Below, piece after piece: positions 1-64,000 of a stretch of 64,000 nt of DNA (the stretch's first letter is position 1; every line of letters begins with the position of its first letter). A model generated the notes under the pieces. It saw only the letters and a list, made by a program, of their open reading frames with translations. It was not told the DNA's origin and ran no database searches. The stretch is taken from assembly GCA_018268415.1 (NCBI GenBank), contig JAFDWO010000152.1, positions 1 to 64,000 of the forward strand, written 5' to 3'. The stretch comes from Actinomycetota bacterium. Its GTDB lineage: Bacteria > Actinomycetota > Thermoleophilia > Solirubrobacterales > 70-9. A program made the translations under genes and the position numbers.

Positions 1-36
1 ACCGTCCCTGTGCCCTCTTCCCCACGACCCCCTCCC

Positions 37-94
37 GTCCCGGGCGCCTCATGGCGCTCACAGCCTGCCAGGAGCGCCATGAGGCGCCCGGGAC
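37..94. repeat. Class A hairpin, 22-bp perfect stem, loop CACAGCCTGCCAGG
   Basis: Arms 37-58 and 73-94 are exact reverse complements (GTCCCGGGCGCCTCATGGCG...). The 14-nt loop contains CAGCCTGCC, which recurs in hairpins at 7397-7448, 47625-47672 and approximately at 29713-29760. No U-tract follows, so an ordinary intrinsic terminator is not obvious. Confidence 0.8.
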
Positions 95-265
95 GCATCT
101 CGGACGGGTGCGGGGGTCGGGGTCGGGCAGCATCTCGGACGGCCGGAGCGGCCGGGGTCGCGCCGCCCCGCGCCGCCGCACCGAAACTCGGAGGCCGCGC
201 CGCCAGGGCCGGGACGCACCTCGGACGGCGGGGCGGCGCCCGTCCCTTCTCGACGGCCCGTCCCT

Positions 266-310
266 TCCGCTGTTCCTTATGCGCCTATGAGGCGCATAAG
301 GAACAGCGGA
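266..310. repeat. Class B hairpin, 20-bp perfect stem (CCGCTGTTCCTTATG arms)
   Basis: Arms 266-285 and 291-310 are perfectly complementary around the loop TATGA. The outer 15 bases, CCGCTGTTCCTTATG, are shared with hairpins at 17104-17146 and 22600-22671, while the bases next to the loop differ but keep pairing. Confidence 0.85.
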
Positions 311-518
311 GCGGTCCCGACGACGGCGGGGCCGAGGTCGCGCCGCATCTCAGACGACCGCACGGGCCGAGGTCGCGCGCCATCTCAGACGGGCGGGAGG
401 CCCGAGGTCGCTCCGCATCTCGGACGGCCGCAGGCGCCCCCGAACCACTACCCGTCCCCTCCCAGCCCTGTGTGACCTCGTCACGTTACGTCCATATAAA
501 TTTATAGTCCAGTAACAT

Positions 519-536
519 ATGCATCGATGGATGCAT
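519..536. promoter_or_regulatory. Palindrome overlapping the TetR start codon
   Basis: ATGCATC-GATG-GATGCAT is a perfect 7-bp inverted repeat spanning the start at 527. A second, wider inverted pair (GTTAC...GTAAC) lies in the AT-rich stretch at about 484-515. TetR regulators often bind such palindromes to repress themselves; this use is inferred. Confidence 0.4.
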
Positions 537-1192
537 TGGTCAGATCGCGGCTGTCGCGGGGCGCGCGGATGGAGCAGACGCTCGGGGTGGCGCACGGGCT
601 GTTCGCCGAGCGGGGCTTCGCGGACGTGACGATGGACGAGATCGCGGCCGCGGTCGGGGTGACGAAGCCGCTCCTCTACAACTACTTCGGCAACAAGGAG
701 CGGCTCTACATCGCCTGCATGGAAAGGGCGGGCGACTCGTTGGTCAGGACGGTGGACGACGCGATCGCCGGGACCGCCGGCCCGGGCGATGCGCTCGGCG
801 CCGGGGTGCGGGCGTTCTTCGCCTTTCTCGACTCCGACCGGGCCGCCTGGGCGGTCCTCTTCGACGAGACGCTGCCGGCGAGCGGCGAGGTCGCCGACCG
901 GGTCGCCGCCTACCGCGACCAGATCCTCGCCCTGGTCTCCGCCTCGCTGCTCGCCCAGATCCCCGAGGCGCTCCGCGAGGCCTACCGGGTCGAAATCGAG
1001 GCGCTCTCCGCCGCCCTCCTCGGCGCCGCCGAGGAGCTCGCGCGCTGGTGGCTGCGCACCGAGGCGATCTCGGCGAGCGAGGCCGCCGAGCTCCTGATCT
1101 CCACGGTCGAGCCGGGCATCCGCGCCCGCTCGCTCGCCGCCTCCCGCAACTCCCCCACTTCCAATCTCGGGAAAGGAACCTCCACAGCATGA
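527..1192 (+). CDS. TetR/AcrR family regulator of the fatty-acid operon
   Basis: 221-residue DNA-binding repressor. The N-terminal helix-turn-helix is typical: FAERGFADVTMDEIAAAVGV followed by VTKPLLYNYFGNKERLY (about residues 23-65). The C-terminal part is the variable ligand domain. It is the first gene of the operon and its stop overlaps the thiolase start (ATGA at 1189-1192), so it is cotranscribed with the genes it probably controls. By analogy with fatty-acid TetR regulators the inducer could be an acyl-CoA; this is inference. The ATG at 527 was chosen; an in-frame ATG at 569 (MEQTLGVAHG) is an alternative that would leave the palindrome at 519-536 in the leader. Confidence 0.9.
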   Translation: MDALVRSRLSRGARMEQTLGVAHGLFAERGFADVTMDEIAAAVGVTKPLLYNYFGNKERLYIACMERAGDSLVRTVDDAIAGTAGPGDALGAGVRAFFAFLDSDRAAWAVLFDETLPASGEVADRVAAYRDQILALVSASLLAQIPEALREAYRVEIEALSAALLGAAEELARWWLRTEAISASEAAELLISTVEPGIRARSLAASRNSPTSNLGKGTSTA

Positions 1193-2484
1193 ACAGCGAG
1201 ACCCGCCGGATCGCCGTCATCGGCGGCAACCGGATCCCCTTCGCCCGCTCCGACACCAAGTACGCGCACGCGACCAACCAGGACATGCTCACCGCCGCGC
1301 TCGACGGGCTGATCGACCGTTACGGCCTCGAGGGTGAGGCGCTCGGCGAGGTGGCCGGCGGCGCCGTGCTGAAGCACTCGCACGACCGCGATCTCACCCG
1401 CGAGAGCGTCCTCTCCACCCGCCTCGCCCCCGAGACCCCCGCCTACGACGTCCAGCAGGCCTGCGGCACCGGCCTCGAGACGGCGATCCTCGTTGCCAAC
1501 AAGATCGCCCTCGGACAGATCGACGCCGGCATCGCCTGCGGCGCCGACACCACCTCCGACGCCCCGATCGAGCTGAACGAAGAGCTCCGCGCGACCCTCC
1601 TCGACGTCAACCGCCGGCGCTCGACCGCCGACAAGCTGAAGACGCTGACGCGCTTCCGCCCCGGCCACCTCGTCCCCCGCGTCCCCCGCAACGAGGAGCC
1701 GCGCACCGGCCTCTCGATGGGTGAGCACACGGCGATCATGGCCAAGGAATGGGACATCGGCCGCGCCGAGCAGGACGAGCTCGCGGTCGCCTCCCACAAG
1801 AACCTCGCCGCTGCCTACGAGCGCGGCTTCCAGGCCGACCTGATCACCCCCTACCTCGGCCTCGAGCGCGACGGCAACCTGCGCCCCGACTCCAGCCTGG
1901 AGAAGCTGGCGAAGCTGAAGCCGGTCTTCGGCGGCCCCGACGGGACGATGACCGCGGCCAACTCGACGCCGCTCTCCGACGGTGCCTCGGCGGTGCTGCT
2001 CGCCTCCGAGGAGTGGGCGAAGGCGCACGACTTCCCGGTCCTCGCCTACTTCAGCGAGGCGCAGACCGCGGCGATCGACCACGTCCACAAGCGCGAAGGC
2101 CTGCTGATGGCGCCCGCCTACGCGATGCCGCGGATGCTCGACCGCGCCGGCCTCACCCTGCAGGACTTCGACTACTACGAGATCCACGAGGCCTTCGCCG
2201 CCCAGGTCCTCTGCACCCTGAAGGCGTGGGAGGACGACGACTTCTGCAAAGAGAAGCTCGGCCGTGACGCGCCGTTGGGCGCCATCGACCGCGCCAAGCT
2301 GAACGTGAACGGCGGCTCGCTCGCCGCGGCCCACCCGTTCGCGGCGACCGGCGGGCGCATCGTCGCCGGCCTCGCCAAACAGCTGCACGAAGACGGCAAG
2401 GGTCGCGGCGCGATCTCGATCTGCGCCGCCGGCGGCCAGGGCGTCGTCGCGATCCTCGAGGGCCCGGAAGGAGGCACCAAGTGA
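1189..2484 (+). CDS. fadI: Acetyl-CoA C-acyltransferase (FadI/FadA2-type thiolase)
   Basis: 431-residue thiolase catalysing CoA-dependent cleavage of 3-ketoacyl-CoA, the last step of beta-oxidation, or the reverse condensation. The nucleophilic cysteine is Cys92 in VQQACGTGLETA. The other catalytic signatures are the NEAF-like EIHEAFAAQ, NVNGGSLAAAHPFAATGGR with the active-site histidine, and the C-terminal CAAGGQGVV. It starts at the ATG overlapping the TetR stop, with GGAAAGGAACC about 10 bases upstream. It is followed by an overlapping FabG4-type reductase, as in the mycobacterial fadA2-fabG4 locus. Cytoplasmic. The family is certain; the physiological chain length is unknown. Confidence 0.95.
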   Translation: MNSETRRIAVIGGNRIPFARSDTKYAHATNQDMLTAALDGLIDRYGLEGEALGEVAGGAVLKHSHDRDLTRESVLSTRLAPETPAYDVQQACGTGLETAILVANKIALGQIDAGIACGADTTSDAPIELNEELRATLLDVNRRRSTADKLKTLTRFRPGHLVPRVPRNEEPRTGLSMGEHTAIMAKEWDIGRAEQDELAVASHKNLAAAYERGFQADLITPYLGLERDGNLRPDSSLEKLAKLKPVFGGPDGTMTAANSTPLSDGASAVLLASEEWAKAHDFPVLAYFSEAQTAAIDHVHKREGLLMAPAYAMPRMLDRAGLTLQDFDYYEIHEAFAAQVLCTLKAWEDDDFCKEKLGRDAPLGAIDRAKLNVNGGSLAAAHPFAATGGRIVAGLAKQLHEDGKGRGAISICAAGGQGVVAILEGPEGGTK

Positions 2485-3806
2485 GCGACCGCTACTCGCA
2501 GATCGTCAACGCGCCGATCCTCGCGACCGTCGCCCGTCAGGTCGGGCTGCCGCAGCCGGTCGACCTCGACCGCTTCCAGCCCGGCAAGCCGGTGATCTCC
2601 GGCCCGGTCCTGAGCGGCGCCGCTCCCGGCGGCACGCTGGAGCGCGCGCTCAAGGGGGTCCTCGACGAGATCGGCGCCGAACGCGCCGGGGCCGAGGGCA
2701 AGGCCAAAGCCCTCGTCTTCGACGCCTCCGGCATCGCCGACTCGACCGAGCTGATCGAGCTGCAGCGCTTCTTCTACCCCGCTGTGCCGCGCCTGCGCCA
2801 CAACGGCCGCGTCGTCGTCCTCGGCACGACTCCGGCGCTCGCCGGATCCGCCCGCGCCCACACCGCCCAGCGGGCGCTCGAGGGTTTCACCCGCTCGCTC
2901 GCCAAGGAGATCGGCGGCAAGGGCGCGACCGCGCAGCTCGTCTACGTCGAGCCGGGCGCCGCGGACCAACTCGACTCGACCCTGCGCTTCCTGCTCTCGC
3001 CCCGTTCCGCCTACGTCGACGGCCAGGTGATCCGGATCGCCGAGGGGGTCGCGCCCGCCCCGGACATCGACTGGGACCTCCCGCTGGCCGGCAGGACGGC
3101 GCTGGTGACCGGAGCGTCGCGCGGCATCGGCGCGGCGATCGCGGCAACGCTCGCCCGCGACGGCGCCAAGGTGGTCGGCCTCGACGTGCCGCAGGCCGAG
3201 GCCGACCTGCGCGCGGTGGTCGAGGCGCTGGGCGGCGACGCGCTCCCCCTCGACATCACCGCCGACGACGCCCCCGACGCGATCGCATCACGCTTCGCCG
3301 AGGGCATCGACGTCGTCGTCCACAACGCCGGCGTCACCCGCGATCGCACGATCGCGAAGATGCCCGAGGACCGCTGGACGCAGCTGATGGAGATCAACCT
3401 CTCCGCCGAGGAGCGCGTCGACGACGCCCTGCTCGACGCCGGGCTCCTGAACCCCAACGGGCGCATCGTCTGCGTGTCCTCGATGTCGGGGATCGCGGGA
3501 AACTCGGGGCAGACGAACTACGCCGCCTCGAAGGCGGGGGTGATCGGGATGGTCGAATCCCTCGCCCCGACGCTGGCGAAGCGGGGGGCGACCATCAACG
3601 CCGTCGCCCCCGGCTTCATCGAGACGCAGATGACCGCGGCGATGCCGATCGGCCCACGCGAAGTCGGCCGTCGCGTCTCCTCGCTCTCGCAGGGCGGGCT
3701 GCCGGTCGACGTCGCCGAGACGATCGCCTGGTTCGCGTCCCCCGCCACCACCGGGGTCAACGGCAACGTGGTCCGCGTCTGCGGCCAGAACCTGCTGGGG
3801 GCGTGA
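2481..3806 (+). CDS. fabG: High-molecular-weight FabG (FabG4-like 3-ketoacyl reductase)
   Basis: 441-residue short-chain dehydrogenase, about twice the usual FabG length, as in mycobacterial FabG4. The N-terminal ~200 residues form a degenerate Rossmann-like domain without a clear nucleotide motif. The C-terminal domain is the active SDR: the cofactor motif TGASRGIG, NAG in VHNAGVTRD, catalytic Ser in VSSMSG, and YAASK with the Tyr-Lys pair (about residues 355-360). It interconverts 3-ketoacyl and 3-hydroxyacyl thioesters. The GTG start at 2481 overlaps the thiolase stop (GTGA) and has GGAAGGAGG upstream. The gene order thiolase-HMwFabG-MaoC matches M. tuberculosis Rv0243-Rv0242c-Rv0241c, from family knowledge. 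Confidence 0.93.
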   Translation: MSDRYSQIVNAPILATVARQVGLPQPVDLDRFQPGKPVISGPVLSGAAPGGTLERALKGVLDEIGAERAGAEGKAKALVFDASGIADSTELIELQRFFYPAVPRLRHNGRVVVLGTTPALAGSARAHTAQRALEGFTRSLAKEIGGKGATAQLVYVEPGAADQLDSTLRFLLSPRSAYVDGQVIRIAEGVAPAPDIDWDLPLAGRTALVTGASRGIGAAIAATLARDGAKVVGLDVPQAEADLRAVVEALGGDALPLDITADDAPDAIASRFAEGIDVVVHNAGVTRDRTIAKMPEDRWTQLMEINLSAEERVDDALLDAGLLNPNGRIVCVSSMSGIAGNSGQTNYAASKAGVIGMVESLAPTLAKRGATINAVAPGFIETQMTAAMPIGPREVGRRVSSLSQGGLPVDVAETIAWFASPATTGVNGNVVRVCGQNLLGA

Positions 3807-3810
3807 GGCA

Positions 3811-4725
3811 GTGGCGGCCGCGACCAAGCCCGAGACCCGCAAGCTGACCAGCGCGCCGTCGATCCTGCCGCTCTACGCGCGGGCGGCGGCGCCGCTCATC
3901 CCCGGAGCGTCGCTTCTGCCATTCGTCCCGGGCGGCGGCGGTGAGATCCCCGCCGTGCGCCTGGAGCTGGACGGAGTCGTCGCCGACCCCGAGGCGCTCG
4001 CCGCCTACGCGAAGGTCTGCGGCTTCCCCCTACGCGATCACCTACCGCCCACCTACCCCCACGCGCTCGCCTTCCCGCTGCACATGGCGCTGATGTCGGA
4101 CGGGGCGTTCCCGTTCGGCGCGGTCGGCCTCGTCCACGTCGCCAACGAGATCGCCCAGCACCGGCAGCTCGGGGTCGGCGAGGAGCTGGCGCTGCGGGTA
4201 CGGGCGACGAAGCTGAAGCCACACCGTAAGGGCAGGACGTTCGACCTCATCACCGAGGTCCGGGTCGGCCGCCAGATCGCCTGGGAGAGCACCAGCACCT
4301 TCCTGCGGCGCGGCAAGGTCGACCCCGATGCCGCGTCCGGCGAGGAGTTCCCGATCCTCGCCGCGGACGTCCCGGCAAGCGCCGAGTGGCGCCTCGCCGA
4401 GAGCCTCGGCCGCCGCTACGCGGCCGTCTCCGGCGACCGCAACCCGATCCACATGCACGCGCTGACGGCGAAGCCGCTCGGCTTCCCGGCGGCGATCGCG
4501 CACGGGATGTGGACCAAGGCCCGGGCGCTCGCGGCGCTCGAGCCGCGCCTCCCCGACGCTTTCGCCGTCGCCGTCCGCTTCCGCCGGCCGATCGCGCTGC
4601 CGGCGACGGTGGAGTTCGCGGCCCAAGGCCCTCTCTTCGCGGTGCGCAGGGGCACCGAGAGACATCTGGACGGCCGGATCACCCCGGTCGCCGCCAAACC
4701 CGGTCCCAAAGGAAAGGCAAATTGA
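3811..4725 (+). CDS. MaoC-family 3-hydroxyacyl-thioester dehydratase (HtdX-like)
   Basis: 304-residue double-hotdog hydratase. The N-terminal hotdog (about 1-150) lacks catalytic residues. The C-terminal hotdog carries the hydratase-2 signature YAAVSGDRNPIHMHALTAK, with the catalytic Asp and His in GDRNPIH, followed by HGMWTKARAL. It should hydrate enoyl thioesters to (R)-3-hydroxyacyl thioesters, linking the two dehydrogenases downstream to the reductase and thiolase upstream. Start is GTG at 3811, four bases after the fabG stop; the stop overlaps the next start. Confidence 0.92.
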   Translation: MAAATKPETRKLTSAPSILPLYARAAAPLIPGASLLPFVPGGGGEIPAVRLELDGVVADPEALAAYAKVCGFPLRDHLPPTYPHALAFPLHMALMSDGAFPFGAVGLVHVANEIAQHRQLGVGEELALRVRATKLKPHRKGRTFDLITEVRVGRQIAWESTSTFLRRGKVDPDAASGEEFPILAADVPASAEWRLAESLGRRYAAVSGDRNPIHMHALTAKPLGFPAAIAHGMWTKARALAALEPRLPDAFAVAVRFRRPIALPATVEFAAQGPLFAVRRGTERHLDGRITPVAAKPGPKGKAN

Positions 4726-6065
4726 GCACCACGATCACGGACGCCGACAGGGGCGTCGCCGAGCGCGCGATGGGGATCGGCCTGCGGGGGCTGAACTGGC
4801 TCGCGGGGTCCGACCTGCTCGATCGCATCCGCATCCGCAAAGGGCTCGAGCGCGCCCTCTTCCAGGGCACCAAATCGGGCTTCCGCACGGCGACGGTCGC
4901 CGGGCGCACCTTCAAGGCGGCCCAGTCGCTGGGCAAGCCGGCGCGCCAGTCGCGCTCGCAGTCGAAGGGCCTCTTCGACGTCACCCCCGACGACGAGCAG
5001 GCGATGTTCCAGGAGGCGGGCCGCGCCTTCGCCGCGGAGAAGATCCGCCCCGCTGCCAAAGCCGCCGACGACGAGCGGGCGACGCCGCCGGAGATCCTCG
5101 CGCAGGCCGCCGAGATCGGCGTCGCCATGCTCGGCGTCCCGGCCGAGCTTGGCGGCGTGGTGGAAGAGGGCGCGGCGACGACCGCGGCGCTGATCGGCGA
5201 GGCGCTCGCCCACGGGGACATGGGGATCGCCTACGCGGCGCTCGCCCCCGGCGCCGTCGCCACCGCGATCGGGCTCTGGGGCTCGGCCGAGCAGGAGGCG
5301 ACCTACCTTCCTGCCTTCATCGGTGAGGACGCGCCCGCCGCGGCGCTGGCGATCCTCGAGCCCCGCCCGCTGTTCGACCCACTGAAGCTTGCGACGACGG
5401 CGCGGCGGGAGGGCGGCGACTGGGTGCTCGAGGGCGCCAAGTCCCTGATCGCCCGCGCGGGCGAGTGCGAGCTCTTCCTCGTCGCCGCCGATGCCGAGGA
5501 CGTCGGCCCGGCCCTGTTCATCGTCGAGTCGAAGACGAAGGGGCTCACGATCGAGGACGAGCCGGCGATGGGCCTCCGTCCCGCCGCGACCGGCAGGCTG
5601 ATCCTCGAGGGCGCCCGGGTCCCGGCGAGCGCGATCCTCGGCGAGAGCAGGCGCGCCGATTACGTCGAGTGCGTCGGCCGGGCGCGGATCGCCTGGGCCT
5701 CGCTGTCGGTCGGCACCGCACAGGCGGTCCTCGACTACGTCATTCCTTACGTGAACGATCGCCACGCCTTCGGCGAACCGATCTCCAATCGCCAGGGCGT
5801 CGCCTTCACCGTCTCCGATATCGGCATCGAGTCGGGCGGCATGCGCCTCGCCACCTACCGGGCGGCCGCCCGCGCCGACCGGGGCGCCGAGTTCGCCCGC
5901 GAGGCGGCGCTCGCCCGCCGCCTCTGTGCCCAGAAGGGGATGAAGATCGGCTCCGATGGCGTCCAGCTGCTCGGCGGCCACGGCTTCGTCAAGGAGCACC
6001 CGGTCGAGCGCTGGTACCGCGACCTCAGGTCCGCGGGCGTGATGGAGGGCGCCCTGCTCGTCTAG
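4722..6065 (+). CDS. Acyl-CoA dehydrogenase, first copy
   Basis: 447-residue FAD-dependent acyl-CoA dehydrogenase; makes trans-2-enoyl-CoA from acyl-CoA. I chose the TTG at 4722 (overlapping the MaoC stop, with AAAGGAAAGG just upstream) instead of the much longer open frame, whose extra N-terminus lies inside the MaoC gene. The first ~80 residues (many Arg/Lys, RIRIRKGLERALFQGTKSG) precede the dehydrogenase core and are unusual. Recognisable core elements include MLGVPAELGG, LLGGHGFVKEHPVERWYRD and the C-terminal VMEGALLV. The glutamate in MEG stands where the catalytic base usually is, but the protein ends right after it, so the tail is short for the family. Confidence 0.88.
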   Translation: MSTTITDADRGVAERAMGIGLRGLNWLAGSDLLDRIRIRKGLERALFQGTKSGFRTATVAGRTFKAAQSLGKPARQSRSQSKGLFDVTPDDEQAMFQEAGRAFAAEKIRPAAKAADDERATPPEILAQAAEIGVAMLGVPAELGGVVEEGAATTAALIGEALAHGDMGIAYAALAPGAVATAIGLWGSAEQEATYLPAFIGEDAPAAALAILEPRPLFDPLKLATTARREGGDWVLEGAKSLIARAGECELFLVAADAEDVGPALFIVESKTKGLTIEDEPAMGLRPAATGRLILEGARVPASAILGESRRADYVECVGRARIAWASLSVGTAQAVLDYVIPYVNDRHAFGEPISNRQGVAFTVSDIGIESGGMRLATYRAAARADRGAEFAREAALARRLCAQKGMKIGSDGVQLLGGHGFVKEHPVERWYRDLRSAGVMEGALLV

Positions 6066-6092
6066 GCACCACGACGAGCGCAAGGAAACACC

Positions 6093-7304
6093 ATGATCAA
6101 CCTCGAGATCCCGAAGAAATACAAGCCCCTCGCGACGCAGGCCAACCAGGTCGCGACCGAGGTGTTCCGCCCGATCTCCCGCAAGTACGACGAGGCCGAG
6201 CACTCCTACCCGAAGGAGCTCGACATGCTGGCGTCGCTGATCGACGGCATGAACGAGGGGTCAGACCTCGGCGGCGCCGGCGCCACCGGCGTGCGGCGCT
6301 CGGCCAACGGCTCCGACCCGGGCGAGAACCGCAACGGCTCGAACCTCTCCACCGTCCTCGGCGTGATCGAGCTCTGCTGGGGCGACGTCGGCCTCCTGCT
6401 CTCGATGCCGCGCCAGGGGCTCGGCAACTCGGCGATCGCGTCGGTGGCGACCGACGAGCAGCTGGAGCGTTATGGCGGCAAGTGGGCGGCGATGGCGATC
6501 ACCGAGCCCGAAGCGGGCTCCGACTCGGCCGCGATCCGCACCACCGCCGAGCTCGACGGCGACGAGTACGTCCTCAACGGGGAGAAGATCTTCGTCACCT
6601 CGGGCGACCGGGCCGACCTGATCGTCGTCTGGGCCACCCTCGACCGCTCCAAGGGCCGCGCCGCGATCAAGTCGTTCATCGTCGAGCGCGACAATCCCGG
6701 CCTCAAGCTCGACCGGCTGGAGCACAAGCTCGGCATCCGCGCCTCCGACACCGCCAACTTCACCCTGCAGGACTGCCGGGTGCCCAGAGAGGCGCTGCTC
6801 GGCGACCCGGAGGTGAAGGAGAAGGGCTTCGCCGGGGTGATGGAAACCTTCGACAACACGCGGCCGCTGGTCGCCGCGATGGCGGTCGGCGTGACCCGTG
6901 CCGCCCTGGAGGAGACGCGCCGCCGACTCGCCTCGGCAGGCGTCGAGATCGACTATGACGCCCCCGCCCTCTCCCAGCCCGCCGCCGCGGCCCGCTTCCT
7001 CGAGATGGAGGCCGATTATGAGGCGGCCTGGCTCCTCACCCTGCAGGCGGCCTGGATGGCCGACAACTCGAAGCCGAACTCGCTGCAGGCCTCGATGGCC
7101 AAGGCGAAGGCGGGGCGCACCTGCGTCGACGTCACCCTCGGCTGCGTCGAGCTCTGCGGCGCCGTCGGCCTCGGCGAGACCGAGCTGCTGGAGAAGTGGT
7201 CCCGCGACGCCAAGATCCTCGACATCTTCGAGGGCACCCAGCAGATCCAGCTGCTGATCGTCGCCCGCCAGCTCCTCGGAAAGACGTCGAGCGAACTGCG
7301 GTAG
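6093..7304 (+). CDS. Acyl-CoA dehydrogenase, second copy
   Basis: 403-residue acyl-CoA dehydrogenase with a standard layout. The flavin/substrate motif is MAITEPEAGSDSAAIRTTAE, the strand EKIFVTSGDRAD follows, and the C-terminal ILDIFEGTQQIQLLIVARQL contains the likely catalytic Glu. RBS AAGGAAA lies about 7 bases before the ATG. It is the last gene of the operon, 27 bases after the first copy. The pair differs in sequence enough to suggest different substrates or a heteromer, as for paired FadE proteins; this is inference. Glutamate codons are almost all GAG here (about 3 GAA in roughly 34 by my reading). Confidence 0.93.
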   Translation: MINLEIPKKYKPLATQANQVATEVFRPISRKYDEAEHSYPKELDMLASLIDGMNEGSDLGGAGATGVRRSANGSDPGENRNGSNLSTVLGVIELCWGDVGLLLSMPRQGLGNSAIASVATDEQLERYGGKWAAMAITEPEAGSDSAAIRTTAELDGDEYVLNGEKIFVTSGDRADLIVVWATLDRSKGRAAIKSFIVERDNPGLKLDRLEHKLGIRASDTANFTLQDCRVPREALLGDPEVKEKGFAGVMETFDNTRPLVAAMAVGVTRAALEETRRRLASAGVEIDYDAPALSQPAAAARFLEMEADYEAAWLLTLQAAWMADNSKPNSLQASMAKAKAGRTCVDVTLGCVELCGAVGLGETELLEKWSRDAKILDIFEGTQQIQLLIVARQLLGKTSSELR

Positions 7305-7396
7305 GAGGTGCCGACGCAGCCCCGGCGGAGGCTCGGGGCCGGGCGGGTGCGGGGCCGAGGAAAAGGGCCCGTGCCCCTGCGGCCGTCCGCGGGAGG

Positions 7397-7448
7397 CCGG
7401 GCGCCTCATGGGGGTCCTGGCAGCCTGCGACCCCCATGAGGCGCCCGG
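7397..7448. repeat. Class A hairpin, 20-bp perfect stem
   Basis: Arms 7397-7416 and 7429-7448 (CCGGGCGCCTCATGGGGGTC) are perfectly complementary. The loop CTGGCAGCCTGC resembles the loop of the hairpin at 37-94 read on either strand. The outer arm GGGCGCCTCATG is shared with that hairpin. Confidence 0.8.
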
Positions 7449-7697
7449 GACGGGCGGGTTGCGAGGGACAGCGGTCACCGGGACGGGAGGAGGTCGGACT
7501 CACGTGACACGTATGGCCGGGAGTCGGATCCAGGACGCAAGTCCAGGACGACGCAAGGGTCGTGACGGAGCTGTCGGAAACGTCACACCTTGGCGCACCT
7601 CCTGACGCATTCCGGCACGGAACAAAGGGACCCCGGAGGGTGCGGTCGACCTAACCGGCGCTATAGGTGGATCAGGTCGACCGCGCCTTCGCGGGCC

Positions 7698-7742
7698 ATG
7701 AAGAAGTGGGGAGGAACCGTGGAGTTCCCGGCGTCTCCGTGA
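7698..7742 (+). CDS. Conserved 14-codon ORF between hairpins, copy 1
   Basis: ATG-to-TGA frame encoding MKKWGGTVEFPASP. Copy 2 at 29468-29424 on the other strand encodes MRKTGGTVEFPASS, with only four base differences in 45. Both copies are preceded by an inverted repeat ending 10-13 bases before the ATG and followed by another hairpin. There is no clear ribosome-binding site before the ATG. However, the conserved block contains GGGGAGGAACC followed by GTG, so a shorter ORF MEFPAS could be what is translated. Function unknown; it may instead be a conserved DNA or RNA element. Confidence 0.3.
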   Translation: MKKWGGTVEFPASP

Positions 7743-7747
7743 CTACT

Positions 7748-7778
7748 CCCCGGGGCCGGTCGCGATCCGGCCCCGGGG
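7748..7778. terminator. 12-bp GC-rich hairpin after the 14-codon ORF
   Basis: Arms CCCCGGGGCCGG (7748-7759) and CCGGCCCCGGGG (7767-7778) pair perfectly around TCGCGAT. A terminator role is plausible, but no T-tract follows. Confidence 0.4.
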
Positions 7779-7964
7779 ATCGGCGAAGCGGGGCGTCGGG
7801 TGCCTAGCGGCCGTAGAGGTCGCTGGAGAGGACGAGCTGCTCGGGGATCGCGGCGCGCGGCGGCGGCGCCGGGTCGGCGCGCGGCGGAAAACCGCCGGCC
7901 TGAAAGCGCCCGAACCCACGCGTGCGCTGCTGAGCCAACGCCGTTGCCGGCAGACTGCCGCTCC

Positions 7965-9407
7965 GTGAACATCGTCGACGACCTGATGGAGCACTCGCCG
8001 GCTTCGCGGCTCGGGATCGTCGCGATCGACCCGGAGGCGAACCGGCGCGACTGGCACTTCGGCGAACTGATCGCCACCTCGGCGGGGCTGTCGGGGGCCT
8101 TCGCGGCGCGCGGGGTGAAGCGCGGGGACGTGGTGATGACGCTGGTGGGGAACCGGATCGAGTGGGTGCTCTCGCTGCTCGCCTGCTGGCGGATGGGCGC
8201 CGTGGCGCTGCCCTGCAACACGCAGCTGCGGCGCAAGGACCTGGAGCTGCGGGTCGCCGCCGCCAATCCGGCGCTCTGCGTCGGTGAGGAGCGACTGCTG
8301 GCCGAGCTGCCTCCGGCGGTGCCGGTGATGACCACCGATGAGGTCGCCGACGTGCTCGACGAGGACCGGCCGCAGGAGACGCCCGCTGCGGTTGTCGACC
8401 TGGACCCCGAGGACCCGGCGCTGATCGTCTTCACCTCCGGCACCACCGGCGACCCGCGCGGGGTCGTGCACGCCTACCGCTATCTGTTCGGCCAACGGAT
8501 CCAGGCCGAGCACTGGTTCGGCTCGCGGCCCGGCGAGCTCGCCTGGTGCACCACCGCCACCGGCTGGTCGAAGTCGGCCCGCAACGTCTTCCTCGCGCCC
8601 TGGCTGACCGGCGCCGCCGCGGTGATCCACGACGGCCGCTTCGACCCGACCCAGCGGCTCGACTTCGCCGCGGAGCTCGGCGTCAACGTCCTCTGCCAGG
8701 CGCCGACCGAGTACCGGATGTTGGCCCGCCGCACCTCCCTGCGCCCCCTCCCCGCCCTGCGCCGCATGGTCTCCGCGGGCGAGTCCCTGGATCCGGAGAC
8801 GATCGCGGCCTGGCGCGAGGCGACCGGCCTCGAGCCCGCCGACGGCTACGGCCAGACCGAGACCGGCCAGGTCACCGCCAACCTCGCCGGCGAGCCGGTC
8901 CGCCTCGGCTCGATGGGCAGGCCGCTACCCGGCGTGGAGGTCCGCATCGAGGACGGCGAGCTGCAGCTGCGCGCCGCCTCCTCCCCCACCTTCTTCTCCC
9001 GCTATCTCGACGGCGAGCGCTTCGAGGGCGAGTGGTGGTCGACCGGCGACCTGGTGTCCGAAGACGACGATGGCTACCTCTTCTTCGACGGCCGCAACGA
9101 CGACATCATCAGCTCCTCCGGTTATCGGATCGGCCCGACCGAGGTCGAGGCGGCCCTCCTCTCCCACCCCGCCGTCGCCGAGGCCGCCGCGGTGGCCGCG
9201 CCGGACCCGGAGCGCGGCAGCGTCGTCCGCGCGATCGTCGTCCTGCGCGACGGCCGGCCCGGGGAGGACCTGACCCGCGAGCTGATCGACCACTGCCGCG
9301 CCCAGACCGCGCCGTACAAGGCCCCCCGCATCGTCGACTTCGTCGACGAGTTGCCGAAGACCACCACCGGCAAGGTCAGGCGCGCCCAGCTCCGCGCCGA
9401 ACGCTAG
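7965..9407 (+). CDS. AMP-forming acyl-CoA synthetase
   Basis: 480-residue ANL-superfamily adenylating enzyme activating a carboxylic acid to its CoA thioester. The P-loop-like motif is VFTSGTTGDPRGVVHAYR, the A5-type motif is DGYGQTETG, the hinge region is WWSTGDLVSEDDDGYLFFDGR followed by DDIISSSGYRIGPTEVE, and the catalytic lysine sits in LPKTTTGKVRR near the C-terminus. The overall pattern resembles medium-chain acyl-CoA synthetases. GTG at 7965 (VNIVDDLMEHSP) was preferred over the longer open frame, whose extra N-terminus is Arg/Ala-rich and unlike the family. The stop shares the sequence CTAG with the stop of the convergent GGDEF gene. It may feed the fatty-acid operon upstream. Confidence 0.9.
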   Translation: MNIVDDLMEHSPASRLGIVAIDPEANRRDWHFGELIATSAGLSGAFAARGVKRGDVVMTLVGNRIEWVLSLLACWRMGAVALPCNTQLRRKDLELRVAAANPALCVGEERLLAELPPAVPVMTTDEVADVLDEDRPQETPAAVVDLDPEDPALIVFTSGTTGDPRGVVHAYRYLFGQRIQAEHWFGSRPGELAWCTTATGWSKSARNVFLAPWLTGAAAVIHDGRFDPTQRLDFAAELGVNVLCQAPTEYRMLARRTSLRPLPALRRMVSAGESLDPETIAAWREATGLEPADGYGQTETGQVTANLAGEPVRLGSMGRPLPGVEVRIEDGELQLRAASSPTFFSRYLDGERFEGEWWSTGDLVSEDDDGYLFFDGRNDDIISSSGYRIGPTEVEAALLSHPAVAEAAAVAAPDPERGSVVRAIVVLRDGRPGEDLTRELIDHCRAQTAPYKAPRIVDFVDELPKTTTGKVRRAQLRAER

Positions 9408-10813
9408 GTCGTTTCCAGCAGGCCCTCCCGGAGGTCGACCGGCGGGCCGAGGTGGAAGCCCTGGGCCATGTCGACGCCGTAGGCGCGCAGCATCATCGCC
9501 GTCTCCTCGTCCTCGACGAACTCGGCGATCGTCGTCTTGCCGAGGCCCCGGGCGATCGCGACGATCGCCTGCACGGTGAGCTGGTCAGCGTCATTGCGGG
9601 CCAGATCGCGCACGAACGTGCCGTCGATCTTGATCACGTCGAAGGGGAAGCGCTTGAGGTACTCGAACGGGCCGAACCCGGCGCCGTAATCGTCGATCGC
9701 GATTTCGCAACCGAACTCGGTGATCCGGTCGGCGAAGCCCGCGGCCGTCTCCAGATCCTCGACCCGCGCCGACTGGGTGATCTCGAAGGTGCACCGGGAC
9801 GGGTCGGCGTCGCCTTCGTCAAGCCGTCGTTCGATGTATTCGAGCACCGAGATGTCGGTCAGGGAGGCGCCCGAGAGGTTCACGTGCAGCGAGATGGCGC
9901 GGCCCGCCCCGCTGCGCGCCTCGAGCAGGTCGAGAGCCTGCCCGACGACCCAGCGATCAAGCTCCTGGATCATTCCCGAACGCTCCGCGACGCCGATGAA
10001 GGCCGACGCGGGCAGCAGCTCCCCCGCGTCGCCGCGCATCCGCAGCAGCAGCTCGAAGCGTTCGACCGCCCCGTCGGCGAGCCTCGCGATCGGCTGCGTG
10101 GCGAGACTGAGGCGGTTCTGGGTCAGAGCGTTGCGGATCTTGGCGCTGGTGGTGAGGCGGCGCGCGTCTCCCGTCACTTCGACCGGCGCCTCGAACAACG
10201 AGACCCGATCGCGCCCCTCTGCCTTCGCCCGATACATCGCCTCGTCGGCTGCCGCCAGCACCGCCCCGGCGCCGCCGTCGGATTCGGCGCCGAACATCGT
10301 GATGCCGACGCTGATCGAGGCGCCCGCGAGCTCCGGGTCGCCGGCGAAGGCGTCGGCGACCTGGGCCCGGAGGTCCTCCCCCAGTTGCAGTGCGCCTTCG
10401 ACGGTGGACTGCGGCATCAGAACCGCGAACTCGTCGCCGGAGAGGCGCGCGACGATGTCGGTGCCGCGGACCCGTTCGCGCAGAGCCTCCGCCACGCGAC
10501 GGATCAGGTTGTCGCCCTGCTGGTGGCCGAGGCGGTCGTTGACCTCCTTGAGGCCGTCGACGTCGATGACCATCACCGCGCCCCGCCCGCCATAACGCGC
10601 GGAGAAGCTCACGTAGGTGTCTAGGCGGGCACGAAAGGCGCGCCGATTGAGCAGTGCGGTGAGCGGGTCATGATCCGCCAGGTACCGCAGCTCGGTCTCG
10701 GTCTTCTCGGCGGCGTCGAGCGCGTCGAGGACGACCTGACGGTCCGCCGGCTCCAACTTCGCCAGCACTTCCTGAAGCGGGTTGCCCCGCCTGCCGCCCG
10801 TATCCGCGCTCAC
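9404..10813 (-). CDS. GGDEF-EAL protein with an altered EAL site
   Basis: 469-residue cytoplasmic cyclic-di-GMP turnover protein with no membrane segment. A short N-terminal helix precedes a GGDEF domain with DHDPLTALLNRRAF and the active-site variant SGDEF, one substitution from GGDEF but still usually active. The EAL domain has ELLLRMR in place of EAL-x-R, the Asn of HVNLSG, IDDYGAGFG with both Asp residues and the Lys of IKIDG. The ITE-type metal site, however, reads FEITQSA, with Gln for Glu. It may therefore be a diguanylate cyclase with an impaired phosphodiesterase domain; this is inference. It is divergent from the DUF255 gene and converges with the acyl-CoA synthetase, sharing the stop tetranucleotide CTAG. 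Confidence 0.92.
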   Translation of the reverse strand: MSADTGGRRGNPLQEVLAKLEPADRQVVLDALDAAEKTETELRYLADHDPLTALLNRRAFRARLDTYVSFSARYGGRGAVMVIDVDGLKEVNDRLGHQQGDNLIRRVAEALRERVRGTDIVARLSGDEFAVLMPQSTVEGALQLGEDLRAQVADAFAGDPELAGASISVGITMFGAESDGGAGAVLAAADEAMYRAKAEGRDRVSLFEAPVEVTGDARRLTTSAKIRNALTQNRLSLATQPIARLADGAVERFELLLRMRGDAGELLPASAFIGVAERSGMIQELDRWVVGQALDLLEARSGAGRAISLHVNLSGASLTDISVLEYIERRLDEGDADPSRCTFEITQSARVEDLETAAGFADRITEFGCEIAIDDYGAGFGPFEYLKRFPFDVIKIDGTFVRDLARNDADQLTVQAIVAIARGLGKTTIAEFVEDEETAMMLRAYGVDMAQGFHLGPPVDLREGLLETT

Positions 10814-10869
10814 GTCACCTCCGAAAGTACCGAAGTTCCCGCGGGAGCCGATGAATTACTCTCAAATCA

Positions 10870-12917
<2,048 letters not shown>

Positions 12918-12921
<4 letters not shown>

Positions 12922-12964
12922 TGGCCCGAAAGACAGACCAAGTGTCCGGTTCTCGGCCCATCAA
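12918..12964. repeat. Degenerate class C hairpin
   Basis: TTGATGGCCCGAA near 12918 and TTCTCGGCCCATCAA near 12950-12964 form an imperfect stem. It matches the outer arms of the perfect class C hairpins at 18023 and 54457. It lies between the convergent DUF255 and PhzF genes and could act as a bidirectional terminator. Confidence 0.5.
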
Positions 12965-12991
12965 GCACGTGGGCCCGGCGGGGCGGATGCC

Positions 12992-13666
12992 CTAGAGCGC
13001 GAAGTCGCGAACCTCGTCGATCACGACGCGGCCGCCCACCTCGGCGAACCCGTCGCCGAGCGGGCGGGCGTCGAGGCGCGAGCCGCGGCCCTGAAGGATC
13101 TCGATCGGGCGATCGAGCGCCGCGGCCAGGACAATCGCGGCCGAGCCGGTGGCCTCGTCCTCGCCGATCCCGTCGTCGTGGGAATAGCAGCGCGAGCGAA
13201 CCGTGCCCTCGGCCTCGTCGACCCAGGCCCAGACGCAACCGACCAGCTCGTCGTCGGGCAGGCCCGTGGCCTCCTCGACCGCCAACGCGTCCTGCAGCTC
13301 GTAGAGCTTCCAGGCCGGCCCCCACTCGGGCCGGGCGGCGACGAAGGTCGTGCCGCCGTCGACCCGCACCTTGACCTCGCCCGCGGGCGGGCGCAGCACC
13401 TCGACCGGCTCCCGCTCCTTACCGAGCAGCCAGGCGGTGCCGACGGTCGGGTGCCCGGCGAAGCCGAGCTCCAGTCCGGGCGTGAAGATCCTCATCCGCC
13501 CGGTCGCGGCGTCGTCGACGAACACCGTCTCGGAGAAGCCGAGCTCGGCGGCGACCTCCTGGCGCCGCTCCTCGGGTACCTCGGCACCGTCCAGGAATAT
13601 CCCGAGCGGGTTGCCGAACGACCACTCAGCGTCACAGAAGACGCGCAGGACGTGAAGCTGCGGCAC
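12992..13666 (-). CDS. PhzF-family isomerase-like protein (short)
   Basis: 224 residues, shorter than typical PhzF proteins (about 260-300). Family signs are the N-terminal VFCDAEWSFGNPLGIF, the acidic active-site region LGFSETVFV (catalytic Glu in SET), LELGFAGHPTVGTAWLL and GEDEATGSAAIVLAAAL near the C-terminus, with GSAA typical of the second lobe. The missing length is mainly between the two lobes. Small-molecule isomerisation or epimerisation is expected; the substrate cannot be told. It lies 34 bases downstream of glnA on the same strand, possibly cotranscribed. Confidence 0.85.
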   Translation of the reverse strand: MPQLHVLRVFCDAEWSFGNPLGIFLDGAEVPEERRQEVAAELGFSETVFVDDAATGRMRIFTPGLELGFAGHPTVGTAWLLGKEREPVEVLRPPAGEVKVRVDGGTTFVAARPEWGPAWKLYELQDALAVEEATGLPDDELVGCVWAWVDEAEGTVRSRCYSHDDGIGEDEATGSAAIVLAAALDRPIEILQGRGSRLDARPLGDGFAEVGGRVVIDEVRDFAL

Positions 13667-13700
13667 GCCTATCGCCCCCGCTCCGTCTCGCCGCCGCCCG

Positions 13701-15053
13701 TCACAGAATCGGCAGGAAGTTTTCGATCTCGTACGGCGTCACCTGCACCCGGTAATCGTCCCATTCCTGGCGCTTGATCTCGACGAAGCGGCGGAAGGTG
13801 TGCTCGCCCAGCGTGCGCAGCACCAGCTCCGACTCGGCGGCCACCTCGATCGCCTCGCCGAGCGTTGCCGGCAGCTGTTCGATGCCCTGGTGCGCCAGCT
13901 CCTCCTGGGAGAGGTGGTAGAGGTTCTGCTCCATCGGTTCCGGCAGCTCGTATCCCTTCTCGACCCCTTCGAGGCCCGCCTGCAGCATCCCGGCGAAGCA
14001 GAGGTACGGGTTGGCGGCCGGGTCCGGACAACGGAGCTCGGCGCGCGTCGCCGCCTCCTTGCCGGGGTGGTAGAGCGGCACCCGGATCAGCGCCGAGCGG
14101 TTGCGACGCGACCAGGCGAGGTAGACCGGCGCCTCGAAGCCCGGCACCAGCCGCTTGTAAGAGTTGACCCATTGGGCAAAGAGCGGTGAGATCTCGCGCG
14201 CATGCTTCAACTGGCCGGCGATGAATGACTTCGCGATCGGCGAGAGGAAGTACGGGTCGTCGGCGTCGTAGAAGGCGTTCTTGCCGCCTTTGGAGAGGCT
14301 CTGGTGGACGTGCATCCCGGAACCGTTCTCACCGAAGAGGGGCTTCGGCATGAAGGTCGCGTGGTAGCCGTATTTGAGCGCGTACTCCTTGACCACGATG
14401 CGGTAGGTCATGCAGTCGTCGGCCATCTCGAGAGCGTTCTTGTAGCGCATGTCGACCTCATGCTGGGACGGGCCGACCTCGTGGTGGGTGTACTCGACGT
14501 GGATGCCCAGCTTCTCCAGGGCGAGGACGGTCTCGCGGCGGAGGTCGGATCCCGCGTCGAGCGTCGTCAGGTCGAAATAGCCGCCCTCGTCGAGGACCTC
14601 GGGGACGCCCGACTCCGGATTCGGAGAGCGGAAGTAGAAGTACTCGAGCTCCGGGCCGATGTTGTAGGCGTCGAAGCCCATCTCCTCCGCCCGCTTGAGG
14701 GCACGGCGCATGATCCAGCGCGGATCGCCCTCGTATGGGCCGCCACCCGGCACGCGGATGTCACAGAACATGCGCGCAACCGCGTTGCTTTCCTCGGGCC
14801 GCCAGGGCAGCAGGTCGAAGGTCGTCGGGTCCGGCACGGCGAGCATGTCGGACTCCTCGATCGGGTTGAAGCCGGTGATCGAGGAGCCGTCGAACCCCAT
14901 CCCGCCTTCGAAAGCGTCGTCGAGCTCGGCGGCGTTGACGGAGAAGCTCTTCAGCTGGCCCAGCACGTCGGTGAACCAGAGCCGGACGAAGCGCACGTCG
15001 TGCTCCCTGGCGAGCTGGATGACATCCTCGGCGGTCTGCGGACGGTCTGCCAT
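13701..15053 (-). CDS. glnA: Glutamine synthetase, type I
   Basis: 450-residue GS-I making glutamine from glutamate, ammonia and ATP; forms dodecamers. Signatures seen: the beta-grasp motif FEGGMGFDGSSITGF, the metal site YNIGPELEYFYF, the ATP/glutamate motif KPLFGENGSGMHVHQSL, RVPLYHPGKEAATRAELRCPDPAANPYL, and EIKRQEW near the end. The region around the Tyr used for adenylylation in type I-beta enzymes reads QNLYHLSQEE. A Tyr is present, but the short length and the surroundings look more like an I-alpha enzyme, so adenylylation is uncertain. AAGGAGG lies about 12 bases before the ATG. Divergent from the gene at 15326. Confidence 0.95.
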   Translation of the reverse strand: MADRPQTAEDVIQLAREHDVRFVRLWFTDVLGQLKSFSVNAAELDDAFEGGMGFDGSSITGFNPIEESDMLAVPDPTTFDLLPWRPEESNAVARMFCDIRVPGGGPYEGDPRWIMRRALKRAEEMGFDAYNIGPELEYFYFRSPNPESGVPEVLDEGGYFDLTTLDAGSDLRRETVLALEKLGIHVEYTHHEVGPSQHEVDMRYKNALEMADDCMTYRIVVKEYALKYGYHATFMPKPLFGENGSGMHVHQSLSKGGKNAFYDADDPYFLSPIAKSFIAGQLKHAREISPLFAQWVNSYKRLVPGFEAPVYLAWSRRNRSALIRVPLYHPGKEAATRAELRCPDPAANPYLCFAGMLQAGLEGVEKGYELPEPMEQNLYHLSQEELAHQGIEQLPATLGEAIEVAAESELVLRTLGEHTFRRFVEIKRQEWDDYRVQVTPYEIENFLPIL

Positions 15054-15193
15054 TTTGTGCGGTTGCCTCCTTGGCTCTGGGCGCGTTAAGGCGGCAACGA
15101 TAGGCGAATGAACCGCGGAGGTACAGAACGGCGTATCCCGGGTACTGGACGGGGGTTTCGGCGCGCTTGAAACCGCTCGGGGATCTCGCTATA

Positions 15194-15210
15194 ACTTACG
15201 ACACGTAAGT
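15194..15210. promoter_or_regulatory. Operator-like palindrome between glnA and the CMD gene
   Basis: ACTTACG-ACA-CGTAAGT is a perfect 7-bp inverted repeat, followed by repeated GTAAAG motifs (15219-15254). It lies in a 272-base divergent spacer that otherwise has no gene. A dimeric repressor site is plausible; the regulator is unknown. Confidence 0.45.
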
Positions 15211-15325
15211 AAGAGGCTCAAAGTAAAGTAAAGGCCACGTAAAGGCTCTGTAAAGCGGATTTCCCACCAGGACGATTCCCAGCAGGCCCACAATCCCGGC
15301 CGGCAGGCCAGAGACGAGAAGCAAG

Positions 15326-15892
15326 TTGACGGTAAAAACGGCAGTAAGCAGATTCCAGATCCACGACGAGCTGACGGCGCCGGACGAGAGCGCCCCGCTC
15401 ATCAAGTCCATCCAGGCGGCCGGTGGCGCGGTCACCAAGTTCGTCGGCGTCCTCGCCGGCGCTCCTGCCGTCCTTCGCGCGTATACCCGCATGCGGTCCG
15501 AGCTCCGCGGCGGCGTCCTCCCCCAGGCGACCCGTGAGCGGATTGCCCTCGCCGTCGCCGAGCACCGCGAGGACAGCTACAGCATCGCCCAGCACGCGAA
15601 GTCCGCGCGCCGTGCCGGTCTCGGCCTGGACGAGGTCTCCCGGGCGCGCTCCTTCACCTCCGCCGACCCGAAGGAGGCGGCGCTCCTCCTCTATCTGAGG
15701 GAGGCGCTCGACGCCGATGGGCCGCCGCCGCTCCACCTCCACGAGGAGGCGCGGGAAATCGGCTGGACCGACGAGGAGATCCTCGAGGCGGTCGGCCACC
15801 TGGCCCTCAATGAGTTCCAGTCCCTGATCGCGAGCGCCGCGGCCCTCCCCCAGGACCAGGCGACTCCGCGAGTCCTCCCCGCGGCCGCCTAA
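15326..15892 (+). CDS. Carboxymuconolactone decarboxylase/AhpD-like protein without the cysteine pair
   Basis: 188-residue all-helical protein. The CMD/AhpD core is visible as RERIALAVAEHREDSYSIAQHAKSARRAGL (about 68-97). In AhpD-like enzymes this region carries C-x-x-C before the His. Here both cysteines are serine (SYSIAQH), so alkylhydroperoxidase activity is unlikely, though the His and Glu remain. Start is uncertain: the TTG at 15326 has a weak GAGAAG upstream. Function unknown; perhaps a lactone or peroxide-related fold used otherwise. It converges with the secreted protein at 15960. Confidence 0.75.
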   Translation: MTVKTAVSRFQIHDELTAPDESAPLIKSIQAAGGAVTKFVGVLAGAPAVLRAYTRMRSELRGGVLPQATRERIALAVAEHREDSYSIAQHAKSARRAGLGLDEVSRARSFTSADPKEAALLLYLREALDADGPPPLHLHEEAREIGWTDEEILEAVGHLALNEFQSLIASAAALPQDQATPRVLPAAA

Positions 15893-15959
15893 CAGCTGAA
15901 CGCAGAAGACGACCCCGGGGCCCGGCGCGAGAGCGTCGGGCCCTTCGTCGTTCAGGGCT

Positions 15960-16682
15960 TCAGTGGTCGGCGACCAGCGTCGCCGTGTAGAGCAGCCGCG
16001 CGGTGGAGTACTTGCACCCGTAGGTGGCGCGCTTGCCCGGCACTTCCTGGGGCCGGCCCTGGCGAATGTCGGTGGAGTTCGTGCAGGCGCCCGCCTCGCG
16101 GCTCGCCCGCCAGACGTTGCCGGTGCTCAGTTCCTGGGAGAACATCGGTGCCCAGGTCGGCACCGTGACACCGATGATGTCGCCCTTTTCCACCTTCAGC
16201 GACGCGCCGAACTTCACCGTCTGGCCAAGGTAGGGCGAGAGCACCTTGACCGCGCCCTGCCGGCGCAGGTTGTAGCGCGGCGGATTGGTGCCGGGAACGA
16301 CGCGGAGGATCGCCAGGCGTGCCTCGGGCGGCGTGCCGAAGAACCCGTTGAAGAAGCTGCGCTGGCTGTTGGTCGGCTGAGCCAGGGTCAAGGTCCAGGA
16401 CTTGATCGTTCCGTCGGTCCTGACCAGGAAGGGGTTGTGGTTCTGGTCGGTGGAGACCTGGAAGCCGGTGACGCTGCCAACCGCCTGGCAGGGCAGGTCC
16501 GGACATGACGGATCGGGCGTTGAGGGGGTTTCGCCGAGGGTCACCGTCGTCTTTTCGACCCCGGCGGCGCTCGCCACGGCTGCGAGCGCGATCAGGGCCA
16601 GCACGGCGATACCGAGCGCGACAACGACCCTGCGGCCCCCCCCCGACGAGGCGGCAAAAGCACGGCGGGAAGTCCTCGACAT
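15960..16682 (-). CDS. Secreted protein of unknown function
   Basis: 240 residues. A twin-arginine-poor but basic N-terminus (MSRTSRRAFAASSGGGRR) is followed by one hydrophobic segment (about 19-40) ending in ASAAG, consistent with a Sec signal peptide. The mature part is rich in Thr, Gly and aromatic residues (GFFGTPPEARLAILRVVPGT, KVEKGDIIGVTVPTWAPMF), suggesting a beta-sandwich, and has paired cysteines (CPDLPC, GACTNS, YGCKYS). The ATG at 16682 is preceded by GAGAGGAGCC. I do not recognise a named family. The larger open frame around it is an artefact running into the repeat island. Confidence 0.8.
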   Translation of the reverse strand: MSRTSRRAFAASSGGGRRVVVALGIAVLALIALAAVASAAGVEKTTVTLGETPSTPDPSCPDLPCQAVGSVTGFQVSTDQNHNPFLVRTDGTIKSWTLTLAQPTNSQRSFFNGFFGTPPEARLAILRVVPGTNPPRYNLRRQGAVKVLSPYLGQTVKFGASLKVEKGDIIGVTVPTWAPMFSQELSTGNVWRASREAGACTNSTDIRQGRPQEVPGKRATYGCKYSTARLLYTATLVADH

Positions 16683-17011
16683 CGGTACGGCTCCTCTCTG
16701 AAACGGCTGCTGAGCAGGGAACTTTAGCCGGCGCGAGCGGGCGCTGCTTAGGCAGCACCTTCGCCCCCTCCGACCGGTGTGGCGGGTATGGCTGGCCCGG
16801 CGGGATGTGACGAGGGCGTGGCGGCCGACGCCTCCGTCCCCCGCCGGCGCCTGTTGCCGCTGCAGGAGGGAAGCTGCCGGCGCCGGCTCGTAGGGGGTCA
16901 CGGAGAGGACTGTGTCCAGGCACGAAGGCGCGAGGTTCAGGGACGAAAGCGCGGGAGAGACGCGCGAGAGACGCCAGGGCCCCGCGCGCCGTGCGGATCC
17001 CGTCACGGTGA

Positions 17012-17050
17012 GTTCGCACTTTGCCGTACCGGTTACGGCAAAGTGCGAAC
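17012..17050. repeat. Long hairpin GTTCGCACTTTGCCGT...
   Basis: Arms 17012-17030 and 17031-17050 pair almost perfectly (GTTCGCACTTTGCCGTACC against the reverse complement of GGTTACGGCAAAGTGCGAAC). They are nested inside a CGTCAC/GTGACG pair at 17001-17061. Confidence 0.7.
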
Positions 17051-17103
17051 GCGTTGTGACGGGCCGCCCTGCACGGGGCGGGGGGCGGGGCCCCATCCCC
17101 CTT

Positions 17104-17146
17104 CCGCTGTTCCTTATGGTCCCGTGGGGACCATAAGGAACAGCGG
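17104..17146. repeat. Class B hairpin, 20-bp perfect stem
   Basis: Arms 17104-17123 and 17127-17146 (CCGCTGTTCCTTATGGTCCC) pair perfectly around a 3-base loop. The outer 15 bases equal those of the hairpin at 266-310. Confidence 0.85.
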
Positions 17147-17186
17147 GGGCGATCCCCCCGAACCCCCCCAGGTTCAGCGGGATCGC

Positions 17187-17747
17187 TCAGAGGCCCTTGC
17201 GGGCGTATTCGATCGCTACCGCGTACTGGATCCGGCCGACGCCTTCGAAGTCCAGCGCTTCGGCCGCCGCGGCGGTGAGATCCCAGGCGCGGCCCTTGAT
17301 GTAGGGGCCGCGATCGATCACGGGGGCGATGATCGAGTGGCCGTGCCAGACGAACTTGACCGGGGTGCCACAGGGCAGACGCTTGTGGGCGACGCCGATC
17401 GTGGACGGGCGAAGGATCTGCCCACAGGCGGTCGTGCGGCCCCACATCGTCTTGCCGCCGTACCAGCTGGCCCCGGCGTAGCGGAACGGGGTGAAGGACA
17501 GTTCGGTGCCAACGGCCGTGACGGCGGTCGATTCTTCGGTCGGAGCGACCAGTTCGGAGCCGGCGGGCGCCGGGACGGCGCTTGCGGCGCCGCCGGTGGC
17601 GGCCTGTGCGGCCGGCACGATCGCGAAGGCGAGCAGCGCAAGGGCGCCGGCCAGCACCACGACGCGCAGGCAGTTGGCGGAGCGCCCGGGCACAGGGGCT
17701 CCCGTGAGGTTGGATGTCGCCTTACGGCGCGGGGGGATTTGGTTCAT
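17187..17747 (-). CDS. RlpA-like secreted cell-wall protein under c-di-AMP riboswitch control
   Basis: 186-residue exported protein. The N-terminus MNQIPPRRKATSN is basic, and a hydrophobic segment (about 29-52) ends AAQAATGG, a likely signal-peptidase site. The C-terminal ~95 residues form a double-psi beta-barrel domain: ASWYGGKTMWGRTTACGQ, GVAHKRLPCGTPVKFVWHG, APVIDRGPYIKGRAWDLTAAAAEAL. The last motif contains the Asp typical of RlpA/expansin/3D lytic domains, and two cysteines probably pair. A role in peptidoglycan remodelling is likely. The riboswitch just upstream, a class known to control wall-lytic genes in actinobacteria, supports this. The longer open frame reads through the riboswitch and is not the real start. 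Confidence 0.88.
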   Translation of the reverse strand: MNQIPPRRKATSNLTGAPVPGRSANCLRVVVLAGALALLAFAIVPAAQAATGGAASAVPAPAGSELVAPTEESTAVTAVGTELSFTPFRYAGASWYGGKTMWGRTTACGQILRPSTIGVAHKRLPCGTPVKFVWHGHSIIAPVIDRGPYIKGRAWDLTAAAAEALDFEGVGRIQYAVAIEYARKGL

Positions 17748-17755
17748 GTCTCTTT

Positions 17756-17882
17756 CGGGCGCTTGCGGGGTTAGCTGACGGGCTCGCGCTGAAAGAGCTG
17801 CGCTACGCGGCATCAACCGCGACTCGCCCCAACCAATTGGGTCCCCCGCTCTTTGCGATATGTGGCAAAGATTCAGCGGAAG
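17756..17882 (-). promoter_or_regulatory. Cyclic-di-AMP riboswitch (ydaO-yuaA class)
   Basis: On the minus strand the leader reads CGCTGAATCTTTGCC near 17878, then GAGCGGGGGACCCA, then TTGGGGCGAGTC. It ends with GCCCGTCAGCTAACCCCGCA before the start of the RlpA-like gene. These conserved blocks and their order match the ydaO consensus. In this class ligand binding usually turns downstream expression off. A covariance-model search would settle the exact borders. Confidence 0.88.
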
Positions 17883-18022
17883 TTGGCGCCAGGTTAGCAA
17901 ACGCTAAGACAGAAAAATTGCGCTCACCCGTCGCGACATCCGCAACTTGCGTATTTCATCGACCGTCGACACCCTCCGCCGAATTCCTGCAAGCGCCCGT
18001 GCGGATCTCGTCACTCCCCGCC

Positions 18023-18071
18023 GTTGATGGGCCGAAAACTCAAGCCTGGCTTGAGTTTTCGGCCCATCAAC
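18023..18071. repeat. Class C hairpin, 23-bp perfect stem
   Basis: Arms 18023-18045 and 18049-18071 begin GTTGATGGGCCGAAAACTCA and pair perfectly around CTG. The same 23-base arm recurs exactly at 54457-54505, about 36 kb away. It lies just past the 3' end of RNase P RNA, beyond that gene's own terminator. Confidence 0.9.
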
Positions 18072-18074
18072 ATG

Positions 18075-18102
18075 GGAAGGCCCCGCCGAGGCGGGGCCTT
18101 CC
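18075..18102 (-). terminator. Terminator of RNase P RNA
   Basis: GGAAGGCCCC...GGGGCCTTCC forms a strong hairpin immediately after the 3' end of rnpB (read on the minus strand). Confidence 0.7.
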
Positions 18103-18476
18103 GACAGCGAGCCTGTAAGCCGGATCCTGTCGCGAGCGGACATCTATCTCGCCGGGCCGGAGCCCGACGGGGCGCCGAAGCGCACCTGCGACCTACCTGG
18201 ACCTCGCCGAGCCGGGTCGACGGTCCTGCTTGGCCTTGCACCGGGCGGGGTTTGCCTGGCCGCCGTGTCACCACGACGCCGGTGCGCTCTTACCGCACCA
18301 TTTCACCTTTGCCTGTACGCGGCTCACGTGTGGCCGCGCCATCGGCCGTGTATCTCTGTGGCACTTTCCCGCGGCTTTCGCCGGGTGGGCGTTACCCACC
18401 GCCCTGCCCTTTGGTGTCCGGACTTTCCTCGAAACGGGGTTTTCTCTCCCCGCCCCGCGTCCGCTTGGCTCGCACC
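18103..18476 (-). ncRNA. rnpB: RNase P RNA (bacterial type A)
   Basis: About 374 nt; catalytic RNA that matures tRNA 5' ends. The minus strand shows the conserved 5' core GAGGAAAGTCCGGACACC (near 18433-18416) and the 3' core GACAGGATCCGGCTTACAGG (near 18130-18110). The P1 helix is GCGAGCC at 18473-18467 paired with GGCTCGC at 18113-18107. A TAATCT hexamer about 10 bases upstream of the 5' end is a likely -10 element. Long open frames across this gene on either strand are spurious. Confidence 0.95.
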
Positions 18477-18614
18477 AAGAAGATTAGGTGGCCAGACGCC
18501 GAAAACCAAGCCTGCCAAAGGACGCAGGAAGCGAGCCGAGGGGAGCGCGCAAAGTGCGTGACCCGAAGGCGAGCGACCGAGGACACCGGCAGGCGCCGGC
18601 TCGCAGGCGCCTGG

Positions 18615-19238
18615 TCAGACCTTTCTAAAGACCCCGACGACCTTGCCGAGAACTCGCGCTTCGGTCGTGATGATCGGGTCCATTTCCTCGTTCTCGGGCT
18701 GGAGGCGGATGTGGTCCGGTTCGCGGAAATAACGCTTGACGGTCGCCTCTTCACCGATCAGGGCGACGACGATCTCGCCATCAGTGGCGTCATCGGCGGG
18801 GCGCACGATGACGTAGTCCGCTTCGAGGATGCCGGCGTTCTTCATCGATTCGCCTCGGACCTGGAGGATGTAGTCGCCGTCCTCGCCGCCGATCACATCG
18901 GGGACCTCAAGGTATTCCTCGATGTTCTCTTCGGCCAGGATCGGGGCGCCCGCGGCGACCGAGCCGACCAGGGGGATACCGCCCCCGGGCTTCACCGCGC
19001 TCACCGCCTTGTCGACGCCGGTCCTCAGCAGCTCGATCGCCCGCGGCTTCGAAGGATCCCGTTTGAGCAGGCCGAGCTTCTCCAGGTTCGCCAGGTGCGC
19101 ATGCACCGTGGAGGACGAGTGCAGGCCCACCGCTTTGCCGATCTCGCGCACCGTCGGCGGGTAGCCGGTCTTGGCCGCGTACTTGCGGATGAAGTCGAAG
19201 ATCTCCTTCTGCCGCTTGGTCAGATCAAGGTCAACCAT
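18615..19238 (-). CDS. lexA: LexA SOS repressor
   Basis: 207-residue repressor-autoprotease. The N-terminal winged HTH is LTKRQKEIFDFIRKYAAKTG followed by TVREIGKAVGLHSSSTVHAHLANLEKLGLL. The cleavage site is Ala-Gly in GSVAAGAP. The catalytic serine lies in QVRGESMKNAG and the lysine in EEATVKRYF. RecA filaments trigger self-cleavage and induce DNA-repair genes. The ATG at 19238 was chosen (GGAGGAAAAC upstream) over a longer frame that crosses the SOS box and tRNA. Autoregulation through the box at 19282 is expected. Confidence 0.96.
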   Translation of the reverse strand: MVDLDLTKRQKEIFDFIRKYAAKTGYPPTVREIGKAVGLHSSSTVHAHLANLEKLGLLKRDPSKPRAIELLRTGVDKAVSAVKPGGGIPLVGSVAAGAPILAEENIEEYLEVPDVIGGEDGDYILQVRGESMKNAGILEADYVIVRPADDATDGEIVVALIGEEATVKRYFREPDHIRLQPENEEMDPIITTEARVLGKVVGVFRKV

Positions 19239-19281
19239 CGTGGGCTCCGTTTTCCTCCAATTGCCGGGGTGCGAACTGAGA

Positions 19282-19295
19282 CGAACACCTGTTCG
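19282..19295. promoter_or_regulatory. SOS box (LexA operator)
   Basis: CGAACACCTGTTCG is a palindrome matching the Gram-positive/actinobacterial consensus CGAAC-N4-GTTCG. It lies 44 bases upstream of the lexA start, as expected for autorepression. Confidence 0.9.
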
Positions 19296-19374
19296 CAGAG
19301 TATCCCTTCCCCCGGACGCCCGCAAGGCGCGAGGGCACGCGCACGCCAAACCCCTAGAATCTCCGTTTCCACGA

Positions 19375-19460
<86 letters not shown>

Positions 19461-19510
19461 CTGAGTCTTCGGCCTCGCAATCCACGTGTTCCGGCGGATT
19501 TGCGAGGCCG

Positions 19511-20302
19511 TCAGACGTTCAGGTCGCTGCGTTCGAAGAGCATCGCGCCGATCCAGCCCAGCAGCAGGGAGAAGGCGGTCAGGCCGAGGAAGGCGACCGG
19601 GTCGATTCCCGATTCGATCGCGTTGCCGTAGTACTTGAAGATCGAGGCATAACGGACGCCGGAGAGGCTGTCGTCGAGCTTGCCGATCAGGTCGACGACG
19701 TACATCGCGACGAGGAAGCCGGCGACGACGCCGGTGACGACGCTGGTCTTCAGCGAGAAGCCGCAGACGACGATCGCCAGGCCGGCGCCGACCAGGGCGA
19801 GGGGCCACACCATGGCGAAGCCCGCCAGCGCGTCGCCGACACCCAGGCCGGCGCCGGCGACGAGGCTGCCGAGCAGGCTCAGGACCAAGGTCAGGAGGAG
19901 GACCGCGGCGACCTCGACCGCGGCGGCGAGGAAGGCGGCCAGGCAGACGGCGGTGCGGGTGACCGGCGCCGAGAGGACGACCTCGAGCCGCCCGCTTTCG
20001 GCGGCGCCACTAAGGTCGCTCGCCACCGCCCGAGCCGCCAGATAGCCAACCGCGAGCGGGACGATCAGGCTCAGCATCTCACCGTGGAGGTACTGCTCGA
20101 CGTTGGCCAGTTCACCGATCCCGAAGGCCTGCTTCAGCCCTTCCGGGTACTGCGCGACCACCTTGGTGAGGGCGCTCTGCACGGAGGGATAGATGGCGAC
20201 GATGAACGCCGACATCGCGCCCAGCGGGAGACCCCAGGCGAGTGGCGAGCGGCGCCGCTCCTGCAGGTGGAAGCCGACCACGGCGGCAAGGCGGTCGTTC
20301 AT
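19511..20302 (-). CDS. ABC-2 type transporter permease
   Basis: 263 residues with about six hydrophobic segments, the usual layout of an ABC-2 permease subunit (starting MNDRLAAVVGFHLQERRRSP, with a first membrane segment near LPLGAMSAFIVAIYPSV). It pairs with the ATPase upstream: the ATPase stop overlaps this start by four bases, so they form one exporter. The substrate, a drug, lipid or polymer, cannot be inferred. Confidence 0.85.
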   Translation of the reverse strand: MNDRLAAVVGFHLQERRRSPLAWGLPLGAMSAFIVAIYPSVQSALTKVVAQYPEGLKQAFGIGELANVEQYLHGEMLSLIVPLAVGYLAARAVASDLSGAAESGRLEVVLSAPVTRTAVCLAAFLAAAVEVAAVLLLTLVLSLLGSLVAGAGLGVGDALAGFAMVWPLALVGAGLAIVVCGFSLKTSVVTGVVAGFLVAMYVVDLIGKLDDSLSGVRYASIFKYYGNAIESGIDPVAFLGLTAFSLLLGWIGAMLFERSDLNV

Positions 20303-21204
20303 CCCTCCCCCTCCCCACCCTCGTAGTAGCCGAGGAATACCTCCTCGAGGGTAGGCCGCGAGACCTCGAGGTCGGTCACGTGATGGGCGGCGAGCGCCTT
20401 GACCACCGGATCGACGTCACCGGCGAAGCGGAAGCTGACCCCGCCGTCGACCTGCTCGACCTCGCTCACGCCGGCGAGCCGACGCAGCTCGTCGAGGCCG
20501 CCGCGATCGGCCAGCCGCACCGTCACCTTGCGGCGGGCGCGGCCGAGCAGGTCAGGCACGCGCTCGACCGCGACCAGGCGTGCATCGCGGACGATCCCGA
20601 CCCGATCGCAGATCCGCTCGACCTCGTCGAGCTCGTGCGAGGAGAGGAAGACGGTGGCGCCGCGATCACGTTCCTCGCCGACCATCGCGAGGAACTCCTC
20701 CTGCATCATCGGGTCGAGCCCGCCGGTCGGCTCGTCGAGGATCAGGAGATCGGGACGGTGGAAAGCGGCGAGGATCAGGCCGACCTTCTGGCGGTTGCCG
20801 CGCGAGAGCTCGCCCAGCGGCCGCTCGAGGTCGCTGCGGAAGCGCTGCGCCAGCTCCGTCGCGCGCCCCGTATCGGTGCCGCGCAGCCGCGCCATCAGGT
20901 CGAGCGCCCGTCGCCCGGTCGTCTCACGACCGAAACCGAAATCGCCGGGGAGGTTGCCGACCCGTCGCCGAATCTCGATGCTGTCGCGCCGACTGTCGAG
21001 ACCGAGAAGGCGCGCCGACCCGGAAGTCGGGTGGATCAGGTCGAGCAGCGTGCGGATCGTCGTCGTCTTGCCGGCGCCGTTCGGCCCGAGGAAGCCGAAG
21101 ACCTCGCCGCTCGGCACGGTCATCGTCAGCTCGGCGATCCCGTGCCCGCCGGGGTACAGCTTGCTGAGTGCCTCGGTCTCGATCGCCGCGTCGGTGGTCC
21201 CCAT
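20299..21204 (-). CDS. ABC transporter ATP-binding protein
   Basis: 301 residues. The Walker A is GPNGAGKTTT, the Q-loop region is GNLPGDFG, the signature is LSRGNRQKVGL (LSGGQ-like, with R for G), Walker B is LLILDEPTGGLDP and the H-loop is SSHELDE. The C-terminal ~80 residues form the extension common in drug-export ATPases (VRLADRGGLDELRRLAG...). It energises the ABC-2 permease it overlaps. Exporters of this layout often remove drugs or lipids; this is inference. Confidence 0.92.
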   Translation of the reverse strand: MGTTDAAIETEALSKLYPGGHGIAELTMTVPSGEVFGFLGPNGAGKTTTIRTLLDLIHPTSGSARLLGLDSRRDSIEIRRRVGNLPGDFGFGRETTGRRALDLMARLRGTDTGRATELAQRFRSDLERPLGELSRGNRQKVGLILAAFHRPDLLILDEPTGGLDPMMQEEFLAMVGEERDRGATVFLSSHELDEVERICDRVGIVRDARLVAVERVPDLLGRARRKVTVRLADRGGLDELRRLAGVSEVEQVDGGVSFRFAGDVDPVVKALAAHHVTDLEVSRPTLEEVFLGYYEGGEGEG

Positions 21205-21350
21205 GCCCTCAACCTAGTTCGCCATCGGCCGCGCCCATCGTGGCAGGCCCACAAGATGGACAGCGGTCTTAACTCCCTTTCCCGGGTTTCTTGGAAGTAC
21301 GCCGATACACTCGGAGACCCGTGGCCAACCGGCCTCAACGCAGGGAAAAC

Positions 21351-22592
21351 GTGACGATCCGACCTAATGAGGCCACTTTGAACAGCTCCACGTGTCGCCG
21401 CGTCGCGGCACCGTTCCTCGCCGCGCTCGCACTGCTTGCGACGCTGGCTCTCGCCGCCGGGGCAAACGCCGCACCGAACCCCAAGGCCACCGCCTCGGTG
21501 ATCGGCGGGCATAACGCGACGATCGCGGAGTATCCGTCGCTCGCCTTCATCGAAGGGGTCCAGGCGACGGCCGGTTATGCCTGCACCGGCACCGTCGTCG
21601 CGCCGCGGGTCATCCTCACCGCCGGGCACTGCGTCGAGGACATCGAATCGAGCTCGATCGTCGAGCCCGGGCTGATCGCCGTCGCCACCGGCGTCTCCAA
21701 CCTGCAGAAGATCCAGCGGACCCAGATCAGTCAGGTCGAAAGGGTGCTCGCCTACCCCGGCTTCGACCCGACCGAGCTGCACGGCGACGCGGGCCTGCTG
21801 ATCCTCACCGCCCCGGTGACCGCGCCGCCGATCGCGCTCGCCACCGGAGCCGACGCGGCACTCTATGAACCGGGCGACGAACTGACCGTCGCCGGCTGGG
21901 GGATCGACAACCGCGCCACCGGACACGCCCCGAACCAGCTGCAGGCGGCGACCGTGCCGATCGAGGAAGCCTCCCGCTGCCGTGAAGGGACGCGCCGCTA
22001 CTACCCGTTCTTCGACGCGACCCGACAGGTCTGCGCGCTCGACGCGCCGCACTTCCACATCACCACCTGCCACGGCGACTCGGGCGGCCCGGCGATCGCC
22101 ACCCGGCCCGACGGCACGCCGGTCGAGGTCGGCGTGACCAGCCTCGGCGACGGCTCCTGCAACCCGGCCAGCCCGGCCGTCTTCACCCGCGTCGACCAGA
22201 TCTCATCCTGGGTCCAGAGCTGGATCGACGCGGTCGAATCCGGCGGCCAGGCCCCGCGGGTCAAGGTGCCCAAAGCCCACATCCCCACGCTCACCCGCGA
22301 ACGCGCCGAAGAAATCAGCGGCCTGGCGATGGAAGAAGCCTTCGGCGCAGAATTCGCCCACGGTCAGGAAAAGACGATCAAGTGCAACCGCGTCGACAAG
22401 GCGCGCCTGCGTTGCGGCGTCACCTGGTTCCAGGGGCCGAACGACTATTTCGGCAAGGTCACCGTCTTCTTCGCGATCCGCCACAACGTGGTCCTCGCGG
22501 GCGTCCATTACAAGGTCAACTGGGTCAACGACCAGTGCTACTTCCACAGCGGCCACCCGCAGGCCTGCAAGGTCGAAACGAAAGAAAAATGA
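21351..22592 (+). CDS. Secreted trypsin-like serine protease with C-terminal extension
   Basis: About 413 residues. The signal peptide has the hydrophobic core FLAALALLATLALAAGANA. The S1 domain begins VIGGHNATIAEYPSLAF. The catalytic triad is visible: His in LTAGHCVE, Asp in HGDAGLLIL (the usual D-x-A-L strand) and Ser in CHGDSGGPAIA. Paired cysteines surround the active site. A ~120-residue C-terminal part (after SWVQSWIDAVESGG) has a Cys pair, CNRVDKARLRCGVTW, and may be a separate binding domain. GTG at 21351 with AGGGAAAAC upstream was preferred; TTG at 21378 is an alternative. Glutamate codons turn to GAA in the C-terminal part. Confidence 0.9.
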   Translation: MTIRPNEATLNSSTCRRVAAPFLAALALLATLALAAGANAAPNPKATASVIGGHNATIAEYPSLAFIEGVQATAGYACTGTVVAPRVILTAGHCVEDIESSSIVEPGLIAVATGVSNLQKIQRTQISQVERVLAYPGFDPTELHGDAGLLILTAPVTAPPIALATGADAALYEPGDELTVAGWGIDNRATGHAPNQLQAATVPIEEASRCREGTRRYYPFFDATRQVCALDAPHFHITTCHGDSGGPAIATRPDGTPVEVGVTSLGDGSCNPASPAVFTRVDQISSWVQSWIDAVESGGQAPRVKVPKAHIPTLTRERAEEISGLAMEEAFGAEFAHGQEKTIKCNRVDKARLRCGVTWFQGPNDYFGKVTVFFAIRHNVVLAGVHYKVNWVNDQCYFHSGHPQACKVETKEK

Positions 22593-22599
22593 CCCCGGC

Positions 22600-22671
22600 C
22601 CGCTGTTCCTTATGACCATCATTCCGGCACCCGCTGTTCCTTACGCCCATCACTCCGGCATAAGGAACAGC
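22600..22671. repeat. Class B hairpin with tandem 31-bp repeat
   Basis: CCGCTGTTCCTTATGACCAT... (22600-22630) is repeated directly as CCGCTGTTCCTTACGCCCAT... (22631-22661). It is closed by CATAAGGAACAGC (22659-22671), which pairs with the first copy. It sits between the convergent protease and permease genes, so a bidirectional terminator is possible. The arms match hairpins at 266 and 17104. Confidence 0.8.
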
Positions 22672-22685
22672 TGCGCGCAGCCGAG

Positions 22686-23453
22686 CTAACCGCGGCGGGG
22701 CGGCAACCAGACGAAGCGCTTCGCCGCCACCGCGGCGCCCAGGACCGCCCAGCCGAGCAGGATCACGACGTCGAGCAACACCGGCCCGGTCGGGACCGCG
22801 CCGACGTAGGCCCGGTGCACGAGGTCGGCGACGTGCTCGACCGGGAAGATCTTCGCGATCACCTGCAGCGCCGTCGGCAGCTCCGACAGCGGGATCCAGA
22901 TCCCCGAGATGAAGAAGAGGGGGAAGGTGATCAGCTGGATCATCGGCTGGGCCGAGTCGGCGGAGTCGGCGAAGGTGCTGAGCGCATAGCCGAGCCCGCA
23001 GAAGGCGAAGGCACCGCCGATCACCCCGAGCACCAGCGCGGGCCAGCCGTCGGTCGGGATGCGCACGTCGAAGGCCACCGCGCCGACGATCAGAAGCAGC
23101 GCCACCGTGCCGATCGCCATCAGAATCACGGTCAGCGACTGGCTGGCGATCAGCGCCCAGGCGGGCATCGGCGTCGCCCGGCGGCGCTTGAGGATCCCCA
23201 GCTCGCGCTGGTTGACGACGGTGGCGACCAGCATCGCCAGCGTCGTCAAGGTCAGTGAGAAGACGACGACGCTCGGCACGAAGAACTGCCGATAGTCGAT
23301 CTTCACCCCGTTGACCGTCGTTTCGCCGCCGTGGAAGACGCCCGCCAGGAGCGCCAACAGGATCAGTGGGATCACCAGCGTGAACATCCGTGCGCGTTTG
23401 TTGCGCAGGAAGGCGCGCAGCTGGAAGCGGGTGACGTGCAGGACCAGATCCAT
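22686..23453 (-). CDS. ABC-2 type transporter permease
   Basis: 255 residues with about six membrane segments. The N-terminus MDLVLHVTRFQLRAFLRNKR precedes the first segment MFTLVIPLILLALLAGVF; later come GALSTFADSADSAQ-like loops and a C-terminal VVILLGWAVLGAAVAAKRFVW. The conserved ABC-2 stretch ITFPLFFISGIWIPL is clear. Its ATG overlaps the stop of the ATPase gene upstream (TGATG), so the two form one exporter. Confidence 0.88.
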   Translation of the reverse strand: MDLVLHVTRFQLRAFLRNKRARMFTLVIPLILLALLAGVFHGGETTVNGVKIDYRQFFVPSVVVFSLTLTTLAMLVATVVNQRELGILKRRRATPMPAWALIASQSLTVILMAIGTVALLLIVGAVAFDVRIPTDGWPALVLGVIGGAFAFCGLGYALSTFADSADSAQPMIQLITFPLFFISGIWIPLSELPTALQVIAKIFPVEHVADLVHRAYVGAVPTGPVLLDVVILLGWAVLGAAVAAKRFVWLPPRRG

Positions 23454-24394
23454 CAGGCGACCTCCTCGGTCTCGACGCCCGCCGCTTCGGCGGTGAGACG
23501 TAGGTAGACGTCCTCCAGGGTGGGCCGCCGAACCTCGAGCTCACCGATCTCGATGCCGCGCCCCTCGGCCCAGGTGCCGAGCCGACCGAGGTCGGCCAAC
23601 GGTGCGGCGCTGTGCAGTTCGATCCGCCCGTCGCGACGCGCCGGCTGCATCAGCGCCAACAGGTCATCGGGCAACTCCCAGTCCGAGGTGCCGGGCGGCA
23701 GGGTGAAGAGGATCTCCGAGGCGGCGATGTCGCGACGGCCGATCGTCGCCGGCGTCCCCTCGTCGATGATCCGCCCCCCGGCGATCACCGCGATCCGGTC
23801 GGCGAGCCGCTCCGCCTCCTCCATGTAGTGGGTGGTGAGGAAGATCGTCTTGCCGAGCTCGCGCAGGCCGTCGAGCATCTTCCAGGCGTCCCGGCGCGCC
23901 GCCGGGTCGAAGCCCGTGGTCGGCTCGTCGAGAAAGATCAGCTCCGGGTCCCCGATCAGCGCCAGGGCGACGTCGAGCCGCCGTCGCTGCCCGCCGGAGA
24001 GCGTCGCGGTGATCTTCGCCCCCGCCTCGGCGTCGAGGCCGACCAGGTCCAGCGTGTCGTCGACGGGGCGCGGCGCCTTATACAGACCGGCGTACAGTTC
24101 CATGCACTCCCGCACGGTCAGCTCCTGCTCGCCGGGCGACTCCTGCATCACGATCCCGACGCGCTGGCGCCACTCGGAGGTCGCGTGGGCGGGATCGACG
24201 CCGAGCACCTCGACCTCTCCCGCATCGCGGCCCCCGAACCCCTCGAGGATCTCGATCGTCGTCGTCTTCCCGGCGCCGTTGGGCCCGAGGAACGCGAAGA
24301 TCTCTCCCTGGCCGACCTCGAGGTCGACTCCTGCGACGGCCTCGACGTCCCCGAAGGAGCGCCGCAGCCCGTGAACGCGAATCGCCGTATCCAT
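23453..24394 (-). CDS. ABC transporter ATP-binding protein (daunorubicin-resistance type)
   Basis: 313 residues. Walker A GPNGAGKTTTIEIL, signature LSGGQRRRLDVALALIGDP, Walker B LIFLDEPTTGFDP and H-loop TTHYMEEAERL are all intact. A C-terminal domain of about 90 residues (VRRPTLEDVYLRLT near the end) is typical of DrrA-like exporters. The ATG at 24394 gives MDTAIRVHGLRRSFGD; the longer frame adds unlikely sequence. Cotranscribed with the permease at 22686. Confidence 0.93.
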   Translation of the reverse strand: MDTAIRVHGLRRSFGDVEAVAGVDLEVGQGEIFAFLGPNGAGKTTTIEILEGFGGRDAGEVEVLGVDPAHATSEWRQRVGIVMQESPGEQELTVRECMELYAGLYKAPRPVDDTLDLVGLDAEAGAKITATLSGGQRRRLDVALALIGDPELIFLDEPTTGFDPAARRDAWKMLDGLRELGKTIFLTTHYMEEAERLADRIAVIAGGRIIDEGTPATIGRRDIAASEILFTLPPGTSDWELPDDLLALMQPARRDGRIELHSAAPLADLGRLGTWAEGRGIEIGELEVRRPTLEDVYLRLTAEAAGVETEEVA

Positions 24395-24530
24395 GGCGAT
24401 CAAGCTACGTCCGGGCAGACTTCGCCGCATCGGCTCGGGCGCCGAAATCCGGCCTCCACCCCTGGGTGGAGGCCCCTCCCCCGCGCTCAACCCCGACGCC
24501 CATGACAAGCCGCGGGCCGCCTCCTAACCT

Positions 24531-25775
24531 GTGTGCATGCAGATCTTCCGCCCGGACGACCAGCCGGACCGCCCGCAGGGGATCGCGTTCCTCCGCGAGC
24601 GCGTCGGCAATGGCTGTAAGGACGGCAAGGCGCCGATGCGGATGCGGGTCTGGCCGATCGTCTCGATGGTCCTGATCCTGATCTCGGGGCTGATCGGCAC
24701 CCCCACCCCGGCCCTCTGGGGCGAAGGCCTGGTGACGCTCTTGGGCGGCGGCACGCTCGCGGTGCTGATCGCGATCGAGCTGATCTACGACCCCCAGGAC
24801 GACCGCGCCGAGTTCGTCTTCATCCTGCTGCTCGGGCTCGCCTCGATCGCGCTGATGACGGTGCAGCCGTCCGGGACGGCAGTGCTGGGCACCTACGCCG
24901 CGGTTGCCTCGGCGGTGATCCGGCTGCCGAAACGGATGGCGCTGGCGGCGATCGTCCCGATCATCGCGATCGTCGACATCGGCATCCTCGCGACCGCGAG
25001 CGAACGCTTCCTGGTCTTCGCCTGGACCAACATCGCCTACATCTTCATGTTCGTGATCGGACACCTGCTGCGACTCAGCGAGGAGCACCAGATCCAGGCG
25101 CAGGATCTGCTGGAAGAGGAGGAACGGACGCGGCTGGCGCGCAACGAGGCGGCGGCGCTGGACGAGCGCAGCCGGATCGCCCGCGAGCTCCACGACGTCC
25201 TCGCCCACTCGCTCTCGGCGCTGTCGGTCGAGCTCGAGGGCGCCCGCCTCCTGGCCCTCGACCGCAACGTCGACTCCGACGTGATCGCCGCGATCGGCCG
25301 CGCCCACCGCCATGCCGCCTCCGGCCTCGACGAGGCGCGGGCGGCGATCCAGGCCCTGCGCGGGGACTCGGTACCCGGGCCGGACAAGCTCGAAGACCTG
25401 ATCGAGGAGTTCCGGGCGCACGGGATCACCTGCACGCTGGAGATCAGCGGCAAGCCGCGCCGGCTCCCGTCCGAAGCGGCGCTGGCGGTCTACCGCACCG
25501 CACAGGAGGCACTGACCAACGTGCGCAAGCACGCCGAAGAAGCCGAGCGGGTGGCGATCCGCCTCGATTATGACCCCGACGGCGTGCAGCTGATCGTCGC
25601 CGACTCCGCAGGCGACGGGGGCGAGCCGCGGGTGCCGCAGCCGGCGACGCTGGCCGGGGCGGGCTCCGGCTACGGCGTGAGCGGGATGCGCGAGCGGGCC
25701 GAGCTGATCGGCGGCCGGCTGCTGGCGGGGCCGACCGAGGACGGCTTCCGGGTCGAGCTCTGGGTGCCCGCGTGA
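24531..25775 (+). CDS. Membrane sensor histidine kinase, NarL-partner type
   Basis: 414 residues with the start at GTG 24531; in-frame ATGs at 24537 and near 24634 are alternatives because the ribosome-binding site is weak. Four to five hydrophobic segments span about residues 38-180. A short coiled stretch (EEHQIQAQDLLEEEERTRLA) leads to the HisKA_3 dimerisation helix, with phospho-acceptor His near 221 in RSRIARELHDVLAHSLSALS. The HATPase domain lies around TAQEALTNVRKHAEEAERV (N-box). It also has GYGVSGMRERAELIGGRLL (G-box). It overlaps the response regulator by four bases. The signal is unknown; the exporter divergently encoded next to it is a possible target. Confidence 0.92.
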   Translation: MCMQIFRPDDQPDRPQGIAFLRERVGNGCKDGKAPMRMRVWPIVSMVLILISGLIGTPTPALWGEGLVTLLGGGTLAVLIAIELIYDPQDDRAEFVFILLLGLASIALMTVQPSGTAVLGTYAAVASAVIRLPKRMALAAIVPIIAIVDIGILATASERFLVFAWTNIAYIFMFVIGHLLRLSEEHQIQAQDLLEEEERTRLARNEAAALDERSRIARELHDVLAHSLSALSVELEGARLLALDRNVDSDVIAAIGRAHRHAASGLDEARAAIQALRGDSVPGPDKLEDLIEEFRAHGITCTLEISGKPRRLPSEAALAVYRTAQEALTNVRKHAEEAERVAIRLDYDPDGVQLIVADSAGDGGEPRVPQPATLAGAGSGYGVSGMRERAELIGGRLLAGPTEDGFRVELWVPA

Positions 25776-26458
25776 CCGAGGACGACGGGCGCGCGCCGCT
25801 GCGGGTGATCGTCGCCGACGACCAGCGCGTCGTCCGCGAGGGACTGACCCTGATGCTGGGGCTGATCGACGGGATCGAGCCGGTCGGCGCCGCCGCCGAC
25901 GGCGAGGAGGCGCTGGCGATGGTCGCCGCCGAGCGACCGGACGTCGTCCTGATGGACCTGCGGATGCCGCGCCTCGACGGCATCCAGGCAACCCGGCGAC
26001 TGACCGAGACGTATCCCAGCGTCGGCGTGGTCGCGCTCACCACCTACGCCGACGACGAGACCGTCGTCCAGGCCCTGCAGGCAGGCGCGCGCGGCTACCT
26101 GACCAAGGACGCCGGGGCCGAGCAGATCCGCAGCGCAGTCGAACGGGTGGCGGCGGGCGAGGCGGCGATCGACCCCGCCGTGCAGCGACAACTGCTGACC
26201 GCCGTGCAACGCGGCGACGCTCCACCCGAGCCCGAGGACGACAAGCTGCCCGACGGGCTCACGCCGCGTGAGGCAGAGGTGCTGGAGCTGATCGCGGCGG
26301 GCCTCTCGAACGGCGAGATCGCCGACCGCCTGGTGGTCAGCGGGGCGACCGTGAAGAGCCACGTCAACCACCTCTTCGCCAAGATCGGCGCCCGTGACCG
26401 TGCCCAGGCGGTCGCCTATGCCTATCAGCACGAGCTGGTTTCGCCGGGCGAGGGGTGA
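25772..26458 (+). CDS. NarL/LuxR-family response regulator
   Basis: 228 residues. The receiver domain has the acidic pair in VIVADDQRVVREGL, the phospho-acceptor Asp in VVLMDLRMPRLDG, Thr in ALTTYADDE and Lys in YLTKDAGAE. The C-terminal LuxR-type HTH is LTPREAEVLELIAAGLSNGE followed by IADRLVVSGATVKSHVNHLF. The GTG start lies inside the kinase stop (GTGA). Partner of the upstream kinase. Confidence 0.95.
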   Translation: MTEDDGRAPLRVIVADDQRVVREGLTLMLGLIDGIEPVGAAADGEEALAMVAAERPDVVLMDLRMPRLDGIQATRRLTETYPSVGVVALTTYADDETVVQALQAGARGYLTKDAGAEQIRSAVERVAAGEAAIDPAVQRQLLTAVQRGDAPPEPEDDKLPDGLTPREAEVLELIAAGLSNGEIADRLVVSGATVKSHVNHLFAKIGARDRAQAVAYAYQHELVSPGEG

Positions 26459-26513
26459 GTGGCAGCCCCGGGGCGGGGCGGGCGTGCCTTCGCCTCCGGC
26501 ACCGCCTGAGGCG

Positions 26514-26999
26514 TCAAAGCCAGACGTGCTCGAAGGCCGGGCGGCCCGACTCGATCCGAAGGAGGCCCATGGAGCGCCGGGGGGCACGGCGGCGCTCGGT
26601 CGGGCTGCCGGGGTTGAAGATCTGGAAGTCGTCCTCGTCTTCGTGGAGTGGCAGGTGGCTGTGGCCGAAGACGAGCGCGTCGGCATCCGGGAAGCGGCGG
26701 CGCATCCGTCCCAGCCTTCCCTTGGACGGACCGGCATCGTGGATCATCGCCACGCGAGCGCCGTCGAGGTCGATTTCGAGCGTCTCCGGAAGCGCGGCGC
26801 GCAGCTCGGCTTCGTCGACGTTGCCGCGGACCGCGTGGACCGGGCCCGGGCAGAGCGCCTCGATCGCGCGCAACGTCCCGAGGGCGAAGAAGTCGCCCGC
26901 GTGGAGGGTCGCCTCCGCCCCACGCAACAGCTCGACGCAACGTTCCGGCAGTGCCCGTCCGCCCCGCGGCAGATGGGTGTCGGCGAGGACGGCGATCAA
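26514..26999 (-). CDS. YfcE/MJ0936-type metallophosphoesterase
   Basis: 161-residue calcineurin-like phosphodiesterase. Metal ligands: ADTHLPRGG (Asp-x-His), LHAGDFFALG (GD), VRGNVDE (GN), MIHDAG and FGHSHLPLHE (GHSH). This is the complete core motif set of small bacterial phosphodiesterases. The start is TTG at 26999, overlapping the TetR stop (TTGA), so it belongs to the alkB-rubredoxin-tetR operon, which is odd for this enzyme. The substrate is unknown. Confidence 0.87.
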   Translation of the reverse strand: MIAVLADTHLPRGGRALPERCVELLRGAEATLHAGDFFALGTLRAIEALCPGPVHAVRGNVDEAELRAALPETLEIDLDGARVAMIHDAGPSKGRLGRMRRRFPDADALVFGHSHLPLHEDEDDFQIFNPGSPTERRRAPRRSMGLLRIESGRPAFEHVWL

Positions 27000-27607
27000 G
27001 CCGAACCGAGGGCGCGGTCGATGAAGGGGCCGAGGAGCTCGGCGACCGAGGCGGCCGTCGAGTCGGGCGTCTCCGAGGGGTTGGTGATGTAGGAGATCGC
27101 GAGGCGGACCAGCGCCTCGGCGAGTAGCTTCACGTCGCCTTGCGAGGCCTCCGGCCAGCCTTCTTCGATCACCGCCGAGAGCCGCGTCGTCGCCCAGAGA
27201 ACAACCGGCATCCCCTGCGTGGTGACGAAGGGGAGCATGCCGCCGGACCCGTCGTCGCTCAGCAGGATGCGGATCAGCCGGTCCTCGCCGGCGGTGCGCA
27301 GGAAGAGCTCGAGCGCGGCCCGGATCGCGTCGCGTGGATTGTCGGTGTGGGCACGCACCGCGTCCTCGACGGCCCCCAGGAACCGCTCCCCCTCGTGAAT
27401 CGTCAGGGCGACCGCGAAGTCGTTTTTGTTGCCGAACTCCTTGTAGAGGGTCTGGCGGCTGACCCCGGCGTCGGCGGCGATGTCCCCCATCGTCACCTCC
27501 GACCAGGATCGGCTTTCCAGGTGATGGCGGGCAGCGTCGAACAGCGTCTGCCGGAGCAGCTCGCGGGCCGCCTCGGGGTATGGCGTTCGGCTTGCCATAC
27601 CCCGCAT
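26996..27607 (-). CDS. TetR-family regulator of the alkane operon
   Basis: 203 residues from ATG 27607 (MRGMASRTPYPEAARELLR); the second ATG at 27598 is also possible. The HTH region is WSEVTMGDIAADAGVSRQTL, then YKEFGNKNDFAVAL. The C-terminal ligand domain contains the usual amphipathic helices. It directly follows rubredoxin in the alkB operon, a position where actinobacterial alkB loci often carry a TetR repressor. The TTGACAAA palindrome before alkB is its likely target (inferred). Confidence 0.9.
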   Translation of the reverse strand: MRGMASRTPYPEAARELLRQTLFDAARHHLESRSWSEVTMGDIAADAGVSRQTLYKEFGNKNDFAVALTIHEGERFLGAVEDAVRAHTDNPRDAIRAALELFLRTAGEDRLIRILLSDDGSGGMLPFVTTQGMPVVLWATTRLSAVIEEGWPEASQGDVKLLAEALVRLAISYITNPSETPDSTAASVAELLGPFIDRALGSA

Positions 27608-27624
27608 CGTCGCAGCGCCGGCGG

Positions 27625-27798
27625 TCAGGCGACTTCCTCCGTCGGCTCGAAGTCGACCTTGTCGCGGACGCCGCAATCGGGGCAGGCCCAGTCGTCGGGC
27701 ACCTCGTTCCACGGCGTGCCGGGCGGGAAGCCCTCGCGCGGGTGGCCCTTCGCCTCGTCGTAGACGTACCCACATCCAGGACAGCGGAAGGCGCTCAC
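27625..27798 (-). CDS. rubA: Rubredoxin
   Basis: 57-residue iron electron carrier with two Cys pairs, CPGCGYVYDE near the N-terminus and CPDCGVRDKVDF near the C-terminus, and the spacing PGTPWNEVPDDWACPDC typical of AlkG2-type rubredoxins. It delivers electrons from rubredoxin reductase to the alkane hydroxylase. The GTG start overlaps the alkB stop by three bases. Easily missed because it is small. Confidence 0.95.
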   Translation of the reverse strand: MSAFRCPGCGYVYDEAKGHPREGFPPGTPWNEVPDDWACPDCGVRDKVDFEPTEEVA

Positions 27799-29033
27799 GA
27801 TGGGACCCGGGCCGCCGCGGCACCGCCGGTCGGCGCCCCGCCACCGTCGCCGTAGCGCGCCAGGACCTGGGCGCGCCTCCGCGGCTGGATGTTGGCCTTG
27901 GTCACGTCACCGCCGAAGTGGTCGAGCAGGCGCCGGTCCATCACCCGGCGCCAGGCCGGCGGGAACCAGGCGATCACGATCATCCCCGCATAACCGGTCG
28001 GCAGCTGCGGCGCCTCGTCGACATGACGCAGTGCCTGGTAGCGACGGGTCGGGTTGGCGTGGTGGTCGGAGTGGCGCTGCAGGTGGTAGAGCAGCACGTT
28101 GGAGGCGACGTTGTTGCTGTTCCAGCTGTGCCGGGGCAGGCAGCGCTGATAACGACCGTCGTCCTTCTTCTCGCGCAGCAGTCCGTAGTGCTCGAGGTAG
28201 TTGACGACCTCCAGCAGGGAGAAGCCGACGATCGCCTGCAGCACCAGGTACGGGAGGACGATCGGCCCGAAGGCGACGGCCAGGGCAACGAAGAGGACGA
28301 CGGTCATCGCCCAGGCACCGAGGATGTCGTTGCGCAGGCTCCAGCGCGACTTGCCGAGGCGGTCGAGGCGGGCGGCCTCGAGGCCCCAGGCGGAGGTGAG
28401 GCTGCCGGACACGGTGCGCGGCAGGAATTCCCAGAAGCTCTCACCCAGGCGCGAGCTCGCCGGGTCCTCCGGCGTCGCGACACGGACGTGGTGGCCACGG
28501 TTGTGCTCGATGAAGAAGTGCCCGTAGCCGGTCTGCGCGAGCGCGACCCGCGAGAGCCACTTCTCCAGGTCGTCGCGCTTGTGCCCGAGCTCATGGGCGG
28601 TGTTGATCCCGATCCCGCCGACCACACCCATGGTCAGTGCCAGCCCGATGCTTTCGACCACCGAAAGCCCGCCGTCGCCCCACTGCCAGGCGGCGAAGAT
28701 CAGCCCGGCGTACTGGATCGGGATGAACAGGTACGTGCACCAGCGGTAGTAGTGGTCCTGTTCGAGCCACTTGAGGACCGAGTCGGGCGGATTCGTCGCG
28801 TCCATCCCGATCGCCAGGTCGAGCAGCGGGAAGCCGACGAAGACCAGCACCGGGCCGAAGAACCAGAACCCGCCGAAGCCGGTCGCCTCGACCGCACCCC
28901 AGGCGATGAAGGGTGCCAGCGGCACCAGGATGCCGAGCAGCCAGGCATAGCGCTTGCCGTCGCTCCAGGCAGCCGGATTCAACTCGACGTCGTCGTGGTG
29001 ATGGTGATGCGCGTGTTCAGCGTGCGCCTCCAC
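27795..29033 (-). CDS. alkB: Alkane 1-monooxygenase
   Basis: 412-residue integral-membrane non-haem di-iron enzyme, oxidising medium- or long-chain n-alkanes to primary alcohols. The His boxes are HELGH, EHNRGHHVRVATPEDPASS, and LQRHSDHHANPTRRYQALRH. The NYLEHYGL motif is also present, and about six hydrophobic segments are visible. The start is GTG 29033, with AAGGAGGGG eight bases upstream. The frame continues further upstream, but that part lies in the promoter. A His-rich N-terminus (EHAHHHHHDD) is unusual. Fatty acids from this route could enter the beta-oxidation operon at the start of the window. Confidence 0.96.
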   Translation of the reverse strand: MEAHAEHAHHHHHDDVELNPAAWSDGKRYAWLLGILVPLAPFIAWGAVEATGFGGFWFFGPVLVFVGFPLLDLAIGMDATNPPDSVLKWLEQDHYYRWCTYLFIPIQYAGLIFAAWQWGDGGLSVVESIGLALTMGVVGGIGINTAHELGHKRDDLEKWLSRVALAQTGYGHFFIEHNRGHHVRVATPEDPASSRLGESFWEFLPRTVSGSLTSAWGLEAARLDRLGKSRWSLRNDILGAWAMTVVLFVALAVAFGPIVLPYLVLQAIVGFSLLEVVNYLEHYGLLREKKDDGRYQRCLPRHSWNSNNVASNVLLYHLQRHSDHHANPTRRYQALRHVDEAPQLPTGYAGMIVIAWFPPAWRRVMDRRLLDHFGGDVTKANIQPRRRAQVLARYGDGGGAPTGGAAAARVPS

Positions 29034-29073
29034 GTTCCCCTCCTTGTCAAACGTGAGATCAAAGTCTGCGTGC

Positions 29074-29098
29074 TTGACAAAGATACCTAATTTGTCAA
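29074..29098. promoter_or_regulatory. Operator palindrome upstream of alkB
   Basis: TTGACAAA-N9-TTTGTCAA is a perfect 8-bp inverted repeat 41 bases before the alkB start, and a half-site (TTTGACAA) lies at about 29043-29052. Its position suits repression by the TetR protein of the same operon. The regulator assignment is inferred. Confidence 0.6.
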
Positions 29099-29423
29099 AC
29101 AACGATACAGCCGATGGTCTGTTGACGCGGAGGATGCTGGACACGGAAGGCCTCCGGAGGGTGTGACGGATCCCTCGCGGGGTCCCACGGATCCGGGACA
29201 GGACAGTCACGGATCCGAAACGGGACGGTCACGGATCCGGGACCTCGTATGAGAAACGCCGGGAAGGCAGGTCTCCCTCCCGACCTCCCCGTCGCTCAAG
29301 GATCTCCGTGTTTGGTTTCCGTTGCAGAGCAACGGAAACTCGACGCGCCTTCCACGGACCCCTCCGATCCTGGCGCCCAGGAGGCCGGAAGGCGTGACGA
29401 GAGGGTCACGGGAGCGGGACCCG

Positions 29424-29468
29424 TCACGAAGACGCCGGGAACTCCACGGTTCCTCCCGTCTTCCTCAT
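29424..29468 (-). CDS. Conserved 14-codon ORF between hairpins, copy 2
   Basis: Encodes MRKTGGTVEFPASS on the minus strand, nearly identical to the ORF at 7698-7742. A 19-bp hairpin ends 10 bases upstream of its ATG and a 6-bp hairpin (CGTGAC/GTCACG, 29393-29410) follows its stop. Whether it is translated is unknown; the identity may reflect a shared DNA element. Confidence 0.3.
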   Translation of the reverse strand: MRKTGGTVEFPASS

Positions 29469-29478
29469 GGGTCGCGAT

Positions 29479-29528
29479 CGCGTTCCGGACTTTGACCATG
29501 CCATGGCAGGGTCAAAGTCCGGAACGCG
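29479..29528. repeat. Hairpin with 19-bp perfect stem
   Basis: Arms CGCGTTCCGGACTTTGACC (29479-29497) and its exact complement (29510-29528) flank a 12-base loop ATGCCATGGCAG. On the minus strand it immediately precedes the 14-codon ORF copy 2. Confidence 0.8.
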
Positions 29529-29835
29529 TCCCTGGTCCTGATCCCGGCCCGTGGGGGCCGGAGGGTGTGAGACGTCCCGGGTCCTGATCCCGGCCCGTGG
29601 GGGCCGGGGATGAGGTTCCGGTCCCGATCCGGACCCTCGGGGGCGGCGGTGTGACGTCCCGGCGTCTTTCCTCACGGACCTGTGACCTCTCCTCCAAGGA
29701 ATCCTCACGGCCTGGGCGCCTCGTGAGGTCACGCCTGCCGGGACCCCATGGGCGCCCGGGGCGCAGGTCGGCGTGGCTCGGATGGCCGCGGGAGCCCGGG
29801 GGGCCTCCGTCAGCAAGCCGGCGGCCGACCCCCGC

Positions 29836-30237
29836 CTACCCCGCCCACCAATCGCGGCTGCCTTCGACGTCGTCGCGCGGATTCTCGCCGAGGTTGGGGG
29901 CACCGATCACGAGGAGCTCGAGGCCGTCGGGGCCGGACTCGTAGCCGCGCCAGGAGCCCGGTGGCACGCGCACGGCGTCCCATTCCTTCAGCTCGACGAC
30001 CTCGTCGTCGACGGCCATCCGCCCGCTCCCGCCAACGACCACGTAGACCTCCTCCTGCGTCTTGTGCGTGTGCCCATAGGGGAAGCGATAGTCGGGCGGG
30101 ACGCGCTGGTAGGTCAGGCCGGATCGCTCGAGCCCGAGCAATCTGGTCGCCATGCGGAACTCCAGGCCCGGTGCGCCGTCAAAGTTGGAGCCAAGATCCT
30201 CCGGATCCTCCTTGAGGTTCCTGAGGGTGAAAGGCAT
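29836..30237 (-). CDS. Cupin-domain protein
   Basis: 133-residue single-domain cupin. Cupin motif 1 is seen as PYGHTHKTQEEVYVVVGGSG (His-x-His...Glu) and motif 2 as VRVPPGSWRGYESGPDGLEL, where the usual second His is absent. It probably binds a metal or small molecule in a beta-barrel. It ends the secG-side cluster, with secG only 7 bases upstream, so they are probably cotranscribed. Function unknown. Confidence 0.85.
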   Translation of the reverse strand: MPFTLRNLKEDPEDLGSNFDGAPGLEFRMATRLLGLERSGLTYQRVPPDYRFPYGHTHKTQEEVYVVVGGSGRMAVDDEVVELKEWDAVRVPPGSWRGYESGPDGLELLVIGAPNLGENPRDDVEGSRDWWAG

Positions 30238-30244
30238 CGGAGGC

Positions 30245-30469
30245 CTAGATCTTGAGCAGGACGATCGTGTTCACGACGAAGAGGATGGCGAAGAAGACGG
30301 TGGCGCGGTCCAGGTTGCGCTCGACCATCGAGCCGCCGCCGATCTGGCTGCCACCGCCGCCGATGCCGAAGGCACCGGAGAGTCCCGCGTCTTTCCCCGA
30401 GTGGAGCAGGATGAGGAAGACCAGAACTACCGCGATGATGACCTGAAGGACGCCGAGAATCGTGTACAC
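30245..30469 (-). CDS. secG: Preprotein translocase subunit SecG
   Basis: 74 residues with two membrane helices (ILGVLQVIIAVVLVFLILLH and ATVFFAILFVVNTIVLLKI) and the conserved cytoplasmic loop GLSGAFGIGGGGSQIGG. It supports SecYE-mediated protein export. Start is GTG at 30469. It sits between ccmF and the cupin on the same strand. Confidence 0.93.
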   Translation of the reverse strand: MYTILGVLQVIIAVVLVFLILLHSGKDAGLSGAFGIGGGGSQIGGGSMVERNLDRATVFFAILFVVNTIVLLKI

Positions 30470-30496
30470 GGGGATCAGTGTAGAGGGTCTGAGCGG

Positions 30497-33257
<2,761 letters not shown>

Positions 33258-33265
<8 letters not shown>

Positions 33266-33707
33266 TACTGGTGAAGGACCCGCTGCCGGTGCCGGCGGTT
33301 TCGGTGGCGTTCGTTTTGAACTTCGACGGGCACTTGGTGATCAGCGATTCCGGTTCGCCGACGAAGGTCCCGTTTTCCACCGCGCCGGTGAGGACGATCT
33401 CGCGGCCGCCGCGGAACGGGTCCGGCACCATGCCCTGATAGCTGACCGGCATGGCCCCGCCACCGTTGCGGTCCTCGACTTCGAACTTGAGCGTCTCGCC
33501 GTCGTGGCGGATCGATTTCGGGACGACCTTGGCGTTCATCTCGAACTTCTGCCCGGGCGCCGCGCTGAGGATCTGCGACGGTTCCTTGGTCTGGTCCGAG
33601 GCATTGAAGCTGACGTAGATGAGCGCAACGCCAAGGAGAACCGCCACTGAGAGGGCGACACCGAGCCGAATCTTGCGCTTACGCGACGGATCCACGACGC
33701 CGGGCAT
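33258..33707 (-). CDS. ccmE: Cytochrome c maturation haem chaperone CcmE, Cys type
   Basis: 149 residues from ATG 33707 (MPGVVDPSRKRKIRLGVALS); an upstream ATG at 33737 is possible. One N-terminal membrane anchor (about 12-35) precedes an OB-fold. Instead of the usual haem-binding His, the C-terminal motif is SLITKCPSKF. Cysteine replaces histidine, as in the CxxxY type described from other bacteria, but here the aromatic residue is Phe. The tail is Thr/Ser/Gly-rich. It is followed by ccmF with an 8-base overlap. Confidence 0.92.
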
Positions 33708-33793
33708 TATCGCAAGCCGGGCCGCTCGACACATCAAGGACTCTTAAAGATCCTGGATGCCAGGCGAGGGTCCCAGTCCCAGAGCCAAATAGA

Positions 33794-34831
33794 TCAGCCG
33801 GCGACGACACGGAGCGCAAAGCGGACCAGGCGCCAGTAGGTGCGGAGCGCCAGGCGGGCGGGGGTCGAGCGGGCGACAGCGGGGATGAAGGGCGAGTCGA
33901 GATCGGCGGTCAGGGCCGCGGCGAACTCGGCCGCGGAGACGGTGCGGGCGCGGCGGATCGCGCGGCGCTCGGCGAGGAGGCGCGGCAGCCAGGCGACGAC
34001 TTCGGCGTTCGCGCGCAGCTTCTGGCCACCCCAGCCTCCCGCCGCGGCGGCCGGCAGCAGCGCCGCCTCGGTCGCCAGCAGCGCCGGCGCCAGCAGCAGG
34101 AGCAGCGAGCCGGGATAGACGCGAACCAGCGTCGCCAACCGGTTGCGCTCCAGCCAGCGCCACTTGTTCCCGGCCGAGGCGGTGAACTCGTAGTCGTGGG
34201 CGACGACCGCGGTGGGCTCGATCCCCACCGTCTCCCCCGCCAGCCGCAGCCGTAGCGAGAGGTCGACGTCCTCGTGGTACATGAAGAACCTCTCGGCCAG
34301 GCCGCCGAACCGCCGCCAGACCTCGAGCGGCACCGCCAGGCAGGCCCCCGAGAGCGCCGTCACCTCCCCCGCTCCCGGGGCCGCGCCGATCGGCTCGCCG
34401 TGCTTCCCGGCCCAGACGATCCCGGTGAAGTGGACCGGGTTGCCGGCCGAGTTGATCGTCTGCCCGTCACCCTCGGCGACCAACCCTTGCCAGGCCGACC
34501 AGCCGCGGCCCTCGAGCCAGGGACGGCGGATCGCCCGCCCCCACCCCGGCAGCGGCATCGCGTCCGGATTGAGGATCACCAGCAGGTCGCCGGTCGCGGC
34601 GCTCGCGCCGACGTTGGCGCCGCCGGCGAAGCCACGGTTACGCCCCATCGTCACCACCCGCGCTCGCGGTGCCATCTCGGCGACCACCGTGGCGGAATCG
34701 TCGGGCGAGTCATTGTCGACGACGATCAGCTCGTCGCCCTCGCCCAACTCGGCGAGGAGCGGCGGCAGCGTGCGGCGCAGCTCGGCACTGGAGCTCCAGG
34801 CGACGATCAGGACGGAGAGGGAGGGGCGCAC
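33794..34831 (-). CDS. Family 2 glycosyltransferase (WbbL/rhamnosyltransferase-like)
   Basis: 345 residues. GT2 fold signs: LSVLIVAWSSSAELRRTLPP at the N-terminus, VVDNDSPDDS, NRGFAGGANVGASAATGDLL, the DxD-like LNPDAMP and the conserved RFFMYHEDVDLSLRLRLAG acceptor-side motif. A hydrophobic patch near VRVYPGSLLLLLAPALLATE may touch the membrane. It would add a sugar to a lipid-linked or wall glycan. It lies downstream of the giant secreted-protein genes, 56 bases after the first one. Confidence 0.88.
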   Translation of the reverse strand: MRPSLSVLIVAWSSSAELRRTLPPLLAELGEGDELIVVDNDSPDDSATVVAEMAPRARVVTMGRNRGFAGGANVGASAATGDLLVILNPDAMPLPGWGRAIRRPWLEGRGWSAWQGLVAEGDGQTINSAGNPVHFTGIVWAGKHGEPIGAAPGAGEVTALSGACLAVPLEVWRRFGGLAERFFMYHEDVDLSLRLRLAGETVGIEPTAVVAHDYEFTASAGNKWRWLERNRLATLVRVYPGSLLLLLAPALLATEAALLPAAAAGGWGGQKLRANAEVVAWLPRLLAERRAIRRARTVSAAEFAAALTADLDSPFIPAVARSTPARLALRTYWRLVRFALRVVAG

Positions 34832-34887
34832 CGGCGCGGAGGCTATTCAGCCTGTGGCGCCGGCGCCCATCCGTGCCCTCCCCAGGG

Positions 34888-37755
34888 CTACTTCTTCTTC
34901 TTGCCCGCGCAGGACGCGACGTTCAGGCGGTACTTGTTGTTCTTGACCGTCTTACCGTTCTGGCCCTTCATGTTGAGGATGGCCAGTTGCGGGCTCTTGC
35001 AGAGGTTGGTCGAGTTCTGCAGGAGGCTCTTCTTGCCGCCCTTCATGTTGAGGACGAACGTCTTCAGCGGGACGTCCGGGGTGTTGTTGAACACCGTCTT
35101 CAGCCCGCCGTGCTTGGAGCTGATCACCCCGTCCAGCTGGATGTTGATCTGGCCCCGGAGGTTCGCCAGCAGGTCCGGCAGCTTGTGTTTGGAGGACACC
35201 AGATAGACCGGGCCCTTCAGCTTCTGCTTCAACAACGGGCTGCTCGCTTCGGCGTGGCCGTAGATCGAGTTTTGCGGGCACTGGTTGGCCGCCAGCTGGA
35301 CCCTCGTGCAGACCGTCTTGATGTGGCCCTGGTCGAGGAACAGCGAGTGCGGCAGGTTGAGCGCCGTGCGGGCGATGTTGGCGTCGCCCTTGCGAGCGTT
35401 GACGACGACCCGGATCTGCGGGTTCTTCGCCCGCGTGGTCGGGCCGGAGATCCGCGCGTGGAACGTCGGTTTGAAGTCGAGCTTGTTGCAGCCGGTCGCC
35501 TGGAACGGCGCGGAGACCGCGTAGCTCGACCAGTCACCCGCGTTGGCGGGGTTCGAGCCGCCACCGTTGATCGCCCCGGCCGTGGCCTGCGCGGAGCAGT
35601 TGGTCGGGTTGAGCATGAACTGGTGGCGGTTCATGTTCAGGTCGATCGAGCGGAGGTCCAGCTTGACGCCCCCGAACACGTTCGGGATCGGATCGGAGAC
35701 GGCGTTGACCTGGGCGGTCAGGGGGTTGATGTTGAGGGCGACGCGCACCACCACGGTGCCGAGGTCGAACGGACCTGAGACCGCGGGGGTGATGATCGCC
35801 AGCGAGAGCGGCGCCCCCTTATATGGACCGGACAGGTAGGCAGTGCCGTCGAGGCTCAGCGGGGTGTTGCCGCTGCCCGCCTTGGTCACCACCGAGCCGA
35901 CCGCGCTGTTCGACGAGCAGCTCGGGGTGGCCTGCTGTGCCCTGCCGCCGCTCGCCGCCGCCGCGGCGATTTCGGCTTCCCCGCAGTAGGGGATCCCGGC
36001 GAGCCGCCCGACCAGGCCCTTCGGCAGGGTCACGTTCACCGCCTTGATCTCCTGCTGCCCGTCTTCGCGCCCGATATGGACCTTGAACGGGCTGTACTTG
36101 CCGGCAGCCGTCGATTCGCTCGCCGCGGTGTAGCTCGGCGCGAACTTGCGGGCCGCGAGCGTGCTCGGGCAGGTGCCACCGCCGGGGACGCTGGTCAGCG
36201 GCGTGTTCGTCGACGGGGTGTTGTGGTCGGGGTTGCCGGACCACGGGGTGAATTCGGTGGTCGTCGTGTTCGGACCGCAGGTCGGCGGCGAGGTCAGGAT
36301 CCCCTTGTCACCACCGAAGAAGTGGAGGCGGAAGTTCCTGAAGGTCGCCTGCGGATTTTCGGCTACCACCGCGGTCAGCCGGCCGGTTTCCTTGTCCGGG
36401 AAGACGTTCCCCTCGAGGCGCACGTTGACGCCGTACCGGGTGGAGAACCCGTAGATGAAGATCCGGAACTGTTCACCGGTTTCGAAGACGCCCGGGCCGT
36501 TCTTGAGCGGCTGGCCGACGTACACGCTGCCGTTGATCGAGTTGGCCGGCAGCGACGGCGTCTGGATCTCCACCGTCCCGATCTTCGAGGCGTCCGGGCA
36601 TTCCACCGGAAGCGCCGTGTGGTAATGGAATTGTTCATCGGTGCACGCTTCGAGCCCGTTGCCGGCGGACGGATTGATGCCCATCCCTTCCGGCAGCGTC
36701 ACCTTCGCGACCTTGAGGTAGGAGTTCGCGATCGGCGCATTCGGATCCCAGGGGATACCCACGTCGACGGTCGTCGGTTCCGGCGAGTCGACAAACTTCG
36801 CCCCGTCCGCCGAAACCGTGATTTCGGGGTTGAACGGGACGTTTTCGCAGCCGGTGGCACCCGTGGGCGTGGTGTAGCTGGCTTCGGTGCTGGAAGCTTC
36901 GGTTTCCAGCGGCGGGCCCTGCGTGTCGAGATGCAAGGTCGAGACCTGCCCGCCGGCGCAGTTGCTCGGCATGGTCAGGTAGGTCCCGTCCGCCGCCGGA
37001 TTCAGGACGTTGGTTTCTTTCGCGCTGAAGAAGACCAGGCGCGACTCGATAATCGGCGGGCTGGCTTCCGACGGCGGGTGGATGTGGCTGATGGTGAAGG
37101 TGACGTGCTGGTCGACCGGACTCAGCGAGCCGACGATGAACGTGGGGCCGCCTTTGGTCAGGAACCCGACCATGGACGGCGTCCCATCGAAGGGAACGAG
37201 GTTGTAGACAGGCAGTGCGACCCGAGCCTGGAGGCATTCTCCGGCTGGGAGGCATTTGTTTTCCCCGTTCGGGGTCTGCGCCGCCACCGTGAGGTAGTTG
37301 ACCCCGACCAGTGACGTAGGTGGGCACGCCTTTTTTTCGAGTTCTTCGACCTTGCACTGCGGCAGCGCTTCCGGATTCACGCTCAGGCCTTCGGGCGTGT
37401 CAACCACGATGTCCTGGAGGAACGTGGTAGGGAACCCGCCGACTCCGAACAGCGATGGGTAGGTGTCGATCTTGAAGTCGGTGATCCCGTAGTTCGGGTG
37501 GCCGCCCGCTTGCGTGAAGAGCTTTTCGGCGGTGGAGCCTTTGCACTGACCGAGTGGTTCCGTCAGTTTGGGAGCCGATGATTCGTATCCCGGTTCCGGG
37601 ACTTCGAATTTCGCCGGCAGCGGGGCGGGAAGGTCTTCATTGGCCTTACAGGTCAGCGATTCCCATTTCTGGACCCCGACCGCTGCATTGGCGGTCGATG
37701 CCAGGAACAGCGCACCGAGAGCTCCCACCGCGATCACAAGCAGAAAACGCCTCAT
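34888..37755 (-). CDS. Giant secreted four-module protein, paralogue A
   Basis: 955 residues from ATG 37755 (GAGGAGGATTGACC upstream). The signal peptide is MRRFLLVIAVGALGALFLAS with cleavage near TANAA. The mature protein contains about four variants of one module, each with LPxG(L/M)-like and two-cysteine landmarks. The Cys pairs are about 134/144 (LPQCKVEELEKKACPPTS), 371/386 (ACTDEQFHYHTALPVEC), 591/613 and 816/826 (TVCTRVQLAANQCPQNSIYG). Each is followed by G-P-V-Y-like strands (GSVYVGQ, GTAYLSGPYKGAPLSLAI, GPVYLVSS). The C-terminus is KKSLLQNSTNLC...SCAGKKKK. I know no named family. Secreted, probably all-beta. Paralogues B and C follow the same plan. Glutamate is mostly GAA. Confidence 0.85.
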   Translation of the reverse strand: MRRFLLVIAVGALGALFLASTANAAVGVQKWESLTCKANEDLPAPLPAKFEVPEPGYESSAPKLTEPLGQCKGSTAEKLFTQAGGHPNYGITDFKIDTYPSLFGVGGFPTTFLQDIVVDTPEGLSVNPEALPQCKVEELEKKACPPTSLVGVNYLTVAAQTPNGENKCLPAGECLQARVALPVYNLVPFDGTPSMVGFLTKGGPTFIVGSLSPVDQHVTFTISHIHPPSEASPPIIESRLVFFSAKETNVLNPAADGTYLTMPSNCAGGQVSTLHLDTQGPPLETEASSTEASYTTPTGATGCENVPFNPEITVSADGAKFVDSPEPTTVDVGIPWDPNAPIANSYLKVAKVTLPEGMGINPSAGNGLEACTDEQFHYHTALPVECPDASKIGTVEIQTPSLPANSINGSVYVGQPLKNGPGVFETGEQFRIFIYGFSTRYGVNVRLEGNVFPDKETGRLTAVVAENPQATFRNFRLHFFGGDKGILTSPPTCGPNTTTTEFTPWSGNPDHNTPSTNTPLTSVPGGGTCPSTLAARKFAPSYTAASESTAAGKYSPFKVHIGREDGQQEIKAVNVTLPKGLVGRLAGIPYCGEAEIAAAAASGGRAQQATPSCSSNSAVGSVVTKAGSGNTPLSLDGTAYLSGPYKGAPLSLAIITPAVSGPFDLGTVVVRVALNINPLTAQVNAVSDPIPNVFGGVKLDLRSIDLNMNRHQFMLNPTNCSAQATAGAINGGGSNPANAGDWSSYAVSAPFQATGCNKLDFKPTFHARISGPTTRAKNPQIRVVVNARKGDANIARTALNLPHSLFLDQGHIKTVCTRVQLAANQCPQNSIYGHAEASSPLLKQKLKGPVYLVSSKHKLPDLLANLRGQINIQLDGVISSKHGGLKTVFNNTPDVPLKTFVLNMKGGKKSLLQNSTNLCKSPQLAILNMKGQNGKTVKNNKYRLNVASCAGKKKK

Positions 37756-37798
37756 GGTCAATCCTCCTCGGTTCGACGCGGTTGGTATCCGGTGCATG

Positions 37799-40150
37799 TC
37801 AGCTTCCCCCTCTCAGGTGGACCGGGCGGTTCAGCGTCAGGCCTCCCGACCGGCCTGAGTCGTTCAGCTTCAGCACGCCGGAGAGCGTCTTCGAGCGGCG
37901 GCCCTGGATTTCGAGCTGACCCTTGACGATTTCGCGGCCGGCCTTCGTAAGCGGCACCCGCACCTTGGTGCTCGCACCCACGGCAAGCGAGTAGTCACCG
38001 CGGGCAAACGCGGTGGACCCCTTCCCGTTCGGGCGCTTGACCGTCACCGAGACCTTGCCCGAACAGGGGCCTTCGCCTTCGCAGTGCAGCGGTACGATCA
38101 GGTCCTTGCGATCGGCAGTGAGCTTTCCGTGCAGGCCGCCCGCGCCGATCTTCTTCGGCGTTTCGACGGGCTTCGGACTCGGGGTTTCCCCACCACCACC
38201 GCCGGTCGGCTTTTCTTCGTATTCCGCGGCCAGCTGGTAGCCCGCCGGGACGACTTTCGGCGCCGGAACCTGAACCAGACCGTCCAGCGAGCCCGGCTGG
38301 TCCATCACCGGCAGGCGCAGTTCCAGGTCGGAGACCGTGACGTTCGCCTGCAGGTTGGAGAAGCGACCGTACGGGAGATCCGATGGCAGCAGTTCCAGTT
38401 TCGCCACGTGACCCGCAGCGAAGTGGTAGCCCTGCGGATGCAGTTGGAAGACCATCTCCTGGCTACCGCCGGTCGGCCGGTAGAGGCCGCGGGCGATCAG
38501 GGTCTCGGTGCCTTCCGGCGAGACGTCGACGAGCCGCGCCGCGATCTCCGAGTTGGGGCTCGGCGATTCGACCTTGGCGATGATCGTCGGCGACCCCATC
38601 AGGGTGAACCCGCCCGCCGGAGCTGGAGCGAGGCGGTAGTTGACGCTGCCAGGCTGTTCGGCGTCGGGAACCGCCGAACAAACCGTGAATCCTTTTTCCG
38701 CACCGACAATGGGGTCGAAGATCACGCCCGTCGTGGTCGGCGTTGCTTCTTCGGCGGCGCTGCGGTGCCCGATCGTCTGCGCCCCGGAGGTCTGGAAGCG
38801 GACTTCACCCGGCGCCAGCGAGCTCCAGTTCGCGGCGGCGTACGGACCTTCCGACGGCGCCGATTTGGGGCAGGTGGTGGTGAGGGCTGCGACGCTCGAG
38901 CTCGGCGCCGCGCCTTCTCCCTTCAGGTAGTGAGCGAACCACGCTTCCAGTCGTTCGTTGAAGAGGGCGACGTCCGCCGCCTTGTTCTGGCTGCGCGAGT
39001 GGCCATAGTCGGCGAAGAAGAGCGAGATCGGATCGCCGGGATACTCGGCCCGCGTCCGCTGGTACATGCGGAGCGCTTCGTCGGGCGGGAAGAGATCATC
39101 GTTCCAGCCGCTCTGGAGCAGCATCGGCGACGGCGCCTCGGAGTGTTCGATGTAGAAGGCCGAGTGGAACGCGGTGAGCTGTTCGATCATCGCGTTCACA
39201 CCCGCGTCGCTGTACGGATCGCCTCCGCGAAGTCGTTCACGCCAACCGGGGATGTCCGCTTCCGGATTGGTCGTGGAGTAATTGCTGAGTTTTTCGCCCC
39301 CGATGTAGAGGGCTTCGGTGTAGCTGTATTTCATTACCCCGATCGGGTTTTTGCCGAGCGGTCCGCGATACGACGAGTTGGTCACGTAGTCGAGATTGCG
39401 ACCGTTCGGGGCAAGCGCGTAGGCGATGTCCGTCCAGGCCCACTGCGGAACCGCCGCCGCCAGTTCCATTTCCTTTCCTTCCGGGCTGGTCCACGGGACC
39501 AGTTCGCCGCCGGGCAGCATTTCGCGATTGCGCAGCGCCGCCAGGGCGACGGAGATGCCCCCGCCGTAGGAGGCGCCGGTGGCACCGACCTTCTTCGGCG
39601 CGGCGACGCCTTCGTCGGCAAGCTCCGAGATCAGGAACTGGGCATCACGGACTTCGTAGCGATCGTCCATCAGGTGGTTGTAGCCCTGTTCGCAGACTGC
39701 TTCCGCAATCTGGGGGTCGTATTTGCCACACGACAGCCCCCAGCCTCGGTCGCTCATGCTGAAGACCGCGTAGCCCTCTTCCGCCCAGTGCTGGATGCGG
39801 GGATCTTTCTGCTGGAACGTCAGTCCTGGGGCCGGTTCCACGGTGGTGAGACCTTGCTTCGAGCCGCCCCAACCGTGGAAGTCACCGATCGTCGGGTAAG
39901 GCCCTTCAGTGCCACCGGCTTCCGGCGGCAAGAACACGTTGACGTCGATTTTCGTGCCGTCCCACGTTTCGGTGAACCCGCTGCAGGCGCGGATGTTGCC
40001 GTTCAGCGGTTGAGCCGTACAGGGAATCGTCCCGCCGTAGACCGACGAGAACGCCGCCTGCGCCGACGGTGCGACGACCAACGCCCCGACCAGCGCGAAC
40101 GCGGCCACCAGCCACCTCCATCGAGGCAGTGCCACCGAACGACCAACCAT
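37799..40150 (-). CDS. Secreted CocE/X-Pro dipeptidyl-peptidase-like (S15) hydrolase
   Basis: 783 residues. The signal peptide is WRWLVAAFALVGALVVAPSAQA. The alpha/beta-hydrolase domain has the nucleophile elbow GATGASYGGGIS (Ser in SYGG) and FADYGHSRSQNK with the likely catalytic His. QSGWNDDLFPPDEALRMYQR carries the likely Asp. A jelly-roll-like C-terminal domain follows (from about 500), as in S15 enzymes and cocaine esterase. The last ~130 residues (KKIGAGGLHGKLTADRKDLI, HCEGEGPCSGKVSVTVKRP) form an extra beta domain with a Cys pair, like tails on other secreted proteins of this group. It lies between two giant paralogues, so peptide or ester hydrolysis outside the cell is likely linked to them. 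Confidence 0.88.
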   Translation of the reverse strand: MVGRSVALPRWRWLVAAFALVGALVVAPSAQAAFSSVYGGTIPCTAQPLNGNIRACSGFTETWDGTKIDVNVFLPPEAGGTEGPYPTIGDFHGWGGSKQGLTTVEPAPGLTFQQKDPRIQHWAEEGYAVFSMSDRGWGLSCGKYDPQIAEAVCEQGYNHLMDDRYEVRDAQFLISELADEGVAAPKKVGATGASYGGGISVALAALRNREMLPGGELVPWTSPEGKEMELAAAVPQWAWTDIAYALAPNGRNLDYVTNSSYRGPLGKNPIGVMKYSYTEALYIGGEKLSNYSTTNPEADIPGWRERLRGGDPYSDAGVNAMIEQLTAFHSAFYIEHSEAPSPMLLQSGWNDDLFPPDEALRMYQRTRAEYPGDPISLFFADYGHSRSQNKAADVALFNERLEAWFAHYLKGEGAAPSSSVAALTTTCPKSAPSEGPYAAANWSSLAPGEVRFQTSGAQTIGHRSAAEEATPTTTGVIFDPIVGAEKGFTVCSAVPDAEQPGSVNYRLAPAPAGGFTLMGSPTIIAKVESPSPNSEIAARLVDVSPEGTETLIARGLYRPTGGSQEMVFQLHPQGYHFAAGHVAKLELLPSDLPYGRFSNLQANVTVSDLELRLPVMDQPGSLDGLVQVPAPKVVPAGYQLAAEYEEKPTGGGGGETPSPKPVETPKKIGAGGLHGKLTADRKDLIVPLHCEGEGPCSGKVSVTVKRPNGKGSTAFARGDYSLAVGASTKVRVPLTKAGREIVKGQLEIQGRRSKTLSGVLKLNDSGRSGGLTLNRPVHLRGGS

Positions 40151-40241
40151 CTGTCCCCTCCTCCGTTAACGCAATTCCCCAAAAGCGATAACGCCGCCCC
40201 TGCATGGCGGTACCTCATCCCACTCCCACTGGTCACACTAG

Positions 40242-40288
40242 CGTTCCAAACGGAGCGGTCAAGTCGACCGGTCCGTCGTTTTGGAACG
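40242..40288. promoter_or_regulatory. Inverted repeat between paralogue B and the S15 gene
   Basis: CGTTCCAAACGGAGCGGTC (40242-40260) pairs with GACCGGTCCGTCGTTTTGGA... (40266-40288) with bulges. It lies in a 186-base gap upstream of the S15 gene and downstream of paralogue B. It may be a terminator or operator. Confidence 0.4.
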
Positions 40289-40336
40289 GGAATCAGTACT
40301 GGGTAGGTGGTCCGGAGGTCGGAAACCGCGCCGTGA

Positions 40337-43057
40337 CTACCGTTTGGCCTTCTTGTGATGCCTGCGGTGCTTCTTGTTGCACGAGGTCTGGATGCGCGGG
40401 TGACGGGTGACCTTCTTGCCGTTCTGGCCCACCAGTCTGACGATCCCCCTGACCGGCTTCGCGCAGAGGTTCGTCGAGGCCTGCAACAGGCCGTTCTTGC
40501 CGCCCGGCAGGTTGAGGACGAATTTACTCACCGGCAGGTCGGGGATGCTCGCGAAGGTCGTGCGGATGCCGCCCTTGAAGCTGTCGATACGGCCGTCGAG
40601 GACGACGCTCACCTGGCCGCGGAGGTCGGCGACCATGTCCGGCAAGGTGTTGTTGGAGGAGCGCAGGTAGACGGGCCCTTCCAGCGGGTGCGAGAGGAGC
40701 GGCGTCCACGCGCGCGCGTAGCCGTAGCGCGATTTGGCCGGGCACTGGCCGGCGGCGAACTGGGGCCGGGTGCAGACCGTGCCGAGGCTCGACTGGTCGA
40801 GGAAGATCGCGTGCGGCAGCGCCACCGAGGCGAGGGCCGCGTTGGCCTGGCCTTCGGTGGTGGTGAGAGTCGCCTTCAGTTTCGGGTGCTTGGCGCGTCC
40901 GGTCTGGCCGAAAAGGCGGACCTTGAGACCGGGGGTGAAGGCGAGCCCTTCGCAGCTTTCGCCCTGGAAGGGGACGTTCACCTTGTCCTCGGACCAGGCC
41001 GACGGGTTGGTCGGGTCGGCGCCCCCGCCGGCGATCTGACCGGTGGTCGCGTTCTTGTTGCAGTTGGTCCCGTTGAGCGTGAATTCCTTGCGGTTCAGGT
41101 TCACCAGGATCGAGCGGATGTCGAGCTTCGCGCCACCGAAGACGTCAGGGATTTCGGCGCTGGTTTCGATCTGCCCCGATTCGGGGTTGAGGTTGAGCGG
41201 CGCGTGCACGACCACGTTGCCGAGGTCGAACGGGCCGGCCACCGCCGGGGTGATGACGACCGCCGAGAGCGGCGCCCCCTTATATGGGCCGGAGAGGTAG
41301 ACGCGGCCTTCGATCTTCAGCGGCGTCGCCCCCGTCCCGGCTTCGATCGTCGCACCCCCGATTTCGCTCTTGCCGTTGCAGCTCGGGCCTTTCAGCTCTT
41401 CGACCCCCGAGCGGCCGGCGGCCCGGTCGTATTCACGCGCTTCGCAGTAGGGGACGTTCGCGATGTTCGCGGTCGCACCGGGGGGCAGGATCAGGTTGAA
41501 GCCTTTGATCTCCTGCCGGCCTTCGTCCCGGCCGATCTTCAGCTGGAAGGGCGTGTAGGTCGCCGCCTTGGCGCTCACCGGCCGCGCGGTGACGCTCGGC
41601 ATGAACGGCCGTTCGCCCATCGACTTGGCGCAAGGCCCGCCGCCCGGCGCCTGGGTCAGGTTCAGTTCGGTGGGCGCCGTCGAGGTCGCGACCCCGGTCG
41701 AGTACGGCACCGCGCTCGAGCTCGCCGATTGGCTGCAGAGCGGCGGGCTGCTCAACACCGGGATCGCGTGCGCCGCGGTCGGGCCGAAGGTCAACGTCGC
41801 CGAGCTGAAGGCGACCTGCGGCAGTTCGTCGAATTCGGCGCTGAGTTGGCCCGTCGTCGGGTTGGCCTTCACCCTGCCTTCCTCGCGGACCTGGACGCCG
41901 TAGCGGGTCGATTCGGCGTTGAAGAAGATCCGGTACTCGTTGCCGGACTGGGGATCTCGGCTCCTCTGTTCGGCGAGGTAGACGGGACCCTTCAGCGAGC
42001 CGGGTGGCAGCTCCGGCGCTTCGATCGCGACGGTGCCGATCTGCGTTTCCGGCGCACAGACCACCGGCGCTTTCGAGTGCAACGGGAAGGCGGCGTCGGG
42101 GCAGAACTTGAGACCGGGCGCGGTCGCCGGGTTGAGGCCGACGCCTACCGGCAGGGTCACGTTCGCCGACTTCACGGTCGAGGTGTTGATCTCTTTGGCG
42201 TTCAGGTGCTGCGGGATGTTCAGTGAGACTGAGACCGTCGAGGAGGAGTCGGTCGGGCCGGTCGCCTGCGCGGCGACGCTCGGCGCGAAGGGAACCGCGC
42301 CGCAGCCCACGATCGGCACCGGCGGCGTGGTCGGCTGCGGCCCGGCGGTGGCGCCCGCCTGACTTTCCAGTTCGAGGATGCTGGTCGAGTTGCCGTTACA
42401 CGGGCTCGGCAGGGTGAGGAAGGAGCCGCCGCCACCGTTGTAGCCGCCCGCCTGGCCGTTGAACGTAAGCCGGTTCGATTCCAGCGGCGGCACCGCCGCG
42501 ATGTTGTTGATGTAGAACGTCTCGTGATAGTCACCGGCCCATTCGATCGACGTTTCGAGGTAGACGAACTCGCTGATCAGGCCCAGCGCGCTGGCGTGGA
42601 ATCCGAAGAGGGCGGGTTCACCTTCGTAGGGGACGAGGTTGTAGACGTTGGCTTCGACCGGGAGGATCGGCAGCAGGCTCGAGACCACTTTGCTCACGCC
42701 CAACTGGGAGTCGGCCGGGCAGGCGTCGTTCTGGAAGGCTTCGAGCGAGCACTGTGGAACCGCCTGGGGATTCACGTTCAGCCCGGCGGGAAGTTCCACC
42801 TTCACCCGCTTGACCTGGTCACCGCCTTGAACTTTGACCGAGAAGTCGGTGACGCCGTCCGGCGGGTGTCCCGCGGCCTGGGCGAAGAATTCACTCGGTG
42901 CGCCGCCGTAGGTGCACCCGGGCGCCGCGCAGGTCCCGGCTTCCCAGTTACCGATTTCGATCGCCGACGCGGAGGTCGTGCCGAAGGCCGCCCCGAGTAG
43001 TGCGATCAGCCCCAGGGCTCCGGCGATTCCCACAGCGTTACGTGCACTCCTCCTCAT
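40337..43057 (-). CDS. Giant secreted four-module protein, paralogue B
   Basis: 906 residues with signal peptide GALGLIALLGAAFGTTSASA. It follows the same plan as paralogue A: AGHPPDGVTDFSVKVQGGDQ, then LPAGLNVNPQAVPQCSLEAF...ACPADSQLGVSKV (module 1), LPVGVGLNPATAPGLKFCPD (module 2), LPPGATANIANVPYCEAREY (module 3) and the shared strand YLSGPYKGAPLSAVVITPAV. Module 4 has TVCTRPQFAAGQCPAKSRYG and GPVYLRSSNNTLPDMVADLR. The end is GLLQASTNLCAKP...CNKKHRRHHKKAKR, very basic. Function unknown; a wall-bound or cell-surface role is suggested by the signal peptide and basic tail. It starts 47 bases after paralogue C on the same strand. Confidence 0.85.
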   Translation of the reverse strand: MRRSARNAVGIAGALGLIALLGAAFGTTSASAIEIGNWEAGTCAAPGCTYGGAPSEFFAQAAGHPPDGVTDFSVKVQGGDQVKRVKVELPAGLNVNPQAVPQCSLEAFQNDACPADSQLGVSKVVSSLLPILPVEANVYNLVPYEGEPALFGFHASALGLISEFVYLETSIEWAGDYHETFYINNIAAVPPLESNRLTFNGQAGGYNGGGGSFLTLPSPCNGNSTSILELESQAGATAGPQPTTPPVPIVGCGAVPFAPSVAAQATGPTDSSSTVSVSLNIPQHLNAKEINTSTVKSANVTLPVGVGLNPATAPGLKFCPDAAFPLHSKAPVVCAPETQIGTVAIEAPELPPGSLKGPVYLAEQRSRDPQSGNEYRIFFNAESTRYGVQVREEGRVKANPTTGQLSAEFDELPQVAFSSATLTFGPTAAHAIPVLSSPPLCSQSASSSAVPYSTGVATSTAPTELNLTQAPGGGPCAKSMGERPFMPSVTARPVSAKAATYTPFQLKIGRDEGRQEIKGFNLILPPGATANIANVPYCEAREYDRAAGRSGVEELKGPSCNGKSEIGGATIEAGTGATPLKIEGRVYLSGPYKGAPLSAVVITPAVAGPFDLGNVVVHAPLNLNPESGQIETSAEIPDVFGGAKLDIRSILVNLNRKEFTLNGTNCNKNATTGQIAGGGADPTNPSAWSEDKVNVPFQGESCEGLAFTPGLKVRLFGQTGRAKHPKLKATLTTTEGQANAALASVALPHAIFLDQSSLGTVCTRPQFAAGQCPAKSRYGYARAWTPLLSHPLEGPVYLRSSNNTLPDMVADLRGQVSVVLDGRIDSFKGGIRTTFASIPDLPVSKFVLNLPGGKNGLLQASTNLCAKPVRGIVRLVGQNGKKVTRHPRIQTSCNKKHRRHHKKAKR

Positions 43058-43104
43058 CGCGGCGACCCCCTACCCCTCTCTTTGGCTTTGGAAAACAACG
43101 AAGT

Positions 43105-46008
43105 TCATTGGTGACAGGCGCCGACGCCGAGCGGCAACCTCTTCTTCCCCAGGCGCCTCCCGTTCTGGGCGAGGAAGCTCAGCTTCGAGAAGTACCTGTG
43201 CGCGCAGAGGTCACGCGAGTTCTGGATCAGACCCTTCTTGCCGCCCTGCATCGTCAGCGTGAACTTCTCCACCGGGACGTCGGGGATCGGTGAGAAGGTG
43301 GTGCGGATGCGGCCGTGCTTCACCGATCTGATCACCCCGTGAAGCTGGATCTCCACCTGCCCGCGCAGGTCGGCGAGCAGGTCAGGCAGCACGTGGTTGG
43401 AGGAGACGAGGTAGACCGCCCCCGCGAGCGGGCCGTCGAGCAGCGATGATTCGGCACGGGCGTAGCCATAGATCGAGGCACGCGGACACTCGTGGGCGGC
43501 GAGCTGGACCCGCGTGCAGATCGTCTTGATGTGGCCCTGGTCGATCAACTCCGCACGCGGCAGCGTCAGCGTCGCCCGGGCGATGTTGGCGTCGCCCTCG
43601 CGCGCGGTGAGCGTCGCCCGCAGCTTCGGGTGGCCCGCCCGGCGCGTTTGCGCCTTGCCGCCGAGGAAGCGGGTGACGAGCTTCGGCCGGAACTTCAGGG
43701 CCTGACAGTTCGAGGTCTGGAACGGGACCGACGCGGTGAACGAGCTCCACGCGGCGGGCGAGGTCGGGTCGGCGCCGCCCCCGCTCAGGGTCGCCGCGTT
43801 CGACATCGGGCCACAGCTGGTCGGGTTGAGGGTGAATTCCCGCCGGTTCAGTTCGATGGCGATCTGTCGGATGCTCAGTTGCGCGCCGCCGAAGACATCG
43901 GGGATCGGATCGCTGATCGCCGTCACCTGCGCCGATTCCGGATCGACCCGCAGGGCCACCCGCACCACGACCGTGCCGAGATCGAACGGCCCGGCCGTGG
44001 CGGGGGTGACGACCGCCAGGGAGAGAGGGGCCCCGTGGTAGGGGCCTGCGAGGAAGACCTTGCCGGTGATCGAGAGCGGCGTCGGCCCGGTGCCCGCCGC
44101 CACGGTGGCGACGCCGACTTCGCTCTTCGCCGGGCAGCTCGGCTGGGCCACCTGGGCGGCGCCGCTGGTCGTGGCCGCGGCGGCGATCGCGCCCTCCGGG
44201 CAATAGGGGACGCCCGCCAGCTTGGCGAGTAATCCGGGCGCCAGGGCGACCGAGGCCGCCTTCAGCTCCTGCTGCCCGTTGCCGCGGGTGATCGCGACGC
44301 GCAGCGGGCTGTAGGCGCCGGCCTCGGGGCTCCTCGGCGCGGCGGCGAAGGATGGGGCGAAGGGACGCGTGGCAAGCGTTGCCGCGCAGGTCCCTCCGCC
44401 CGGGGTGGCGTGGAGGGAGAAGTTGCCGGTCGGCACCGCGGCGGGATTGCCGGACCACGGGAGCATCCGGGCGCTGCTCGTGTTCGGGCCGCAGGTGGGC
44501 GGGCTGCTCAGCACCGCCCGTTGGCCGCCGACGAAGTCGAGGGTGAAGCTGGTGAACGGGACCTGCGGGACGTCGGTGATCTTCGTCGTCAATCGCCCGG
44601 TCACCGGGTCGGCGAAGACGTGCCCGACCAGCCGCACGTCGATCCCGTACCGGGCCGATGCGGCGTCGATGAAGATCCGGTACTCGTTGCCCGAGGTGGG
44701 GTCGCTCGATGCCTGCCTGCCGAGGAAGACGCCGCCTTCGAGGTCACCTTCCGGCAGCGCCGCGGCGGTGATCGTGGCGGTGCCGATCCGCGACCCGGCC
44801 GGGCAGGCGATCGGCGCCGTCGAGTGGAGGACGAACTGGTAGTCGTCGCAGGTCTGCAGGTGGTTCGGGTCGGCGGCGGCCGAGGGGTTGATCCCGATTC
44901 CTGCCGGCAGCCTCACCTGCGCTTCGGTGGTCGTGGAGTCGTCCTGACCGGCCGCGCTCCGGAGATGAGGGACGGTGACCGTGACCTGGGCGGCGGCGGG
45001 TGAGTTGGTTTCGTCGGTCCCCGGCGCGACCGCGAGACCCGGCGCGTAGGGAATCGTGGCGCAGCTCTTCGGCGAGGTGCCGGGGGGGATCGGCGACTCG
45101 AGGGCCGGTTCGGCGCCCCGGGGAAATTGATAGCCGGGCCGTTCCTCTTCGGCGTAGGAGGCGGCGCGAAGGAAGGTCGAATAGGCGCTGCCCGACTGCG
45201 TGAACGCCTCACCCATGCACGTACTCGGCGTGGTCAGGAAGGTGCCGTCGCCCGCGCGGCCTTCGAAGACGAGCCGGTTGCGGAGGATCAGGCCTTCGAG
45301 CCCGACCGGCAGCGCCTTCGGGACGTGGATGGTGAAGCCCTCGTGATAATCGCCGGCGGAGGCGATGTCGCCTTCGAGGAAGATTTCGTTGCCCAGCAGT
45401 TCGAAGCCGAAGCGCGCCGCTTCGCCTTCCTTGGGCGTGACGTTGTAGACGACGGCTTCGGTGAGGCCCGTGAACGGCGGCAGCGCGACGCCGAGCAGCG
45501 CGGCTTCCACCTTGCTGACGCCGACTTTCGATGCCGCCGGACAGCTCGCCGCCGACCCTTCGAAGGTCGCGAGATCGCAGCGCTCGGTCGCGCCCGGGTT
45601 GACGCTCAGGCCGACCGGGAGGTCCACCCGCACGTCCTTCAGTTCGCCGACCGGCATCTTCAGCAGTTCGAACGGGCCGAGCGACGTGGTCGTGTGCTTG
45701 ACGATGAACTGCGTGAAGGCCCGGTTCGGGTGGGCGGCGGCGGTTTCGAAGAACTGGCCCGGGGTGGCGACGGAGCATTCCGTCGGGACTTCCGGCGGTT
45801 CGGCGGTGCAGGTGCCGGCCTGCCAGCCGGAGTCGATTTCGGGGTTATGCGGGTCGAACGGTTCGCTGATGATTTCCGCGGTGTCGGCGCGGGCGACCGA
45901 CGGGATCGCGGCGCCACCGGCAACGGCACCGAGGGCGACCCCGACGCCGACCAGGGAACAGGCGATCCACGCGTCGCCCAACGACGCCTCTCTCCTCCAA
46001 CGGGCCAT
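43105..46008 (-). CDS. Giant secreted four-module protein, paralogue C
   Basis: 967 residues. The N-terminus MARWRREASLGDAWIA leads into a hydrophobic export segment ending SVARA. The layout matches A and B: AAAHPNRAFTQFIVKHTTTS, LPVGLSVNPGATERCDLATF...SCPAASKVGVSKV, LPAGIGINPSAAADPNHLQT with a Cys pair, SGNEYRIFIDAASARYGIDV, LSSPPTCGPNTSSARMLPWS and LAGVPYCPEGAIAAAATTSG. It also has FDLGTVVVRVALRVDPESAQ and the last module QGHIKTICTRVQLAAHECPR. The tail lacks the Lys/Arg run of B. It is divergent from the HTH gene at 46094 across a short AT-rich spacer, so it is probably first in the transcript towards B. Confidence 0.85.
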   Translation of the reverse strand: MARWRREASLGDAWIACSLVGVGVALGAVAGGAAIPSVARADTAEIISEPFDPHNPEIDSGWQAGTCTAEPPEVPTECSVATPGQFFETAAAHPNRAFTQFIVKHTTTSLGPFELLKMPVGELKDVRVDLPVGLSVNPGATERCDLATFEGSAASCPAASKVGVSKVEAALLGVALPPFTGLTEAVVYNVTPKEGEAARFGFELLGNEIFLEGDIASAGDYHEGFTIHVPKALPVGLEGLILRNRLVFEGRAGDGTFLTTPSTCMGEAFTQSGSAYSTFLRAASYAEEERPGYQFPRGAEPALESPIPPGTSPKSCATIPYAPGLAVAPGTDETNSPAAAQVTVTVPHLRSAAGQDDSTTTEAQVRLPAGIGINPSAAADPNHLQTCDDYQFVLHSTAPIACPAGSRIGTATITAAALPEGDLEGGVFLGRQASSDPTSGNEYRIFIDAASARYGIDVRLVGHVFADPVTGRLTTKITDVPQVPFTSFTLDFVGGQRAVLSSPPTCGPNTSSARMLPWSGNPAAVPTGNFSLHATPGGGTCAATLATRPFAPSFAAAPRSPEAGAYSPLRVAITRGNGQQELKAASVALAPGLLAKLAGVPYCPEGAIAAAATTSGAAQVAQPSCPAKSEVGVATVAAGTGPTPLSITGKVFLAGPYHGAPLSLAVVTPATAGPFDLGTVVVRVALRVDPESAQVTAISDPIPDVFGGAQLSIRQIAIELNRREFTLNPTSCGPMSNAATLSGGGADPTSPAAWSSFTASVPFQTSNCQALKFRPKLVTRFLGGKAQTRRAGHPKLRATLTAREGDANIARATLTLPRAELIDQGHIKTICTRVQLAAHECPRASIYGYARAESSLLDGPLAGAVYLVSSNHVLPDLLADLRGQVEIQLHGVIRSVKHGRIRTTFSPIPDVPVEKFTLTMQGGKKGLIQNSRDLCAHRYFSKLSFLAQNGRRLGKKRLPLGVGACHQ

Positions 46009-46093
46009 CCCATCGCGATCCTACCCGAAATTAGGGACGCGAATCAATATTTTTTGGTAATCTCGTCTCCGATGTCGAGGCCTGAACGGGTCG

Positions 46094-46525
46094 GTGGACC
46101 TTCCGTCAAATCGGGGTAGAGACCAGTTGGACAATGGCAACGGAAATGGAAACGGGGTCGTCAATTTGAACGGCAAAGCGTCCTCCAACGGCAACGCGGA
46201 GGGGAGTCCGTCGAGCAGCAGATCGATCCCGGTGGACTGGGAGATGCTGGCGCGGGCGACCGCCCACCCGCTGCGGGTCTCGATCCTTGAAATCCTCGGG
46301 ATCGACGGCGGCCGCGTCCTCTCCCCCAGCGACCTCAGTCAGGAGCTGCAGATCCCGCTCAGCAACACGAACTACCACGTGACCGAGCTGGCGAAGGCAG
46401 GCCTGATCGTGCTGGTGCGACAGCGCGCGGTGCGCGGCGCGACCGAGCACTTCTACACGCTTCCTGAGGCTCTATCCAAGGTCGAGGCCGAGGGCGCGAC
46501 CGCGGGTGACCCCGCCCACGTCTGA
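46094..46525 (+). CDS. Winged-HTH regulator with an Asn-Gly-rich N-terminus
   Basis: 143 residues from GTG 46094; TTG at 46127 is an alternative with GGGGTAGAG upstream. The first ~40 residues are low complexity (LDNGNGNGNGVVNLNGKASS). The rest is an ArsR-like winged helix: WEMLARATAHPLRVSILEIL, then LSPSDLSQELQIPLSNTNYH and VTELAKAGLIVLVRQRAVRG with a C-terminal wing. No metal-binding Cys pattern is seen. Because it is divergent from paralogue C, it may control the giant secreted-protein genes (inference). Its last 54 bases overlap the convergent COG4705 gene. Confidence 0.82.
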   Translation: MDLPSNRGRDQLDNGNGNGNGVVNLNGKASSNGNAEGSPSSSRSIPVDWEMLARATAHPLRVSILEILGIDGGRVLSPSDLSQELQIPLSNTNYHVTELAKAGLIVLVRQRAVRGATEHFYTLPEALSKVEAEGATAGDPAHV

Positions 46526-47332
46526 GCCGTCGAGGCCGATCTCCTCGACCCGCACGTCCATCTTCGTCTTCGCCAGCCGGCGGACGAGGAGGAAGATGAC
46601 GGCGGCCAGGATCAGGCTGACGCCGCCGGCGCCGATGCCGAGGCCGCCCCGGGCGTGGTCGACCGCGACCCAGTCGGCGACCGAGGCGCCGAGCGGGCGG
46701 GTCAGCACGTAGGCCGCCCAGAAGGCGAGCACCTCGTTCATGCCGAACCAGTGATAGCCGATGAACGGGATCGCGATCAGCGCGGTGAATAGGAGGATCG
46801 AGCCGAAGTAGCCGAGGTTGAGGCTCATCGCGGTCATGTCGCCGGCGGCGGTGCCGAGGGCGAAAGTCGCGAGGACGGTGGCCCAGTAGAAGGCCTCGCG
46901 GCGCCGGGTGCGGATCGAGTGGATCGAGAGGGTGCCCTCGCTACGGTGCCAGACGGTGAAGATGATCGCGAGGACGGCGGAGTAGAAGATCGTCGAGGCG
47001 AGGTAGGGGATGCCGAAGCCGACGTGGAGCGCGTCGGCGGCCGAGGTGCCGAAGATCGCGACCATCACGACCACACCCCAGTAGGTCCAGGCTTCATAAC
47101 GGTCGGCGCGGAACTGGCGGCGCAGGGCCCAGATCAACACGACCAACATCAGCGGAACGGCAATCACCGGACCAAGGAAGCCGTTCATCCAATCGGACGT
47201 GGTCTCCCCCATGGCGGTCGTCGCCACCTTCGTGAGCCAGAAGAACGCGATGATCTCGGGAACCTTGGTGAGCATCGTCCCCGAGAGCGATCGTCTGGTG
47301 CGGGGATTCAGGGAGAAGGGAGTGGTCGACAT
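46472..47332 (-). CDS. COG4705 membrane-anchored protein 1
   Basis: 286 residues with about eight membrane helices arranged as related hairpins. Each unit carries an acidic residue in a similar setting: KVPEIIAFFWLTKVATTAMG followed by ETTSDW, GTSAADALH, ALGTAAGDMT and RPLGASVADWVAVDH. A channel or carrier is suggested, but the family has no assigned role. Two direct OmpR-type boxes (47357-47395) lie upstream on this strand. It is paralogous to the N-terminal part of the protein at 50389. The 3' end overlaps the HTH gene. Confidence 0.85.
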   Translation of the reverse strand: MSTTPFSLNPRTRRSLSGTMLTKVPEIIAFFWLTKVATTAMGETTSDWMNGFLGPVIAVPLMLVVLIWALRRQFRADRYEAWTYWGVVVMVAIFGTSAADALHVGFGIPYLASTIFYSAVLAIIFTVWHRSEGTLSIHSIRTRRREAFYWATVLATFALGTAAGDMTAMSLNLGYFGSILLFTALIAIPFIGYHWFGMNEVLAFWAAYVLTRPLGASVADWVAVDHARGGLGIGAGGVSLILAAVIFLLVRRLAKTKMDVRVEEIGLDGSDVGGVTRGRALGLDLG

Positions 47333-47356
47333 GGCGCGGCAACCTATGGACGACCA

Positions 47357-47395
47357 CTTAACCGAGGGTGAGAGCGGTTAAGGGTGGGATGAGAG
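47357..47395 (-). promoter_or_regulatory. Two tandem OmpR-type boxes upstream of COG4705 gene 1
   Basis: On the minus strand: CTCTCATCCCACCCTTAAC (47395-47377) then CTCTCACCCTCGGTTAAG (47374-47357). The two copies are spaced 21 bp, about two helical turns, as expected for tandem response-regulator dimers. The same box occurs before several other genes here. Confidence 0.6.
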
Positions 47396-47453
47396 GCGGG
47401 GCACGGAGGCCGTCCATGGGACGAACCCCCGCGCAGGACCGGAAGGCCCCGGA

Positions 47454-47499
47454 CGCCCGCTGAGTTGAGGGCGTCCTGGCGCCCTCAACTCAGCGGGCG
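47454..47499. repeat. Class D hairpin, 20-bp perfect stem (CTGAGTTGAGGGCG)
   Basis: Arms 47454-47473 and 47480-47499 (CGCCCGCTGAGTTGAGGGCG) pair perfectly around TCCTGG. Near-identical at 54161-54204; a degenerate copy is at 60380-60424. Confidence 0.85.
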
Positions 47500-47624
47500 A
47501 GGGGTCGGGCCGTGACGGAACACGCACGAATGCGCCGGAGGCTCGATGCCTCGATGCGCCTCGCCTGACCCTCACACCTTCGTCCCGTGACACGGTCCTC
47601 CCCGCGCCCTCCCCCTCCCGGCGC

Positions 47625-47672
47625 GGCGGCCGCCGGGAGGTCACAGCCTGCCAGGACCTCCCGACGGCCGCC
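47625..47672. repeat. Class A hairpin with loop ACAGCCTGCCAG
   Basis: Arms 47625-47642 and 47655-47672 (GGCGGCCGCCGGGAGGTC) pair with one mismatch in 18. The loop is the same as in the hairpin at 37-94 although the stem sequence is unrelated. Confidence 0.8.
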
Positions 47673-47853
47673 GGGGCGCCGGCTCTCCCCGGCGCCACGC
47701 CCCGAGGCGTCGGCGCGCCCGCGCGCGGGCCTCTGCCCCCGTCCCGCGGTCGTCCTTTGGCCCGGTGGACGGGCCAAAAGGGCGACCGCGGGCCCGGCAC
47801 CCGCCGCCCCGGCCTTTCGGCCCATCAACGGGGGGATCGGTATCCGCTGGGGT

Positions 47854-49083
47854 CTATGGCAGTGGCCCGCCGGCGAGGGCCACGACCGTGCCGATCGCAC
47901 CTGCGGTCAGGAGGACCTGGACGACGCCACGGCGGGCGAGTAGCAGGGCGAGGGCGGCCGCGGCGAGGACGAGGAACTGCCAGGTCTCGGTGAGGGCGCC
48001 GGCGAGGGGGATGGCGGAGCCGAGGATGGCGCCGATCGCCGCCGGGCCGGCCCCGGCGAGGAAGCCGCGGGCGTGCTGGTTGCCGCGGAGGCGCTCGAAG
48101 CGCCCGCCGCCGAGGAGGATGAAGGAGAACGACGGGAGGAAGGCGACGAGGGCGGCGAGCAGGCCGCCGGCGAGCCCGTAGGCGCCGAAGCCGACCGCGG
48201 CGACCGTCGCCACGACCGGGCCCGGCGTGACCTGGCCGAGCGCCACCGCGTTGAGAAATTCGGCGTTGCTCATCCAGTGGTAGGTGTTGACGGCATCGCC
48301 CTGCATCAGCGGGATGATCACGAAGCCACCACCGAAGGACAGGGCCCCGACCTTGAGCGAGGTCCAGATCAGGTCGCCGACGCTTCCGGTGGCGACGGCG
48401 GCGAACGGGGCGAGGGGCACGACGTCACGCCAACCCCCGGCGAGCGCCGCCTTCGGCACGACCAGAAGCGGCGCGAACAGCGACGGCACTCCGCCCTCCC
48501 CCGCCGTGGCGCGCCGGACCAGGAGCTCGACGATGCCGCAGCCGAGCAGAACGAGGACGAGCCAGGGGCCGATGGTCGCCGCCGCGACCCCGCCCGCCGC
48601 GACGTAGGCGCCCCAGCGGAGGCGGGAGCCGCCGCCGCTGCGGGCGCGGTCGAGGCTCGGGCGCAGGAGGTCGATCCCCGCCCGCACGGCGACCGCGGCT
48701 ACCGCCGCCCCGGCACCGGCACCGGCACCGCGGATCCAGTCGGGCGGCGAGCCGGAGAGGAAGACCAGCGAAAGCGCGAGGATCAGCACGACCGCCGGGG
48801 CGATGAAGCCGACCCCGCCGACGATCGCCCCGGGCCAACCCGCCACCCGGTGCGCGCAGAAGATCGCCAGCTGGGTCGACGACGGCCCGGGCAGGAGCGA
48901 GCAGGCGGCGTTGGCGTCCTCGAATTCGTGATGGTCCATCCACCCTTCGCGGTCGACGACCAGCCTGCGCAGCAGGGAGATGTGGGCAGGCGGGCCGCCG
49001 AACCCGGTGACGCCGATCCGCGTCCACTCGCGGGCGACGCCGGCCAGCGGCGCCTCGGCCGGAGGCGCCGCCGTATCAGTCAT
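47854..49083 (-). CDS. chrA: Chromate transporter ChrA (long, two-domain)
   Basis: 409-residue CHR-superfamily membrane protein. Two homologous halves each begin with the family signature: ARVEWTRIGVTGFGGPPAHI-like (WTRIGVTGFGGPPAHISLLR) in the first, LIWTSLKVGALSFGGGFVII in the second. LLPGPSSTQLAIFCAHRVAG and LGQVTPGPVVATVAAVGFGA are the conserved gates. It exports chromate or a related anion by proton-coupled transport. The start at 49083 overlaps the end of the padR gene by 8 bases; the pair is probably one operon. Confidence 0.93.
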   Translation of the reverse strand: MTDTAAPPAEAPLAGVAREWTRIGVTGFGGPPAHISLLRRLVVDREGWMDHHEFEDANAACSLLPGPSSTQLAIFCAHRVAGWPGAIVGGVGFIAPAVVLILALSLVFLSGSPPDWIRGAGAGAGAAVAAVAVRAGIDLLRPSLDRARSGGGSRLRWGAYVAAGGVAAATIGPWLVLVLLGCGIVELLVRRATAGEGGVPSLFAPLLVVPKAALAGGWRDVVPLAPFAAVATGSVGDLIWTSLKVGALSFGGGFVIIPLMQGDAVNTYHWMSNAEFLNAVALGQVTPGPVVATVAAVGFGAYGLAGGLLAALVAFLPSFSFILLGGGRFERLRGNQHARGFLAGAGPAAIGAILGSAIPLAGALTETWQFLVLAAAALALLLARRGVVQVLLTAGAIGTVVALAGGPLP

Positions 49084-49378
49084 CGAGCACCTCCTCGGCC
49101 AGTTCGCGCAGTGCCCCGCGCATCCGCGCCAGCGCGTCACGCCCGTCGCCGGTGATCTTGTAGACGCGCCGCGAGTGTCCCTCCTCGACCACCTTGCGCG
49201 AGGTCAGCAGCCCCTCGGCCTCGAGCCGGTGCAGGGTCGGGTAGAGCGTCCCCGGGCTGATGTCATAGCCGTGCTCGGCGAGCTCCTTCGACATCCAGGC
49301 ACCGTGGATCTCCGCCTCGGCGGCGTGGTGGAGGATGTGGAGGTCGACGGCGCCCCGCAGGAACTCGCGCATCGCCAT
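49076..49378 (-). CDS. PadR-family regulator
   Basis: 100 residues. The winged HTH is FLRGAVDLHILHHAAEAEIH followed by SKELAEHGYDISPGTLYPTL and HRLEAEGLLTSRKVVEEG, the classic PadR core, with a short C-terminal dimerisation helix. The ATG at 49378 was chosen; the longer frame is spurious. A palindrome of the PadR type overlaps the start, so autoregulation together with chrA is likely. Confidence 0.9.
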   Translation of the reverse strand: MAMREFLRGAVDLHILHHAAEAEIHGAWMSKELAEHGYDISPGTLYPTLHRLEAEGLLTSRKVVEEGHSRRVYKITGDGRDALARMRGALRELAEEVLDD

Positions 49379-49393
49379 ATCGTGAACCGATAT
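49377..49393. promoter_or_regulatory. PadR-type operator palindrome
   Basis: ATATCG-TGAAC-CGATAT is a perfect inverted repeat overlapping the padR start codon and continuing into TATCGG. The half-site ATATCG is typical of PadR operators by family knowledge. Confidence 0.55.
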
Positions 49394-49425
49394 CGGCCCG
49401 CGATGTTGCCGTTTGGATAACGGGC

Positions 49426-50265
49426 CTAGGAGAACGGGAGCGGTTCGCGGAAGGCGCGGTCCGCGGCGGCCGCGGTGAGGTGGCCGTTGACGACGAGCTG
49501 GTCGAGCACATGGCGCTGACGGAGGCGGGCGACCTGCGGGTGGACGAGGGGGTCGTAGGCGCTCGGCGCCTGCGGCAGGCCGGCAAGCATCGCCGCCTCG
49601 CCCCAGGTGAGCCGGCGCGGCGAGACGCCGAAGTAGCCCTCCGCGGCGGCATAGTCGCCCCAGTAGCCGTTGCCGTAGTAGACCGAGTTCAGGTACATGT
49701 TGAGGACCTGTTCGTGGGAATAGGCCAGCGACAGCTTGACCCCCATGCCGATCTCTTCGAGCGTCCCCCACACCCCGCCCCCGTGCGGATAGAGCCGCTT
49801 GGCGAGCTGCTGGGAGATGGTGCTGCCGCCCGGGTCTTCGCTGGTCCCGAGGGTCGCGAGCGCGGCGCGCCCCGCCCCGGCCGCCACGTCGAAGGCCGGG
49901 TTGGCGTAGAAGTTCTCGTCCTCGGTCGAGACCACCGCGTCCCCCAGTCGCAGCGGCGGCGGCGCGGGCAGCGGGTGGCCGCCCTCCCCCGCGAGCAGGG
50001 TCGCGACCCTCGCTTCGGCGTCACCGACGCCGGGCAGCGTCAGCAGGTAGACCGTACTCCCGACGATCGGCACCAGCAACACGGCGAGGATCGCGACGAC
50101 CACGCGCAGAAGCCATCGACGGCGCGTCGAGGAGCGCCTGGCCTGACCACCGGCTCCGGCGGGAGCGGCCTCCTCACGCCGATCGGGCCGCAATCGATGC
50201 AGGACGCCCGCCGCCCCGGGGTGGCGGGCGCCAACCCCGCTGGTGCCATGCCCGCTGCCGGACAT
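49426..50265 (-). CDS. mtgA: Monofunctional peptidoglycan glycosyltransferase (GT51)
   Basis: 279 residues. An N-terminal basic stretch and one membrane anchor (about 50-75: RVVVAILAVLLVPIVGSTVY) precede the GT51 domain. Active-site motifs are STEDENFYANPAFDV (catalytic Glu), GGSTISQQLAKRLYPHGGG, and SHEQVLNMYLNSVYYGNGYW followed by AAEGYFG. There is no transpeptidase domain, so it polymerises glycan strands only. It is flanked by two COG4705 genes, and an OmpR-type box at 50357-50375 lies about 90 bases upstream, suggesting envelope-stress control. Confidence 0.92.
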   Translation of the reverse strand: MSGSGHGTSGVGARHPGAAGVLHRLRPDRREEAAPAGAGGQARRSSTRRRWLLRVVVAILAVLLVPIVGSTVYLLTLPGVGDAEARVATLLAGEGGHPLPAPPPLRLGDAVVSTEDENFYANPAFDVAAGAGRAALATLGTSEDPGGSTISQQLAKRLYPHGGGVWGTLEEIGMGVKLSLAYSHEQVLNMYLNSVYYGNGYWGDYAAAEGYFGVSPRRLTWGEAAMLAGLPQAPSAYDPLVHPQVARLRQRHVLDQLVVNGHLTAAAADRAFREPLPFS

Positions 50266-50356
50266 GGCGCTAGGCGTCGCGGCTGTGGCAGAACCGCGGC
50301 GACCTCGAGGTGACGCCGGCGAGCTCGATCATCGCCGCCCAAACCTAGGCCCACCC

Positions 50357-50375
50357 CGTTAACGGCAGGTGAGAG
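50357..50375 (-). promoter_or_regulatory. OmpR-type box upstream of the GT51 gene
   Basis: Minus strand CTCTCACCTGCCGTTAACG, matching the box at 47357-47395 and spaced identically between CTCAC and TTAA. Confidence 0.55.
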
Positions 50376-50388
50376 GCGGTGGCGGCGC

Positions 50389-51609
50389 TCAGGTCGCCGC
50401 CACCGCCTCGGTCGGCAGGCCCAGCTGGGCGACCCGCCGCGGGAGATCGACATGCAGCCAGTGCGAGAGGTGCACCGGCGGCGTCTCCAGGATGATCCCG
50501 GTGTAGGCACCGGCGTCGAGCTCGGCGACGATGTCGTCGTAGGCATTCGGGCTCTCCGCCACCCGTCCGGTGATCTCGCCGCCGGCCGCTTCCCGCAGCG
50601 GCGGCAGCGCCTCGGCGAGGAGGGCATCGCCGTCGACCCCGGCCGGATCGCCGCGGTCGAAGCCGAGGTGATCGGGGTTGGGGACGAGGACGCGGAACTC
50701 CGCCGGACCGACCGCGGCCCGGCGCCGCACGGCATCGATCAGCGACTCGGTCGGCGCCACCTTGTTCAGCACGACGAGCACAGCGGGGCCGGTGCCGGGG
50801 GGAGCGGCGACCGGCCCGCTGCGGATCACGTCCCGCTTGGAGATCGCCAGGTAGACGACCAGCACCAGGATCGTGCTGAGGAAGAGGATCGAGGTCATGG
50901 TGGTGCCGAGGCCGAGCCCGCCTTCGACCCGCGGCGAGGCGAGGTAGTCGCCGATCGACGCGCCCAGCGGCCGGGTGAGGATGTAGGCGAGCCAGAAGGA
51001 GAGGATCGCGTTCATCTTCAGGACGAAGTGGAGGAAGGCGATGATCGCGATCCCGCCGGCGAAGATTCCGACCGTCGGCAGGTACCCGAGGGCGAGCTTC
51101 TCGGAGAGGAGGTCACCGGCGGAGGTGCCGAGGGCGAAGGTGAAGAGGATCGTCAACCAGTAGAACGCCTCGCGCTTGGTGGTGACGATGGTGTGGACTG
51201 ACAGGGTGCGCTCGCTCGCGTACCAGGCGGCGAACACACCGATCAGGCAGGCGCTGAAGGCGATCGTCGTCGTTTCCAGCGTCACCCCGTAGTTTTCGAC
51301 GAGGTTGTCGCTGACCAACGTGCCGACCACGCTTACCAGCACCACCGCCAACCAGTAGATAGCGGGGACGTAGCGGCGTACTCGGAACTGGGCGACGATC
51401 ACCGCGATCAGGACCGCGCCCATGATGTAAGAGGTGTTGGTCAGGCCGAGCCCGAGATTTTCGTTCAGGTTGTCGGCAAAGGTCTCGCCCACCGTGGTGC
51501 AAAGCACCTTGATCACCCAGAAGTAGACAGTGATCTCGGGGACCTTGTTGAGCATGCGGCGCCCGTAGCTGGGGACCGTCGGGCTGGTGAGTGCCTGAGC
51601 TGAGTTCAT
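50389..51609 (-). CDS. COG4705 membrane protein 2 fused to a UspA-like domain
   Basis: 406 residues from ATG 51609 (MNSAQALTSPTVPSYGRRML). The N-terminal ~270 residues match COG4705 protein 1: KVPEITVYFWVIKVLCTTVG then ETFADN, FALGTSAGDLLSEK, RPLGASIGDYLASP. After the last helix (about 275-290) comes a soluble ~115-residue domain (AVLVVLNKVAPTESLIDAVR...) resembling universal stress proteins, with a final SHWLHVDLPRRVAQLG pattern. This fusion links membrane transport with a nucleotide-type sensor. An OmpR-type box lies just upstream. The role is inferred only. Confidence 0.83.
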   Translation of the reverse strand: MNSAQALTSPTVPSYGRRMLNKVPEITVYFWVIKVLCTTVGETFADNLNENLGLGLTNTSYIMGAVLIAVIVAQFRVRRYVPAIYWLAVVLVSVVGTLVSDNLVENYGVTLETTTIAFSACLIGVFAAWYASERTLSVHTIVTTKREAFYWLTILFTFALGTSAGDLLSEKLALGYLPTVGIFAGGIAIIAFLHFVLKMNAILSFWLAYILTRPLGASIGDYLASPRVEGGLGLGTTMTSILFLSTILVLVVYLAISKRDVIRSGPVAAPPGTGPAVLVVLNKVAPTESLIDAVRRRAAVGPAEFRVLVPNPDHLGFDRGDPAGVDGDALLAEALPPLREAAGGEITGRVAESPNAYDDIVAELDAGAYTGIILETPPVHLSHWLHVDLPRRVAQLGLPTEAVAAT

Positions 51610-51631
51610 GCGCGGCACTGTGGGGAACGGT

Positions 51632-51651
51632 CCTGAAAACGAGGTGAGAGA
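51632..51651 (-). promoter_or_regulatory. OmpR-type box upstream of COG4705 gene 2
   Basis: Minus strand TCTCTCACCTCGTTTTCAGG, about 25 bases from the start at 51609. A looser box, TCCTCACGCAACCTTCATC, lies at 51714-51732 on the plus strand before the glycosidase gene. Confidence 0.5.
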
Positions 51652-51755
51652 CCCATCGGACGGCCTGCCATCTGTGGGGACGGGACGGCGACGGCCCCAG
51701 CGGCGACGCGAAATCCTCACGCAACCTTCATCTTCTCGCGCAAAGGTGCGGGGCG

Positions 51756-52958
51756 ATGGCCACGGTCACTGCTCCGCCGCCGCCCCCTACCCGGCGGCGC
51801 CCACCTCCGCCGAGTCTGCCGATCTGGAGGCGGGTCAGGCGCATAGTGACCGTGGCCTGCATCTTCTGTCTCGCGCTGGCGGCGCTCTCGTGGGTGCCGG
51901 CGGTGACCGGCAGTCGCAACCTGAGCATCACGGTGGCCAGCGTCGAGTGGTTGCGCAGCCATGGCGGCAACCCGATCGTCTCGGAAATCGAGAACTTCTA
52001 CTACCAGCTGAAAGAACCGGGGAAGGGCGGCCCGCCGCTGAAGTCCCTGCCCCACGTCGGCGTCGCCGCGGCCGGCGGGAGCTCCGAATCGGAAGGCTCG
52101 GAAGGCGGCGAATCCCAGGTCGCCTACTCGCCGCCGAACGTCAATCCGCTGATCCACCCGAAGCTCCCCGGCGAGGGCGTCTGGGAGAAGGCGGGCGCCA
52201 AGGTCGGACCACGGCCGCCGGTCCTCCTCACCACCTTCCGCAGCGATCCCGAATACCCGCAGTTCGTCGCCGGGGTCGCCTGGATCGACCACACCCAGAC
52301 CGAACTCGCCTACGTCCCCGGGCTGGCCGAGCCACCCGAACCGCTGGAAGACCGTGGCAACGGTGAAGTACCGCCGAACCTGCGCAAACGGCTCGTCGCC
52401 ACCTTCAACGGCGGCTTCCCGCTCGAAACCTCGAACGCGGGGCTGATCTACCGGGGGAAGGTGAAGGAAACTATGGTGAACGGGATCGCCACGGTCGTCC
52501 GCTATCGCGACGGCCGCATCGACATCGTCAAATGGAACCAAGGCCCGGGCGCGCCGAAGAACGTGTGGTTCGCGAAGCAGAATCTCCCGCCGATCATCTA
52601 CGAAGGCAAGCTGAACCCGAACCTCAGCGACGGTCCCGAATGGGGTGAAACCGTGAACAACGCGACGCGGGTGTGGCGCTCCGGGCTCGGCATCGACGCA
52701 CACGGGAACCTGATGTACGCGGCGGCGAACTATCAGACGGTCGAATCGCTGGCCAAGGTGCTCCAGCGGGCGGGCGCGGTGCGGGCGATCGAGCTCGACA
52801 TCAACGAAGACTGGACCAGCTTCATCAGCTACCGCCATCCCGGCGCGCTCGATCCGAGCAACCTGCTGCCGGAAATGTACCGTTCGCCGGAACGCTATCT
52901 GACCCCGGACGAACGGGACTTCTTCGCCATCTACCTGAAACCGGGGCAGCCCTGGTGA
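51756..52958 (+). CDS. Membrane-anchored phosphodiester glycosidase (NAGPA/DUF2233)
   Basis: 400 residues. The N-terminus is Pro-rich, then one membrane anchor (about 28-50, IVTVACIFCLALAALSWV). The phosphodiester glycosidase domain is recognised by VAWIDHTQTELAYVPG, VATFNGGFPLETSNAGLIYR, SGLGIDAHGNLMYAAANYQT and AIELDINEDWTSF. It may remove phosphodiester-linked sugars from envelope polymers such as teichoic-acid-like glycans. Of 27 glutamates I counted 21 GAA codons, opposite to housekeeping genes. The GTGA overlap with the next ORF suggests cotranscription. Confidence 0.87.
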   Translation: MATVTAPPPPPTRRRPPPPSLPIWRRVRRIVTVACIFCLALAALSWVPAVTGSRNLSITVASVEWLRSHGGNPIVSEIENFYYQLKEPGKGGPPLKSLPHVGVAAAGGSSESEGSEGGESQVAYSPPNVNPLIHPKLPGEGVWEKAGAKVGPRPPVLLTTFRSDPEYPQFVAGVAWIDHTQTELAYVPGLAEPPEPLEDRGNGEVPPNLRKRLVATFNGGFPLETSNAGLIYRGKVKETMVNGIATVVRYRDGRIDIVKWNQGPGAPKNVWFAKQNLPPIIYEGKLNPNLSDGPEWGETVNNATRVWRSGLGIDAHGNLMYAAANYQTVESLAKVLQRAGAVRAIELDINEDWTSFISYRHPGALDPSNLLPEMYRSPERYLTPDERDFFAIYLKPGQPW

Positions 52959-53197
52959 GGGTGCCGCGGAACGTGTCCCCCGCCGCCGCACGGCGCCGGG
53001 CCCTTCTCGTCGACGTGGTGCTCGGGGTGTCGATCGCGATCCTCGCGACTATCGTCGCCGCCGGGATCGGGGTGGTCGGCTTCTTCAGCCTGATCTGCGC
53101 GCTGGTGCTGGTGCCCTGGTACCTGCTCGAAGGGCGAATCCGACGATCCAGACAGCGCCCGCGTAGATCAGCACGGCCAGGACAGTCGCGGCGCTGA
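52955..53197 (+). CDS. Small membrane protein, convergent overlap
   Basis: 80 residues from GTG 52955, overlapping the stop of the glycosidase gene (GTGA). Two hydrophobic segments are visible (LLVDVVLGVSIAILATIVAA and GVVGFFSLICALVLVPWYLL), with a basic Arg/Ser-rich tail. The last 113 bases overlap the end of the UPF0104 gene on the other strand, an unusually long antiparallel overlap. The first part looks genuine; the C-terminal tail could be an over-extension. Function unknown. Confidence 0.6.
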   Translation: MRVPRNVSPAAARRRALLVDVVLGVSIAILATIVAAGIGVVGFFSLICALVLVPWYLLEGRIRRSRQRPRRSARPGQSRR

Positions 53198-54038
53198 CCA
53201 CCATTCCGGCGGCGGTCGCGGTGACGATCGTCGTGCTGCCGCCGAGGGCGGCCACCATCGACGCCGGACCGGTGCCGACACCCAGCGGCAAGAGCCCCAC
53301 CGCGCCCATCGTGAAGAGGACCAGGCAGACGTGGGCCGGGTCGGTCGGGAGGTCGAACCCCGCCATCACGATCAGCGTCCGCAGGAACGCCATCGCGGTG
53401 AAGCCGGCGACGATCAGGGCGAGGCGGTTGCGCAGGCGCGGGTCGGCGAGCACCCCGAGCCCAGCGGCCAGCCGGTGATCTTCGAAGCGGTCATGCAGCA
53501 CGCGCAGCAAGGCGAGGACCGTCAGCGCCCCGCCGAGCATCGCCCAGGGCGCCCAGCCGGGAATCAGCCCCACGGCGGTCGATCCGATCGCCGCCAGCAC
53601 CGCCGAGGCGCAAACCTCGAAGAGCACGATCGGCGCGTCACCGAGGGCGATCCGCGCGACTGCCGGACAGTCCTCGCCGGCGAAGCGCCGCAGCAGCGCC
53701 ACCCGGGTCGGCAGCGCCGCCTGCCCCTGGAGCGTTCCGGCGAGGAAGGCGCCGGCGTTCGCCGCGTGCACCTCCTGCGCGCCGACGCTCCCGCCGCCCG
53801 CCGCGCGGAGCACCGTGCGCCACGCCTCGGTCCGCAGCACCAGCGTCAGGAGGTGTGCAGCGATCGCGGCGGCAAACACCCACGGAGGCACCGCCACCAA
53901 TGCCGCCCCGAGCGCCGCCCCCCGCGTCGCGATCAGATACCCGACCAGCCCCACCGCACCGACCGGCACCAGCGCCGAGAACGCCCGGCGAAGAACGGGC
54001 CGGGTCGCCGTGCGAAGGACGGTCCTGGGGGCGGTCAT
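53085..54038 (-). CDS. UPF0104/lysylphosphatidylglycerol synthase-type membrane protein
   Basis: 317 residues, at least seven hydrophobic segments. The family pattern is recognisable: GVRLRL-like start absent but AANAGAFLAGTLQGQAALPT, RFAGEDCPAVARIALGDAPI and the conserved GAVGLLPLGVGTGPASMVAA near the C-terminus. Such proteins (the transmembrane part of MprF, or YbhN) flip or transfer lipids; no catalytic aminoacyl domain is present. A lipid-flipping or glycolipid role in the envelope is plausible. Confidence 0.83.
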   Translation of the reverse strand: MTAPRTVLRTATRPVLRRAFSALVPVGAVGLVGYLIATRGAALGAALVAVPPWVFAAAIAAHLLTLVLRTEAWRTVLRAAGGGSVGAQEVHAANAGAFLAGTLQGQAALPTRVALLRRFAGEDCPAVARIALGDAPIVLFEVCASAVLAAIGSTAVGLIPGWAPWAMLGGALTVLALLRVLHDRFEDHRLAAGLGVLADPRLRNRLALIVAGFTAMAFLRTLIVMAGFDLPTDPAHVCLVLFTMGAVGLLPLGVGTGPASMVAALGGSTTIVTATAAGMVVSAATVLAVLIYAGAVWIVGFALRAGTRAPAPARRSG

Positions 54039-54500
54039 CTATCACCGATCTTGCGACCGTCACCTTGGCGCCAGATGAGACCAGCGTGAGGGGTCTCTCA
54101 TCTGGCGCCGGGGTGCACCGGGCGCCGAGGCGCACCCCGTCCGGGACCGGGGCCCCGGACGTCCGCTGAGTTGAGGGCGCCCTGGCGCCCTCAACTCAGG
54201 GGACGAAGGGTCGGGCCGTGACGGAACACGCACGAAGGCGCCTGAACGTCACGGAAGGCAGGAGGCTCAACGCTCCGTGGGCCTTCCGTGACCCCCCGCC
54301 CCCGACAGGAGAGTCGAGACCTGTGCGCTTCACCCCGACCGACGCCCGGAGGCGTCGGTCGGTCGGGGCGAGGCCTGCGGTCGCCCCGCGCCCCCGTCCA
54401 GCGGGCCAAGGGACGGCCGCACGCCTCGCCCCGCCGGCCTTCCGTCACACGCCCCCGTTGATGGGCCGAAAACTCAAGCGGAGCTTGAGTTTTCGGCCCA
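54039..54500. repeat. Gene-free repeat island 6
   Basis: No gene. It contains an imperfect hairpin GGCGCCAGATGAG.../...CTCATCTGGCGCC (54067-54109), the class D hairpin (54161-54204), the linker GGTCGGGCCGTGACGGAACA plus CGCACGAAGGCGCC, and a GGAAGGC...GCCTTCC pair (about 54250-54290). It ends with a perfect class C hairpin (54457-54505), which runs up to the next gene's 3' end. Confidence 0.7.
54161..54204. repeat. Class D hairpin, near-identical to 47454-47499
   Basis: CTGAGTTGAGGGCGCC (54166-54181) pairs perfectly with 54184-54199, with an outer GTCC/GGAC pair. Similarity to island 5 continues for about 110 bp in total, into GGTCGGGCCGTGACGGAACA. Confidence 0.85.
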
Positions 54501-54505
54501 TCAAC
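54457..54505. repeat. Class C hairpin, 23-bp perfect stem, second copy
   Basis: Arms 54457-54479 and 54483-54505 are identical in sequence to those at 18023-18071, with loop GGA instead of CTG. It overlaps the last bases of the membrane-protein gene starting at 55394. Confidence 0.9.
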
Positions 54506-55394
54506 ACCGAGTGGCGCGGTGGGTGCGGGTGGCGGCGATCGTGGCGGGGACGACCAGGGCGGCCATCGCCAGTAGCTGGATCACCAGGGAGGCCCGTACG
54601 TCGGGGTTGCCGAGAGGGCCGTTCGGGGCCGCGGCGAGGTTGGTGGCGGCGACGACCAGGGCGACCAGGTAGGCCAAGGTCAGCAGGGCGATCCCGGCCA
54701 TCGCTGCGACGACGATGCTCGCGCAGGCGGCCGCAAGGCGGAGCGCCCCCGGCGGCACGGTGATCGCGAAAAGTCCGCGGCGGGCCGCGCGGGCGCACCC
54801 CACGCCGCAGGCGAGGGCAACCAGGGTCCAGGCGGTGAGGATCAGTGCGTCCACGGGGCCGGAGCGGTTCGGTGCGACCCCGGCAATCAGGGCGAGGGCC
54901 GCGGTCGCACCGACGAAGGCCACGACCGAGCCGCAGACGAGCAGGGTGGCGCGGCGGACCTCGGGACGGGTCCGGGCCTGGCGGAGCGCGGCGAGGACCA
55001 GCGGCGCCGCGCCAATCGCCACGGCCAACGAGCCGACGACGGCGAGGAGCTCGATGCCGATGCGGGCAAGCCCAAGCACTTCCGGCGCCCCCGACCTGCC
55101 TTCGAGGAGCGGCCCCTCGGACGTCTTCGCCAACGCGAGCCCGGCGAGCGCGAAGAGGACCCAGCAGAGCAGGACCGCGCTGATCCCGAGCCTGGCCCGG
55201 TCCTCGCGGCGCAGCTCGCCGGCGACCGCCGGCGTGGGCCGTAGGTGGGCACGCAGGGCACCGCGGACGAGGTCGGCGACGGCGCGCGGCGACGCGCCCT
55301 GGTCCTCGAGCAGAGCCGCCATCTCGGCGCCATAGCGACGCCGGTAGGCCAGCGGGTAGAGCGCCAGGGCGAGGCGCGCCAACCGCGCGCTCAC
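54501..55394 (-). CDS. PadR-associated membrane protein
   Basis: 297 residues. The N-terminus RLARLALALYPLAYRRRYGA with EMAALLED is typical of membrane proteins encoded next to PadR regulators in actinobacteria. About seven hydrophobic segments follow (ISAVLLCWVLFALAGLALAK and others), ending in a basic tail. It may be a permease-like or sensor protein; no function is established. Its start overlaps the padR stop by four bases. Confidence 0.78.
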   Translation of the reverse strand: MSARLARLALALYPLAYRRRYGAEMAALLEDQGASPRAVADLVRGALRAHLRPTPAVAGELRREDRARLGISAVLLCWVLFALAGLALAKTSEGPLLEGRSGAPEVLGLARIGIELLAVVGSLAVAIGAAPLVLAALRQARTRPEVRRATLLVCGSVVAFVGATAALALIAGVAPNRSGPVDALILTAWTLVALACGVGCARAARRGLFAITVPPGALRLAAACASIVVAAMAGIALLTLAYLVALVVAATNLAAAPNGPLGNPDVRASLVIQLLAMAALVVPATIAATRTHRATRC

Positions 55395-55711
55395 GAGGTC
55401 GCCCCCAGGGCGCGCAGCCGCTTCATCCCGGCGTCGACGACGCGGTCGAGCATCCGGAGCTGTTCGGCGAGCGCCGCCGAGCCGGCGGCGGTGATCTTGT
55501 ACGGGCGACGGCGATCCTCGCTCGGCAGCGCCTCGATCAGATCGCGACCCTCGAGCCGCGAGAGGGCCCCGTAGAGGGTGCCCGGGCCGAGCTTCACACC
55601 GGCCACTTCCTCAACGTCCTGGGTGATCGCGTAACCATGCTTCGGCCCGTCGGCAAGGCTGGCGAGGACGAGGAGTCCAGGGTCGGTAGATCGCTCGCTG
55701 ATGTATCGCAT
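55391..55711 (-). CDS. PadR-family regulator
   Basis: 106 residues. PadR winged helix: LVLASLADGPKHGYAITQDV, LGPGTLYGALSRLEGRDLIE, then ALPSEDRRRPYKITAAGSAA and a C-terminal helix. It is the first gene of a two-gene operon with the membrane protein it overlaps. AT-rich sequence just upstream (ATTACGTAATAGTAG, about 55710-55724) contains the palindrome TTACGTAA, a likely operator. Confidence 0.9.
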   Translation of the reverse strand: MRYISERSTDPGLLVLASLADGPKHGYAITQDVEEVAGVKLGPGTLYGALSRLEGRDLIEALPSEDRRRPYKITAAGSAALAEQLRMLDRVVDAGMKRLRALGATS

Positions 55712-55811
55712 TACGTAATAGTAGCAACCACCCGTACGCCTCGATTAAGGCTCGCTGAGAGTGACATCTCTGCTACATCTGCCGCACCAGAATCGGCGTA
55801 CCATTTGTCGC

Positions 55812-55994
55812 GTGAACTCACGGAGGGCCTTCGATTGGCGATGGGCCTGGGGACTCCTCGGGATCCTCCTTTGCCTCGCCGGCCTGGCGCAGATCGAACC
55901 GGAGACGGCGGAAGCGGTCAACACGATGATCGGCATCGGCGCGCTCGGGTGCGTCCTCTGGGCGATCTGGCAGCTGATGCAGCACGACCAGTAG
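55812..55994 (+). CDS. Small single-helix membrane protein
   Basis: 60 residues from GTG 55812 (VNSRRAFDWRWAWGLLGILL). It has two hydrophobic segments, about 11-27 and 41-55 (MIGIGALGCVLWAIWQLM), and many Trp residues. No homologue is recognised. It is alone on this strand between two minus-strand operons. Codon use looks ordinary, and it is probably real but unsupported by context. Confidence 0.5.
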   Translation: MNSRRAFDWRWAWGLLGILLCLAGLAQIEPETAEAVNTMIGIGALGCVLWAIWQLMQHDQ

Positions 55995-56180
55995 CCGGCC
56001 GGCGAACGGCACCGCTCTCGGCGTCTTTTTAGTCGCCACAAAGGGGCGCTGAAGAATGCGCGCCTACGGTTCCGCTCATGTGCAGGACCGATCACTACGA
56101 GCTGGTCTTGGCGGCGATGGTGGCCGAGGCGAGGATCCCGGCCGCGGCCGGACCGGCCGGCCCCGTGGTGGCGGTGGCGC

Positions 56181-56381
56181 CTACCTTCTTGACTTGGGAG
56201 CGGCTCCCCGCAGTGACCAACGCAGCGCGGCGAGGGCGACCAGCGGCGCGAGCCACCAGGCGGAGAGGCCGAGAGCCGCGACGATCGCGGTGAGGCCGAT
56301 CGCGGCGACCGCGGCGAGCGCCAGCCGCCAGTCGTCGCCGACGACGAAGTCCCAGACCGCAAGCGCGACCCGGCGGATCAT
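56181..56381 (-). CDS. Small membrane protein at the end of the two-component operon
   Basis: 66 residues: MIRRVALAVWDFVVGDDWRL then ALAAVAAIGLTAIVAALGLS and AWWLAPLVALAALRW, two membrane segments with a basic C-terminus. It lies 52 bases after the COG4280 gene and is probably last in the OmpR-type operon. Small hydrophobic proteins with the DDWRLA motif accompany similar transporters in actinobacteria as I recall; this is unverified. Confidence 0.65.
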   Translation of the reverse strand: MIRRVALAVWDFVVGDDWRLALAAVAAIGLTAIVAALGLSAWWLAPLVALAALRWSLRGAAPKSRR

Positions 56382-56433
56382 CGCGGCGCCCCCGCGGTCC
56401 CGCCGACGATCAAGCCAGGACCTCGGCCCGCGG

Positions 56434-57189
56434 TCACGCCGAGACCTCGACCCCGGAGTCGCCGCCGGCGGCGCGCGAGCGGACCTCGGCGACCATCGCC
56501 AGCGCCGCGAGCCCGACGACGACGACCAGCGGCACGAGCGAGGCGTCCCCCCCGGGCCAATCGGCGCCGGCGCCCTCGGCGCCCCAGAAGACCCCGAAGC
56601 TCGTCAACATGACGCCGACCACGAACTTCATCCCGTTCTCGGGCACCCGTGCAAGCGGCGCGCGCAGCGCCAGGCCGGCGGCGAGGACCGCCACGATCGC
56701 CGCCGTGGCGGCAACGGCCGCGAGCCCCACGTCGTGCTGGTTGGCGCCGAAGGTGAGCACGATGAAGGCGACCTCGAGCCCCTCCAACAACACCGCTTTG
56801 AAGGAGATCGCGAAGGCATAGCCGTCGAAGCCCTCGGCCACCGGCACGGCGGCGGCCTCTTCCTCCTCCGCGCGGAAGATCGCCTCCTCGTCGTGCTTGT
56901 CCTTCGCCCCGGCGGCGCGGAGGATCGCCTTGCGCAGCCACTGCAGGCCGAAGGTGAGGAGCAGGCCGCCGACGACGACCCGCAGGACGCCGAGCGGCAA
57001 CGCGGTGAGCGCCGGGCCGAGCGCCGCAACGAGCACCGCCAGGAGCAGCGCCCCGGCTCCCACCCCGCCCAACGCCGAGGGCCAGCGCCGCGTCGTCCCC
57101 ACCGCGAGGACGATCGTGAACGCCTCGACCGCCTCGACCGCGCAGGCGAGGAAGACGGAGACCGCGAGGCTGAGCTCCGCCCCGGTCAC
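56434..57189 (-). CDS. COG4280 membrane protein (metal-transporter-like)
   Basis: 251 residues from GTG 57189. It consists of two related halves. The first contains ACAVEAVEAFTIVLAVGTTR and the second AVLLEGLEVAFIVLTFGANQ. These resemble the REGLE-type acidic motif of FTR1-like iron permeases, so a cation transporter is a reasonable guess. Six to seven helices; a charged cytoplasmic loop (DKHDEEAIFRAEEEE) separates the halves. It is downstream of the OmpR-type kinase gene by 34 bases and is probably a target as well as an operon member. Confidence 0.78.
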   Translation of the reverse strand: MTGAELSLAVSVFLACAVEAVEAFTIVLAVGTTRRWPSALGGVGAGALLLAVLVAALGPALTALPLGVLRVVVGGLLLTFGLQWLRKAILRAAGAKDKHDEEAIFRAEEEEAAAVPVAEGFDGYAFAISFKAVLLEGLEVAFIVLTFGANQHDVGLAAVAATAAIVAVLAAGLALRAPLARVPENGMKFVVGVMLTSFGVFWGAEGAGADWPGGDASLVPLVVVVGLAALAMVAEVRSRAAGGDSGVEVSA

Positions 57190-57223
57190 GGCACCGCCCG
57201 CACGGTGATGAGCGCGGCGGCGA

Positions 57224-58618
57224 TCATCCGTCGCCCTCCCGGGCGGCGGGCGAGAGCGGGATGACCAGCCAGGCGTCGGCCCCGCCGTCGGGTCGGTTGG
57301 CGGCGTGGGCGCTGCCGCCGTGGGCCTCGGCGACGGTGGCGACGATCGCCAGCCCGAGGCCGCTGCCGCCATCACGGACCCCGGGCGCGCGACTGAAGCG
57401 CTCGAAGGCGCGCGGGAGGAACTCGGGCGGGAATCCCCGGCCCTCGTCGGTGACGTGGACCTCGGCGGTCCCGTCGGTGCGACGAGCGGAGAGCGTGATC
57501 GTCCCGGCGCCATAACGCAGCGCGTTGTCGACCAGGGTCCCGATCGCCTGGTCGAGGCGCAGCCAATCGGCGCGCAGCTCGAGCTCGCCGCCGTCGCCCG
57601 CCTCGATCCGCCGTCCCGCTTCGGCAGCGCGCCGGGCGAAGCGGCGCTCGACCGTCTCGAAGGTGTCACCGATGCGCACCGTCTCGAGCCGCAGCGGCAA
57701 CTCGCCGCGCTCGGTCTGGGCGATCGTGAGCAGGTCCTCGGAGAGCTGCGTCAGGCGGTCGGTCTCCTCGGCGGCGGAGGCGAGGGCGGCACGCAGTTCG
57801 TCCGGACTGCGACCCTGGGCCAGCGCCAGGTCGAGCTCGGCGCGGAGGATCGCCAGCGGCGTGCGCAGCTCGTGGCTGGCATCGGCGACGAAGGCGCGCT
57901 CGCGCTCCATCGCGTCGCCGATCCGGGCGAGCATCTCGTTCAGCGTCTCCCCCAGCCGCGCGACCTCGTCGCGGGTGGCGGGGACCGGCAGGCGCTCGTC
58001 CGGGGCGGCGGTGGAGATCTCCTCGGCCCGGGCGCGCATCGCCTCGACCGGGCGCAGCGCCGCGGCGGCGACCCAGTACCCGGCGGCCGAGGCGAGGATC
58101 AGAGCCGCCGGCAGCGCGACCAGCAGCAGTTGCTCGAGATCGACGAGCGACTCGTCGCGGGACTCGGTCGAGGTGCCGACGACGACGATCCGCTCACCCG
58201 CCGGGGCCTGCACCGGGGCGGCGAGCAGGCGCACGCCCCCCTCGCTGTCACCGCCCGGAAGCGAACCGCGGTTGACGAAGATCGGACCCGCGGCGGCAGC
58301 CTTCAACTGGGCCGGATCGAGCAGGTCTTCATTGCCGATCGCCTGCGAGGAGTCGAGGACCCTGCCGCTCGGGTCGAGCACCTCGGCGAAGCTGTCGGTC
58401 TTGCCGACCAGGTGCTGCTGGTGGGCGGCGAGGGTGGTGTTCTCCTGGCGCACCACGGCAGCGAGTTCGTCGGCGCGCGAGCGCAGCCCGGCGTCGACCG
58501 CCGTGTCGACATCGTGGCGGAACTGGAGGTAGACGAAGAAGCCCGTCCCGCCCAGGACCACGGCGATCACCGCGGCGAAGACGAGGGTGAGCCGCAGTCG
58601 GATCGAGAGGCGGCTCAG
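57224..58618 (-). CDS. OmpR-type sensor histidine kinase
   Basis: About 464 residues if it starts at the CTG (58618) that overlaps the regulator stop (CTGA). The next in-frame start, GTG near 58570, would lose most of the first membrane helix (LSIRLRLTLVFAAVIAVVLG). An extracytoplasmic sensor of ~110 residues (about 35-150) and a second helix (LLLVALPAALILASAAGYWV) follow, then HAMP. HisKA has His in FVADASHELRTPLAILRAEL. HATPase motifs are VDNALRYGAG, VTDEGRGFPPEFLPRAFERF and GSGLGLAIVATVAEAHGG. Partner of the regulator at 58615. Confidence 0.92.
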   Translation of the reverse strand: MSRLSIRLRLTLVFAAVIAVVLGGTGFFVYLQFRHDVDTAVDAGLRSRADELAAVVRQENTTLAAHQQHLVGKTDSFAEVLDPSGRVLDSSQAIGNEDLLDPAQLKAAAAGPIFVNRGSLPGGDSEGGVRLLAAPVQAPAGERIVVVGTSTESRDESLVDLEQLLLVALPAALILASAAGYWVAAAALRPVEAMRARAEEISTAAPDERLPVPATRDEVARLGETLNEMLARIGDAMERERAFVADASHELRTPLAILRAELDLALAQGRSPDELRAALASAAEETDRLTQLSEDLLTIAQTERGELPLRLETVRIGDTFETVERRFARRAAEAGRRIEAGDGGELELRADWLRLDQAIGTLVDNALRYGAGTITLSARRTDGTAEVHVTDEGRGFPPEFLPRAFERFSRAPGVRDGGSGLGLAIVATVAEAHGGSAHAANRPDGGADAWLVIPLSPAAREGDG

Positions 58619-59295
58619 CGGCCTCCGTCCTTCCGCAGCCGGTAGCCGGCGCCGCGCACGGTCTCGATCGAGACCACGTCGAAGGGCACGTCGATCTTGC
58701 GGCGGAGATAGCGGATGTAGACCTCGACCACATTGGAGCGGTGCTCGAAGTCGTACTCCCAGGCCTGTTCGAGGAGCTGGGATCGCGAGAGGACGTAGCC
58801 GGCGTGGCGCATGAAGGTCTCCATCAGAGTGAACTCCTTGGAGGACAGATCGATCTCCGTGTCGCCGCGCCAGACCTGGCGGGTGCCGGGATCGAGGCGG
58901 AGATCGCCCACTTCGATCACCGGCGGACGCTCGACCGTGCCTCGGCGGACCAGCGCGCGGAGCCGCGCCAGGAGCTCGGCGAAGGCGAACGGCTTGACCA
59001 TGTAGTCGTCGGCGCCGCCGTCGAGGCCGACCACCCGGTCGTCGAGCGAGCCGCGCGCCGTCAGCATCAGGACCGGCGCCCAGACCCCGTCGCGGCGCAA
59101 CCGCCGGCAGGTCTCGAATCCGTCGATCCCGGGCAGCATCACGTCGAGCACCACCGCGTCGTAGTCGGTGGAGCCGGCCATCAGCAGCGCCCGCTCACCC
59201 TCTTCCGCCACGTCGACAGCGAGCCCTTCCTCACTCAGCCCGCGTCGCAGCAGCGCCGCCATCTTCATCTCGTCCTCGACGACCAAAACTCGCAT
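58615..59295 (-). CDS. OmpR-family response regulator (winged helix)
   Basis: 226 residues from ATG 59295 (MRVLVVEDEMKMAALLRRGL). The receiver has the acidic pair VVEDE, phospho-Asp in AVVLDVMLPGIDGFETCRRL, Thr in LMLTARGSLDDRVVGLDGGA and Lys in DDYMVKPFAFAELLARLRAL. The DNA-binding wing includes LSSKEFTLMETFMRHAGYVL and SNVVEVYIRYLRRKIDVPFD. It is the likely reader of the YTCTCAYC-N5-TTMA boxes found upstream of itself and of several envelope genes in this window. Confidence 0.95.
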   Translation of the reverse strand: MRVLVVEDEMKMAALLRRGLSEEGLAVDVAEEGERALLMAGSTDYDAVVLDVMLPGIDGFETCRRLRRDGVWAPVLMLTARGSLDDRVVGLDGGADDYMVKPFAFAELLARLRALVRRGTVERPPVIEVGDLRLDPGTRQVWRGDTEIDLSSKEFTLMETFMRHAGYVLSRSQLLEQAWEYDFEHRSNVVEVYIRYLRRKIDVPFDVVSIETVRGAGYRLRKDGGR

Positions 59296-59317
59296 GCTCC
59301 GAGGATCTTCCTCCAAG

Positions 59318-59336
59318 ATGAATGGAAGATGAGAGA
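59318..59336 (-). promoter_or_regulatory. OmpR-type box before the response regulator
   Basis: Minus strand CTCTCATCTTCCATTCATC, about 25-40 bases upstream of the regulator start. It suggests autoregulation. Confidence 0.5.
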
Positions 59337-59388
59337 TAGCTGGGGAAGAATTTTCCGGCCCCCGGATCGATAACCTCGGCGCCGCCGG

Positions 59389-59408
59389 TTCTCATCTTTT
59401 CTTAAGAA
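59389..59408 (+). promoter_or_regulatory. OmpR-type box before dedA
   Basis: TTCTCATCTTTTCTTAAGAA, about 25-40 bases before dedA, with the same spacing between CTCAT and TTAA as the boxes upstream of the COG4705 genes. Confidence 0.6.
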
Positions 59409-59429
59409 ACGCCCGCAACGGTGGAAATC

Positions 59430-60074
59430 ATGCTCATCCGCGCCTCCGTCACCGACTTCATCCTCAATCCGATCGTCAACGCCGCCACCGAATTCATCAG
59501 CTCGGCCGGGCTCCCTGCCGTTTTCGTGCTGATGACGCTGGAGTCGGCGTGCCTACCCGTCCCCAGCGAGGCAATCATGCTGTTCGCCGGCTTCGCCGTG
59601 TCGAAAGGGGAACTGACGCTTTTCGGGATCGTGGCGGCCGGCGTCCTCGGCAACCTGGTCGGGTCGTTGATCGGTTACGCGATCGGCTATTACGGGCGCA
59701 TCGACCTGCTCGAACGCCACCGCGTCTTCCACATCAACCCGGAGTGGCTACGGCGGACCGAGGGCTGGTTCGAGCGCTACGGCGACGCGACGGTCTTCTT
59801 CTCCCGCATGCTGCCGATCGTCCGCACCTTCGTCTCCCTCCCCGCCGGCGTGGCCAAAATGCCGCTCGGCCGCTTCTCCCTCCTCACCACGCTCGGCTCG
59901 ATCCCCTGGGTCCTCGCCCTCGCCCTGATCGGCGAACAGGTGGGCGACAACTGGGAAAGCTGGCGCCACAAACTCGGCTACATCGATTACCTGGTCGCCG
60001 CGGCGATCGTGATCGGCATCGGCTGGTGGATCGTGCGCCGCCGGCGCGACGAAGACAGCGCGACCCCCGCGTAG
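59430..60074 (+). CDS. DedA-family membrane protein
   Basis: 214 residues from ATG 59430 (MLIRASVTDFILNPIVNAAT; GGTGGA upstream); a GTG at 59421 is possible. The SNARE-associated/DedA domain shows LMTLESACLPVPSEAIMLFA, GVLGNLVGSLIGYAIGYYGR, then HRVFHINPEWLRRTEGWFER and FFSRMLPIVRTFVSLPAGVA. DedA proteins recycle undecaprenyl phosphate or other envelope lipids across the membrane. It is divergent from the OmpR-type regulator, with boxes facing both genes. Confidence 0.92.
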   Translation: MLIRASVTDFILNPIVNAATEFISSAGLPAVFVLMTLESACLPVPSEAIMLFAGFAVSKGELTLFGIVAAGVLGNLVGSLIGYAIGYYGRIDLLERHRVFHINPEWLRRTEGWFERYGDATVFFSRMLPIVRTFVSLPAGVAKMPLGRFSLLTTLGSIPWVLALALIGEQVGDNWESWRHKLGYIDYLVAAAIVIGIGWWIVRRRRDEDSATPA

Positions 60075-60486
60075 ACGGTCAGTCCCAGGCCATCACGCGG
60101 TGGCCCGCCTGTCGATGGGGAAGCTGACGCCCCGTCGGGAAGAGGAGGTCACAGAGAGGACCGTGTCGCGGGACGAAGGCGTGAGGGTCCGTTACCCGGT
60201 GGGGGGCGCATCCGCCTGCGGTATTCGAAGGTTCGGTCATGCCGAACCTTCGAATACCGAACCCTCGCGTGGCCCACCGCAGGGCGTCGGTCACGGAAGG
60301 CGCACCGAAGGGTCGGCTCTCCTGTCTTGCGTGAGTCTTCCGGCGCCCTTACGTGTGTCCCGTCACGACCTGATCCCTCGCGCGCTGAGTTGAGCCGCCC
60401 AGGACCGGCTCACCTCAGCGCGCGTCCGAGGGCTCGGGGGCCGCCGGGGACCTCGCCCGGGCCCGTGCCGCCCCCGTCCCTTGCCC
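60075..60486. repeat. Gene-free repeat island 7
   Basis: No credible gene. On the minus strand it holds the same chain as islands 5 and 6: a degenerate class D hairpin (60380-60424), the linker (AGGTCGTGACGGGACACACG) and a CACGCAAGACAGG...CCTTCCGTGACC segment. A 18-bp perfect hairpin (60219-60259) and the CCTCACGCCTTCGTCCCGCG linker (60146-60190) complete the chain. The element is inverted relative to the others. Confidence 0.7.
60219..60259. repeat. Hairpin with 18-bp perfect stem (CGGTATTCGAAGGTTCGG)
   Basis: Arms 60219-60236 and 60242-60259 pair perfectly around TCATG. The stem differs from other classes, but the surrounding linkers are shared with islands 3, 5 and 6. Confidence 0.8.
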
Positions 60487-60822
60487 CTACTTGGGAGGAA
60501 GCGTGGCGACGAAGGCGAGGGCGCGGGTGACCCAGGCGTCGAGGTTGCCTTCGCTGTCGAGAGCGTCGGGGGCGACGAAGACCCAGCCGGGCATGCGGCG
60601 TCCCGCGGACTCCATCGGCTCGACCCCCGGTTGCGACTCGACCTCCTCGGCATCGCCCGGGTCGGTGCGCACCAAGAGGCCGCCGCGGCGGGAGGCGGCG
60701 ACGGCGAGGTTGCCGTCGACCATGAAGCCGAGCCCGCCGAACATCCGCTTCTCGACCACCTCGGCGTCGAGCGCGGCGAGGCGCTCGCGGACTTCCTCGG
60801 CAAGCCGCTCGTCGTAGGCCAT
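60487..60822 (-). CDS. TfoX N-terminal-domain protein
   Basis: 111 residues. The TfoX_N pattern is clear: MAYDERLAEEVRERLAALDA, then EVVEKRMFGGLGFMVDGNLA and AVAASRRGGLLVRTDPGDAE with PMESAGRRMPGWVFV. The family includes competence regulators and toxin-like small proteins, but single-domain forms have no established role. The TGATG overlap with the upstream gene suggests cotranscription. Confidence 0.88.
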   Translation of the reverse strand: MAYDERLAEEVRERLAALDAEVVEKRMFGGLGFMVDGNLAVAASRRGGLLVRTDPGDAEEVESQPGVEPMESAGRRMPGWVFVAPDALDSEGNLDAWVTRALAFVATLPPK

Positions 60823-61457
60823 CAGGGAGCCTCGGCATTGCGGGCGGAGCGGCCGACGAGGTCGCCGATCGCGACGCAATCGGGACCGAGGTCGTAACCG
60901 ACGGCGCCTGCCTTTACCTGTGCCGCCGCGGCGGTGAGCTCGGCAACGTTCCTGGCTTCCTCCGCGGAGCCTTTCGCCGGCGGCCCCTGGGCGACGTCGC
61001 TGGTGTAGTTGGCGGCGGCGGTGAGGCCGGTCGAGAAGCGTTCGAGGGCGATGTCGGGGGCGGTCGGCGCGACCAGCGACTGGAGGCGCCCGCGCATCGT
61101 CTCGATCACCCCGAGGTAGCCGCGGGCGAGCTCGGCACGATCCTTTTCCGCGGCCGCGGGCGCTCCGTCCATCGCCTGCCCGCAGTACCCCGCGACCTCG
61201 GCGCGGAAGGCGGCCGGCGACGGCGGCTGCGGGGCCGGGCTGCCCTGGTTGAAGATGCCGGAGACCGCCAGGCTCGAGCCGATCACCACCAGGATCAGGA
61301 CCGCGATCGTGACGTAGGGGCCGATCGAGCGCTTCTGGCTCGGCGGGCGCGCGGCGGCCGCCGCGCGTTCCGCCTCCCGCAGCACCTCGACGGAGCCGAG
61401 CGGGACCTCGGCGCGGGCGCCCGGCGCGGGCCGGAGGTCGTCGGGACGGTCGTCCAT
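60822..61457 (-). CDS. Single-pass membrane protein of unknown function
   Basis: 211 residues from ATG 61457 (MDDRPDDLRPAPGARAEVPL); the extended frame is unlikely. A cytoplasmic basic stretch leads to one membrane helix (about 50-72, IGPYVTIAVLILVVIGSSLAV). An external ~135-residue helical domain follows, with two Cys (GYCGQAMD, PDCVAIGD) and many Ala/Glu residues. No family is recognised. Its stop overlaps the TfoX start. Confidence 0.7.
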   Translation of the reverse strand: MDDRPDDLRPAPGARAEVPLGSVEVLREAERAAAAARPPSQKRSIGPYVTIAVLILVVIGSSLAVSGIFNQGSPAPQPPSPAAFRAEVAGYCGQAMDGAPAAAEKDRAELARGYLGVIETMRGRLQSLVAPTAPDIALERFSTGLTAAANYTSDVAQGPPAKGSAEEARNVAELTAAAAQVKAGAVGYDLGPDCVAIGDLVGRSARNAEAP

Positions 61458-61642
61458 AACGGTAATCGTGCCGTGCCGCGGCCCTCGACGCGTCACGCCC
61501 GGCGCGCGGGCAGGCCCGGCAGGCCCGGCAGGCGGCGGAATCGTCGCCGAAGGCCGGGGCTGGCGTCCAGGCCGGTCCGGGGAGGTCCGCCGCTCCCGCG
61601 CGACGGACTCCCGCTGCCGCTCCCCCGCAGGCGGCCATGGCC

Positions 61643-61939
61643 CTAGGCCGGAGCGGCCTCCGGGTCAGGGCGCACGATCACCGTGTCGGCGACCTTGATG
61701 ATCTCGTCGGCAGGCAACTCGGCCCGGCGGGCGTGCTCTTCGATCGCCTCCGGGCTCGACCCCTGGTAGATGCAGACGGTGCCGACCGACCCGCCGTCCT
61801 CCTCGAGGACGTAGCTGCGGATCCAGCGGATGTCGTCCGACATCTCCTCGTCGCCCACCTTGGCGGACCTCCCGGCGGCGACTTCCAGCTCGGCGGGCGA
61901 CTGCCAGCCGCTCCGCCGCAGAATCACGTAGGTGTCCAT
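61643..61939 (-). CDS. DUF4242 (SCO4226-like) small ferredoxin-fold protein
   Basis: 98 residues: MDTYVILRRSGWQSPAELEV...MSDDIRWIRSYVLEEDGGSV...VCIYQGSSPEAIEEHARRAE LPADEIIKV. The W-x-x-S-Y and P-E-A-I-E-E-H-A motifs match DUF4242, whose Streptomyces member SCO4226 binds nickel. The nickel-site residues cannot be confirmed by eye. The gene is alone; no operon partner. Confidence 0.82.
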   Translation of the reverse strand: MDTYVILRRSGWQSPAELEVAAGRSAKVGDEEMSDDIRWIRSYVLEEDGGSVGTVCIYQGSSPEAIEEHARRAELPADEIIKVADTVIVRPDPEAAPA

Positions 61940-62013
61940 ACCTCATCCCCTTTGTCGATGGCTGTCCCCGAGCATACGTCCGCGGGAACCACGGGGTTCG
62001 AGGAAATTCGGCG

Positions 62014-63642
62014 TCAGTGGCCGTGGTGCTTGTGCCGCGGCGCCCGCAGCAGCGTCACCGTGCGGTGCACCGTCTTCGGCGTGCCGCCGTTCGGCGTGAA
62101 GGTGATCCGGAACCGCACCGGCGCGCGAAGGATCGTCTTCAGCCGTTTGGCGAGTTCGACCCGCGCATGGATAGTCAGCCACATCGACTGCACGCCTTTG
62201 GATTTGCGCGTGACCGCGTGCACCTTCTTGCCGAACAGCAGGATGTAGCCGGCGCTCGGCAGCTTCACCTGCAGCCGCACGGTGCCGTTGCGACGGTTGT
62301 GGATGAGCCGCCGGATCACGAAGTTGTTCGACGGTGTCGCGGCGGTGATCGGCAGGACGGCCGGCGCCTTCGCGGTCACCGCGTGCACGGCGGCCGTCGC
62401 CCCGCTGCAGTAGGCGGTGCGCCCCGTGAAGACCTCTTCTTCGCCACAGCCTTCGTTGTCGACGACGCTCAGCCTCGCTTCGTAGGTCCCCGGCGCCCGA
62501 TAGGTGTGCATCGCGCTCACCCCGCTCGCCCTCCCACCGTCGCCGAAGCCCCAATTCCAGGCGACCACCGACCCGTCCGGATCGGTCGAGGAAGCCCCGC
62601 TGAACGTCGTCGGGACCCCCGCTGTGACGTCCCCCGGCACCGCGAACGCCGCGGTCGGCGATTGGTCGGGGGTGATCGCGAGGAAGATGGCGCCGGCCCC
62701 GGGGGTCGAGACCGCGGTCTCCACTTTGCCGGAGGCGAGGTTGATCGGCGTTACCGCTTCGCCACCCGCCACCCAGGCGGTCTTGCCGCCGGGAGCGATC
62801 GCGATTTCGGCGACCCCGGCCGAGATCGCGATCGGCGGACCGACGATCGCGTTGGTCGCGGTTTCGGCGACGCTCACCGTGCCCGCGGTCGGGTTGGCGA
62901 TGAGAAGCTTCGTGCCGTCAGGGCTCACCGCGACGCTGCCCGGAACTTCCGCCGTCGGGATGGTCTTGACCACCTGGCCGAGCGCGGTGTTGATCACGCG
63001 TACCCCTTCGACGCCGCTTACCGTCACGTAGGCGGTCTTGCCATCGGGGGTCAAGGCGATCCATTCCGGGTTCCCGCCGACGTCGATTGCGTTGCCGACG
63101 CGCTTTTCGCTCTGGGTGTCGACCGTGACGACTTCTTTGGGGGCGACCCCGACGTAGGCCTGGGTGCCGTTGGGGCTGAAGGCAAGCGCTTCGGCTTCAC
63201 CGCCGACTTTGAAGGTGCCGACGGCCGTCGCCGTTTCGGGGTCGATGACGTGGACTTCTTCGTCACCTTCGGCGGTCGCGTAGGCAGTCGTGCCGTCAGG
63301 GGAGATCGCCACTCCCTCACCGTTCCCCCCGAGCTGGATCGAATTGAGGACTTTGCGGGTGGCGGTGTCGATCACCACCGCGCTGTCACCGCCGTTCGAG
63401 GTGACGACGATCGCCCGCCGCCCGTTCGGCGTGACCGCAATCCACTCCGGCAGTTTGCCGACCATGATCGGAGACCCGACTTCCTTGCCGGTGCCGCTGT
63501 CGAAGGTCGAAACGGTTTCTTTCGTCGAGTTCGCGGTCCACACCAACGGCGCGGCGCTTGCGCTCGCGTCGCCGAAGCAGGAGAGGGCGCAGATCGCGGC
63601 GATCGCCCCGAGCCCTCGCAAGCTGATCGAAGAACGGCCCAT
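62014..63642 (-). CDS. Secreted YVTN beta-propeller protein with PKD domain
   Basis: 542 residues. The signal peptide GLGAIAAICALSCFGDASAS precedes about seven 40-residue blades (PNGRRAIVVTSNGGDSAVVI, PDGTTAYATAEGDEEVHVID, PNGTQAYVGVAPKEVVTVDT, PDGKTAYVTVSGVEGVRVIN...), the YVTN/beta-propeller pattern. A PKD domain follows (PTTFSGASSTDPDGSVVAWN, GPGTYEARLSVVD-like). The last ~110 residues (NNFVIRRLIHNRRNGTVRLQ, LPSAGYILLFGKKVHAV) form another beta domain seen at the ends of secreted proteins in related bacteria. It is extracellular, possibly a lectin-like or scaffold protein. Glutamate is mostly GAA. Confidence 0.9.
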   Translation of the reverse strand: MGRSSISLRGLGAIAAICALSCFGDASASAAPLVWTANSTKETVSTFDSGTGKEVGSPIMVGKLPEWIAVTPNGRRAIVVTSNGGDSAVVIDTATRKVLNSIQLGGNGEGVAISPDGTTAYATAEGDEEVHVIDPETATAVGTFKVGGEAEALAFSPNGTQAYVGVAPKEVVTVDTQSEKRVGNAIDVGGNPEWIALTPDGKTAYVTVSGVEGVRVINTALGQVVKTIPTAEVPGSVAVSPDGTKLLIANPTAGTVSVAETATNAIVGPPIAISAGVAEIAIAPGGKTAWVAGGEAVTPINLASGKVETAVSTPGAGAIFLAITPDQSPTAAFAVPGDVTAGVPTTFSGASSTDPDGSVVAWNWGFGDGGRASGVSAMHTYRAPGTYEARLSVVDNEGCGEEEVFTGRTAYCSGATAAVHAVTAKAPAVLPITAATPSNNFVIRRLIHNRRNGTVRLQVKLPSAGYILLFGKKVHAVTRKSKGVQSMWLTIHARVELAKRLKTILRAPVRFRITFTPNGGTPKTVHRTVTLLRAPRHKHHGH

Positions 63643-63654
63643 CGGCCGCCCATT

Positions 63655-63999
63655 CTAGGCCGACCCGGCCCGCCTCCCCGCCTCCTCGCGCAGCGCCGGC
63701 AGGACGTCGGCGGCGAACTGGTCGAGGAAGCGGCGCTGATCGTCGCCGGGGGCGTGCAGGATCAGGTCCTCGAAGCCGAGCTCGACGTAGGGCATGATCT
63801 GCTCGATCACCTCGTCGGGATCGGAGGAGACGATGAAGCGCCGGTGGGCTTCGTGGGCGTTCTCGTCGGCGAGGCGTTCCATCTCGACCGGGTCCTCGAC
63901 CCCCGCTTTCTGCTCGTGGGACAGCCCCAGGGCAGACCAGACCTTGCAGGACTCGAAGGCGGCCTCGGCATCACGGTCGTAGGAGACCTTGATCTCGAT
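63655..63999 (-). CDS. F420-dependent glucose-6-phosphate dehydrogenase-like oxidoreductase, partial
   Basis: Only the C-terminal 114 residues are inside the window; the start lies beyond 64000. IEIKVSYDRDAEAAFESCKV, LSHEQKAGVEDPVEMERLAD and RRFIVSSDPDEVIEQIMPYV, ending with FEDLILHAPGDDQRRFLDQF, match the end of LLM-class Fgd proteins (bacterial luciferase fold). These use coenzyme F420, consistent with an actinobacterium. The substrate cannot be fixed from the fragment. Confidence 0.85.
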   Translation of the reverse strand: MEIKVSYDRDAEAAFESCKVWSALGLSHEQKAGVEDPVEMERLADENAHEAHRRFIVSSDPDEVIEQIMPYVELGFEDLILHAPGDDQRRFLDQFAADVLPALREEAGRRAGSA

Positions 64000-64000
64000 C

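What the first reader, a model, noticed from the sequence alone, without database searches (positions are those of the whole stretch)
34888..46008. Three giant secreted paralogues built from a repeated Cys-pair module
Proteins at 34888-37755, 40337-43057 and 43105-46008 (955, 906, 967 residues) share one plan. Each has a signal peptide and about four versions of a 100-150 residue module marked by LPxGL..NP, two cysteines (as in AVC/CP), I/VG and G-P-V-Y strands. They share the late block YLSGPYKGAPLS and QGHIKTVCTR-like ends. I recognise no named family. A secreted S15-like hydrolase, a glycosyltransferase and a divergent HTH regulator are interleaved, so this looks like a surface system.
Basis: partly seen in the sequence, partly recalled or inferred. 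Interest (0 to 1): 0.78.

Follow-up and report, generated by a model that had tools for sequence, protein, structure and literature searches.

The report
Secreted four-module Ig-like protein family
Three neighbouring genes of a soil-type actinobacterium encode secreted proteins each made of four related building blocks of about 200 residues; they belong to an apparently unnamed family, about half of whose examined relatives sit directly behind the gene of a propeller-like partner protein.

Summary
All three genes are on the minus strand. Each protein has four homologous modules of about 185-230 residues (not 100-150) with four regularly spaced cysteines (not two); all six module pairs match at hhalign Prob 96.6-99.6, controls 2.0 or less. 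AlphaFold is confident (pLDDT 90); fold hits are Ig-like beta-sandwiches. No Pfam, NCBIfam or PDB sequence relative was found. In genome draws it appears only in the window's order (50 of 299 class genomes, 4 of 396 phylum genomes); one record titled Phenylobacterium is a doubtful exception. Architecture is cap-(pair)n-cap: two, four, 20 or 32 modules. About half the relatives follow a propeller-repeat gene: 47 of 84 ORFs; conversely 25 of 25 such genes in 10 genomes precede a family gene. The window belongs to the other class: an old three-gene array beside an HTH and a GT2 gene; the S15 hydrolase is optional. Best reading: exported, cysteine-rich modular spacer or scaffold proteins held in the wall by basic tails. 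Function is inferred, not shown.

The parts
34888..37755 (-). Family protein A (955 aa), signal-like stretch + M1-M2-M3-M4 + Lys tail
36835..37518 (-). Protein A module M1 (N-cap type)
   Evidence: 210 bits
36163..36837 (-). Protein A module M2
   Evidence: 274 bits; separate AlphaFold model of residues 303-540, pLDDT 89.8
35479..36153 (-). Protein A module M3
   Evidence: 316 bits
34909..35475 (-). Protein A module M4 (C-cap type)
   Evidence: 263 bits
37799..40150 (-). S15/CocE-like alpha/beta hydrolase, inserted in the array; optional
   Evidence: Pfam Peptidase_S15 51.8 bits, cut-off 23; in five array loci including the window; single copy in the own genome
40337..43057 (-). Family protein B (906 aa), M1-M2-M3-M4, Lys/Arg/His tail
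42290..42883 (-). Protein B module M1
   Evidence: 158 bits
41624..42292 (-). Protein B module M2
   Evidence: 201 bits
40943..41614 (-). Protein B module M3
   Evidence: 260 bits
40379..40942 (-). Protein B module M4
   Evidence: 248 bits
43105..46008 (-). Family protein C (967 aa), M1-M2-M3-M4; only two residues after its last Cys
45199..45747 (-). Protein C module M1
   Evidence: 146 bits
44380..45051 (-). Protein C module M2
   Evidence: 238 bits
43693..44370 (-). Protein C module M3
   Evidence: 296 bits
43114..43695 (-). Protein C module M4
   Evidence: 231 bits
46094..46525 (+). Divergent winged-helix regulator (HTH_20/MarR-like) beside the array
   Evidence: Pfam HTH_20 2e-10
33794..34831 (-). 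GT2 glycosyltransferase directly downstream of protein A
   Evidence: Pfam Glycos_transf_2 2e-16
33258..33737 (-). CcmE, recurrent downstream neighbour; role in this system unknown
   Evidence: 1.8e-15
30497..33265 (-). CcmF, recurrent downstream neighbour; role in this system unknown

Best explanation
The three genes encode members of a family, so far essentially confined to one order (Solirubrobacterales by the titles of named kin), of exported proteins built as capped chains: an N-cap module M1, one or more M2-M3 pairs (none in the shortest) and a C-cap module M4, each module an Ig-like beta-sandwich with four cysteines, probably two disulphides. They leave the cell by a signal peptide and are probably held in the anionic cell wall by a Lys/Arg-rich C-terminal tail rather than by sortase or a membrane anchor. 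They act as passive structural or adhesive spacers whose length is set by the number of M2-M3 pairs. In about half of the relatives examined, a propeller-repeat protein made from the gene directly in front would be the binding head and the modular protein its carrier. In the window's class that gene is absent and three anciently diverged paralogues are made together, in an operon-like run with a GT2 that may glycosylate them or a wall polymer, beside an HTH regulator. Shown by computation: repeats, architecture, fold class, basic tail, order restriction in the draws made, propeller-gene pairing, separate orthologue groups of A, B and C. Inferred: export, disulphides, wall retention, propeller fold and its complex with the modular protein, adhesive or scaffold role, role of the GT2.
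For: Module homology with controls. AlphaFold pLDDT 90.2, pTM 0.82 full length and 89.8/0.87 for one module. Foldseek: full length 40 hits at E<=1e-3, led by integrin alpha, alpha2-macroglobulin and transglutaminase; the module hits YcnI, p53-like, pilin and collagen-binding adhesin domains, all beta-sandwich. Four Cys kept in register: CCCC in 60, 62, 60 and 44 of 64 rows for M1-M4, the rest nearly all gaps. Architecture M1-(M2-M3)n-M4 with n=0, 1, 9, 15. Hydrophobic stretch N-terminal of M1 in 74 of 77; last 25 residues 33% K/R against 9% in the body, net charge +5 or more in 66 of 77 tails against 96 of 2156 internal windows. Pairing: 25 of 25 propeller genes in 10 genomes lie 5' of a family gene on the same strand; 47 of 84 family ORFs in 64 loci have one upstream; 18 of 28 gene-called pairs overlap by four bases. 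Tree of 77: the label 'propeller upstream or not' needs 3 changes against a mean of 24 in shuffles, and A, B and C each have their own orthologues as nearest rows.
Against: No experiment. No known adhesive domain and no covalent anchor in 77 members. Protein C has almost no tail after its last Cys. The signal-peptide test is a crude hydrophobicity scan over everything before M1. Codon bias of the window trio is ordinary, 59th-66th percentile of 104 genes. No PDB hit at E<=1e-3 for the single module, and full-length TM-scores of 0.07-0.15, so a rod shape is not shown; no coordinates or error matrix were available. The partner's propeller fold rests on Pfam repeats, which for the query used (L076) are below the Pfam cut-off (19.3 against 20.9). 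No ORF carries both parts. 32 of 57 family match groups in the 10 genomes have no propeller hit in front, and 4 of the 10 genomes have none at all.
Confidence: 0.5

Rival explanations
1. Major wall-coat or S-layer-like proteins: the three paralogues tile the cell as an abundant coat.
For: Three co-encoded paralogues of one size, conserved as a set in several genomes; beta-sandwich modules with basic tails.
Against: Codon bias is not ribosome-like; no Pfam hit of any kind, so no known S-layer anchoring domain; genomes carry up to 25 matches to the family, which does not fit one coat protein.
Confidence: 0.15
2. Ligand- or metal-capture proteins: each module is a binding domain of the YcnI kind (copper) and the chain collects a ligand.
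For: YcnI structures are among the best Foldseek hits of the single module, probability 0.97-1.00, target TM 0.55-0.62; one His (86, in M1) is at least 90% conserved; CcmE/CcmF lie next door; a 4642-aa member has a sub-threshold CusF hit, 14.5 bits against 27.
Against: E-values 0.004-0.013 only, no Pfam match; the 23 invariant columns are Gly, Pro and Cys except one Arg, Asp and Phe, with no His or Trp.
Confidence: 0.12
3. Part of a polymer-degrading or polymer-binding apparatus, with the S15 hydrolase and GT2 as the active members.
For: S15 lies inside the window's array; GT2 is a recurrent neighbour.
Against: S15 is missing in five three-gene arrays, and the own genome has one S15 copy of this kind against seven long family matches.
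Confidence: 0.1
4. Variable recognition proteins (kin or phage recognition) whose expansion reflects diversifying selection.
For: Expansion within one order and strong differences within the genus, 1 to 25 matches.
Against: Protein A's nearest kin are 77-84% identical in conserved gene order; nothing in PHROGs or PADLOC. Rates of change were not tested.
Confidence: 0.1

Closest known systems
Fibrillar adhesins (stalk + adhesive domain + anchor; PMC9210967, passages read)
   Same: long chains of repeated Ig-like domains with an export-type N-terminus
   Different: no known adhesive domain, no sortase motif or membrane anchor, modules match no Pfam stalk family
Periscope proteins (PMC8201768, passages read)
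   Same: length varies by the number of tandem folded domains
   Different: repeat pairs in two giants are only 48% and 42% identical (medians); length differs between genera, not tested between strains
Integrin alpha ectodomain
   Same: propeller associated with beta-sandwich legs (recalled); top full-length Foldseek hits
   Different: two separate genes, TM-scores of about 0.1, no sequence relation, no propeller gene in the window's array
YcnI (DUF1775, recalled name) copper protein
   Same: Ig-like sandwich that superposes on about half a module
   Different: no sequence match, weak E-value, no shared metal site seen
PD40/NHL/FN3 propeller-repeat proteins
   Same: Pfam repeats of these kinds in five partner proteins scanned
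   Different: in the 10 genomes searched each one lies 5' of a modular gene, and most have a basic tail (29 of 36)

Membership tests
Fibrillar adhesin | large length | tested here: met
   906-967 aa here; open frames of 500-7223 aa in the family
Fibrillar adhesin | rod-like repetitive region | tested here: inconclusive
   repeats met; rod shape not shown, no coordinates
Fibrillar adhesin | adhesive domain | tested here: not met
   known domains only: 0 Pfam families for the three window proteins at E<=1; weak Foldseek hits to collagen-binding adhesin domains, E about 0.03
Fibrillar adhesin | cell surface anchor (sortase motif or membrane segment) | tested here: not met
   0 of 77 and 0 of 77 members with a C-cap module
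Periscope protein | highly identical tandem repeats | tested here: not met
   two giants: median identity 0.48 and 0.42, maximum 0.68
Periscope protein | repeat number varies between close strains | not tested
   one genome per species was held
S-layer protein | very high expression | tested here: inconclusive
   codon bias at the 59th-66th percentile
S-layer protein | known S-layer domain | tested here: not met
   no Pfam or NCBIfam hit
YcnI / DUF1775 | sequence profile match | tested here: not met
   0 Pfam families at E<=1
Integrin alpha | propeller and legs in one chain | tested here: not met
   no ORF carries both profiles among 54 and 99 ORFs
Peptidase S15 / CocE (gene 37799-40150) | profile match above cut-off | tested here: met
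   Peptidase_S15 51.8 bits against 23; NCBIfam CocE_NonD 47.1, below its cut-off of 66.3
Peptidase S15 / CocE (gene 37799-40150) | peptidase or esterase activity | not testable with these tools
   a GASYGG serine motif is visible in the translation (motif meaning recalled)

The most novel reading that the evidence does not exclude
A two-component extracellular fibre peculiar to Solirubrobacterales: a beta-propeller head and a capped, extendable Ig-like stalk made from adjoining, often overlapping genes and assembling outside the cell, a two-gene analogue of the head-and-leg plan of integrin alpha. The window holds the propeller-less, three-stalk version.
Probability: 0.22. Interest if true: 0.75.

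Novelty: new variant of a known kind. Interest (0 to 1): 0.55.

Why it matters
The family has no name in the libraries searched, follows a simple building rule (cap, repeat pair, cap) that yields proteins from about 500 to over 7000 residues, and comes in two genomic forms, one with a matching partner gene. If the reading is right, it is a main kit for building envelope or extracellular fibres in an order of soil bacteria on whose surface proteins my searches of the held papers listed nothing of this kind. Cultured Conexibacter strains carry it, so it can be tested.

Tried and rejected
Single-domain secreted-looking neighbours (cluster c10, about 255 aa, which resemble a module by eye): hhalign to the modules reaches Prob 4.4 at most, above the reversed controls (0.4 at most) but far from significant, so homology is not supported. 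A second neighbour cluster, c4: Prob 1.2 at most. Disulphide pairing from co-loss of cysteines: too few real losses. High-expression test by codon bias: negative. Viral fold library: no hit at E<=1e-3. Plasmid and phage collections: no tblastn match of protein A. Conserved neighbours of the two-module proteins: none that I noticed, but the output was cut. The first alignment had two rows read on the wrong strand and was redone. Of 64 loci, three (L062, L065, L091) were dropped from the 64-row alignment for stops or frame. My GC3-based gene caller missed propeller genes; it found one upstream of 28 of 83 family genes, whereas profiles on stop-to-stop ORFs found 47 of 84, which is the count I use. 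The 10 genomes were picked by me from those already positive for the family, mostly in few contigs, so 25 of 25 says that the propeller gene does not occur without a family gene there, not how common it is. In one search the distance between match ends was allowed up to 2500 bp; it was 126-548 bp in 23 cases and 1020 and 1395 bp in two own-genome cases, whose gene calls adjoin; intervening genes were not checked in the others.

Full report
What was claimed. Three secreted paralogues at 34888-46008 with about four copies each of a cysteine-pair module, no known family, in a surface locus.

Check. The ORFs exist, all on the minus strand. Search of the own genome (4.74 Mb, 160 contigs) finds seven long matches: the three here and one each on C13, C67, C24 and C149; two more matches are weak, one of them beside the C67 gene. 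Splitting protein A into four segments and comparing profiles of 60-64 sequences gives Prob 96.6-99.6 for all six pairs; one reversed and one column-shuffled control per pair give 2.0 or less. Cysteines recur in register, four per module. The module is thus about 185-230 residues with four cysteines.

Family. Pfam and NCBIfam (E<=1), PHROGs and PADLOC (E<=0.01) list none of the three, and no PDB chain matches the profile at E<=1. One two-module, one four-module and one 4642-aa member are also blank in Pfam except for one sub-threshold hit. Twelve of 12 genomes of the genus, the own one included, have 1-25 matches, and 26 of 41 near relatives overall (matches can be parts of one gene). In an even draw of the class 50 of 299 genomes are positive, all in the window's order; in an even draw of the phylum 4 of 396, all in that order; the own genome counts in both. 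Of the 64 loci in named records nearly all are titled Solirubrobacterales, Solirubrobacteraceae, Conexibacter, Patulibacter, Thermoleophilia or Actinomycetota; one is titled only 'bacterium' and one Phenylobacterium, which I suspect is misbinned (not tested). A genome that the tool calls same order (G138) holds the L076 sequences of Conexibacter arvalis at 100%, so I take the order to be Solirubrobacterales.

Building rule. With one profile per module type, three proteins of 500-593 aa read M1-M4, the usual ones M1-M2-M3-M4, a 4643-aa protein nine M2-M3 pairs then M4 (its first module is a weak hit of 32 bits), and a 7223-aa protein M1 (30 bits), fifteen M2-M3 pairs, M4, counted by me over two overlapping regions. 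Pairs within these two giants are 48% and 42% identical (medians). Some members carry several hundred residues before M1, 376-844 in three of the own genome.

Structure. AlphaFold with 64 sequences: pLDDT 90.2, pTM 0.82; a single M2: 89.8 and 0.87. Strands dominate. Foldseek of the full model gives 40 PDB hits at E<=1e-3, multidomain beta-sandwich proteins such as integrin alpha, but with TM 0.07-0.15 in the rows shown. The module returns YcnI, p53, integrin alpha, pilins and collagen-binding adhesin domains, none at E<=1e-3, and nothing at that level in the viral library. So: beta-sandwich of Ig-like class, no specific relative.

Export and retention. Of 84 family ORFs in 64 loci, 77 have a C-cap module. 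Of these 74 have a hydrophobic stretch somewhere before M1 (a crude test); none has a sortase-like motif in the last 50 residues or a membrane-like stretch in the last 120. The last 25 residues are 33% Lys/Arg, and 66 of 77 carry a net charge of +5 or more, against 96 of 2156 internal windows. Protein C is an exception, ending two residues after its last cysteine. Electrostatic retention in the wall is my inference.

Two genomic classes. (i) Propeller-coupled: a protein with PD40, NHL or FN3 repeats precedes the family gene. Five were scanned: NHL passes its cut-off in three and PD40 in one, while L076 has only a sub-threshold PD40 hit; 29 of 36 end in a basic tail; their export was not tested. 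In 10 genomes all 25 such genes found with one query lie 5' of one of 57 family match groups on the same strand; 32 of the 57 have none, and four genomes (G110, G177, G272, G307) have no hit. One own-genome propeller gene that this query missed was found with another query and is paired too. In the 64 loci 47 of 84 family ORFs have it upstream, 11 follow another family gene, 8 have no room, 18 have neither. Of 28 gene-called pairs 18 overlap by four bases. (ii) Uncoupled, as in the window: HTH (divergent), C, B, sometimes S15, A, GT2, then CcmE, CcmF and a desaturase-family gene. One search lists 11 such loci: HTH in 8, GT2 in 8, CcmE or CcmF in 9, S15 in 5 (four genomes); five three-gene arrays lack S15. 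Some uncoupled genes are single (L039, L040, L041, for example). On a quick tree of 77 sequences (47 coupled, 30 not) the label needs three changes against a mean of 24 for shuffled labels, and A, B and C each have orthologues from other genomes as nearest rows: the triplication is older than those genomes' split. Another genus has tandem arrays without a propeller gene too (L121).

Reading. The simplest account is a passive exported scaffold or spacer, with the propeller protein as head where present. The gene pairing is shown; the physical complex, the adhesive role and the wall location are not. An S-layer role gets no help from codon bias.

Literature. Searches of the held library listed nothing that by title or abstract concerns this family; one search was made to find comparison papers. 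I read passages of PMC9210967 and PMC8201768 and the abstract of PMC3035278 (C. woesei cells may aggregate after longer growth). Absence from these searches is not proof of absence from print.

Noticed in passing
window about 30500-30860 (minus): The CcmF protein ends in a low-complexity tail of roughly 105 residues of Asn-Gly and Ala-Asn repeats.
   Followed up: no
window 46472-47332 and 50389-51720 (minus): Two DUF347 repeat proteins near the array; a gene of the same cluster also lies beside the array in L037, L038 and L046.
   Followed up: partly
L053, L056, L011, L049 and five other loci (cluster c4): A second secreted-looking family of about 300 aa (HLENP.LG..CY.GSSS.P) recurs in 9 loci near family genes, four copies in L053; the one member scanned has no Pfam hit.
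   Followed up: partly
L013, L050, L051, L054, L056, L058, L062 (cluster c10): A secreted-looking family of about 255 aa near family genes resembles a single module by eye but not by profile comparison; the one member scanned has no Pfam hit.
   Followed up: partly
L092: A propeller-repeat gene and a family gene lie in a record titled Phenylobacterium sp., possibly a misbinned contig.
   Followed up: no
L109, L110, L111, L126: Giant family ORFs of 4643-7223 aa occur in four genomes of one genus of the order; the two whose C-terminus was read (L109, L111) end in Lys-rich regions.
   Followed up: partly
L121 (2966-18500): Four family genes in a row without a propeller gene, in a genome with 16 matches.
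   Followed up: partly
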